Assembly (NCBI GenBank): GCA_008017315.1
Contig: SSHE01000006.1
Span: 1-49,264 of the forward strand
Direction of reading: 5' to 3'
Source of the DNA: Acinetobacter sp.
Lineage (GTDB): Bacteria; Pseudomonadota; Gammaproteobacteria; Pseudomonadales; Moraxellaceae
DNA length: 49,264 nt
Positions 1-49,264 of the stretch are shown here, in pieces. The notes under the pieces were generated by a model. It had not been told where the DNA came from and ran no database searches. It was given only the letters and a program-made list of their open reading frames with translations. Made by a program: the position numbers and the translations under genes. Position 1 is the first letter of the stretch, and each line of letters begins with the position of its first letter.

Positions 1-135
1 TGTTCGATTCGGCTTGTGGTTGCAGCAGAACATTTGGCGTATTACGTTGGTATCTTTGAACCAACATGGCTATGCACCGATACTGACACTGCTATTAAGG
101 AAATTCGGGAATTTATGGATATGTTTGTGCATTAA
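1..135 (+). CDS. C-terminal fragment of an unidentified CDS truncated by the window edge
   Basis: Frame 1 is open from base 1 to TAA at 133-135: CSIRLVVAAEHLAYYVGIFEPTWLCTDTDTAIKEIREFMDMFVH*. Family not recognised. Confidence 0.45.
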   Translation, partial: CSIRLVVAAEHLAYYVGIFEPTWLCTDTDTAIKEIREFMDMFVH

Positions 136-166
136 CTTAAAATTCATATCAAGATAATTGTTCTTT

Positions 167-682
167 CTATACAGACATATACAATAACATTGGATTCTCT
201 GGTGATGATTCAAAACCATAACTTAAATAAAATGCTCTTGCGGATTCACTCAAAGCATCAACAACAATAAAGACACAACCAGCATTTGCTTTGGACAATA
301 AAGCTCTTTGATAAATTTCTGCAATCAATAATCGTCCATAACCTTTAGATTGATATTTTAAATCAATCGCCAAACGACTTAATCGCAGTGCAGGCACATC
401 AAATTTTGCATTTTTTAATTTTAAATTTTTCAACACATCAAGGGAAACTTGCCCTAAATTAAACGAACAATGCGTTAATGAATAATATCCTACAAAATGG
501 CTTTGGATTTCATCTAATAAAATAAATGATTTGGTAATACCTTTACTGTCATGCCCACGCATCACATTCTGTAAATAATGATTTAGTGACAATTCACCGC
601 AATCAAAAAATTGACGACCTTGCACAATTTGCTGTTCGGTTAAATCGCTAAAAGCTGTGGTTAAAAATTCTACTTTTTGCAT
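167..682 (-). CDS. GNAT-family acetyltransferase toxin (TacT/AtaT-like)
   Basis: 171 aa; acetyl-CoA loop RLAIDLKYQSKGYGRLLI and C-terminal ARAFYLSYGF; overlaps the upstream DUF1778-type antitoxin by 13 bp. Confidence 0.88.
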   Translation of the reverse strand: MQKVEFLTTAFSDLTEQQIVQGRQFFDCGELSLNHYLQNVMRGHDSKGITKSFILLDEIQSHFVGYYSLTHCSFNLGQVSLDVLKNLKLKNAKFDVPALRLSRLAIDLKYQSKGYGRLLIAEIYQRALLSKANAGCVFIVVDALSESARAFYLSYGFESSPENPMLLYMSV

Positions 683-984
683 TTTTGTTGTAGAACCTGT
701 TGATATTGGGCGAGTGCAGCTTCTAATTTTGCATTGATAGGGGTCGATTGTTGCATTTTTTCAGCAAGCCATAACGCCTCATTATCATTTGCAACGGTAA
801 TCCATTGTAATTGCTGACGTTGTAGAATATCTTGTGCCTGTGACAAAGCCGCTTGTATCACAAAATCGTTAATACTTTGACTATTACTTTCTGCTGCTTT
901 TACAATCGTTTGATAAATATCATGATTAACTCTAGCAGAAATTCTGTCTTTACTAGCTATTTTATGAACACTTAAAGTACCCAT
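670..984 (-). CDS. DUF1778-type (TacA-like, ribbon-helix-helix) antitoxin
   Basis: 104 aa; N-terminal DRISARVNHDIYQTIVKAAESNSQSINDFVIQAAL is typical of DUF1778; precedes the GNAT toxin. Confidence 0.88.
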   Translation of the reverse strand: MGTLSVHKIASKDRISARVNHDIYQTIVKAAESNSQSINDFVIQAALSQAQDILQRQQLQWITVANDNEALWLAEKMQQSTPINAKLEAALAQYQQVLQQKCKK

Positions 985-1020
985 TCCTACCCACCTTTAT
1001 AGATACACTTCTTCATATTC

Positions 1021-1058
1021 ATAATACAGCTAAAAACCAATGGTGTCAATTTGACACC
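1021..1058 (-). promoter_or_regulatory. Candidate promoter and operator of the DUF1778/GNAT module
   Basis: Minus strand: TTGACA (1044-1049), 17-bp spacer, TATTAT (1021-1026). The -35 lies inside the perfect 17-bp palindrome GGTGTCAA-T-TTGACACC (1042-1058). Confidence 0.6.
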
Positions 1059-1060
1059 CC

Positions 1061-1822
1061 CTACCAATAATTTTCCACCGCAATATTTCCCACACCTCTA
1101 CGATTCATCACTAAACCACGAGATTTTAAGGCTTCTTTGGTGTCCTCAACCATTTGTGGATTACCACACAACATGACATGACTGCTATCGACATTGAGTT
1201 TTAAATTGACACTTTCTTCTAATCTTCCCAATTCAATTAATTTGGGTAAACGCTGATTTAACCGTGCCAGTGGGTCACGCGTGATAATCGGTAAAAAGTA
1301 AAATTCTGCCCCACCCTCACCAAAGGTCTGTTGAATCTCATTCATTTTATCAATATACGCCAGTTCTTGCTGCGTTCTAACACTATATGCCAACACAATC
1401 GTTTGGTATTTTTGCCAAGTATCAAAGTCTTGTAAAATTGAAATAAACGGTGCTAAACCTGTACCCGTTGCCAATAACCATAAATCATGCGGTGCAGGTT
1501 GTTGATAACGTGCCAAAGTTAAAAAACCATACGGAATTTTTTCTAAATATAATGGGTCACCGACTTTAAGATGTTGTAAACGTGAAGTAAATGCCCCATC
1601 AGGCACAACAATGGAAAAAAATTCTAATGTTTCATCAAATGGTGAGGATACCACCGAATAGGCTCGAAAAATCAATTCACCATCAGCCAAAATGCCGATA
1701 CGGGCAAACTGTCCTGCGGTAAAGCGAAAATGCGTAGGACGAGTAATCGTAAAACTAAATAAATTACTTGCCCAGCGTTTGACTGAACGTACGGTTTCTA
1801 AAGTATATTTTTCTTCAGACAT
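1061..1822 (-). CDS. fpr: Ferredoxin/flavodoxin--NADP+ reductase
   Basis: 253 aa; FAD motif RAYSVVSSP, NADP-binding ATGTGLAPFISIL, C-terminal GVGNIAVENYW. Confidence 0.92.
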   Translation of the reverse strand: MSEEKYTLETVRSVKRWASNLFSFTITRPTHFRFTAGQFARIGILADGELIFRAYSVVSSPFDETLEFFSIVVPDGAFTSRLQHLKVGDPLYLEKIPYGFLTLARYQQPAPHDLWLLATGTGLAPFISILQDFDTWQKYQTIVLAYSVRTQQELAYIDKMNEIQQTFGEGGAEFYFLPIITRDPLARLNQRLPKLIELGRLEESVNLKLNVDSSHVMLCGNPQMVEDTKEALKSRGLVMNRRGVGNIAVENYW

Positions 1823-1901
1823 GGTCGCTTTATAGTATCGGATAAAGTATTTATGTTAGCATGAGTTATCATTTTAGTGTTCTACATTTAAGGGCGTGTT
1901 T

Positions 1902-2798
1902 ATGCGTATGACGCTTCGCCAACTGGCTGTATTTGTTGCAGTGGCACAAGAAGGCACAGTCACTCGTGCCAGTGATGCGGTTCGCCTTACCCAAAGCGCT
2001 GCCAGTATGGCATTGTCCGATTTGGAAGATGGTTTAGGTTCACCACTATTTGACCGCCAAGGAAAACGCTTACAACTTAATGATTTAGGTCGTTATTTGC
2101 TACCGCAAGCCTTAGAAATTTTAGGACGTTGTGAAGCCTTTGAACAAGCGGCAAAAGGTGAATTACAAGGCATAGATTTACGTTTAGGGGCAACCTTAAC
2201 CATTAGTGATTATCTTGTGCCTGATTTAATGGCAAATTTTTTATTACAGCAACCACAAGCCCATTTACAACTACAAGTCGGTAATACTCGGCAAATTATT
2301 GAAGCGGTGAGTCAATTTCAGTTAGATTTAGCTTTGATTGAGGGGTCATGTCATTTGCCACAACTCCAATGTATTCATTGGCAAGATGATGAACTGGCGG
2401 TGTGTTGTTCCCCCTCACACCCTTTGGCACAATTGCAACGTGAAGTAACCCTTGCGGATTTTGCCGATGTGGAATGGATTTTGCGAGAAGAAGGTTCGGG
2501 TACTCGGGAAGTGTTTGACCATAGTATTTTGCAAGATTTACCCAATGCCAATATTCGCCTGACGCTTGGACATAATGAAGCGATTTTAAAAATTGTTTCG
2601 GGCGGCATCGGGCTAGCTTGTATTTCTAAGTTAGCGATTGAACCTTTACAGGAAAAAGGCAAACTGGTGATTCTGGATACACCATTCTGGCAACTGACCC
2701 GACCTTTATTTATGCTGCTCCATCGGCAGAAATATCAAGGACCAGGATTAAAAGCTTTTATGCAGTTTTGTGAAGGTCAGACAAAAGAAACTGAATAA
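1902..2798 (+). CDS. LysR-family transcriptional regulator
   Basis: MTLRQLAVFVAVAQEGTVTRASDAVRLTQSAASMALSDLEDGLGSPLFDRQGKRLQLNDLG is a LysR wHTH; divergent from fpr. Confidence 0.92.
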   Translation: MRMTLRQLAVFVAVAQEGTVTRASDAVRLTQSAASMALSDLEDGLGSPLFDRQGKRLQLNDLGRYLLPQALEILGRCEAFEQAAKGELQGIDLRLGATLTISDYLVPDLMANFLLQQPQAHLQLQVGNTRQIIEAVSQFQLDLALIEGSCHLPQLQCIHWQDDELAVCCSPSHPLAQLQREVTLADFADVEWILREEGSGTREVFDHSILQDLPNANIRLTLGHNEAILKIVSGGIGLACISKLAIEPLQEKGKLVILDTPFWQLTRPLFMLLHRQKYQGPGLKAFMQFCEGQTKETE

Positions 2799-2815
2799 AC
2801 AGTCTCTTTTGTTTT
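2784..2815 (+). terminator. Probable rho-independent terminator of the LysR gene
   Basis: AAAGAAACTG-AATAAA-CAGTCTCTTT stem (one mismatch) then TGTTTT; the LysR stop codon lies in the loop. Confidence 0.55.
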
Positions 2816-2823
2816 ATGTAAAA

Positions 2824-3420
2824 CTACCAACGACTATCACTCTCGCAAGCATCACCATCGCCATCACCGTCCATTCTAGTTCCTGGGCAGTTTTGTGCAA
2901 ACCAATCTGCCTCATCTTTAGAATTCATTTGTGAACAGTGAATCCGACCATCACATTTAAAATGATTTGGATTACTCTTCACTTGTTGGTTAGCAATCTG
3001 TAATGTTTCTGTTGTGACTGGTTGATTCGCCAGTTCACTTCGATGCAAAAAATCTTGAATAAAACCATACACAAAATATCCTATGACACCCACAATAATA
3101 ACGACCAATACCGTTCCAAACAAACCACCTGATTCATGAGCTTGTTTACTCGTTCTTTTTGACCTCGATACAATTCGCTCGGGTATGGCATGATTTTTTT
3201 CAGGCTGATTTGGGAACTCTAAACGAACAATATTGATTGCTTTAATTTTTTGTCCATCTTGCCCAATGCTAAAGGTTAATTTCTCCCCAATTTTTGGCAA
3301 TATCGTTTTGTTTGGGAAATCTTTAATATGAAAGAATACATCTTTGCCACCATCTTCAGGCTGAATAAAGCCAAAACCTCGTTCTTCTTGATATTTTTTA
3401 ACTGTTCCAGTTTTAAACAT
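2824..3420 (-). CDS. Cold-shock domain / transmembrane / excalibur calcium-binding domain protein
   Basis: N-terminal CSD (GTVKKYQEERGFGFIQPEDGGKDVFFHIKDF), one TM helix (GTVLVVIIVGVIGYFVYGFI), C-terminal excalibur-like C-x(5)-C...DGDGDGDACE. Confidence 0.88.
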   Translation of the reverse strand: MFKTGTVKKYQEERGFGFIQPEDGGKDVFFHIKDFPNKTILPKIGEKLTFSIGQDGQKIKAINIVRLEFPNQPEKNHAIPERIVSRSKRTSKQAHESGGLFGTVLVVIIVGVIGYFVYGFIQDFLHRSELANQPVTTETLQIANQQVKSNPNHFKCDGRIHCSQMNSKDEADWFAQNCPGTRMDGDGDGDACESDSRW

Positions 3421-3434
3421 TTCAATCCCTCATA

Positions 3435-3470
3435 CCAAAAAATAAAGCCCACAAACGTATTTATGGGCTC
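3435..3470 (-). terminator. Rho-independent terminator downstream of nuoN
   Basis: Minus strand AGCCCATAAATACGTTTGTGGGCTTTATTTTTT; stem AGCCCA/TGGGCT followed by a T-rich tract. Confidence 0.65.
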
Positions 3471-3489
3471 TTACACTATTTAAACGTGC

Positions 3490-4959
3490 TTAGTGTGGTA
3501 CAGCAATCTTCGCCAGCTCTGCAAAGTTGAGTAATGCTTCTGGATAGATACCCAAGAACAACACCAATAATGCCGCACCAAGTACCATGGCTCCGCCTGC
3601 AGTTTTACCCCAGTTGCCTTGTGCATCAATACGTGGAACATCTGGTGCGGTCATATACATCACCACCATCACACGCAAGTAATAATACAAACCGATACCA
3701 CTACCGATAATAATCATCGCTGCCAAGAACCAATTGGTTGCAGCAACTGCAGAGAGTACCACCACAAATTTAGCAATAAAACCTGCTGTCAGTGGAATAC
3801 CTGCCAACGATAACATCATCACCGTTAAAGTTGCGGTTAAAACAGGACGACGCCAAAACAAACCACGATAATCCGCTAGACTTTCCGCTTCATCCAAATT
3901 GTTATATGGGCTAGACATCAATGAGACTGCACCAAATGCACCAATCGTGGTGAGTGTATAAGTCGCGATATAGACCGTAATGGTTTGCACACTGGATACA
4001 TCTGTACTAATCAATGCCACCAACAAATAACCAAAATGTGCAATCGAAGAATATGCCAAGATACGTTTGATATTAACCTGTGTGACAGCAAGCAAGTTAC
4101 CTACAACAATAGACATCACTGCAATGATTGTAAGTACCGTCATCATACCATCGAGTACCAGTGTACCTGAAGTCAAGATATAGCGTAGAACCAAACCCAA
4201 CATTGCCACTTTTGCCACTGTTGCAAGGAAGGTTGCCATCGGTGTTGGTGCACCTTGATAGACATCAGGTGTCCATTTATGAAATGGTGCTAGCGATAAT
4301 TTAAATGCACAAGCAAATAAGACCAAACCTAAACCGATCACCACCAATGGCTCATTCAAATGCTCAATGATTTTTAAAGCAGAATTGGTAAAGCCCATCT
4401 CACCCGTATAAGCATAGACATAAGCAAAGCCCATTAACAACATCGCCGATGCTGTTGCAGACAATACCAAATATTTAATGCCTGCTTCGAGTGAATTTCT
4501 ACGCTGATAGGTATACGCCAACATCCCATAGACTGGAATCGACATGGTTTCCAAGCTAATAAAGAACGACGCATAATGGGTACTCGCCACCATCAACATC
4601 GCACCAAATACAGAAACCAGTACCAAAAGATACAATTCTTCTTTTTGGTCTTGGTAACTATCAATATACGCATGAGACAGGGTACAACATGCTAATGCTG
4701 CCACCAAAATCATCAACATATACACATGTGCAAATGGGTCAATCACAAATAAACCCATAATATTAACAGGCTCTACACCAAGCCATAAGTCACGAATAAT
4801 CAACAAGGCTGCAAGGTTTAACCCTACCACCGTTGCAGTTGCAACGATGGTATGATGACGTTTAAGTGCAACCAAAAGCATGGTGATCACGGCTGTCAGT
4901 GCCACGATCATCACAGGTGCTAACGCATATAGCTCCGAAAACGAAATAGAGAAGTTCAT
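3490..4959 (-). CDS. nuoN: NADH-quinone oxidoreductase subunit N
   Basis: 489 aa, antiporter-like subunit; position at the end of the nuo operon. Confidence 0.97.
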   Translation of the reverse strand: MNFSISFSELYALAPVMIVALTAVITMLLVALKRHHTIVATATVVGLNLAALLIIRDLWLGVEPVNIMGLFVIDPFAHVYMLMILVAALACCTLSHAYIDSYQDQKEELYLLVLVSVFGAMLMVASTHYASFFISLETMSIPVYGMLAYTYQRRNSLEAGIKYLVLSATASAMLLMGFAYVYAYTGEMGFTNSALKIIEHLNEPLVVIGLGLVLFACAFKLSLAPFHKWTPDVYQGAPTPMATFLATVAKVAMLGLVLRYILTSGTLVLDGMMTVLTIIAVMSIVVGNLLAVTQVNIKRILAYSSIAHFGYLLVALISTDVSSVQTITVYIATYTLTTIGAFGAVSLMSSPYNNLDEAESLADYRGLFWRRPVLTATLTVMMLSLAGIPLTAGFIAKFVVVLSAVAATNWFLAAMIIIGSGIGLYYYLRVMVVMYMTAPDVPRIDAQGNWGKTAGGAMVLGAALLVLFLGIYPEALLNFAELAKIAVPH

Positions 4960-4962
4960 GGC

Positions 4963-6579
4963 TTACTGTATCTCCGTTGGGTTAAGGTGAGCTACTGGCT
5001 CTGCCACAGTCTGAGCATGTGACACATAGCTATTTACAATCCATTCCATGCTTGAATTTGAGACATCAAGAATCGTTTGTGGATACAATCCCAACCACAC
5101 CAAGCCGATGACCGCAATCATTAAAATACTGACTTCACGTGCAGATAAATCTTTCAATGGCTGTGTGTAGTGCTTTGCTTGCTCAGGATTCGGTGTACCA
5201 AATAACGCCTTATGAATCAAAATCAGACCATACAAACCAGCAAAGACCAAACTCACCGCCGCAATAATCGTAAAGACTGGATAAACATTAAATGAACCCA
5301 TCAAAATCAGAAATTCACCAATAAAGTTACCCAAACCAGGAATACCGACCAACGCAGCAACAAAGAACATCAAAAAGAATGGCAAATATTGCAGCTGACC
5401 ACGCAAACCACCCATTAAACGCAAATCACGTGTATGCAAACGTTCATAAATCTGACCAGACATGATAAACAACGCCGCAGAAGACAGACCATGTGCCAGC
5501 ATCATAATCATCAAGCCCTGATAGCTAATGATATTGCCTGCATAAATCGCCAATAGAATAAAGCCCATGTGTGAAATCGAGGTATATGCCAGCAAACGCT
5601 TCATATCTGTTTGTTGATACGCAAGGAATGCACCGTAGAAAATTCCAATCATTCCCAGTGTAATCGCAATATTGGCAAACTCTGCCGATGCTTCTGGGAA
5701 AAATGGAATGGTAAAACGAATCAAACCATAAGCTGCTGTTTTAATCAAAATACCCGCCAAATCCACAGAACCAGCCGTTGGTGCTTGTGCATGTGCATCA
5801 GGCAACCAACCATGCAATGGGAATACTGGCAATTTCACTGCAAAACCAATGAAGAAACACAACATCAAGGCATAATCCAGACCTTGTGGTAATGTCGTAC
5901 CCAGCAACTGCATATAGTCAAAGGTAATACGAGCCTGTTCAGGATTAATTTGTAATTGTTGCGTATAGTTAATCAAAACGAGGGCAAGAATCCCGACCAG
6001 CATGATTAAACCTGATACTTGGGTATAGATAAAAAACTTGGTTGCTGCATACACACGTGAACGACCATTTGAGCCTTTATGCCCCCAAAGTGCAATCAGG
6101 AAGTAAATCGGTACCAGCATCATCTCCCAAAAGAAGAAGAACAGGAACATATCAATGGCAAGGAATACCCCGATAACGCCGCCCAAACTCCACAATAAGT
6201 TTAGGAAGAAAAAGCCCTCATTCTTCTGGATTTCTGACCACGAACAGCCAACCGCCATCACACCGAGCAATGCCGTCAAGGCGACCATTAACATGGATAA
6301 ACCATCAGCTGCCAAATGAATACTAATCCCAAACGTTGGAATCCATTGCATCTGGAACTGTGCTGCCCATTCAGGTACAGCCGCTTGCGGAGAAAATTGG
6401 TAAGTCCCAGTTTGCCATAACGCAATCGACAAACCCAGCGTAATAAGCATCCCAATCAAACCAATCCACTTCGGCAAGGTTGAGTGTTCTTTCACTTGAA
6501 CTTTATCTGTAATCCAGCACAGGAAGCCTGCAATAAACGGAACCAGAATCAGTGCGGGAAGAAGTAAATTATTTTCCAT
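4963..6579 (-). CDS. nuoM: NADH-quinone oxidoreductase subunit M
   Basis: Starts at MENNLLLPALILVPFIAGFL; FPLHGWLPDAHAQAPTAGSVDLAGILIKTAAYGLIRF. Confidence 0.97.
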   Translation of the reverse strand: MENNLLLPALILVPFIAGFLCWITDKVQVKEHSTLPKWIGLIGMLITLGLSIALWQTGTYQFSPQAAVPEWAAQFQMQWIPTFGISIHLAADGLSMLMVALTALLGVMAVGCSWSEIQKNEGFFFLNLLWSLGGVIGVFLAIDMFLFFFFWEMMLVPIYFLIALWGHKGSNGRSRVYAATKFFIYTQVSGLIMLVGILALVLINYTQQLQINPEQARITFDYMQLLGTTLPQGLDYALMLCFFIGFAVKLPVFPLHGWLPDAHAQAPTAGSVDLAGILIKTAAYGLIRFTIPFFPEASAEFANIAITLGMIGIFYGAFLAYQQTDMKRLLAYTSISHMGFILLAIYAGNIISYQGLMIMMLAHGLSSAALFIMSGQIYERLHTRDLRLMGGLRGQLQYLPFFLMFFVAALVGIPGLGNFIGEFLILMGSFNVYPVFTIIAAVSLVFAGLYGLILIHKALFGTPNPEQAKHYTQPLKDLSAREVSILMIAVIGLVWLGLYPQTILDVSNSSMEWIVNSYVSHAQTVAEPVAHLNPTEIQ

Positions 6580-6580
6580 C

Positions 6581-8485
6581 TTATACCCCCACTTGCGTAA
6601 CAATCAGGATGATTAATAACACCACAATACCCAAGCCTATACTCGCAGCATATTCACGTAATACGCCTGTTTGTCGCCAACTGGTGAACTTATGTCCACC
6701 TTTGACCAATGCAGGCAAAACCAGCCATACACCATCAATTGGATCACGACCCAATAAACGCGTAATCAATAAATATGGTTTAACAAAAACAAGGTCATAT
6801 AACGCATCAAAACCGAATGCACTACGCCAGATATGTGTCACGCCTACCCCAAATGAGGTATTTGCCAACTGCTTGACTTTGTCATAAGCAAACACAAATA
6901 ACACCACACCCAGCACTAGACCCACCAATGCAATCGCAACGGCTGTATGTTCTGCACCATGTACCGCAGCTTCAAGCTGTTCTGGAATCACGAATGATGG
7001 AATTTTTGCCGAATTTAACAAGTGCTCCACAGGTGCCTTTAAAGTTGCACCAACAAAAGTGGATAACACGGCCAAAATCGAAAGCGGCAGCCAATAGGTT
7101 GCACCTTTGATGGGATGATAAGCAGTTTTTTCTGTACCAAAAAACACCACCCAAATCAGACGGAAGGTATAAATTGAAGTGAGGAATGCACCTGCCACAC
7201 CCACCCAGTACAAACTGTTATATACAGGTAAATTGGCAATCGTAGCTTGTGCATAGACTGCACCCAAAATCGCATCTTTGGAAAAATAACCCACGGTAAT
7301 AAACGGTAATGCTGCCAATGCACCACCACCAATGGCAAAACACGCAAATAAGAATTTATTATGCTTAAACAAACCACCCATCTTAAAGATATTCTGTTCA
7401 TGATGATAAGCAAGAATCACCGCACCTGAAGACAAGAATAATAAGGCTTTAAAGAATGCGTGCGTCAGCATGTGGAACAAACCCGCCTGATAGGCTTCCG
7501 CCCCCACTGCCATAAACATATAACCCAACTGGCTCATAGTTGAATACGCCAGAATACGTTTGATGTCGGTTTGTACCAAAGCAGCAAAGCCAGCAACCAA
7601 CAAGGTCACTGCACCCACAATCGAAATAAACACCAAAATTTCAGGTGCCATTTCAAACACGCTAAATAAGCGACTGGTTAAATACACCCCTGCCGTGACC
7701 ATCGTTGCAGCGTGAATCAACGCTGAAACAGGCGTAGGACCTGCCATTGCATCCGCCAACCACGTTTGTAATGGAATCTGTGCCGATTTACCTGCTGCAC
7801 CAAGGAACAACATTAATGCAGTCCAGAATGCAATATTACTATCGGTCAAAACCGTATGTGCATGGTCGATAATGGTACGTGTATCTAAAGTACCAAACTG
7901 TTGATACAACAAGAATAATGCAATCAATAAGAAGACATCACCAACACGAGTCACGGTAAAAGCTTTAATCGCAGCCCAACCATTGGCAGGATTGGCATAA
8001 TAAAAACCAATCAATAGGTAAGAACACAGTCCTACACCTTCCCAGCCCAAGAACAATAAGGTAAGGTTATCACCCAACACCAATATCATCATACTGGCAA
8101 CAAACAGGTTGAAATAGGAGAAGAAACGAGCATAGCCCTCTTCGCCACGCATATACCAAGAAGCAAAGACGTGAATTAAAAAGCCAACACCTGTAATCAT
8201 GCCTGTCATCAGTAATGACAAACCATCCAGATACAATCCAAAGCTAACTTCAAAACTGCCGACATGAAACCATGTCCAGAGTTGTTGATGAAAACCTATT
8301 GCCGTTGCATCCGCCGCTTGTGCCTGATAAAAATCAAACCCTGCATATAATGCAGTTAAAGCTGCCAACCCCACAGAGCCGACACCAATTATCGCTGCTA
8401 CCGTCTCAGAGAGTTTGTCACGCCCTGCCGCTAACAGGATAAACCCGATGAGCGGAAATAGAATTGTTAAATATAAATAACTCAT
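6581..8485 (-). CDS. nuoL: NADH-quinone oxidoreductase subunit L
   Basis: 634 aa; [31 protein letters not shown]. Confidence 0.97.
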
Positions 8486-8790
8486 CCGTGCATCTCTCTT
8501 GCTGCATCAATATCCAAGTGATGGAAACGATGATAAAACTGAAGCACAATCGCCAGACCTATACAAGCTTCTGCTGCTGCTAGCGTCAAAATCAGGATAA
8601 ACATGACTTGACCATCAGGTTGCAGCCATGCACTACCTGCCAATACAAATGCCAAAGCTGCAGCATTCATCATGACTTCCAGACTCATCAATATAAACAA
8701 TATATTCCGACGTACCATGACACCGCAGAATCCTAAAGCGAATAAAATCGTCGCAAGGATTAAACCGTGCTCTAAAGGAATATGTCCCAT
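8482..8790 (-). CDS. nuoK: NADH-quinone oxidoreductase subunit K
   Basis: 102 aa; [19 protein letters not shown]...[13 protein letters not shown]. Confidence 0.97.
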
Positions 8791-9308
8791 TAGCCCTGCT
8801 CCTTCTCATCTTCGCCCAAACCACGTTTACCCAAGTGATAGGCAGAAACTAATGCACCTAGCAATAGCATGGCAGCAACTTCAACGATTAATAGATATTT
8901 GGTAAATAAGCTCGTACCAACAGCTTTTGCCCCAATCACTTGCTGTCCCATCACCGCTTCATGCTGTGTTTGGCTCAGTGTCCACACCAACACCACAGCC
9001 AAAATGAAACTCAGTGCCGCAGGCCATGCCCATGTTTCTGAGGTGAGCCATGATTTTTCCTGTAAAACAGTATGTGAACCCAAATTGAGCATCATCACCA
9101 CGAACACGAACAACACCATGATTGCCCCTGCATAAACGATGATTTCCAATGCTCCTGCAAATGGTGCACCAACGATAAAGAAGATTCCTGCCACGGCAAG
9201 CAATGACACAATCAGGCTTAATAACGCATGTACAGGATTCGAGTTGGTAATCACTCGAATCGTAGAAATAATGGCGACCAGAGCCATTAAGTAAAATGGC
9301 CACATCAT
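8790..9308 (-). CDS. nuoJ: NADH-quinone oxidoreductase subunit J
   Basis: 172 aa; [54 protein letters not shown]. Confidence 0.97.
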
Positions 9309-9868
9309 GGTAATAAACTCCGTGTATCAATCGGTGCAGACTCTTTTTGTGCCTGACCTTTGTCTTTACCTGTCACCGCCATACCTGTTACACGGTAGAA
9401 ATTATAATCAGGATATTTACCTACGCCTGAAATGAGCAGGTTTTCTTTCTCATACACCAAATCCTGACGTACATATTCACCGAGTTCAAAGTCTGGAGTC
9501 ATCTGAATGGCTGTGGTTGGACAGGCCTCTTCACACATACCGCAAAAGATACAGCGTGAAAAATTAATACGGAAAAACTCAGGATACCAACGCCCATCTT
9601 CTTTTTCGGCTTTTTGTAGTGAAATACAACCGACAGGACATGCGACCGCACAGAGGTTACAGGCGACGCAGCGTTCTTCACCATCAGGGTCACGTGTCAG
9701 AACAATCCGCCCACGAAACCGTGGTGGTACAATATCTTCACCCTTAACCTCAGGATACATAATGGTGTCACGAGGACGTGTGGCATGGCTAAACACCATA
9801 AACAGCGAACGTACAATCGTGCCTGCACCAATTACAACTTTCCCTAAGGAAGCTAACATTTTCATCAT
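9305..9868 (-). CDS. nuoI: NADH-quinone oxidoreductase subunit I (2x[4Fe-4S])
   Basis: 187 aa; [15 protein letters not shown] and [12 protein letters not shown]. Confidence 0.97.
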
Positions 9869-9886
9869 TTTATTTCGCCTCCTGAA

Positions 9887-10891
9887 TTACCATAAAATCA
9901 CTGCACCAGTCACCAACAGATTGACCAGTGATAATGGTAAACAGATTTTCCAGCCAAAATTCATCACTTGGTCATAACGAGGGCGAATCAACGAACCACG
10001 TGCCAAGATAAACATCATCATAAAGAATAATGTTTTAATCACGAACCAAAAAATTGGCGGAACAAACGGAATTTCAAGGTTAAATGGTGCAAGCCAGCCA
10101 CCAAAAAATAGCGTTGTCATCAATGCCGAAATTAGAATGATATTGACGTATTCAGCGACGAAGAACATCCCCCATTTCATACCACCATATTCAACATGAT
10201 AACCTTCCGCCAGTTCTTGCTCGGCTTCTGGTTGGTCAAATGGGTGACGGTGAGTAACGGCAACACCTGCAACCACAAAAATCAAAAAGCCTAAAAATTG
10301 CGGTACGATAAACCAAACTTCACGTTGTGCTTCGACAATTTCACGCAAGTTAAATGAGCCAGCAATCGCCACTACGCCCATCAAGGAAATGCCTAAGAAC
10401 ACTTCATAAGAAATAGTTTGAGCAGCCGAACGTAAGCCACCCAGCAAGGCGTATTTGTTATTGGATGACCAACCACCAAACAGCACCGCATAGACTGCAA
10501 TCCCTGCCATTGCCATAAAGAATAATAGCCCGATACTCATATCGGCTACGCCCAATGATGGACTGACTGGAATCACCAAAAAGGATAAAACAGCCGTTGC
10601 CATCGCCACTGCAGGGGCTAAACGGAACGTGAGTTTATCCACGAATTTTGGTGTCCAGTCTTCTTTAAACATGATTTTTAGCATGTCGGCAACAATCTGG
10701 AAAATACCAAAAGGTCCTACACGGTTTGGACCATAGCGGTCTTGCCATAAACCCAGTAAACGACGTTCAATAAACGACATAAATGCAGCAACCAGCACCA
10801 CCACCAAAAGGATGGCGATGGCTTGTACCACTAAAAATGCAGTTTCATACCCTGCAACCCATGTCGGTAGAATGCGTAAAGATTCATTCAT
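9887..10891 (-). CDS. nuoH: NADH-quinone oxidoreductase subunit H
   Basis: 334 aa; [38 protein letters not shown]. Confidence 0.97.
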
Positions 10892-10894
10892 GAT

Positions 10895-13594
10895 TTACAC
10901 TCCTACCGCTTGGGCTTCAACCGAAATTGCCACAGGTTCAGCCAGTGATACCGTTGGGGCTAATCCGACTGGATAACCAATATAACCTGCTGGTAAATAT
11001 TCAATCACTTGTACAGGTAGATTGACCATGCTATCGCCTGCTTGGATGGTGATGCGTTGTCCATCTTTTAGATTTAAACGTACTGCATCTTGTTCCCCAA
11101 CTGCAAATGCTGCTTCGGGAATCCGTGACTGCATGGCAGGGGTTTTAACGGTAAATTCACCTGACGCAAAAATATGGTGCATCGGTACAAGATGGAACAC
11201 GTCAGGATTTTCGGCCACTGGATTTGGGGCAACAAAACTACGACTTGGGCGTTTACTTAAACGATCAAATAAACGCACACCCGAATCCCCACCTTTGAGA
11301 TGTCCGCCAACTTTATCCTGAAACTTATTCCATGATTGTGGCGAGTTCCAGCCTGCCGACCATGCAAATGGTACCAGTGCCGATGGGGTTTGTGTGCCGA
11401 CATAACCTTCCATTGAGAATGTTAATGCCGAATCGACATCTGTCGGTTGTTTTGGTTCATGAATCGAGATGGGTGCACGCATTGCCGTACGACCTGAATA
11501 GCGTCTTGGTTCACGAGCAATTTTTAAGCCGTGTACACGATAACCTGCATCAGGAGCAACATCGACAATGTCTTGGAGTTGCGGTACATGACGCACCACT
11601 TCATCAATCACATCATCCAATACCGTCCAAGCAATGGCTTGACCTTTTACACCTGTTGCAATCGCATGTAACCAACGCCAAGATTCTTTAATCACATACT
11701 CAGGTTTGTAGTAACTTGGGTCATACACTTGATAGGAGCGTTGTGCACGTCCCTCTTGACTGACCACCGTACCATCACCCTCGGCAAAACTTGCCGCTGA
11801 CAATACATAATCCGCCGCTTGCACCGTTGCGGTTTCGGAATGGTCAAGCACAATCACAGTTTGGGCTTTATTTAGTGCAGCATTGGCTTGTGCATGAGGT
11901 AATCTACGGAAAATATCATTTTCCATGATGAGCACTGTGTCGTAATCCTGTGCAAAGGCTTGTTCTAGGCTTAATCCACCAAACAACGCCAAGCCCATAG
12001 AATTGACTTCGGGTACAGTTAAAGTTAAACCTGCATGTTCACCCAATGCCTGTGTCACAGCCGCAGCCGCTTGCATAATCGCTGGGTCTTGCAAACTTGT
12101 GCCTGCAATGACGAGCGGTTTTTTCGCAGCTTTCAGCGTATTTGCCATGGTTTCAGCAAAGGCTTTTGCGTCATCGGCTAAACCTGTCATGCTGTCACCT
12201 TTGAGTGCAGCCGCCACCGCAAAACCTAAACGGGCAATATCATTTGGTGAAGCGACAACTTCGGCTTCAGCCACATCAGACAAGCGGGTTTGGGTTGCTG
12301 CCAAAATATAAATCGGTGATTTGGCATGTTGGGCGATACGCTGTACAGGTTCGGCTAACCAGTCCTGTGTGCGTTTATCTGCCGCCATTTGTTTGGCTTT
12401 ATTTTTTGCAGCCTGACGTACAGATAATGCCATACGAGGGGCAGTTTGGGTTAAATCTTCACCTAAAATCAGCACCGCATCATAGCTTTCGATTTCACGC
12501 ATACTTGGGTTATAAATCCCATCCATCTGCATAATATCGGCAGCCAATTCTACTAGCGATTGCTCTTTTTGATTGATACCTGTGGAATAATGCTCTTTAC
12601 CGACCAATTCACGCAGGGCAAAATTCGATTCCAGACTGGCACGAGGCGAACCAATTCCCAAGACTTTTTTACCTTGAATTTGGCGAATCACTTGATCAAG
12701 TGCATCATCAGTGCTTAACGTGATGATGTTAGCATTTTGACGTAACTGTGGTTGGCGTGGACGGTCAGCACGATTGACATAACCTGTTCCAAAACGCCCT
12801 TTATCACACAGGAAATATTGGTTTACATCACCATTAAAACGGTTTTCCACTCGGCGTAATTCGCCATAGCGTTCCCCCGGTGAAATGTTACAACCGCTTG
12901 AACAGCCTTGGCAAACGCTTGGTGCGTATTGCATATCCCATTTACGGTTATAGCGCTGCGAATGGGTTTTGTCGGTAAATACACCTGTCGGACAAACTTC
13001 GGTTAAATTACCTGAAAATTCGCTTTCCAGTGTGCCTGATTCTGGGCGACCAAAATACACACGAGATGCACTGGCATATACGCCAAAATCCGTACCGCCT
13101 GCATAATCTTTATAGTAACGCACGCAACGATAGCAAGCGATACAACGGTTCATTTCATGGGCGATAAACGAACCTAACTCTTGGTTATGATGGGTGCGTT
13201 TGGTAAAGCGATAACGGCGGCGGTCGTGCTGCGTCATCACAGTCATATCTTGCAAATGACAATGACCACCTTCTTCACAGACTGGGCAGTCGTGTGGGTG
13301 ATTGGTCATTAATAATTCGACGATAGACGCACGGAAATCGACCGCTTCTTTATCCTCAATCGAGATATAGGTATTGTCGGCAGCTGGGGTCATACAGGAC
13401 ATCACCAAACGCCCACGAGTATCCTCTGGATTGGCGTATTGCGTTACCGCACATTGGCGACATGAACCCACTGAACCTAAAGACGGATGCCAACAAAAAT
13501 AAGGAATATCAATCCCTAGAGATAAACAGGCTTGTAGCAGATTTTCCGAGCCATTGACCTCATAAGATTTTCCATCAACATGAATTGTAGCCAT
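10895..13594 (-). CDS. nuoG: NADH-quinone oxidoreductase subunit G
   Basis: 899 aa; 2Fe-2S and 4Fe-4S ligands CPVCEEGGHCHLQDM, CIACYRCVRYYKD. Confidence 0.97.
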   Translation of the reverse strand: MATIHVDGKSYEVNGSENLLQACLSLGIDIPYFCWHPSLGSVGSCRQCAVTQYANPEDTRGRLVMSCMTPAADNTYISIEDKEAVDFRASIVELLMTNHPHDCPVCEEGGHCHLQDMTVMTQHDRRRYRFTKRTHHNQELGSFIAHEMNRCIACYRCVRYYKDYAGGTDFGVYASASRVYFGRPESGTLESEFSGNLTEVCPTGVFTDKTHSQRYNRKWDMQYAPSVCQGCSSGCNISPGERYGELRRVENRFNGDVNQYFLCDKGRFGTGYVNRADRPRQPQLRQNANIITLSTDDALDQVIRQIQGKKVLGIGSPRASLESNFALRELVGKEHYSTGINQKEQSLVELAADIMQMDGIYNPSMREIESYDAVLILGEDLTQTAPRMALSVRQAAKNKAKQMAADKRTQDWLAEPVQRIAQHAKSPIYILAATQTRLSDVAEAEVVASPNDIARLGFAVAAALKGDSMTGLADDAKAFAETMANTLKAAKKPLVIAGTSLQDPAIMQAAAAVTQALGEHAGLTLTVPEVNSMGLALFGGLSLEQAFAQDYDTVLIMENDIFRRLPHAQANAALNKAQTVIVLDHSETATVQAADYVLSAASFAEGDGTVVSQEGRAQRSYQVYDPSYYKPEYVIKESWRWLHAIATGVKGQAIAWTVLDDVIDEVVRHVPQLQDIVDVAPDAGYRVHGLKIAREPRRYSGRTAMRAPISIHEPKQPTDVDSALTFSMEGYVGTQTPSALVPFAWSAGWNSPQSWNKFQDKVGGHLKGGDSGVRLFDRLSKRPSRSFVAPNPVAENPDVFHLVPMHHIFASGEFTVKTPAMQSRIPEAAFAVGEQDAVRLNLKDGQRITIQAGDSMVNLPVQVIEYLPAGYIGYPVGLAPTVSLAEPVAISVEAQAVGV

Positions 13595-14916
13595 TATGCT
13601 GTCACCTCTGCCATTTCCGTTTTGACCACTTTCGCTTCAAACTCATGACGGAAATATTTTAATGCTCCCATTAATGGTTCCATTGCCCCTGGTGCGTGTG
13701 CACAAAAGGTTTTACCAATCCATAATTTTTTGGTGAGTTCGGTTAAATGTTCAATATCTTCCATTTTGCCCTCACCATTTTCTAGGGCTTTGAGGGCTTT
13801 GACCGCCCACGGTAAACCGTCACGACATGGAGTACAGAAACCGCACGATTCACGAGCGAAAAATTCTTCGAGATTACGCACCGCAGATACCATACACTGG
13901 GTTTCATCAACCACCATCAAAAGACATGTTCCCAAACGTGAACCTGCTTTCATGATGCTTTCACCGTCCATTGGCAAATCAATATGTTGTGCTGCTAGAA
14001 AATCGGTTGATGCTCCACCTGGTAGCCATGCTTTGAGTGTTAAACCATCACGCATACCGCCTGCATGTTCTTCAATCACTTCACGAGCAGTTGTACCAAA
14101 TGGCAATTCCCATAATCCTGGGAATTTCACTTTACCCGAAGCACCGTAGATTTTTGTGCCTGGGTCTTTGGATTTATGAGCGGATAAATTGATATACCAC
14201 TCTGCACCACGCAACAAAATCGCAGGCAAGTTATTAAAGGTTTCCACATTATTGACAATGGTCGGACGACCCCAAGCCCCTGCAACCTGTGGGAATGGTG
14301 GTTTAGTCCGAGGATTGGCACGACGACCCTCAAGCGAGTTAATTAATGCGGTTTCTTCACCACAGATATAACGCCCTGCCCCTGTATGCACATGCAGTTC
14401 AAAATTCCAGTTTGTACCGAGAATATTATCGCCCAAATAACCTTTGGCTTTGGCTTGCTCAATCGCTTCATTGAGCCATGCTGCCGCCTCGATATATTCA
14501 CCACGGATAAAAATATAACCGTGGGTTGCTTCAAGGGTATAAGCTGCAATCAACATGCCTTCAATCAGTTGATGCGGTAATTTTTCATTAAGTAAACGGT
14601 CTTTAAATGTCCCAGGTTCCATCTCATCCGAGTTACAGATTAAATATCTTGCACCACTATTGTCATTCGGTGCCATCAATGACCATTTAATCCCTGCAGG
14701 GAAACCTGCACCGCCACGACCTTTTACTGTTGCTGCTTTAATCAGGTCTAATACTTCGGCAGGAGTATTTTCAATGGCTTTTTTAAAACCTGCATAACCA
14801 TCCAGTTCTTCGTAATCATTAATATCACGCAGATGCTCTTTACGGCTTAAACGCCACGTTAATGGGTGGGTTTCGGGATTGCCATCGCCATAAATTGGTT
14901 TTGGTTCAGTATTCAT
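13594..14916 (-). CDS. nuoF: NADH-quinone oxidoreductase subunit F
   Basis: 440 aa; [25 protein letters not shown]. Confidence 0.97.
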
Positions 14917-15422
14917 ACATACTTCTCCAATAACTGTTTGACCGAAGATACTTCAACCAAACCGTGGGTATTTTCATCAATCATTAAAGTCGGGCCTTTA
15001 TCGCAGTTGCCTAAACAGCAAATCGGCAATAAGGTAAAACGTCCATCTTGGGTGGTTTGACCGTATTGAATCCCTAGCTCACGTTGGAATGCTTCGGCTA
15101 AAGTTTCCGCCCCCATCAAGAAACAGGCAATCGAATCGCACAGTAAAATCACATGGCGACCGACTGGACGGCGATAAATACGGTTATAAAAGGTTGCCAC
15201 ACCCTCAAGGTCAGCAGCACTCATGCTCAGCATTTGTGCAATGGCGTTGAGCTGTGCATCATCAATCCAACCATTACGGCGTTGTACACATTTTAATGCG
15301 TCCAGTGATGCCGCTCTTGGGTCTGGGTAATGTTCAATGTGGTGTTGAATCTCATGAATTTCATCATGAGTTAAAATCCCTTCCACATTTACCCGAGGTT
15401 TTTTATCAGTCAAAATCATCAT
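14913..15422 (-). CDS. nuoE: NADH-quinone oxidoreductase subunit E
   Basis: 169 aa; thioredoxin-like 2Fe-2S subunit, [12 protein letters not shown]...[15 protein letters not shown]. Confidence 0.96.
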
Positions 15423-15434
15423 AATATCTTAGCC

Positions 15435-17219
15435 CTAGCGATCCACATCTGCCATTACCACGTCAATGGTCGCCAAATAAATGATTAAGTCTGAAACCAG
15501 ACTACCGTTAATCACCGATGGCATTTGCTGTAAGTGGGTAAAAGTCGGCGTACGAATACGTGTACGATAACTCATGGTCGATTTATCCGAAGTCAGATAA
15601 TAGGTACTCGCCCCTTTCACCACCTCTGCCATAAAGGATGACTCACCTGCTGGCATCACAGGTCCCCACGATACACTCAAGAAGTGGGTAATCAGGGTTT
15701 CAATATCCTGTAAAGTCTTATCTTTTGGCGGTGGTACAGCCAGTGGATGGTCAGCTTTATATGCACCTGATGGCATATTGTCCAGACATTGCTTGATAAT
15801 CTTCAAGGATTCACGAATTTCATGGAAATGCACCATCACACGAGCAAAGGCATCTCCCTCATACTCGACAGGCACTTCAAAATCATAATTTTCATAACCA
15901 CTATATGGACGATATTTACGCACATCAAAATCAATACCCGTTGCACGCAAACCTGTACCCGTCACCCCCCAAGCCAATGCGGATTTGGCATCGTATTGTG
16001 CAACATTCTTGGTACGACCTTGGAAAACAGAGTTTTTCAGTGCGGCTTTATGATATTCATCCAGACGTTTTGGCATCCAATCCAATAACTCTTTGACCAG
16101 TTTTTGCCAACCATTAGGTAAGTCATGAGCCGTACCACCAATCCTAAACCATGCTGGATGCATCCGATAACCTGTAATCGCTTCCACAATATCATAGACT
16201 TTTTGGCGGTCAGCAAACATATAAAATACAGGGGTCATACCGCCCGTATCCTGAATTGCTGTACCAATAAACAGCAAGTGATTATTGATCCGAAATAATT
16301 CAGACAACATGACACGAATACATTGTGCTCGATCTGGAACGGTAATCCCTGCCAGTTGCTCAACTGCCATCACATACGGCATATTTTGTGCACAACCACC
16401 AAGATAATCCACACGGTCAGTATAAGGAATAAACGAATGCCATGTCTGACGTTCCGCCATTTTCTCTACACCACGATGGTGATAGCCAATATCAGGCACA
16501 CAGTCTAAAACTTCTTCACCATCCAATTGCAACACCACACGGAATGCACCATGAGCTGATGGATGGTTTGGACCGATATTGAGGAACATATAGTCTTCAT
16601 CAGCAGTACCACGTTTTAAGCCCCAATCTTCAGGCACAAAACGTAAATGCTCTTGTTCAAAATCTTGTTTGGCTTGGTCTTGCATATAAGGGGTATATTC
16701 TGTCGCACGGGCAGAATACTCCTTACGCAAAGGATGACCTTCCCAATAGGTTGGTAGCAAAATACGACGCAGCATTGGATGCCCATCAAATTTGATACCA
16801 AACATATCGTAGGCTTCACGTTCGTACCAATTGGCGTTTGGCCAAATGTTACTGGCAGTCGGAATGTTTAAATCGCTATCACTTAATGCGACTTTAACCC
16901 GAATATCACTATTGCGTTCCAGTGAAAGCAAATGATAGAACACGGTAAAATCTGATGCTGGCAAGCCGTCACGGTGTTGTCGCAAACGCTCATCCGTTGC
17001 AGATAAGTCAAACAACATCACATAAGGACGTGACACCTTGCGTAAAAACATTAACACTTCTTGAACGCTTGCACGCTCAACCCAGATGGTTGGAAAGTTA
17101 TCAAACGTTGCTTGCACATAGAAGTTATCACCAAATTTGGATTTTAACTCGGCTATGATGGCAAACGCTGGACGTGTATCCACTTCCGTTTCTGGCATCG
17201 TCATTTCAGTTTCAGCCAT
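15435..17219 (-). CDS. nuoCD: NADH-quinone oxidoreductase fused subunits C/D
   Basis: 594 aa; N-terminal NuoC ([24 protein letters not shown]) fused to NuoD ([22 protein letters not shown]). Confidence 0.97.
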
Positions 17220-17300
17220 TGGCTTGGCTTCCTATTTTTAAAAAAATTCGGTTCGCTAAACTGGTTGTATCATATTGGGATAAATGTCGTTTTAGTTTTA

Positions 17301-17325
17301 AGGCGAACGCAGTTCGCCCCTACAT
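17301..17325. repeat. Short palindromic repeat between nuoB and nuoCD
   Basis: GGCGAAC-GCA-GTTCGCC (17302-17318) followed by CCTAC; resembles dispersed GTAGGGGCGAAC..GTTCGCC palindromes of bacterial genomes. Confidence 0.5.
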
Positions 17326-17351
17326 CAATCCCACAACAACAATCAGCCCTA

Positions 17352-18029
17352 TTACTTAATCTCGTCCATAGAACGCAAATTGGTCACGGCAATACGCTCG
17401 GCATTTTTGCGGTCACGTTCAGGCATCATTTTTGGCTTATAAATTGGCTGTAAATCCTCACCAATAAATGCCGACAACGGACGACGCTCCAACTGGATTT
17501 GGTCTTGCAATAGCATCAATGCTTGAATCAAAGCTTCGGGGCGTGGCGGGCAACCTGGGATATACACATCCACAGGAATAATTTTATCAACGCCCTGCAC
17601 CACAGAATAAATATCATACATACCACCCGAATTGGCACATGCCCCCATGGAAATCACCCACTTAGGCTCAAGCATCTGCTCGTATAGTCGTTGAATCACG
17701 GGTGCCATTTTGACAAAACACGTCCCTGCCACAATCATCAAATCCGCCTGACGTGGCGACGCACGAATCACTTCCGCACCAAAACGAGACAAATCATGCA
17801 CACCTGTTAAAGTTGTAGCATATTCCACATAGCAACATGATGTACCAAAGTTAAATGGCCAAACGGAGTTTTTACGCCCCCAGTTTACTGCGGTATGTAA
17901 TACATCTTCCAAACGTGTCATGAACACGTTTTTGTTCACTTCCTCTTCAAGAGGATCATTAACCACTTGACGCTCTTGAAGAGGATATTGTTCCGCATCA
18001 GGATTGGCACGAGTAAGGGTATATTTCAT
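17352..18029 (-). CDS. nuoB: NADH-quinone oxidoreductase subunit B
   Basis: 225 aa; [17 protein letters not shown]...[18 protein letters not shown]. Confidence 0.97.
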
Positions 18030-18046
18030 CTCGTATTTCTTCCTTA

Positions 18047-18589
18047 TTAAGATTGAGAGCTTGGGAATTGGGGCTGCGATGTTTTGATTGCCGATTGTGC
18101 AGGAATTTTACCCGTAGGGTCTTGCACCAACTCTTCAATGGAGTTAAATCGTGTAATATCAGCAATATTCATGTTTGGTGAGCCAATTTTTGGCTGAATA
18201 CCTGCTGTTTTACGACGGTCTGATGGCGACCAGTCCAATGCACCCACAGCAATGGCATAAATCAAACCAATCAATAAATCTATAATGAATATGGCTGCCG
18301 TCACAAAACCTAGCCAGCCCGCTTCACGTAACGAAGCTGACCATGCGTAAAGATATAATGCTTCGATATCAAACACGACGAAAAAGATCGCCACAAGGTA
18401 GAATTTAGCTGATAGTCGGATACGTGCACCACCAGCACTCACCACACCTGATTCAAATTGTTCTTGTTTGGCACGCCCCCAGGATTTTCCACCCAGCAGT
18501 AACGGCACAGTAAGCATAAAGGCACACAAAAATGTGACACCTATTACAAAAGCGATAATCGCCCAATCATAGGGAGTAATGGCACTCAT
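18047..18589 (-). CDS. nuoA: NADH-quinone oxidoreductase subunit A
   Basis: 180 aa; [39 protein letters not shown]. Confidence 0.95.
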
Positions 18590-18594
18590 GCGGG

Positions 18595-18655
18595 GATAAC
18601 TCCTGGCAGGCCTATTTCATTGAAGAAGTAGGTGTATTTGGCCTCAAAATACACC
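18595..18655 (-). promoter_or_regulatory. Candidate structured 5' leader of the nuo operon
   Basis: Minus strand GGTGTATTT-TGAGGCC-AAATACACC (18631-18655), perfect 9-bp arms; loop AGGCC is complementary to GGCCT just upstream of the CAGGAG Shine-Dalgarno of nuoA. Confidence 0.4.
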
Positions 18656-19003
18656 AAACACAGAATAAAATCTGACTTATTGTACTGATTTTAAGTCTAT
18701 GTTGCTAGATATAAGTCTTATACTTTGGCAGCAATTTATACGTTCATCTATTTAAAATTTTGAGAAAATTTCTCATTTTCATCTACACACCATCTAAACG
18801 ATGCTTGTTTTTTATACGCACATCATCAACAAAGTGCATAAAATCAAACCTCAATAGCAGTACATTTATTTTTATATCAACGCCAACGCACTGTAAAAAT
18901 AGAAAAATGCTCCATATTTGTGCATAGCTCCACACACAAGGTCTATTTTTTTTATTAACCCCTATACAAGGGCGATTTTTGTAAACAGTTTAAGTTGTAG
19001 GAC

Positions 19004-20647
19004 TTAGTTTTTGCGTAATTTTTTACGATGCGTTCTGGTCGCTGGCCATTGCATCATAAACCTCGCCCCTCCCAATGTCGGGCTCGCATCCACCACAGCA
19101 TGACCACCGAACCAATACGCGATACGGCTCACAATCGACAATCCCAAACCATAACCACCTGAAGCACGAGTTCGACTATCATCTAATCGAGTAAATGCGT
19201 CAAACACTTTTTCCCGATCTTTTTCGGCAATACCTACCCCATCATCTTCTACACAAACAAACGCTATCCCATTTTCCACGCCACCACTGATATGTACACG
19301 CTGCTGACCATAACGTAGTGCATTGCCCACAAAATTTTGAATCACTCGGTGCAAATAACGATATTCAGCTTCAACGATGATACTTTCATCAGGTAACGTA
19401 CTACTAATGATTTTATCTTTTTTAATCACATCACTTTCTTTCAAAATTTGAGTAAAGACATCTTTTAAAACCATCTGCTCAAAATTTAAATTTGGTGTAC
19501 CCTGCTCCAACGTGGCATAGGTTAGGATTTCATCAATCAGACTATTTAAGGATTCAATATCCTTGTCAATCATCTCTTGTTGTTGCAGACGGCTTTCATA
19601 ATCATCGGTATCCGTCAGCATTTCCATACCAAAACGTATGCGTGCCACAGGCGTACGCAGTTCATGCGATACCGCACGAGTCAATTCACGCTGGGCTTCA
19701 ATCAAACGTTGAATATGCTCGGTCATCATATTAAAACTCAGACCAAGAGTCGCCATCTCATCACTACCTATCACTTCAACACGGGTATTCAATTCCCCCT
19801 TACGCACCTGATTGAGTGCTAGACGCACCTTACCAATCTTGCGTTGCAGTGGACGCATGAGAAAATACACACCCAAGCTCAATATCAATAGGCTAAATAG
19901 TGTAATCCCTGCAAAAATACGAAATGGAAACCAGTTGAATACTGGCACAGGCCCGAGTAGCAAAACTTTGTTTGGCACATTGGTATAGGCGGAAATGGCG
20001 GAAATCGTTGTTCCTTGCGCTGTACCACTATCTTCATACAACAAAATCGTCTGAGCTTTATCCAAACGTAATCGACTGAGCTGATCCATATCCAACTGTA
20101 AATCAGACAAACTACGAAAGGCCAATTTATAAGGAAAATAAGGCTGTAATTGTTCTAAACGATTTTCTTCACTACCCGAATAATAGACCAAATCCTCCAA
20201 AATCAAGATTGGAATCATCTTGATTTGCACTTCGGACAATTTATCCACTCGAATATGCAGATAGACATTCGACATGCCCTCTATACGAGCATAAATATCC
20301 CCTATAGCGGTTTTATCATCATAACGCACAATGGCATGATGGTTTTCCAAACGACGGTGTTCACTGCGAGAGAGCTCTAATGTATTCGTAGCCACCAAAT
20401 CCAATGGCAATTCCAACACACGAGATACATCCTTCATCCAATCGACTTGACTTGAAGGCGTCGGCTGCTTGGCAATCACCTGTGCAATCACATAGGCAAC
20501 CCCATCCGCCATAGATTCCCGATAATCTTGTGCACGATGGTCATTCACCACTTGCACAATCACGTACGACAATAGGGCGACCAATGCCACCAAACACACC
20601 AATCCTGCATATATTCTGACAAAAATGCTATGTTTGAATAATGACAC
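19004..20647 (-). CDS. bfmS: Sensor histidine kinase BfmS
   Basis: 547 aa; HAMP, AVSHELRTPVARIRFGMEML H-box, N/G boxes (NALRYG, VEDDGVGI, GGYGLGLSIV); downstream of bfmR. Confidence 0.93.
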   Translation of the reverse strand: MSLFKHSIFVRIYAGLVCLVALVALLSYVIVQVVNDHRAQDYRESMADGVAYVIAQVIAKQPTPSSQVDWMKDVSRVLELPLDLVATNTLELSRSEHRRLENHHAIVRYDDKTAIGDIYARIEGMSNVYLHIRVDKLSEVQIKMIPILILEDLVYYSGSEENRLEQLQPYFPYKLAFRSLSDLQLDMDQLSRLRLDKAQTILLYEDSGTAQGTTISAISAYTNVPNKVLLLGPVPVFNWFPFRIFAGITLFSLLILSLGVYFLMRPLQRKIGKVRLALNQVRKGELNTRVEVIGSDEMATLGLSFNMMTEHIQRLIEAQRELTRAVSHELRTPVARIRFGMEMLTDTDDYESRLQQQEMIDKDIESLNSLIDEILTYATLEQGTPNLNFEQMVLKDVFTQILKESDVIKKDKIISSTLPDESIIVEAEYRYLHRVIQNFVGNALRYGQQRVHISGGVENGIAFVCVEDDGVGIAEKDREKVFDAFTRLDDSRTRASGGYGLGLSIVSRIAYWFGGHAVVDASPTLGGARFMMQWPATRTHRKKLRKN

Positions 20648-20686
20648 TGTTCACCCTATCCACACTATTGCGAATGTTTCGCCATG

Positions 20687-21394
20687 TTATGATTCTTTCA
20701 CAAACAAATAACCCTTGCTACGTACGGTTTTAATGCGTTTTGGATTTTCTGGGTCATCACCAATCTTCGGACGGATACGAGAAATCCGCACATCAATCGA
20801 GCGATCTTGACCATCATATTCAATACCACGCAGACGCTCAAAAATATCTTCACGTGACAAGATACGCCCTGCATTGGATGCCAACAACCACAACAGATCA
20901 TATTCGGCACTGGTAAAGTCCACCAACTCGCCAGCCAATGTCACCGAACGACCACCATTATCAATCACTAAGTCATCAAATTCGATACGCTGTAGAACTT
21001 CTTCATCAGCGACTTTATCGGTACGGCGTAATAAAGCACGGATACGTGCCAACAAAACTCTTGGCTGTACAGGTTTGGCCACATAATCATCCGCTCCCAT
21101 CTCCAAACCCAGCACCTGATCCATATCCTCAGTACGTGCTGTCAGCATCAAAATTGGATGATGATATTGTGAACGCACTTCACGACAAACCGTCAAACCA
21201 TCTGCACCAGGCAACATCACATCCAGCACGACCAAATCAGGCTGTTCGCTAATAATGCGACGAATAGCACGATGACCATCCGTTTCCACACCAACTTCCA
21301 GCCCATTGCGAATAAGATATTCTTGCGTCAAAGATGCAAGACGTTCATCATCTTCAACAATCAGAATCTTTGGTAATTTTTCTTCTTGAGTCAT
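20687..21394 (-). CDS. bfmR: OmpR-family response regulator BfmR
   Basis: 235 aa, very close to remembered A. baumannii BfmR (EEKLPKILIVEDDERLA.LTQEYLIRNGLEVGVETDG.RAIRRIISEQPDLVVLDVMLPGADGLTVCREVR). Confidence 0.95.
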   Translation of the reverse strand: MTQEEKLPKILIVEDDERLASLTQEYLIRNGLEVGVETDGHRAIRRIISEQPDLVVLDVMLPGADGLTVCREVRSQYHHPILMLTARTEDMDQVLGLEMGADDYVAKPVQPRVLLARIRALLRRTDKVADEEVLQRIEFDDLVIDNGGRSVTLAGELVDFTSAEYDLLWLLASNAGRILSREDIFERLRGIEYDGQDRSIDVRISRIRPKIGDDPENPKRIKTVRSKGYLFVKES

Positions 21395-21547
21395 AGTCCT
21401 AGCCTCATGTTTAAATTGCTTTATCTAATTAAAAATTAAATAAATACACTGGTTTTGATGCCTCCAATATACACGCGTTTACATTGTAAACAAGCCCCCT
21501 TTCACCAAAAAAATACACGGTTCCCTGTTTTGTATCCATTATACCAG

Positions 21548-21614
21548 TTACAAAGTAATGTTATGTAATCAACCCCACATGGAATTACATGGGAGTTACA
21601 TTTTTCTGTGTAAT
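21548..21614. promoter_or_regulatory. TTACA(T)/TGTAA motif cluster upstream of bfmR
   Basis: TTACA 21548-21552, ATGTAA 21563-21568, TTACAT 21585-21590 and 21596-21601 (11-bp period), TGTAAT 21609-21614. Confidence 0.45.
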
Positions 21615-21651
21615 TTTTTGCCATGCAAATTGTAAAAAAATATATTTCGAC

Positions 21652-21672
21652 TTATCCACAAAGTTATCTATA
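21652..21672 (+). promoter_or_regulatory. DnaA box plus degenerate second box upstream of nrdA
   Basis: TTATCCACA (21652-21660, exact match to TTATNCACA) then TTATCTATA (21664-21672, 7/9). Confidence 0.5.
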
Positions 21673-21857
21673 AGCAATTTCTCTATTTTTTGTTAGGCTA
21701 TTTTTCGGCAAAATGCACATACCAAAATGCAAAAAAAAATTCCCACTGCTAAGTGTCGGAATATACATCATTTGCCAAAGCAGGAATCAAAGATTCAAAA
21801 AGTCAAGATTGATTCCCTAGAAAAAATCCCTTATCTTGTGCTTCAATCCAAAATCAA

Positions 21858-21905
21858 ACACAATTTATAGTATTTTATAGCTTTTCATTGCGCTATAAAC
21901 ATCCT
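21858..21905 (+). promoter_or_regulatory. Putative NrdR box pair upstream of nrdA
   Basis: ACACAATTTATAGTAT (21858-21873) and degenerate GCGCTATAAACATCCT (21890-21905), centres 32 bp apart. Confidence 0.5.
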
Positions 21906-21929
21906 ACACAAACATGGAGTCATGTGCTT

Positions 21930-24737
21930 ATGAACGTCCTCAACACAACCCCTGGTGCAATACGTGTCATCAAACGCACAGGCGATGTTGCCGAATTTAA
22001 TGCAGAAAAAATTTCTGTTGCCATCGGCAAAGCATTCCTCGCTGTTGAAGGTGGGCAAAGTCATGATTCCAGCCGTATTCATGATCGCATCGCCGAATTG
22101 ACTGAAATGGTACTCAATACCTTTACACGACGTTTGCCTTCAGGTGGTACCATCCATATCGAAGAAATTCAAGATCAAGTTGAGCTGGCACTGATGCGTA
22201 CAGGTGAGCAAAAAGTCGCCCGTGCTTATGTGATTTATCGGGAAAAACGGGCAGCCGAACGTGAAGCCAACAACGAACATCACCACCCAACATTACAAAT
22301 TACCGATACACAGGGTAAACTCAAGCCACTAGATTTAACGGCATTACGCCAAAAAATCAGCAATGCCAGTAAAAATCTGGATAATATTGATATTGAAGCC
22401 ATTTTAGATGAAACCGTCAAAAACCTTTATAATGGCGTAAAAGAATCTGATATTGCCACCACCATGATGATGGCAACGCGTACACGCATCGAACATGAAC
22501 CCAACTATAGCTACGTCACCGCACGCCTATTGTGTGATGAACTGGTGGCAGACGGTCTCAACTTCCTCGGTTTGGCAAGTGATACTTTGGAAAATACCGC
22601 ATTGGCAACTTTTTTACACAAAGGCGTTGAATGCGATTTATTAGACCCAGAGTTGTTAAAATTTGATTTGGTGAAACTTGCTGCTGCCATTCAACCTGAA
22701 CGCTCCAATCAATTCACTTATTTAGGCTTACAGACATTATTTGACCGCTATTTCATTCATAAAGATGGGGTACGCTTTGAATTACCACAATTATTCTTTA
22801 TGCGTGTTGCCATGGGGCTGGCGGTGCAGGAAGAACATCGTGAAGAGCGTGCGATTGAGTTTTATAACTTATTATCCAGTTTTGATTATATGGCTTCTAC
22901 GCCAACCTTGTTCAACGCAGGTACGTTACGCCCACAACTTTCAAGCTGCTATTTAACCACTGTACCTGATGATTTATTTGGCATTTATGGGGCAATCCGT
23001 GACAATGCCATGTTATCGAAATGGGCTGGCGGTTTAGGCAATGACTGGACTCCTGTACGTGCCTTAAATTCCTATATCAAAGGTACAAACGGCAAATCGC
23101 AAGGCGTTGTCCCTTTCCTTAAAGTGGTGAATGATACGGCTGTGGCAGTCAATCAAGGCGGTAAGCGTAAAGGTGCAGTCTGTGCCTACTTGGAAACTTG
23201 GCATTTAGATGTCGAGGAATTTTTAGAATTACGTAAAAATACAGGCGATGACCGTCGCCGTACCCATGACATGAATACCGCCAACTGGGTGCCTGATTTA
23301 TTTATGCAACGGGTACTAGAAAATGCCGACTGGACATTATTTAGTCCATCAGATGCTCCAGATTTGCATGATTTAACGGGCTTAGCTTTTGCTGAGCGTT
23401 ATACCCATTACGAAGCACTCGCAGCCAAAAAAGAAATCTTGCATAAAACGGTAAAAGCACAAGACTTGTGGCGTAAAATGCTTTCTATGCTGTTTGAAAC
23501 AGGTCATCCATGGATTACCTTTAAAGATGTGTGTAATTTACGTTCACCACAACAACATGTCGGCGTGGTGCATTCTTCCAATTTATGTACCGAAATTACT
23601 TTAAATACCAGTGCCGATGAAATTGCGGTCTGTAACTTAGGTTCAATCAACCTGGTACAACATATTCGCAATGGCAAACTAGATGATAAAAAGCTACAAC
23701 GTACCATTAAAACAGCGGTACGTATGCTCGATAACGTCATTGATATCAACTATTATGCCGTACCACAAGCACGCAATTCCAACCTAAGACACCGCCCTGT
23801 CGGTATGGGAATTATGGGCTTCCAAGATGCGTTATATGAATTGAATATCGCTTATGGCTCACAACAAGCCGTTGATTTTGCCGACAACTCCATGGAAATC
23901 ATTAGCTATTATGCCATTCAGACTTCAAGTGACTTAGCGGTGGAACGTGGTAGCTATGATACCTTCAAAGGTTCACTCTGGGATCAGGGAATTTTACCTA
24001 TTGATTCACTGGAAAATGTCGCCAAAACTCGTCCTCAAGGCATGTTTGACGTTGATCGTTCGACCACACTGGATTGGGACAGCTTACGTGCCAAAGTGCA
24101 ACAAGATGGGATGCGTAATTCCAATGTGATGGCGATTGCACCAACAGCTACTATTTCTAATATTTGTGGTGTATCACAATCTATTGAGCCAACTTTCCAA
24201 AATTTATATGTAAAATCAAATCTTTCTGGTGAATTTACCGTGATTAACCCATACCTTGTACGTGCCTTAAAAGCACGTGGTTTATGGGATGTGGTGATGG
24301 TCAATGATCTCAAACACTACGAAGGTTCGGTACAAAAAATTGCTCGTATTCCAGACGAATTAAAAGCGATTTTTGCCACAGCCTTTGAAGTTGAACCTCG
24401 TTGGATTGTGGATGCAGCCAGCCGCCGTCAAAAATGGATCGATCAAGCCCAATCCCTCAATCTGTATATTGCAGGGGCAAACGGCAAAAAACTGGATATT
24501 ACCTATAAAATGGCGTGGTTACGTGGACTCAAAACCACCTACTATCTGCGTGCTTTGGGTGCAACTTCGGCGGAAAAATCTACCATTAATACAGGTGCAT
24601 TAAATGCAGTAAAACCTGTTGCAGTCGCAGCCGCTGAAATACAAACCGAAATGGCAAAAGATGATGGTTTCCAAAATGCTGCCCCTGTCCCACAGGCATG
24701 TAGCATCGACAATCCCGATTGTGAAGCGTGTCAATAA
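21930..24737 (+). CDS. nrdA: Class Ia ribonucleoside-diphosphate reductase alpha subunit
   Basis: ATG at 21930 (MNVLNTTPGAIRVIKRTG); ATP-cone, catalytic core, C-terminal CEACQ. Confidence 0.97.
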   Translation: MNVLNTTPGAIRVIKRTGDVAEFNAEKISVAIGKAFLAVEGGQSHDSSRIHDRIAELTEMVLNTFTRRLPSGGTIHIEEIQDQVELALMRTGEQKVARAYVIYREKRAAEREANNEHHHPTLQITDTQGKLKPLDLTALRQKISNASKNLDNIDIEAILDETVKNLYNGVKESDIATTMMMATRTRIEHEPNYSYVTARLLCDELVADGLNFLGLASDTLENTALATFLHKGVECDLLDPELLKFDLVKLAAAIQPERSNQFTYLGLQTLFDRYFIHKDGVRFELPQLFFMRVAMGLAVQEEHREERAIEFYNLLSSFDYMASTPTLFNAGTLRPQLSSCYLTTVPDDLFGIYGAIRDNAMLSKWAGGLGNDWTPVRALNSYIKGTNGKSQGVVPFLKVVNDTAVAVNQGGKRKGAVCAYLETWHLDVEEFLELRKNTGDDRRRTHDMNTANWVPDLFMQRVLENADWTLFSPSDAPDLHDLTGLAFAERYTHYEALAAKKEILHKTVKAQDLWRKMLSMLFETGHPWITFKDVCNLRSPQQHVGVVHSSNLCTEITLNTSADEIAVCNLGSINLVQHIRNGKLDDKKLQRTIKTAVRMLDNVIDINYYAVPQARNSNLRHRPVGMGIMGFQDALYELNIAYGSQQAVDFADNSMEIISYYAIQTSSDLAVERGSYDTFKGSLWDQGILPIDSLENVAKTRPQGMFDVDRSTTLDWDSLRAKVQQDGMRNSNVMAIAPTATISNICGVSQSIEPTFQNLYVKSNLSGEFTVINPYLVRALKARGLWDVVMVNDLKHYEGSVQKIARIPDELKAIFATAFEVEPRWIVDAASRRQKWIDQAQSLNLYIAGANGKKLDITYKMAWLRGLKTTYYLRALGATSAEKSTINTGALNAVKPVAVAAAEIQTEMAKDDGFQNAAPVPQACSIDNPDCEACQ

Positions 24738-24769
24738 CCACACAAATGAAAAAATAGCGAGTAATATAT

Positions 24770-26056
24770 ATGACGATTTTAAGCTGGGACGATTTAGAAG
24801 ATGAACCGCAAGAATCCCCTACACAAACACCGCAGTCTAACACCATCGACACGACGCAAACGACTACTACACAAGTGGTATCTGATTCACAACCAGCAGC
24901 GTCGAGCATGGTTACTGCTACACCCCATTCACCAGCAACAACTGGAAATGCAACTGATTCCACCAATCCGTTGGCTAGAGCCTCAGAATCCCTAAAACAG
25001 CTAGATATCAAAGCAGGCTTAGAAGAGCTAGAAATGGGAGCTGGACGGGTTGAAGTGGACGATAAAGCCATGATTAATTGCCGTGCTGACCTCAATCAGC
25101 TTGTACCATTCAAATATGAATGGGCATGGCAAAAATACCTTGACGGATGTGCCAATCACTGGATGCCACAAGAAGTTAATATGAATGCCGATATTGCACT
25201 GTGGAAATCCGAAGATGGTTTGACCGATGATGAACGCATCATCATCAAACGCTCATTGGGTTTCTTCTCTACTGCCGATTCCTTGGTCGCAAACAATTTA
25301 GTTTTGGCTATCTATCGCTTGATTACCAATCCTGAATGCCGTCAATATATCTTGCGTCAAGCCTTTGAAGAAGCCATTCATACCCATGCCTATCAATATT
25401 GTATTGAATCATTAAGCATGGATGAGGGTGAAATCTTTAATATGTATCGTGAAATCCCATCGGTTGCTCGCAAAGCTACTTGGGGCTTAAAATATACCCA
25501 ATCTTTAAGTGACCCGAAATTCACCACAGGGACAACCGAAACTGACCAACAACTTTTGCGTAACCTGATTGCATTCTACTGTGTGCTTGAGGGTATTTTC
25601 TTCTATTGTGGCTTTACCCAAATTCTCAGCATGGGTCGTCGTAATAAAATGAATGGCGTTGCAGAGCAATTCCAGTACATCCTGCGTGATGAATCTATGC
25701 ACGTCAATTTTGGGATTGATATGATTAATCAAATCAAAATTGAAAATCCACACCTTTGGGATAAAGCATTTCAAGATGAAGTGATTCAAATGATTCTTGA
25801 GGGTACGATGCTCGAAATTGAATACGCACGAGATACCATGCCACGTGGGGTACTGGGGATGAATGCAGCGATGATGGAAGAGTATTTAAAATTCATCGCC
25901 AACCGTCGCTTGGCTCAACTTGGCTTACCTGAGCAATATAAAGGCGTGAATAATCCATTCCAGTGGATGTCGGAAATGATGGATTTGCGTAAAGAAAAGA
26001 ACTTCTTTGAAACACGAGTGACGGATTATCAGACTGGTGGGGCATTAAGCTGGTAA
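24770..26056 (+). CDS. nrdB: Class Ia ribonucleoside-diphosphate reductase beta subunit
   Basis: 428 aa; ferritin-like [29 protein letters not shown]. Confidence 0.97.
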
Positions 26057-26242
26057 GATCATTCATCATAAAATGATACATTCGTTATCTTGAACCATCA
26101 TCACCATTGACTTGATAAGTACGTGGTGATTTGGGCTTGATGACAAGATTTAATGGATTAGACCTCTTGCAAAACCCCATTGTTATTGCATACGTCCACA
26201 CAACTTTATACACGTTTATCCACCTTACAATACCCTTGCATT

Positions 26243-27031
26243 ATGACTAAACAATTCGCTGTTGTTGGCAATCCGATTGCCCATTCTCGTTCGCCCGAAC
26301 TGCATCATGCCTTTGCCAAAAAAACAGGGATAGATTTAAACTATACAAAAATCCTCGCCCCCTTAGATGACTTCAAGCAAACCGTTCAAGATTTTTTTGC
26401 AGCTGGCGGTAGCGGTCTAAATATTACCGTACCGTTTAAAGAACAGGCTTTTGCAATGTGTGACCAACTCACCGAACGTGCCACAATCGCCAAAGCCGTC
26501 AATACCTTATGGATGCAAGATGGTCAATTGTATGGTGATAATACCGATGGTCAGGGTTTGGTCGCTGCTATTCAAGCCTTGGATTGGCATCTACAAGACA
26601 GCCGCATTTTAATTTTGGGGGCTGGTGGGGCAACTCGTGGGGTCATCTATCCACTGGTACAGGCAGGAGCGAAACACATCACCATTGCCAATCGCACATA
26701 CAGTAAAGCCGAACAATTGATTCAGGATCTACAATCCTCTACCCCATCGTGCCAATTAACAGCAATTTCACTTGAACAGCTTGCAGGTGAGTTTGACATC
26801 ATGATCAATGCCACTTCCGCCAGCTTATCAGGAGATGCTGTAATTTTACCTCCAACTTTGACCTTTAAATATGCTTATGAAATGGCGTATGGCAAGCCCT
26901 CTCATTTTTTAGATGAAGCAAAACAACGCAATGTCGCCTATAGCGATGGTTATGGCATGTTGGTTGGACAGGCAATAGAGGCATTTTATCTATGGAATGG
27001 CAAACGTCCAGCACTCAAAGATTTTCTATAA
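26243..27031 (+). CDS. aroE: Shikimate dehydrogenase (NADP+)
   Basis: MTKQFAVVGNPIAHSRSPELHHAFA; NITVPFKEQAF; ILGAGGATRGVIYPL. Confidence 0.96.
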   Translation: MTKQFAVVGNPIAHSRSPELHHAFAKKTGIDLNYTKILAPLDDFKQTVQDFFAAGGSGLNITVPFKEQAFAMCDQLTERATIAKAVNTLWMQDGQLYGDNTDGQGLVAAIQALDWHLQDSRILILGAGGATRGVIYPLVQAGAKHITIANRTYSKAEQLIQDLQSSTPSCQLTAISLEQLAGEFDIMINATSASLSGDAVILPPTLTFKYAYEMAYGKPSHFLDEAKQRNVAYSDGYGMLVGQAIEAFYLWNGKRPALKDFL

Positions 27032-27066
27032 AAAAATCGCCCATTCTTCTATATGGGCGATGTTTT
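27031..27066. terminator. Bidirectional rho-independent terminator between aroE and the converging split lipoprotein gene
   Basis: AAAAAATCGCCCAT-tcttctat-ATGGGCGATGTTTTT; 9-bp perfect stem flanked by A and T tracts. Confidence 0.85.
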
Positions 27067-27088
27067 TACTGCAATCCTGCGGTACGAT

Positions 27089-29295
27089 TTATTGAATAAA
27101 CAATTGATACACTTGTGTATAACTCGTTTCATTAAACCAGTATCTCTCCTCTGTATCGAATCGCTTCAATTTGTCCGTATTGATCTTTTGCGTTTTCAGA
27201 TCATCAATTGCAAGGTCAGCTAATACTTTGACATACTCCAGAAAACGCTGGTCAAATTTGACATTTTTCTGCCCTGTTTCACGTTTTTCATTTTCTGTTT
27301 CCAGATACAGGTACAATGCCGCAAAAATTTGTGCATCCGTTTTGCCTTGTTTGCGTAATTGCTGAAATTGCTGTGCCAATTTTTTATGCGTTTGCTGTGT
27401 CGATAAAATATCCCAAACACTGTCGGCAATACTTTCATCATAGTAATACCATTCATCAGGTGATTGATCATATTCTGCTTTTTCTTTGGCAGTCAGTGGT
27501 AACCCATGTTCATCTGCATAATAAATCGCTGTCCAGCGTGCTGTATCGTTTAAATCCTTCAAATCAAATTCGCTTTCTTCAACATCTTCACCCTCAAGTA
27601 AATACGCATAACGATACAAAGTGGCATACGCATCGAGGAATTTGACATTTTGCTGCGTCAAGCTTTCAGCAATTTTTTCATAACGCTGGGTTTTGCTCCA
27701 CGATTGACTCTCTGTTTTGCTGCTCACGTCTGGCTCATCACGGGTGAGTTCATCCCATGCGTTACCAAGGCTCAAAATCGCATTTTCATTGGACGCTTGC
27801 TTAAAAGATACCGCATTTTTCAATTGCTGCTGGTCGATTTTTGCCGAACCATAACTATGAAAATTCACTGTGCCTAGCACTGTCATATTTTTAATGCCCA
27901 AGTCAGCAAAATCACCGATTTTAAAATTCATTTCCGAACGTACCAAACGTCCTTTAGCATCGAGTACAAGGTCGTTATAAAATGAACTCTGCTCAAAAAG
28001 TGCAATATCTTTAAAGGATTCGCTTGCAGCTTTTACCAGTTGTGCATACGCCTCAGGCTGCTGGGCAACAATTTTTTGCATCTGTTCAGCCATCACCAAT
28101 CGGTCGGTTTGATAGGCTGCAAATTTATTCAAAATTTCATCTTGCTGTTTTTGTAATGCTTGACTTGCAATAAGGTTGTCTTCTATCTCTTTTAGATAAT
28201 CTGCTGTTTCTACATCACCAGATTCCGCATCCTGTTCTTCTGTGCATAAGCATCTGTTTCGTCTTCAGAATAGGCTGGTTCAAAGGCTTTCATCGCTGTG
28301 TAATAACGTTCAAGTGCAGCATCCATTTTTTCTGCTGGCTGTGCCATTGTCGCATCCGCTTTTCCTGACACGCCTTCTGCTGTAAACATTTTACCCAATT
28401 GGCTCACATCACCAGCCGCCAATTGTTCCGCTTGTGGCAACACAGTTTTCAGATATTTTTTATTCACGTACAAAAACAACGATGATTGTGCCATGATTTC
28501 GCTATAATTCGCCACATACCGAATACGCTGCACACCACCTATTTGTTTGTCCTGTGCGGTCAATGACAATACCTGATACGCCTTTTCAGGGGCTAATGCG
28601 GAGTTCACCAGCATAAACTCACGAATGACTTCAAGCAAAGGTTTACTATTAAAGTTAGATTTTTTGAGCAATTCAGTATAATCAAAAACCACATATTGCC
28701 CATCATATTTCGGATCTGTCAGTAATGGTGAAATTGCCGAAATATCCGCATAGGCTTTGTTATTCCCCAAATCCAGTGCCAACGGAACAGCAATCCACCC
28801 TTGTACATTTTTGGCATGATAACCCAGTTTTGGATTTAGGCTAATTTGCCCATGTTTCAAATCCACCACCCCATCGACAGCAATATAATAACGCTCCAGA
28901 AATGCCTTAATCAGGCTATTTATTTTATCGCTTGTTGGTTTACTCCAAATACTATCGGTCTTTTTCTTGGTCGCTTCCGCAATACCTTCTTGCAACCATT
29001 GCTGCTGTATAGCTGTAAGTTGGTGTGGCTGTGCAAGCAATTGATTTAATACTTGCTGACGTTGTTGGATTTCTTGTGGTGCAATCGAGGTGTGTTGTGA
29101 TTTTTTTGCCTCATCCATTTCCATTTTAAAGGTCATTCTGCCCTCAAAGGCATAACTCTGTTTAGACATTAATTTTTCATAACCTTGATAAACCTGCTGG
29201 TTTAAAGGTAAATGCTTTGCACTTTGCATTGGGTGGCTCGCACAGCCCAACATCGCAGATGTTAAAATAGATAAAGCGAACAGTTTATATTTCAT
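27089..29295 (-). pseudogene. Large (~735 aa) lipoprotein gene split by an apparent 1-nt frameshift near 28238-28245
   Basis: 5' part (28210-29295) has lipobox SAMLGCAS. The 3' ORF (27089-28132) has only a TTG 'start', and its frame is open upstream into the 5' ORF: ...SEDETDAYA(Q/H)-EEQDAESGDVETADYLKEIEDNLIASQALQKQQDEILNKFAAYQTDRL... Confidence 0.8.
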
Positions 29296-29501
29296 TGTGA
29301 TTACTCTAATTCAAAAATTATCCGTGCTCAAATGAGCAAAAGCGTGCTTAGTGTACTCGAATTTATCTACTTTTCTAGCATCCAATTCGCCTTTCTGACA
29401 TTTTTTTAGTTACAAGTTATCAATGTCATTTTACGCCAAATATGAATAATAAAATGGTAAATTCTTCTATTGAATATTGACCTAAAATACTGGAAATCAC
29501 T

Positions 29502-31322
29502 ATGCCAACTTATAAAGCCCCCTTACGTGATGTTCGCTTCTTGATGAATGAAGTGTTTGACTATCCTGCCCACTTTAAAACACTGTCAAATGGCGAACTT
29601 GCCGACCCTGATACTGTCGATATGATTCTTGACGGTGCTGCAGATTTTTGTGAAAATGTCCTTGCACCGCTGAACCAATCTGGTGATGACGAAGGCTGTA
29701 CTTTTGACAATGGTGATGTCAAAACACCAAAAGGCTTTAAAGAAGCATATGACCAATTTATTCAAGGTGGCTGGCAAGGTCTGTCATATCCTGAAGAGTT
29801 TGGTGGTCAAAACTTACCGCAATCGTTGAACTTGATCAAAGCTGAGATGATGGGTACAGCAAACTGGTCATTCCAAATGTATCCAGGTTTAAGTATTGGC
29901 TGTATGAATACCATTTTGCAGTTCGGTACTGAAGAGCAAAAGAATACCTATATGCCACACCTCGTTGCAGGAACGTGGTCAGGTACAATGTGCTTAACTG
30001 AGCCACAATGTGGTACAGACTTAGGTCAAGTCAAAACTAAAGCTGAACCAAATGCTGACGGTAGTTACAACATTTCAGGCACAAAGATCTTCATCTCTGC
30101 GGGTGAACATGATCTAACTGAAAACATTATCCATATCGTACTTGCGCGTCTACCTGATGCACCTGCGGGTACACGTGGTATTTCATTATTTATCGTTCCA
30201 AAATTCATGCCGACTGCTGACGGCGGTATTGGTGAGCGTAATCCTGTGACTTGTGGTTCGATTGAGCACAAGATGGGGATTCGTGCTTCTGCAACTGCGG
30301 TGCTTAACTTTGAAGAAGCAACAGGTTATTTAATTGGTGAAGTAAACAAAGGCTTACATGCCATGTTTACCTTCATGAACACTGCTCGTATTGGCACAGC
30401 GATTCAAGGTGTTTCTCACGCGGAACTTTCATTCCAAGGTGCATTACCGTATGCCAAAGACCGTATGTCTATGCGTGCTTTGTCTGGTAAAAAAGAGCCT
30501 GAAAAAGTTGCAGATGCAATCATTCACCATGCCGATGTTCGTCGTATGCTTTTAACCCAAAAAGCAATCGCCGAAGGCGGTCGTTCTATGATTTATTATG
30601 CGGCACAACTTGCTGATAAAATGACCGATGCGTTAATGGCAGGTGATGACGCAAAATATGAAGAATATGACGACAAACTTGGCTTCTACACGCCGATTTT
30701 GAAAGGCTTCTTAACCGAAATGGGTCTTGAAGCAGCCAATCATGGTATGCAAGTGTACGGTGGTCACGGTTATATCAAAGAATGGGGCATGGAACAAATC
30801 GTTCGTGATGCTCGCATCTCTACCTTATACGAAGGTACAACTGGAATTCAAGCCCTTGACTTGTTAGGTCGTAAAGTTCTACTGTCTTCTAAAGGTAAAG
30901 TGGTTGCTAGCTACACGACGGAAATTTTGAAATTCTGTGGACAACATGCACGTAACAAATACATGCGTCGTTTCATCTGGGATTTAACCAAAGTCTGCAC
31001 ACAATGGGGTATCCTCACCACACGTATCATGCTCACCGCTCGTAAAGACCGTGACATCGTTTCAAGTGCTGCAGTAGATTACTTGATGTTCTCAGGCTAT
31101 GCGATGATGGCATACTTCTGGGCACAACAAGCCGCAGTTGCTTCTGAAAAACTTGAAAAAGGCGGTAAAGAAGAAGCTGATTTCTATAAAGCCAAAATCA
31201 AAGTGGCTGATTTCTACTTCGACCGTTTATTACCACGTGCACAAGGTCATGCCGAAGCAATGGTGAATCCATCTCGTGGCTTAACCAGCTTAAAAGCAGA
31301 ACACTTTAGCTTTGATTACTAA
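29502..31322 (+). CDS. Acyl-CoA dehydrogenase
   Basis: 606 aa; MCLTEPQCGTDLGQVKTKA, YGGHGYIKEWGMEQIVRDARISTLYEGTTGIQALDLLGRK. Confidence 0.95.
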   Translation: MPTYKAPLRDVRFLMNEVFDYPAHFKTLSNGELADPDTVDMILDGAADFCENVLAPLNQSGDDEGCTFDNGDVKTPKGFKEAYDQFIQGGWQGLSYPEEFGGQNLPQSLNLIKAEMMGTANWSFQMYPGLSIGCMNTILQFGTEEQKNTYMPHLVAGTWSGTMCLTEPQCGTDLGQVKTKAEPNADGSYNISGTKIFISAGEHDLTENIIHIVLARLPDAPAGTRGISLFIVPKFMPTADGGIGERNPVTCGSIEHKMGIRASATAVLNFEEATGYLIGEVNKGLHAMFTFMNTARIGTAIQGVSHAELSFQGALPYAKDRMSMRALSGKKEPEKVADAIIHHADVRRMLLTQKAIAEGGRSMIYYAAQLADKMTDALMAGDDAKYEEYDDKLGFYTPILKGFLTEMGLEAANHGMQVYGGHGYIKEWGMEQIVRDARISTLYEGTTGIQALDLLGRKVLLSSKGKVVASYTTEILKFCGQHARNKYMRRFIWDLTKVCTQWGILTTRIMLTARKDRDIVSSAAVDYLMFSGYAMMAYFWAQQAAVASEKLEKGGKEEADFYKAKIKVADFYFDRLLPRAQGHAEAMVNPSRGLTSLKAEHFSFDY

Positions 31323-31349
31323 TCACTAAAGTTGTCCCAAAATCAAAAA

Positions 31350-31380
31350 CCTCTATTGTTTCGGCAATAGAGGTTTTTTA
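31350..31380 (+). terminator. Rho-independent terminator of the acyl-CoA dehydrogenase gene
   Basis: CCTCTATTG-TTTCGG-CAATAGAGG-TTTTTT, perfect 9-bp stem. Confidence 0.92.
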
Positions 31381-31409
31381 ACAACGCAATACCATCCATC
31401 TTTTGGACA

Positions 31410-31429
31410 CTCCCCCTGACAAGGGGAGG
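31410..31429. repeat. Short palindrome between the acyl-CoA dehydrogenase gene and leuB
   Basis: CTCCCC-CTGACAA-GGGGAG; REP-like CCTCCCCTTGTCAGGGGGAG without a T tract. Confidence 0.45.
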
Positions 31430-31476
31430 TTGGCAAGGGTATTTTGAAACAGCGGCTTTTTATCGCACGATACAGA

Positions 31477-32556
31477 TTAAGCCAATGCAGCAACCACCGC
31501 TTGCCCCATTTCGACTGTACCTACTTTGGTCATGCCTTCCGACATAATATCACCTGTACGCAGTCCATTATCCAGCACTTGACCGACAGCATCTTCAATC
31601 GCTTTGGCAGCAGCTTCTTCACGGAACGTATAGCGTAACATCATCGCTACTGATAAAATCGTCGCCAGTGGATTGGCAATATTTTGCCCTGCAATATCGG
31701 GAGCAGAACCATGACACGGTTCGTACATGCCTTTACCATTTTCATCTAATGATGCGGACGGCAACATGCCAATTGAACCTGTCAGCATGGCGGCTTCATC
31801 CGACAAAATGTCACCAAATAAATTCCCAGTCACGATCACATCAAATTGCTTTGGATTTCTGACCAGTTGCATCGCAGCATTATCCACATACATGTGCGAC
31901 AATTGAATATTTGGATATTGTGCTTGCTGTAAATCAGTCACAGTTTGCTTCCAAAGTTCGGTGACTTCTAATACATTGGCTTTATCCACGGAACAGACTT
32001 TGCCACCACGTAAGCCAGCCATTTCAAAAGCGACTTTGGCAATACGCTTAATTTCACTTTCTGCATAAACGTCGGTGTTATAACCCTGCTTTTCGCCATT
32101 CTCCAGTTCACGAATGCCACGTGGCTGACCGAAATAAATCCCGCCTGTCAGTTCACGTACAATCAGAATATCCAAACCTGCAACAATTTCAGGTTTTAAA
32201 CTCGACGCATCGGCAAGTTGTGGGTAGAGAATCGCAGGGCGTAAATTGGCAAATAAATTCAGTTCACTACGAATTTTTAATAAACCACGTTCGGGGCGAA
32301 TCGAACGTTCGATATTATCCCATTTGTAGCCACCAACAGCTCCAAGCAAAATCGCATCGGCTTTGTTGGCTTGTTCGCTGGTCACTGCTGGATACGGTTC
32401 GCCATACACGTCAATCGCCGCACCACCAAGTAAACCCTGTTCCCATGTCAGTCCTAACTGGAATTTATCATTGACCTTAGTCAGTACTTGTTCTGCTGCA
32501 CCAACAATTTCAGGGCCAATGCCATCACCTGCCAAAATTAAAATATGTTTCGTCAT
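31477..32556 (-). CDS. leuB: 3-isopropylmalate dehydrogenase
   Basis: 359 aa; [53 protein letters not shown]. Confidence 0.97.
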
Positions 32557-32619
32557 GTTAAAATCCGATCATACAGCCTTTCGCACCTTCCATGCTCAGG
32601 CTTCAAGGTTTAGTTTAAA

Positions 32620-33192
32620 TTAAATCTTTTGTTCAACAAATTCGCCCAATCCTGTCATCACATCAAAAGGACGACAAAAACGGCGTAGGGCAATATCATC
32701 TTGCAATAAATCCACACATAATGACCCCGGCATTGCCACATTAAGCAAAGAACCGTTACTGGCTGTTTTTTGCCGATACATCACCACGTGATAATGATGT
32801 CCTGCCAGAAACTTGTGAATCAAATGAAATTTTTCCACACGCTCACTAGACACAGGATAAAAGTGCATCGCGACTTCGTGCGTTCCTGGGACAAGCGATA
32901 CTGCATATTGATGCTGTTTTGAAAACACCGTCCCTTCCAGACGAATCATGCCACGCTCGATCGCCTGTCGGGTTAAACGCTGTGTGGTGGCATCAATAAT
33001 ATTCACATCATCCACTCGGACAAAATCACACCCCTGTCCTGCACTACAAGACATATAGATGGTATTGGATGTTGTATCGGGTTGCTGTAAGACTCTATAC
33101 GCATCATAGGCATAACTAACGGTCTTTGCCCCCTGACATCCCGCAATTGTCATTACAGTGAAAAACCACACAAAAAAATATGCGACACGCAT
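32620..33192 (-). CDS. Putative lipoprotein of unknown function inside the leu cluster
   Basis: Start at MRVAYFFVWFFTVMTIAGCQG (lipobox TIAGC); no recognised domain. The listed ORF extends to 33249. Confidence 0.75.
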   Translation of the reverse strand: MRVAYFFVWFFTVMTIAGCQGAKTVSYAYDAYRVLQQPDTTSNTIYMSCSAGQGCDFVRVDDVNIIDATTQRLTRQAIERGMIRLEGTVFSKQHQYAVSLVPGTHEVAMHFYPVSSERVEKFHLIHKFLAGHHYHVVMYRQKTASNGSLLNVAMPGSLCVDLLQDDIALRRFCRPFDVMTGLGEFVEQKI

Positions 33193-33295
33193 GTAGAACA
33201 ACCTATGTGCAGGAATGAATGGGCTTTTGATGAAAGCCCATCTTAGCAAGATGTATCATAGATAGCTATGCCTGCCGCTGTGCATTTACAATTTT

Positions 33296-33946
33296 TTAGC
33301 CCTGAATATCCTGAAACACCCAAGGACGAGATTGTCTGGTTTTTTCTTCAAAAGCACGAATGTCATCGGCTGCTTGTAAGGTCAAACCAATATCATCCAA
33401 ACCATTTAATAAACAATGTTTACGGAATGAATCGACTTCAAATTTAAACACTTGTCCTGATGGTGTGCGTACTTCTTGAGCCTGCAAATCTACGGTCAGT
33501 TGATAACCTTCAGTCGCTTCACATTCTTTAAACAACAAATCGACTTCTGCCTCTGTTAAAATCACAGGTAACATGCCGTTTTTAAAGCTATTATTAAAGA
33601 AAATATCCGCATAACTTGGTGCAATCACCGTACGAAAACCGTATTCTTCCAACGCCCAAGGTGCATGTTCACGGCTTGAACCACAGCCAAAATTGCTACG
33701 CGCCAAAAGAATGGTCGAACCTTGATAACGTGGTTGATTTAACACAAAATCAGGATTTTTCGGGCGTTTGGCAATATCCTGCCCTAAATAGCCCTCATCC
33801 AAATAACGCAATTCATCGAATAAATTATCCCCAAAACCCGTGCGTTTAATCGACTTCAAAAATTGTTTTGGGATAATTAAATCGGTATCGACATTGGCAC
33901 GGTCTAATGGTGCAACAATACCTTGTTCAACTGTATATGCTTTCAT
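33296..33946 (-). CDS. leuD: 3-isopropylmalate dehydratase small subunit
   Basis: 216 aa; [17 protein letters not shown]. Confidence 0.97.
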
Positions 33947-33958
33947 GGTTTTGTTCCT

Positions 33959-35377
33959 TTAGAATGTCCGAACATCAACAAAATGCCCTGCTATTGCAGC
34001 CGCAGCCGCCATTGCTGGACTGACCAAATGTGTACGTCCGCCATTACCCTGACGACCCTCAAAATTACGATTCGAGGTAGAAGCACAATGTTCACCTGCT
34101 TGTAATTTATCGGCATTCATCGCCAAACACATCGAACAACCAGGTTCACGCCATTCAAAACCAGCTGCCAAAAAGACTTGATCCAAGCCCTCTTGCTCTG
34201 CTTGTGCTTTCACCAAACCAGAACCTGGGACAATCATGGCTTGTTTAATGCTTGATGCCACTTGACGACCTTTCACCACTTCGGCAGCCGCACGAATATC
34301 CTCAATCCGTGAATTGGTACATGACCCAATAAATACACGGTCAAGTTGAATATCTGCCAATGCTTGCCCTGCGGTTAAGCCCATATATTGATAGGCACGT
34401 GTCCAATCATTACGCTGTACATCGTCTTTGGCTTGCTCTAAAGTTGGTACAGCTTGCGTCACAGGAATCACCATTTCAGGTGAAGTTCCCCAAGACACTT
34501 GTGGTTCAATCTCTTCGCCCTGCAATACTACAACTGTATCAAAAACCGCATCATCATCCGAATGTAAAGTATTCCAATATGCCACCGCCTTATCCCAATC
34601 CTCGCCTTTTGGTGCATAAGGACGGTCTTTGACATAATCCATGGTTTTGTCATCGACAGCAACCAAGCCTACTCTTGCCCCTGCTTCGATTGCCATGTTA
34701 CACACCGTCATGCGTCCCTCGATGGACATATCACGGAATACTTGACCACCAAATTCAATGGCATGACCTGTACCGCCTGCCGTACCGATTTTTCCGATAA
34801 TGGCTAATACCACATCTTTTGATGTGACACCTTTGCCCAACACACCATCGACACGTACCAGCATGTTTTTCATTTTCTTTTGCACTAAACATTGGGTCGC
34901 CAACACATGTTCGACTTCAGATGTGCCAATCCCATGGGCTAAACAACCAAATGCCCCATGCGTTGCAGTATGCGAATCACCACATACTACCGTCATCCCT
35001 GGTAAAGTTAAACCTTGCTCAGGGCCAACCACATGTACAATCCCTTGACGTATGTCATTAATACCAAACTCGACGATGTTAAAGGCTTTACAGTTATCAT
35101 CCAAGGTTTGGACTTGAATCCGTGAAGTATCATCTTCAATCCCTGCGATGCCTTGCTCACGCTCTTTTTTTGAGGTTGGCACGTTATGATCTGGGGTTGC
35201 GACATTGGCACTTAAACGCCACGGCTGACGACCTGCAAGCTGCAATCCTTCAAAGGCTTGTGGGGAAGTGACTTCGTGTAATAATTGGCGGTCAATGTAG
35301 ATTAAACTTGAACCATCATCACGTTGTTTGACTAAATGGTCATCCCATAATTTGTCATAAAGGGTTTTGCCTGCCAT
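33959..35377 (-). CDS. leuC: 3-isopropylmalate dehydratase large subunit
   Basis: [49 protein letters not shown]-type cluster motif (CSMCLAMN). Confidence 0.97.
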
Positions 35378-35494
35378 CTCGGAAATCTCCATAGGACTGG
35401 GTATAAAAGGTAATAGATGTAGTATAGGTAACTTTTCTACATAAAACTAATTTATCATTTTTATCAATTAGAAAACTTTTTGGAATGATTATGG

Positions 35495-36229
<735 letters not shown>

Positions 36230-36330
36230 TTACGCTACCTCCAATTGCTTATTACATGCAACATGACGAACAAAAACCAAAAATCGCCAACCGCTGCCAC
36301 TACAAACAGCTTTTAAGGGACTACCACGGT

Positions 36331-36359
36331 TTGACAGGTATGGTTATTGCCCTTATATA
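36331..36359 (+). promoter_or_regulatory. Candidate sigma-70 promoter of the HigBA-like module
   Basis: TTGACA (36331-36336), 17-bp spacer, TATATA (36354-36359), about 25 bp upstream of the toxin ORF. Confidence 0.6.
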
Positions 36360-36383
36360 ACACTTAGGCTACAATAAAAACAA

Positions 36384-36701
36384 GTGATTAGAGTACATCA
36401 CGTGAAGCTTGAAATTGTCACTTTACCCGAGTTTGAAGAATGGCTTACCAACATTAAAGATGGCGTAACACGTCGTCGTTTAGGTCGTCGTCTTGAACGT
36501 GCTGAAAACGGCAATCTTGGAGATGTTGAGCCAGTTGGTGAGGGTGTTAGCGAAATGCGTGAACACTTTGGACAAGGTTGGCGTATGTATTTTGTACGGC
36601 ATGGTCAGACCATCATCATCATGCTCGGCGGTGGAGACAAATCCACACAGCAACGTGATATTACCAAGGCAATTGCATTATCTAAAACTCTTGAGGATTA
36701 A
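36384..36701 (+). CDS. RelE/HigB-family addiction module toxin
   Basis: VKLEIVTLPEFEEWLTNIKD...RRLGRRLERAENGNLGDVEPVGEGVSEMREHFGQGWRMYFVRHGQTIIIMLGGGDKSTQQRDI; actual start may be GTG at 36402. Confidence 0.9.
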   Translation: MIRVHHVKLEIVTLPEFEEWLTNIKDGVTRRRLGRRLERAENGNLGDVEPVGEGVSEMREHFGQGWRMYFVRHGQTIIIMLGGGDKSTQQRDITKAIALSKTLED

Positions 36702-36704
36702 GCC

Positions 36705-37001
36705 ATGGTTAAAATTTCCGAACTCAAACGCTTCGATATGGCTGAATACTTAGAAGATGAGCAAGCCATTACCGAATACTTAACTATTGTGCTTGGGGAA
36801 AACGACCCTGTTGCGTTCATTGCTGCATTAAATACCGTTGCTCGTGCTAGAGGTATGAGCCAAATTGCCAAAGATGCAGGGGTCAATCGTGAATCGTTGT
36901 ATCGTTATTTGAATGGCAGTGCAAGCCCACACTTTGACACCATTAGCCGTGTACTCAATGCCTTAGGCGTGCAGTTGGCCATTGTACCTAAGACTGGGTA
37001 A
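36705..37001 (+). CDS. HTH antitoxin of the addiction module (HigA-like)
   Basis: 98 aa; LGENDPVAFIAALNTVARARGMSQIAKDAGVNRESLYRYLNGSASPHFDTISRVLNALGVQL; 3 bp after the toxin. Confidence 0.92.
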   Translation: MVKISELKRFDMAEYLEDEQAITEYLTIVLGENDPVAFIAALNTVARARGMSQIAKDAGVNRESLYRYLNGSASPHFDTISRVLNALGVQLAIVPKTG

Positions 37002-37128
37002 TCGTGATCTTCGCAATGATTATCCCATATTTGGTGCTCAACAAAAGTACAGTATGACATCGTTCGTATGATATGCCCAAGATGAATGAGTCCGAAAGGA
37101 CTTCCCTGTGATAAAGGGTTAGGACAAA

Positions 37129-37326
37129 ATGACAGAACACAAATTAACGATGGCGGAATACATCAACAAGATGGAAGCGGAAACACCTCCGAGAGTGGAC
37201 AGACCGTTGACAATGCAAGAGCAGACGTTAGTGGACAAGATGAAATACAGCAAGCATCCCGAGGAGTTAATGCAGATCATTTACCAACTACAAGCACTAC
37301 AAGACAACGACAACGAACTACAGTAA
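37129..37326 (+). CDS. Small hypothetical protein (65 aa)
   Basis: AGGA six nt upstream of the ATG; charged, helix-like sequence. An 83-aa ORF in another frame (37086-37337) overlaps it. Confidence 0.5.
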   Translation: MTEHKLTMAEYINKMEAETPPRVDRPLTMQEQTLVDKMKYSKHPEELMQIIYQLQALQDNDNELQ

Positions 37327-37358
37327 GTTGGGCGTAAAAATAAAACATGCAATACGTT

Positions 37359-37405
37359 GGTTTCGACAGGCTCAATCCACTCTGCTGGCTGAGCTTGTCG
37401 AAGCC
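37359..37405. repeat. REP-like inverted repeat (TTCGACAGGCTCA / TGAGCTTGTCGAA)
   Basis: GGTTTCGACAGGCTCA ... TGAGCTTGTCGAAGCC, 16-nt arms with two mismatches, between convergent genes. Confidence 0.7.
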
Positions 37406-37427
37406 GTTTTATGACATGGTTACTTTT

Positions 37428-38693
37428 TCACCCCAACAATAAACGCTGCATATACGGACTCAACCATTTTTGTTGTGGATCAAGCTGCTGACGAAGCTGC
37501 ATAAAGTCATCCCATTTTGGATATAGCTCGCACAATTGCTGCTGGGTCATACTATGCAATTTGCCCCAGTGTGGTCGCCCCTGATATTTTTGAAAAATCG
37601 GCTCAAGTAAATTAAAAATCTGCCAACAATCCTGTTTATGATACTGATGAGCAGAAATCGAAATGGCATCTCGCTGATAAAATGGGCTAAGTGCAATATC
37701 ATCGGCTTTGACATAGCGAAATTCAAATGGAAAAAATATCGGTGCTTTATGCTGACGTAAGGTCCAAAGCATTTCTTCCAAACATGCCATGCCCTGTTCA
37801 ACAGGTAATTGATATTCCATTTCGTTAAATCGGGTATTGCGTGGTGTTGGGAAAATTCGATTTGACCAATCGACATAAGTCGTCGGTTTTACAAAGACCT
37901 TGAGTAGTTTTTGCAAATAGGGGTTGAGTGCTGGCAGATGACGAGTCAATTCACAACACAAGGTGAGTATTGCATCTTCTGATGGAAATTCAGCCTGACG
38001 TGGTGCAATCTCTGCATCTGTTTCATCAAGGGTTTTGAGCATCACTTGATCGCTATATAGAAAACCAAAAAATTCGATATGGCGATGCTGATTTTTCCAT
38101 GTATCCAGATTTTTTTTGATGTCATCAAATGCACATAAACGCAACTGTTCTTTGAGTGTGTAACGTGGGCGATTTTGCATGGTGATTTGCGTTAAAATCC
38201 CAAGACTACCGAGTGCCACACGCCCCAATTGAAAAATGTCATGATTTTCTTCACGGTTACACGTGAGGCGTTCACCTTCTGCCGTCATCAACTCAAAGCC
38301 TTCCACCAAAGCCGACAAGCACGGTAAACCTGCACCTGTGCCATGTGTACCCGTAGAGATTGCCCCTGCTAGGCTTTGTTGGTCAATATCACCCTGATTG
38401 ATTAAGGCCTGATTGATGGGGGTGAGCACATCATCCAATTGATATAACCGTGTTCCAGCCCACAATGTACTTTGATTTTTTTCCGCCGAATAACTTGCCA
38501 GTCCTTGCAATCCATCCAAAGAAATGAGGACATCATCGGTTTTTGCTAAGGCACTAAAGGAATGCCCTGCCCCCACTACTCGGATTTTGTGATGTTGTTG
38601 AACAATCTGTTGTAAGTCTTCAATCGAGTTTGGTTTAAGGATGTGTTGCGGTGCAGATTGTTGATATCCAGACCAATTTTTCCATGTATTCAT
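37428..38693 (-). CDS. FAD-linked sugar-lactone/alditol oxidase-like protein (VAO family)
   Basis: 421 aa; FAD-binding RVVGAGHSFSALAKTDDVLISLDGL, AGAISTGTHGTG, C-terminal RPHWGKLH. Confidence 0.88.
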   Translation of the reverse strand: MNTWKNWSGYQQSAPQHILKPNSIEDLQQIVQQHHKIRVVGAGHSFSALAKTDDVLISLDGLQGLASYSAEKNQSTLWAGTRLYQLDDVLTPINQALINQGDIDQQSLAGAISTGTHGTGAGLPCLSALVEGFELMTAEGERLTCNREENHDIFQLGRVALGSLGILTQITMQNRPRYTLKEQLRLCAFDDIKKNLDTWKNQHRHIEFFGFLYSDQVMLKTLDETDAEIAPRQAEFPSEDAILTLCCELTRHLPALNPYLQKLLKVFVKPTTYVDWSNRIFPTPRNTRFNEMEYQLPVEQGMACLEEMLWTLRQHKAPIFFPFEFRYVKADDIALSPFYQRDAISISAHQYHKQDCWQIFNLLEPIFQKYQGRPHWGKLHSMTQQQLCELYPKWDDFMQLRQQLDPQQKWLSPYMQRLLLG

Positions 38694-38704
38694 ATTTATA
38701 CTCC

Positions 38705-40405
38705 TTATCGTACTGCGGTTTTGGTACTACCATAATGGGTACGTTTGTCTAATTCGTGTTGTGGCGGAATTTTGGGTCGTAAGCTTTGCTCATATTGACG
38801 TTGTTCAGGGGGCAATGCAAATTGCTGTGCCAATGCTTTGAATGTTGTTTGAAATGCTGCCAAAGTCCATTGACCAAATAAAGTATGTCCACCTTCGTAT
38901 GCCTGTTGCTGATATTCTTCATAGGTCGTGATATAGCCCATATAATCATTGCAATAGGATGCCAATAGCACTTTTGATGGTGCTGCAAGTTGCTGGCTCA
39001 CAGTTGCGACTAAACGCTTTCCTGCGGTCGTGGTAATTTCTCCTGCACAACACAGCAAAGCAATCTCGCCAATACGTAACAGTTGAATCGGGACAATATG
39101 TGCCACCATCTCACTCTCCTGAATTGCTCCTGCCTTATATTGACGGTTCATTTCACCGATCAATGGATCAAGAATACTGGGCATAATGTCCAGCTTTTGC
39201 CCCAACAAGCATTTATCACCAGCTTCTAATACAATCGGCTTTACCCCTTGCGAAGCATACAATGCTTGATAATATTGGTACTGTGGATGTTGTGGATTTA
39301 AACGCTGTTTCCGCACACGATCCGATAACAGTTGCATCGCCAAAGTAATCGGTTTCGCTGCACCCACTCCATCAACAGGTGTCCCTGCAAAAAATGCTGC
39401 CCCATGACACGCCCGACTGGTTCTCGCTGCCTGACCATTTGAAAATTCTGGATCAATATCAATATTACTTAAATCAATATATTGGCAAATGGCATCCAGT
39501 TGTTCAGCATGGATATTTTTGGATTGATATAACGCGGTAAAGGCCAAATCGCTTTGATAGCATCCATTTTGCTGGGCATATTGATATTCGGCTTCACCCG
39601 TGATTTTTTGGCGTTTTTTCAGTTGATTTTTACCATGAAAATGCGGTGATACATCACCAGCAGTCGATTGTGCAAAAATCGCCACAGGCTGAACAATCCC
39701 TTGCTCACGCAACTGTTGTTCCGAAAAAGCCGCCGCATAGCCTTTATTGTCACCATCGTACTGATGGAGTTGATTGCCCAAACAGGTTGCATGTACACCA
39801 AATAAGGACATGAACGCATGTAATTTGCCATCACGATAAAATCCCAATACGTTCATTTGTCTATCGAGAGCAAGATGCGTTTCGTGTTCACTTCTTGGCT
39901 GTACATCTGGATTACGATTATAGGATTTTAGCGAGCGATTCCATGCCACTGGGATCTGTGCATCAAAATGTGCTGCACCCAAGCGGATTTCCGTCGGTTG
40001 TGCCGAGTCATGAGCATGTAAAATACTGTGTACAATCGCCTTCACAATCGCTTCGACGTGTTCAGGGACAAAACCAGGGGTTGGCATATTGTATAAGGCT
40101 TCATAGCTGCACCCTCCCAAAGATGAATGGGTATGGGTTGCCATCAATACCAATTTTTCAGGGTGAAACCATGTATATTGACTTAAGCGTTGAATCGTGC
40201 GTTCACGCATGGCATAGGTGATACATCCCAAATCCAGACAACACAGTATTAAATCCTGCTGCTCACCTTTTTGAATCACAATACTACGTGCATAAAGTGA
40301 TGTACGAAATGATTTGGCACGGTGCGACCACTGCCCATAACCAAACATGGCTAAATTTTTTGCCTGTATTTCAATAGGTTGTTTATCCCAACCAATATTT
40401 AGCAT
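38705..40405 (-). CDS. Neutral/alkaline non-lysosomal ceramidase-like hydrolase
   Basis: 566 aa; AMFGYGQWSHRA, ATHTHSSLGGCSYE, FGVHATCLGNQLHQYDGDNKGYAAAF resemble neutral ceramidase motifs. No signal peptide seen. Confidence 0.78.
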   Translation of the reverse strand: MLNIGWDKQPIEIQAKNLAMFGYGQWSHRAKSFRTSLYARSIVIQKGEQQDLILCCLDLGCITYAMRERTIQRLSQYTWFHPEKLVLMATHTHSSLGGCSYEALYNMPTPGFVPEHVEAIVKAIVHSILHAHDSAQPTEIRLGAAHFDAQIPVAWNRSLKSYNRNPDVQPRSEHETHLALDRQMNVLGFYRDGKLHAFMSLFGVHATCLGNQLHQYDGDNKGYAAAFSEQQLREQGIVQPVAIFAQSTAGDVSPHFHGKNQLKKRQKITGEAEYQYAQQNGCYQSDLAFTALYQSKNIHAEQLDAICQYIDLSNIDIDPEFSNGQAARTSRACHGAAFFAGTPVDGVGAAKPITLAMQLLSDRVRKQRLNPQHPQYQYYQALYASQGVKPIVLEAGDKCLLGQKLDIMPSILDPLIGEMNRQYKAGAIQESEMVAHIVPIQLLRIGEIALLCCAGEITTTAGKRLVATVSQQLAAPSKVLLASYCNDYMGYITTYEEYQQQAYEGGHTLFGQWTLAAFQTTFKALAQQFALPPEQRQYEQSLRPKIPPQHELDKRTHYGSTKTAVR

Positions 40406-40518
40406 CGCTATCTCCTTTTCACCATGTATCGCTGATTTTCTGCTTGCAAGTTAAACAGATTTTGGCAAGATATCAAAAGGGGATTTTTTGCCTTTTATGG
40501 GGGGCAATTCGGACATTT

Positions 40519-41586
40519 ATGCTTAATCAATTCGAAGATTTCACTGCTGATGATGCAGTTATTCCATGTATATTGCTCAATAGTTTGATTCAGTATGCCA
40601 GTAGTCAGCATTTACCTTATCCAGCATGGTTTGCTCATACTGGCTTAAATATTGACGATATTATCCAAGGTAATATCTTGGTTTCATTCCAAACGATTCA
40701 TGATGTTTTTCTTCGTGCACAGCCTTATTTTGATCGGCAGGCATTAGGCATTCAGTTGGTCAAAGCCTCTGGTTTAGGTTCAATGGGTTTACTTGGCTTT
40801 GTCATGCAATCGAGTAAAGATATTGCCCAAGCATTCGAAGCTGGTTTACGTTTTCATCCCATTTCGGGCAGTGTCAGCAATCTACAGGTGATTTTACAAC
40901 CAGAACAGGTGATTTTAGAGATACAACCAAGATATTGCATGACGCTCACAACGGTCTTTATTGAAGAAGTCGTTGCCAGTATTATCAACTGTTTAAAGTC
41001 TTTACTGGGACAACATTATGCCCCATTACGCATTGAGTTTTCCTATACAGAACCTAACGCAATCGAGCAGTACCAGACATTTTTCCAATGTCCTTTGTAT
41101 TTTGATGCAGCAAGAACGCGCATTTATTTTTCTCGCACCTTGTTAGAGCAGACCATCCCCAGTGCCAATACTGCAAACTATCTTCAGGCCATCCAAATTT
41201 GTGAGCAACATTTAATCAACCTCACGCAACATCATTCGATACCATTTAGCCAACATATTCGCCATTATTTGGTACAACACTTGCCACGCAAAGTCACGCT
41301 ACATGAACTCACCGAACAATTCTCCCTCTCCGAACGCCAACTACGCCGCAAGTTGGCACAAGAACAAACATCCTTTCAAGCATTACGCCAAGCTGTATTA
41401 TTACAACAAGCAAAAAAATTACTTGAAAAAAATCAATCTATTGAATCTATTGGTTTGGCATTGGGGTTTAGTGATGCACGAGAATTTCGACGAGCTTTCA
41501 AACGTTGGACGAATCTTGCACCGTCACAATTCAAGCCATCATCACACATCATTCCGAAATCAACGCAACCTGCTGGACATAATTGA
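40519..41586 (+). CDS. AraC-family transcriptional regulator
   Basis: ATG at 40519 (MLNQFEDFTADD); C-terminal HTH VTLHELTEQFSLSERQLRRKLAQEQTSFQALR...SIESIGLALGFSDAREFRRAFKRWTNLAPSQFK. Confidence 0.92.
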   Translation: MLNQFEDFTADDAVIPCILLNSLIQYASSQHLPYPAWFAHTGLNIDDIIQGNILVSFQTIHDVFLRAQPYFDRQALGIQLVKASGLGSMGLLGFVMQSSKDIAQAFEAGLRFHPISGSVSNLQVILQPEQVILEIQPRYCMTLTTVFIEEVVASIINCLKSLLGQHYAPLRIEFSYTEPNAIEQYQTFFQCPLYFDAARTRIYFSRTLLEQTIPSANTANYLQAIQICEQHLINLTQHHSIPFSQHIRHYLVQHLPRKVTLHELTEQFSLSERQLRRKLAQEQTSFQALRQAVLLQQAKKLLEKNQSIESIGLALGFSDAREFRRAFKRWTNLAPSQFKPSSHIIPKSTQPAGHN

Positions 41587-42085
41587 TAATATTCTGCCGT
41601 AAAGCGGTTAAAGTCTCTTCATCCACTTGGTTTTGTTTATCTCGTTGATAACGTAACACATGCTGTCTGAGGGTATGCCGTTCTGCCGCTTTAAATTGCT
41701 TACAAAATTCATGAATAGCACTATCGCCCTGTTCAATCACCCGATCAACCCAACGCAATAACTGAGCATTCTTTTTAATCCCCTGTTTGGGCACAAGAAA
41801 ACTTAATAATACAGTTTCATCTTCATTGCGTAAAAATTTACCAATTCTCTGAAACTGACGACGGCGAGCTTCAAACGAAGTAATACTATCCAGCTCCAAA
41901 AAAGCATCCATCAAACGCTCATCGACAGGTAACTTCTGAATTTGTTTTTTCGGTAATGCTGCCAGCTGTTCGGCTAATGCGGCCATACGCTGGATGTGAC
42001 GTTTTTGCTCTGCTTTACTGATACGACCATCATCATGTAAATCTGCGAAATCATCTTCATTAAAAGGACGTGAACGACGTACCAT
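41549..42085 (-). CDS. darP: Ribosome biogenesis/associated protein YjgA (DarP, DUF615)
   Basis: 178 aa; SRPFNEDDFADLHDDGRISKAEQKRHIQRMAALAEQLAALPKKQIQKLPVDERLMDAFLE. Confidence 0.9.
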   Translation of the reverse strand: MVRRSRPFNEDDFADLHDDGRISKAEQKRHIQRMAALAEQLAALPKKQIQKLPVDERLMDAFLELDSITSFEARRRQFQRIGKFLRNEDETVLLSFLVPKQGIKKNAQLLRWVDRVIEQGDSAIHEFCKQFKAAERHTLRQHVLRYQRDKQNQVDEETLTALRQNIINYVQQVALISE

Positions 42086-42354
42086 TACTCAGCCTCATTA
42101 AAACGTGCAGCAAACAATGCTAAAATTTCATCACAAGCGTCCTGCTCATCAGCACCATCTATCAACAAACGTAAAGTTGTCCCCTTACCTGCTCCAAGCA
42201 TTAGTAAGGAAATAATATTTTTGGCATCCACCAAAGCATTCGCTTTGCCAATTTGGATACTGGCAGTATATTTACTGGTCACACCGATGAGTTTCTCTGA
42301 AGCTCTGGCATGTAAACCCAACTTATTCACTATTTCTACGCTTGTATCAATCAT
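42085..42354 (-). CDS. HPr-like phosphocarrier protein (NPr)
   Basis: [61 protein letters not shown]; HPr active-site region LGLHARAS. Confidence 0.94.
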
Positions 42355-43202
42355 GCCCAGTGCTTCATTTCTCGATGTAAAACCTGTACCGACCATTGTG
42401 CCCGAAGTGCTTGTGCAAGTCTATCGACAAAATATACCGAACGATGCTGCCCCCCAGTACACCCTAATGCAATGGTTAAAAAATGACGATGCCCTTGTGC
42501 AAAAACAGGCAACCATTTTTCAATAAACTGTGTGATATCGGCATACATCTCATTTACCATAGTATCCGCAGCCAAAAACTGCTGTACAGGTGCATCCAGA
42601 CCTGTAAAATTACGCAGTTCGGGTACCCAATGTGGATTGGCTAAATGCCGTAAATCAAAGACATAATCCGCATCTAGTGGAATACCGTGCTTAAAACCAA
42701 ATGACTGTAAAATCACTACCAATCCATCACCTTGCCCCAGTTTAATGGATAGTGTGTGTTTCAGTTCATGGACTGTTTTATTACTGGTATCAATGGTTAA
42801 GGTCGCACGGCGATAAATCGGATACAGTAACTGCTTTTCAACCCGAATACATTCGGTCAGGCTATCATACTGGTTGGCAAGCGGATGAGGGCGGCGTGAG
42901 GAAGAATAACGGGACACCAGCACTTCTTCACGTGCGGTGAGATAAATCACTTCTACCGTGCCATATTTGCCTAGTGCTTCCAGCACATCTTCAATGATGA
43001 CATGTTCACCCTTAAAGCTCCGAACATCCACACCCAATGCCAGCATGTCCATGACATTATCTTGATTGAGTTTGGCAACGATTTCTGCAATCAGTGCTAG
43101 GGGCAAATTATCAATAATATAATAGCCCAAGTCCTCAAGCACCTGTAATGCAGAGGTTTTTCCAGAACCAGAACGACCTGCAACCACCAAAATCTTTTTC
43201 AT
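42351..43202 (-). CDS. rapZ: RNase adapter RapZ
   Basis: 283 aa; Walker [41 protein letters not shown]. Confidence 0.95.
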
Positions 43203-43217
43203 TGTGCTATCGCCAGA

Positions 43218-44066
43218 TTAAGAACCATGACATTTAACATATACATTATCAATGAGTCTTGTTGTTCCCAATTTTGCCGCTACAAACAGCACCACGTCTT
43301 GTTGAAAGGTTGTGATCGACAACAAATCGGGCGTATAAGCCTCGACATAATCCACCACGAAACCCTTTTGTGCCAATTGTTGGCGTGCTTGTATCAATAC
43401 CTGTGCTAAATCTGTACCTTGTTGTAATGCCTGTTGTGCTTGCAACAAGGTTTGATAAATTGTCGGCGCAAGCTGTCTTTCATCAGCGGTTAAATAGCCA
43501 TTACGTGAGCTTAACGCCAAACCATCACTCGCTCGGGCAATCGGTACGCCAACAATATCGATCGGTAAATTTAAATCTTGGGTCATGATACGAATCACAG
43601 CCAGTTGCTGCCAATCCTTTTGACCAAAAAATGCCGTATCTGGCTGTACAATATTGAAAAGCTTGGTGACCACGGTCGCCACACCGTCAAAATGCCCTAT
43701 ACGAGATTTACCACATAAAATATCGGTAATCCCTCGCACCACAACGGTGGTTTTACGCTCATGTTCACCGTACATCTGCATAACAGTCGGAGCAAACAGT
43801 ACATCACAGCCTACATCTGCCAGTAAATGACTATCCGCTTCCAATGTACGAGGGTAACTCCCAAAGTCTTCATTTTCCCCAAACTGTATCGGATTGACAA
43901 AAATACTCACCACTACCACATCACAGATTTTTTTGGCTTCTCGTACCAAATTTAAGTGTCCCTGATGTAGATTACCCATCGTCGGTACAAAACCAATGGT
44001 TTTACGTGCCAAACGTGCAGGCGAAAGTGCTGCACTCAAACCTTGTATCGTTGTTTCTGTCTTCAT
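43218..44066 (-). CDS. panC: Pantothenate synthetase
   Basis: 282 aa; [56 protein letters not shown]. Confidence 0.97.
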
Positions 44067-44876
44067 TTAAGATAACTCTATCTGAAAGCTATGTTCCTGT
44101 GCAGGAAATTCCTGATTCAATACTGCATGATGATAAGCTTGAATCGCATCCACAATCGCATGTTCACCCGATTGCTCCTGCATAAAATTACGCACAAAAC
44201 GTGCCACCTTACCAAAGGTCAATCCTAACATATCCTGTATGACAAGCACTTGACCATCGGTATCTACACCAGCTCCAATACCAATCACAGGCACAGCAAA
44301 TCGTTCACTCACTTCTTTTGCCAAAACAGCAGGCACACATTCCAAGAGTAACATCGCTGCTCCTGCATCCACCACCGCTTGGCAATCTGCCAGTAATTGC
44401 TCGGCTGCACTTTTGGTTTTGGCTTGCAGTTTATATCCCCCAAAAACATGCACCGATTGCGGTGTTAAGCCCAAATGTACACACACGGGTACACCATGAC
44501 GTGTCAATGCCTGTACCGTATCCGCCAGCCATGCACCACCTTCAATTTTGACCATATGTGCCCCTGCCTGCATCACCTGACGAGAATGTTTCAAGGCATC
44601 TTCTAATGTGGCATAGCTCATAAAAGGTAAATCCGTCATCAGCAGTGCATGGCGATTACTTCGTGCCACTGCCTGCGTATGATAGACCATATCCGCCACG
44701 CTCACAGGCAAGGTTGAGTCATGCCCTTGAATGGTCATCCCCAATGAATCACCGATAAGAATAGTATCAATTTCAGCCTGTTGCATCGCTTTTGCAAAAC
44801 TTGCATCATAGCAAGTTAGACAAGAAAATTTACGTCCTTCCGCTTTAAAACGTCTTAAATCTGTTAGGCTCGTCAT
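44067..44876 (-). CDS. panB: 3-methyl-2-oxobutanoate hydroxymethyltransferase
   Basis: 269 aa; LTCYDASFAKAMQQAEIDTILIGDSLGMTIQGHDSTLPVS. Confidence 0.97.
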   Translation of the reverse strand: MTSLTDLRRFKAEGRKFSCLTCYDASFAKAMQQAEIDTILIGDSLGMTIQGHDSTLPVSVADMVYHTQAVARSNRHALLMTDLPFMSYATLEDALKHSRQVMQAGAHMVKIEGGAWLADTVQALTRHGVPVCVHLGLTPQSVHVFGGYKLQAKTKSAAEQLLADCQAVVDAGAAMLLLECVPAVLAKEVSERFAVPVIGIGAGVDTDGQVLVIQDMLGLTFGKVARFVRNFMQEQSGEHAIVDAIQAYHHAVLNQEFPAQEHSFQIELS

Positions 44877-44954
44877 TCGGCTTTCCTCTCATCACGATGA
44901 ACAATTACCACCAAGTTCCATATTGAGGTCATCTCTCCCTTTTTAAAAGCAGAT

Positions 44955-45446
44955 TTAAACAACCTCATACCAAGATACATCCGCAACCACTGTTGCAGTT
45001 GCCTTTTGCACACATTGCAGTCCGCTTAAATCGATACCTGCAATTTGTAGATCAGGCACTAAATCCAGCAAGGGTAAAATCACAAAATCTCGTTGCATGA
45101 TGCCTACATGTGGCACAGTTAAACGTGGGTGCTGAATTTGGGCATCATCATATAATAATAAATCTAAATCCAGCGTACGCTCCCCCCAATGCCTTAAACG
45201 TACTCGACCAGATTGTTGCTCGATATGCTGCAATTGATCCAACAATGCCAAAGGCTCAAGTGTCGTCGCCAACGCTACCACTGCATTTAAATAATCAGGC
45301 TGATCCTGTGGCCCCATCGGTGGACTCGCATACAAACGAGAACCTCTTACCGTTCCTAGCTTTGCCAAGTGTTGTACCGCTTCCCGTAAGATACTGCGAC
45401 TATCACCTAGATTACTGCCAAGCCCAATATAGCTGATATGACTCAT
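44955..45446 (-). CDS. folK: 2-amino-4-hydroxy-6-hydroxymethyldihydropteridine pyrophosphokinase
   Basis: 163 aa; YIGLGSNLGDSRSILREAV, RHWGERTLDLDLLLYDD. Confidence 0.96.
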   Translation of the reverse strand: MSHISYIGLGSNLGDSRSILREAVQHLAKLGTVRGSRLYASPPMGPQDQPDYLNAVVALATTLEPLALLDQLQHIEQQSGRVRLRHWGERTLDLDLLLYDDAQIQHPRLTVPHVGIMQRDFVILPLLDLVPDLQIAGIDLSGLQCVQKATATVVADVSWYEVV

Positions 45447-46885
45447 TGTGTTGGTCCAAAAATCACCGTTGCTAAATCACGTTGTACCCGACGACGTTTT
45501 AAAATCGGATGACTGCTACTCATCGCCATATCCACGGATGGATGCTGCACCACAACATCTCTTGCCTGTTTGGTTTCGGCTTTTTGCTTGGCACGACGTG
45601 CTGCTCGGCTATTGACCTGTGTTTCCACCACCAAAGGCGTAAACACTTCCTGCTCGTTGGTTTTTTTACGTGAACGTTGATATTGACGCTGATACTCTGC
45701 AATATGTTTTTCTTTTGCATCATTATTTAAGGTTTGAAACGATTCCCACCATTGCCCCATCGCTTGTGTGCCTTCATCCCCTGATTGCTCACGCAGCATC
45801 AGGAAGTCAAAACCAGCCCGAAAGCGTGCATGTCCTGCCAATTGCATAATATGTTGCGGTTTTGGGGTTATCAATCGTGCCTGCATTTCCCATGTTTCAC
45901 GGATAAACATTTCAGAAAAACGAGGAATAATGGTGCGTGTTGCCTGACGTTTCAGCACATCAATACTGGCCTGTGAACGGGCTTCGGCATCAACAACACC
46001 TTTAGCACGATAAAACGCCACACGCTCCAAATACGGCTGCCACAACAACACCGCATAAAAAAATGCGGGATTGATACTTTTACCCTGTGCAATCCGTAAG
46101 TCAGTATTCCGTGCTGCTTTCTGCATTAATGAAGTAATTTCAGGCTGTACTTCAGCAAACATTTCTTGCCAAATACCAAACTGAATCAGCATCGGCAATA
46201 GTGCTGCCAGCTTGCCCATAGAAAACATTTTTTGTGATTCATCATACAAGCGATGCGGCGAAACTTCTCGTAACTGTGCCACACATGCCGCATCAAAAAT
46301 TTTGATAATACTTTGTTCGATTTTAAAATCCAGTTTTGCGGCAAAACGTAAGGTACGCAACATCCGCACTGGATCTTCTTCAAAACGCTGTCTCGCATCA
46401 CCCAGCAAACGTAATGTGCGATTTTGCATATCTTTATAGGCATGGCAAAAATCCAGCACAATACCTTTACGTGGCTGATAATATAGCGTATTGACTGAAA
46501 AATCCCGACGTGCAAAATCTTGCTCAATCGTACCCCAGTTATTATCACGCAAAATCATGCCTGTGGCACTGGTCACGGCTTTTTTCGGCGGTGCACGAAA
46601 AGTGGCGACTTCGATGAGTTCACGTCCACAATGCACGTGTGCCAATTCAAAACGTCGTCCAATAATACGGCAACGTCGTCCAAAGACCTGTTTGATTTGT
46701 GCAGGTGTGGCATTGGTGACGGCATCGAAATCCTTAGGGCTTTCCCCTAAAATTAAATCTCGAACACTCCCACCGACAATATAAGCGTCGTAGCCTGCTT
46801 TTGACAGATGATCGATGACATCAAGAATGGCAGGAGAAAGTAATGTTGTGGATAACCCACATTTTGAGGCTCGCAAAGTTTGCAA
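45443..46885 (-). CDS. pcnB: Poly(A) polymerase I
   Basis: 480 aa; YIVGGSVRDLILGESPKDFDAVTNATPAQIKQVFGRRCRIIGRRFELAHV. Confidence 0.96.
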   Translation of the reverse strand: MQTLRASKCGLSTTLLSPAILDVIDHLSKAGYDAYIVGGSVRDLILGESPKDFDAVTNATPAQIKQVFGRRCRIIGRRFELAHVHCGRELIEVATFRAPPKKAVTSATGMILRDNNWGTIEQDFARRDFSVNTLYYQPRKGIVLDFCHAYKDMQNRTLRLLGDARQRFEEDPVRMLRTLRFAAKLDFKIEQSIIKIFDAACVAQLREVSPHRLYDESQKMFSMGKLAALLPMLIQFGIWQEMFAEVQPEITSLMQKAARNTDLRIAQGKSINPAFFYAVLLWQPYLERVAFYRAKGVVDAEARSQASIDVLKRQATRTIIPRFSEMFIRETWEMQARLITPKPQHIMQLAGHARFRAGFDFLMLREQSGDEGTQAMGQWWESFQTLNNDAKEKHIAEYQRQYQRSRKKTNEQEVFTPLVVETQVNSRAARRAKQKAETKQARDVVVQHPSVDMAMSSSHPILKRRRVQRDLATVIFGPTQ

Positions 46886-46970
46886 AAGAAGCTAGCTCCA
46901 GATTGGGATTGAGCGAAAATAGGCTCATCATAATCTTATCTGAACACAAGGGCAATCCGTTTATACATTT

Positions 46971-47420
46971 TTAAGGATTGATTTGAATTTTATCACGATT
47001 TTTATCCAGTGTTTTTTGTCCAATTCCTTTGACCTGCAATAAATCATCCACACGTTTAAAATGCCCATGCTGCTGGCGATAATCAATCACTGCCTGTGCT
47101 TTTTTGCGTCCAATCCCTTCCAGTTTGGCGACAATTTCATCCTGCGATGCCGTATTGATATTAAGTTTAATCTGTTCACCCAATATTTGTGGGGTGTGGG
47201 TTGCGACATAGCTCACAGGTTGAGTGGGCTGTACTTGCACGACACGTTGCTGTAATTGTACGGTATGTTTGGGTTGCTGTTTTAAACGCTGATCATGTTG
47301 CTGCTGTTTCGCTTTCCATTGCTCAAAACTCAACTGCTGGCTTTGGCAAAATACCGATTCAACACTGCATAAACACAACAGCCCAAAGAGAACACGCAAA
47401 CTAAATCGGCTGTTTTTCAT
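46971..47420 (-). CDS. ComEA-like helix-hairpin-helix DNA-binding protein
   Basis: LNINTASQDEIVAKLEGIGRKKAQAVIDYRQQHGHFKRVDDLLQVKGIGQKTLDKNRDKIQI with N-terminal signal sequence. Confidence 0.92.
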   Translation of the reverse strand: MKNSRFSLRVLFGLLCLCSVESVFCQSQQLSFEQWKAKQQQHDQRLKQQPKHTVQLQQRVVQVQPTQPVSYVATHTPQILGEQIKLNINTASQDEIVAKLEGIGRKKAQAVIDYRQQHGHFKRVDDLLQVKGIGQKTLDKNRDKIQINP

Positions 47421-48177
47421 CTGCTTTTGCCGCATCCCACAATTGATCTAATTGCACCAAACTACATTGTTCTGGGCGAAGTTTCTGCGTCGCAAGTACC
47501 TGTTCGATATAAGCAAAACGACGGCGAAATTTATGAATAGTACCCAGTAACGCCTGTTCACACTCTTGATTCAATTTACGCCCAACATTCACCAAAGAAA
47601 AGAGACAATCTCCAAGCTCTTCTTCGATATTCACAGTATCTTGATTGACCATCGCTGTTTTTAATTCTGCCAATTCCTCTTGTAACTTTTGCCATGCACC
47701 TTCGACATCCGCCCAGTCAAAATTAAGTTTTGCCGCATACGCCTGTAGTTTTTGTGCCTGCACCAAGCTCGCACCAACTTTAACCTGTTCTAGCTGACTG
47801 ACAAATTGCTGTCCCTTGGCATGTTTTTCCTGTGTTTTAATTTGCTGCCACAAGGCACTCACTTGCTGCTCGGTTAAATCCTTAAAATGTTCATCATAAA
47901 CATGCGGATGACGACGAATCAGCTTTTCCTTTAACCCCTCAACCACATCCTGAAAATCAAATGCACCTTGTTCGCTATACATCTGTGACTGAAAAATCAC
48001 TTGTAACAACACATCACCTAATTCTTCTTTGATGTGTTGTAGATCACCCGAACGTACCGCAGCCTCAACCTCGTATGCTTCTTCAATCGCATATCGGGTC
48101 AGACTTTCTGGGGTTTGTGCCTTGTCCCACGGACATTCTGCCCGTAGTTTTTGCATAATTTCAAGCAACTGTTGCAT
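47401..48177 (-). CDS. mazG: Nucleoside triphosphate pyrophosphohydrolase MazG
   Basis: 258 aa; LRAECPWDKAQTPESLTRYAIEEAYEVEAAV...EELGDVLLQVIFQSQ. Confidence 0.97.
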   Translation of the reverse strand: MQQLLEIMQKLRAECPWDKAQTPESLTRYAIEEAYEVEAAVRSGDLQHIKEELGDVLLQVIFQSQMYSEQGAFDFQDVVEGLKEKLIRRHPHVYDEHFKDLTEQQVSALWQQIKTQEKHAKGQQFVSQLEQVKVGASLVQAQKLQAYAAKLNFDWADVEGAWQKLQEELAELKTAMVNQDTVNIEEELGDCLFSLVNVGRKLNQECEQALLGTIHKFRRRFAYIEQVLATQKLRPEQCSLVQLDQLWDAAKADEKQPI

Positions 48178-48254
48178 TTACATCCCACCTATAATCATGC
48201 TATATCACTATGCTAAAGCGTTAAACTACATGAGTGCAAGGACAAACAACAATT

Positions 48255-49025
48255 ATGGCAAAACGGATTTTTATTACAGGCGCAGCTCAAGGTATCGGCG
48301 AAGCAATCGCACGACTATTTTATCAACACGGCTATCATGTCGGGATCTATGACTTAAACGGCGAAAAAGCACAAGCCTTAGCAGAGCAGCTGGGTAGCCG
48401 TGCCAAATCAGGTTATCTTGATGTCAGCAACTACCGCCAGTGGCAAATAGCACTTAAGGATTATAATAATTGGGCAGGTGGTTTAGATATATTGGTCAAT
48501 AATGCTGGCATTTTATTTTCTGGCGCTTTTGAAAATACCCCGATTGAACAACATCACCTGACCATGGATGTCAATGTCAAAGGTGTGCTCAATGGTTGCC
48601 ATGCAGCTTTAGCTTTTTTAAAACAGCAAAAGCATGCCCGTATCATCAACTTATCTTCTGCATCAGCTATATACGGTCAGGCAGATTTGACCTCTTATTC
48701 CGCCAGTAAATTTGCAGTTCGTGGTATTACTGAGGCCTTGGATATTGAATGGGAAAAATACGGCATTCGTGTATTGGACATCATGCCTTTATTTGTGAAT
48801 ACAGCCATGGTAACCAATATGGATGCTGGTTCAATTCAAAATATCGGGGTAAATTTACAAGCCTCTGACGTTGCAGAAGCTGTATTCAAAGCAGCCACCA
48901 ATAATCAGCCCATGCTGGCCACCCACCATCCAGTCGGCTTTTCAACCAAATTATTCTACCATTTGAGTGGCTTCAGCCCACAATTTGTCAATCGCTGGGC
49001 AAACCGTTTTTTAACTCGTCGATAA
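48255..49025 (+). CDS. Short-chain dehydrogenase/reductase
   Basis: FITGAAQGIGEAIA, NNAGILFSG, SYSASKFAVRG. Confidence 0.95.
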   Translation: MAKRIFITGAAQGIGEAIARLFYQHGYHVGIYDLNGEKAQALAEQLGSRAKSGYLDVSNYRQWQIALKDYNNWAGGLDILVNNAGILFSGAFENTPIEQHHLTMDVNVKGVLNGCHAALAFLKQQKHARIINLSSASAIYGQADLTSYSASKFAVRGITEALDIEWEKYGIRVLDIMPLFVNTAMVTNMDAGSIQNIGVNLQASDVAEAVFKAATNNQPMLATHHPVGFSTKLFYHLSGFSPQFVNRWANRFLTRR

Positions 49026-49043
49026 GTTTAGGCTTTATACTTT

Positions 49044-49084
49044 AAAAAAGGAAGTTACCATATCTATTCATATGCTTAACTTCC
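49044..49084 (-). terminator. Rho-independent terminator of relA overlapping its stop codon
   Basis: Minus strand GGAAGTTAAGCATATGAATAGATATGGTAACTTCC-TTTTTT; outer GGAAGTTA/TAACTTCC and inner CATAT/ATATG pairing. Confidence 0.75.
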
Positions 49085-49264
49085 TTGTACAAGTCGACGG
49101 GCACTAATAATTCCAGGTTGTTGCTCGAGCCTTGCAAGAAGGCGAGATAATTGCGCCAAACCTTTCACTTCAATCAGCAACTTCATATTGGCAATACCAT
49201 CCTGATCAGACAAGGTATTGACCTGACGAATATTGACCTGATCCGCAAAAATCACCTGTGTTAA
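49076..49264 (-). CDS. relA: C-terminal ACT domain of RelA/SpoT-family (p)ppGpp synthetase (truncated by window)
   Basis: ...LTQVIFADQVNIRQVNTLSDQDGIANMKLLIEVKGLAQLSRLLARLEQQPGIISARRLVQGS*; next to mazG. Confidence 0.82.
   Translation of the reverse strand, partial: LTQVIFADQVNIRQVNTLSDQDGIANMKLLIEVKGLAQLSRLLARLEQQPGIISARRLVQGS

Follow-up and report, generated by a model that had tools for sequence, protein, structure and literature searches.

Two adjacent open reading frames of an Acinetobacter contig as pieces of one frame-broken lipoprotein gene

Two adjacent minus-strand open reading frames (ORFs) found in the analyzed window (i.e., the whole 49,264-nt stretch of an Acinetobacter sp. contig) are, as judged from their sequences, pieces of one lipoprotein gene, with a net one-base frame change between them. 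In the relatives this is one gene, in the window copy it is broken, and the 3' half shows no decay. We assign a probability of about 93% to the reading that this is one gene with a frame break of recent or artefactual origin. The locus is arranged as follows:

26180-27031, plus strand: aroE (presumably shikimate dehydrogenase), convergent neighbour, in the same place in relatives
27036-27061, minus strand: terminator-like hairpin with a T run after it, 3' of the 3' half, also usable by the convergent aroE
27089-28132, minus strand: ORF2, the mechanically called ORF (347 aa, first usable start TTG)
27089-28264, minus strand: 3' half of the broken gene (C-terminal domain), frame open from 28264
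28213-28264, minus strand: 52-nt overlap of both open frames, the site of the frame change
28210-29295, minus strand: ORF1, the 5' half of the broken gene (361 aa, ATG start)
29502-31322, plus strand: gene which we take to be acyl-CoA dehydrogenase-like, divergent neighbour, in the same place in relatives

The ORF coordinates of the preliminary description proved exact. ORF1 comprises a signal peptide, the lipobox cysteine (MLGCAS), and the N-terminal domain, and ends with the out-of-frame tail KNRMRNLVM and a stop codon at 28212-28210. The frame of ORF2 is related to it in the -1 direction and stays open upstream to 28264 (nearest in-frame stop at 28267), running into the end of ORF1 as had been described. 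The join had been placed at about 28245; this position falls within 28213-28264, but the exact point is not provable, as the linker encoded there is unconserved (relatives vary in its length and sequence) and just the 52-nt interval is certain. The hairpin (27061-27036) is the sole terminator-like site on the minus strand of the unit, and its position after ORF2 is consistent with one transcription unit, although by itself it weighs little, since the number of sites returned by the terminator scan was near the shuffled expectation.

That the two ORFs represent one lipoprotein gene split by a frame change, as proposed in the preliminary description, was borne out by single-frame orthologues found throughout the genus. 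The search with ORF1 (the N-half) gave matches in 98 of 149 same-genus genomes, and all of them, with the exception of the window copy (366), had one open frame of 704-854 aa without an internal stop; matches of the C-half, found in 12 genomes, were likewise single-frame apart from the window copy. Within the closest subfamily (E-values of about 1e-56 to 1e-98) both halves matched one protein in the same genomes, and since one of them corresponds to the N-terminal and the other to the C-terminal half of a single-frame protein, their joining is beyond chance. With a profile of the full family, matches were obtained in 116 of 176 Acinetobacter genomes (a few of them through the signal peptide only), no copy being detectable in the other 60. 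Intact copies (about 110 single-frame homologues) have a single frame of about 700-860 aa. The full-length copies recovered with the profile were unbroken save those of the window (366+391) and of genome G115 (704+95; C1:84157-86449), in which the same gene is separately broken near the C-terminus, with the last ~80 residues in another frame. The mid-gene split was seen in the window copy only, and none of the 176 genomes shows the arrangement that would speak against a single gene, i.e., a pair of ORFs divided at a conserved boundary. The cysteine of the lipobox, recognized already in the preliminary description, is invariant in 21 homologues.

Outside the genus, only one weak and partial match was found among 195 genomes of the order searched, and the lipoprotein family appears to be confined to Acinetobacter in the sample examined. 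Searches of Pfam and NCBIfam indicated no family for this lipoprotein above the curated cut-off, the PDB sequence search likewise indicated none, and the literature search returned nothing on the gene. No relative was present in the viral contigs and plasmids searched, and thus no second copy of the allele of the window strain was found. A scan of contigs with the C-half as a single sequence gave no match, and the scan with the subfamily alignment yielded six loci, recorded under the names A. populi, A. puyangensis, A. qingfengensis, A. sedimenti, uncultured Acinetobacter, and a Red Sea Moraxellaceae MAG. These named records bear out Acinetobacter, which the preliminary description had assumed as the genus.

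In all six of these loci the lipoprotein gene lies between the divergent acyl-CoA dehydrogenase gene and the convergent aroE. The copies of A. populi, A. puyangensis, A. qingfengensis, and A. sedimenti are homologous to the window copy in both halves (~36-50% identity) and have the lipobox cysteine and synteny in common with it, but they are uninterrupted, whereas in the window copy the linker contains the frame break. The window copy thus displays the two-half homology, the signal peptide and invariant lipobox cysteine, and the locus position of the family, yet lacks one uninterrupted reading frame, and is therefore a broken copy of a family member rather than an intact member. A larger Acinetobacter subfamily (~760-830 aa) is alignable over the full length with the intact close relatives and retains the invariant lipobox cysteine and a D-G-x-V motif; it differs in its distant sequence (21-30% identity over the N-half) and in a longer linker with a cysteine-bearing segment missing from the subfamily of the window.

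The identity of the lipoprotein to the A. puyangensis copy (L048) is only 41-43%, compared with 72-97% for 19 other genes of the window. Together, the lipobox and this fast divergence suggest a putative envelope or surface role, and the lipoprotein may be exposed at the surface and subject to diversifying pressure. In one genome (G022, locus L055) the flanking genes lie ~390 bp apart with the lipoprotein gene absent between them, which indicates that its loss is tolerated; judging from this absence and from the C-terminal break in G115, the gene seems to have been lost repeatedly. Tandem pairs of the gene were observed in three genomes (G021:C1:369682-374319, G140:C1:3448984-3453876, and G153:C1:144889-149862). 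The pair of G021 consists of one copy from each of the two subfamilies, which suggests an old duplication followed by differential loss.

Alignment with seven close relatives placed the break in an acidic, length-variable linker between the conserved N- and C-terminal halves. This linker is predicted to be disordered, as residues 349-427 of the A. populi homologue have pLDDT values below 50 in the AlphaFold2 model. The model as a whole is mediocre to moderate (pLDDT 64, pTM 0.43), and its Foldseek comparison with the PDB gave no significant match (best E-value 0.1); for these reasons, no structure-based function is claimed.

A linker of this kind between two halves, with the 3' one still conserved, might also be expected after a real fission into two working proteins. 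This reading is very unlikely, because the only start of ORF2 is a TTG located ~78 nt beyond the ORF1 stop, without a clear Shine-Dalgarno or other ribosome-binding site in the upstream region, because ORF2 and the whole 3' half lack a signal peptide although the intact members are lipoproteins, and because the two-ORF arrangement was seen in no relative. There is correspondingly little chance that the break is fixed in the species and that the two half-proteins work independently, which would constitute an early true gene fission.

The -1 frame relation and the conservation of both halves would also suit programmed -1 ribosomal frameshifting joining the two frames. However, in about 110 homologues the protein is read from a single frame without any shift, the site sits in the unconserved linker, and there is no X-XXY-YYZ slippery heptamer in the 52-nt overlap, in agreement with the preliminary description, which had noted the lack of such a heptamer and considered this mechanism unlikely; we regard it as extremely improbable. 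The preliminary description had left room for a phase variant. Phase-variable switching of a surface lipoprotein between on and off could draw on the much faster divergence of this protein than of its neighbours, as surface proteins often diverge in this way, but this option did not hold: no tandem repeats were found at the break, and the longest run in the overlap is AAA, so the site offers no sequence prone to frequent slippage, which leaves such a switch hardly credible. Given the lack of a repeat tract and of a slippery site, and the shift-free relatives, both mechanisms were rejected.

The age of the break within one gene was approached by a leave-one-out retention count on four intact representatives and the window copy, in which the positions invariant in the other four sequences were scored. 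The N-half of the window copy keeps 67 of 74 such positions (intact copies 74-89%), and its 3' half keeps 52 of 60 (87%; intact copies 81-90%). Moreover, the pairwise identity of the window C-half to the relatives (35-42%) does not fall below that found between relatives of different lineages (31-39%). The 3' half is therefore undecayed, which means that the break is either very recent or not present in the organism.

The frame change that splits the gene would thus be a real mutation or a sequencing or assembly error; in the case of an error, the organism has an intact gene and only the draft contig carries the change. We consider a mutation somewhat the more probable of the two, the error accounting for rather less than half of the best explanation. 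The window comes from a fragmented draft assembly (116 contigs, 2.05 Mb, 91% complete), which favours an error, and the undecayed 3' half would fit an error equally well. On the other hand, homopolymers in the interval do not exceed 3 nt, the genus can do without the gene, which makes a real mutation plausible, and in a census of 202 genes (79,700 aa, about 239 kb of coding sequence), which set 1.39 Mb of the 2.05 Mb genome against a part of that of A. puyangensis, the window gene was the sole frameshift. Indel errors are therefore generally rare in this draft, which mildly favours a real mutation. Four census genes were flagged with internal stops; by our reading two of them are effects of N-terminal extension, and the other two, otherwise well-conserved genes of the genome of the window, have premature stops: a Tgt-like gene (L192:5506-6636) is interrupted by a TGA with ~29 codons still to come, and a sulfatase-like membrane gene (L082:12172-13794) has an in-frame TAG as its codon 144. 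These may be either real nonsense mutations or base errors, and the latter would be compatible with an error in the lipoprotein gene.

The intact gene would encode an outer-membrane-type lipoprotein about 735 aa long, belonging to a genus-restricted, fast-evolving Acinetobacter family, and the interdomain linker of the window copy carries a net one-base frame change of very recent date. We infer that the organism itself, and not just the assembly, has the change and that function is lost. If the change is real, the gene would presumably be one transcription unit with its product cut off at the interdomain linker, giving at most a truncated, lipid-anchored lipoprotein composed of the N-terminal domain and 9-10 out-of-frame residues, which could work alone as a lipoprotein. 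The C-terminal half would not be made, since ORF2 has neither a good start nor an export signal, and this would make the gene a fresh pseudogene or null allele. In its single net frame change and startless 3' half the window copy resembles ordinary frameshift pseudogenes of draft genomes; compared with them there is nothing unusual about it, except that it bears as yet no sign of decay. Whichever of the two it is, a fresh mutation or an artefact of assembly, the case is otherwise ordinary. The annotation changes from two hypothetical genes to a single broken one from a lipoprotein family that has no name and is itself mildly interesting, as it diverges fast at a fixed locus, is sometimes tandem and often absent, and is represented by no curated model.

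Elsewhere in the window, two small adjacent plus-strand ORFs (105 and 98 aa; 36384-37001) lie in a gene-poor 1.2-kb gap and look, by eye, like a RelE/HigB-type toxin and an HTH antitoxin. Further along, the minus-strand gene at 38705-40405 encodes a neutral/alkaline ceramidase domain (Pfam PF04734, E-value 3.5e-89) and is adjoined by an AraC-type regulator gene (40444-41586, plus strand).
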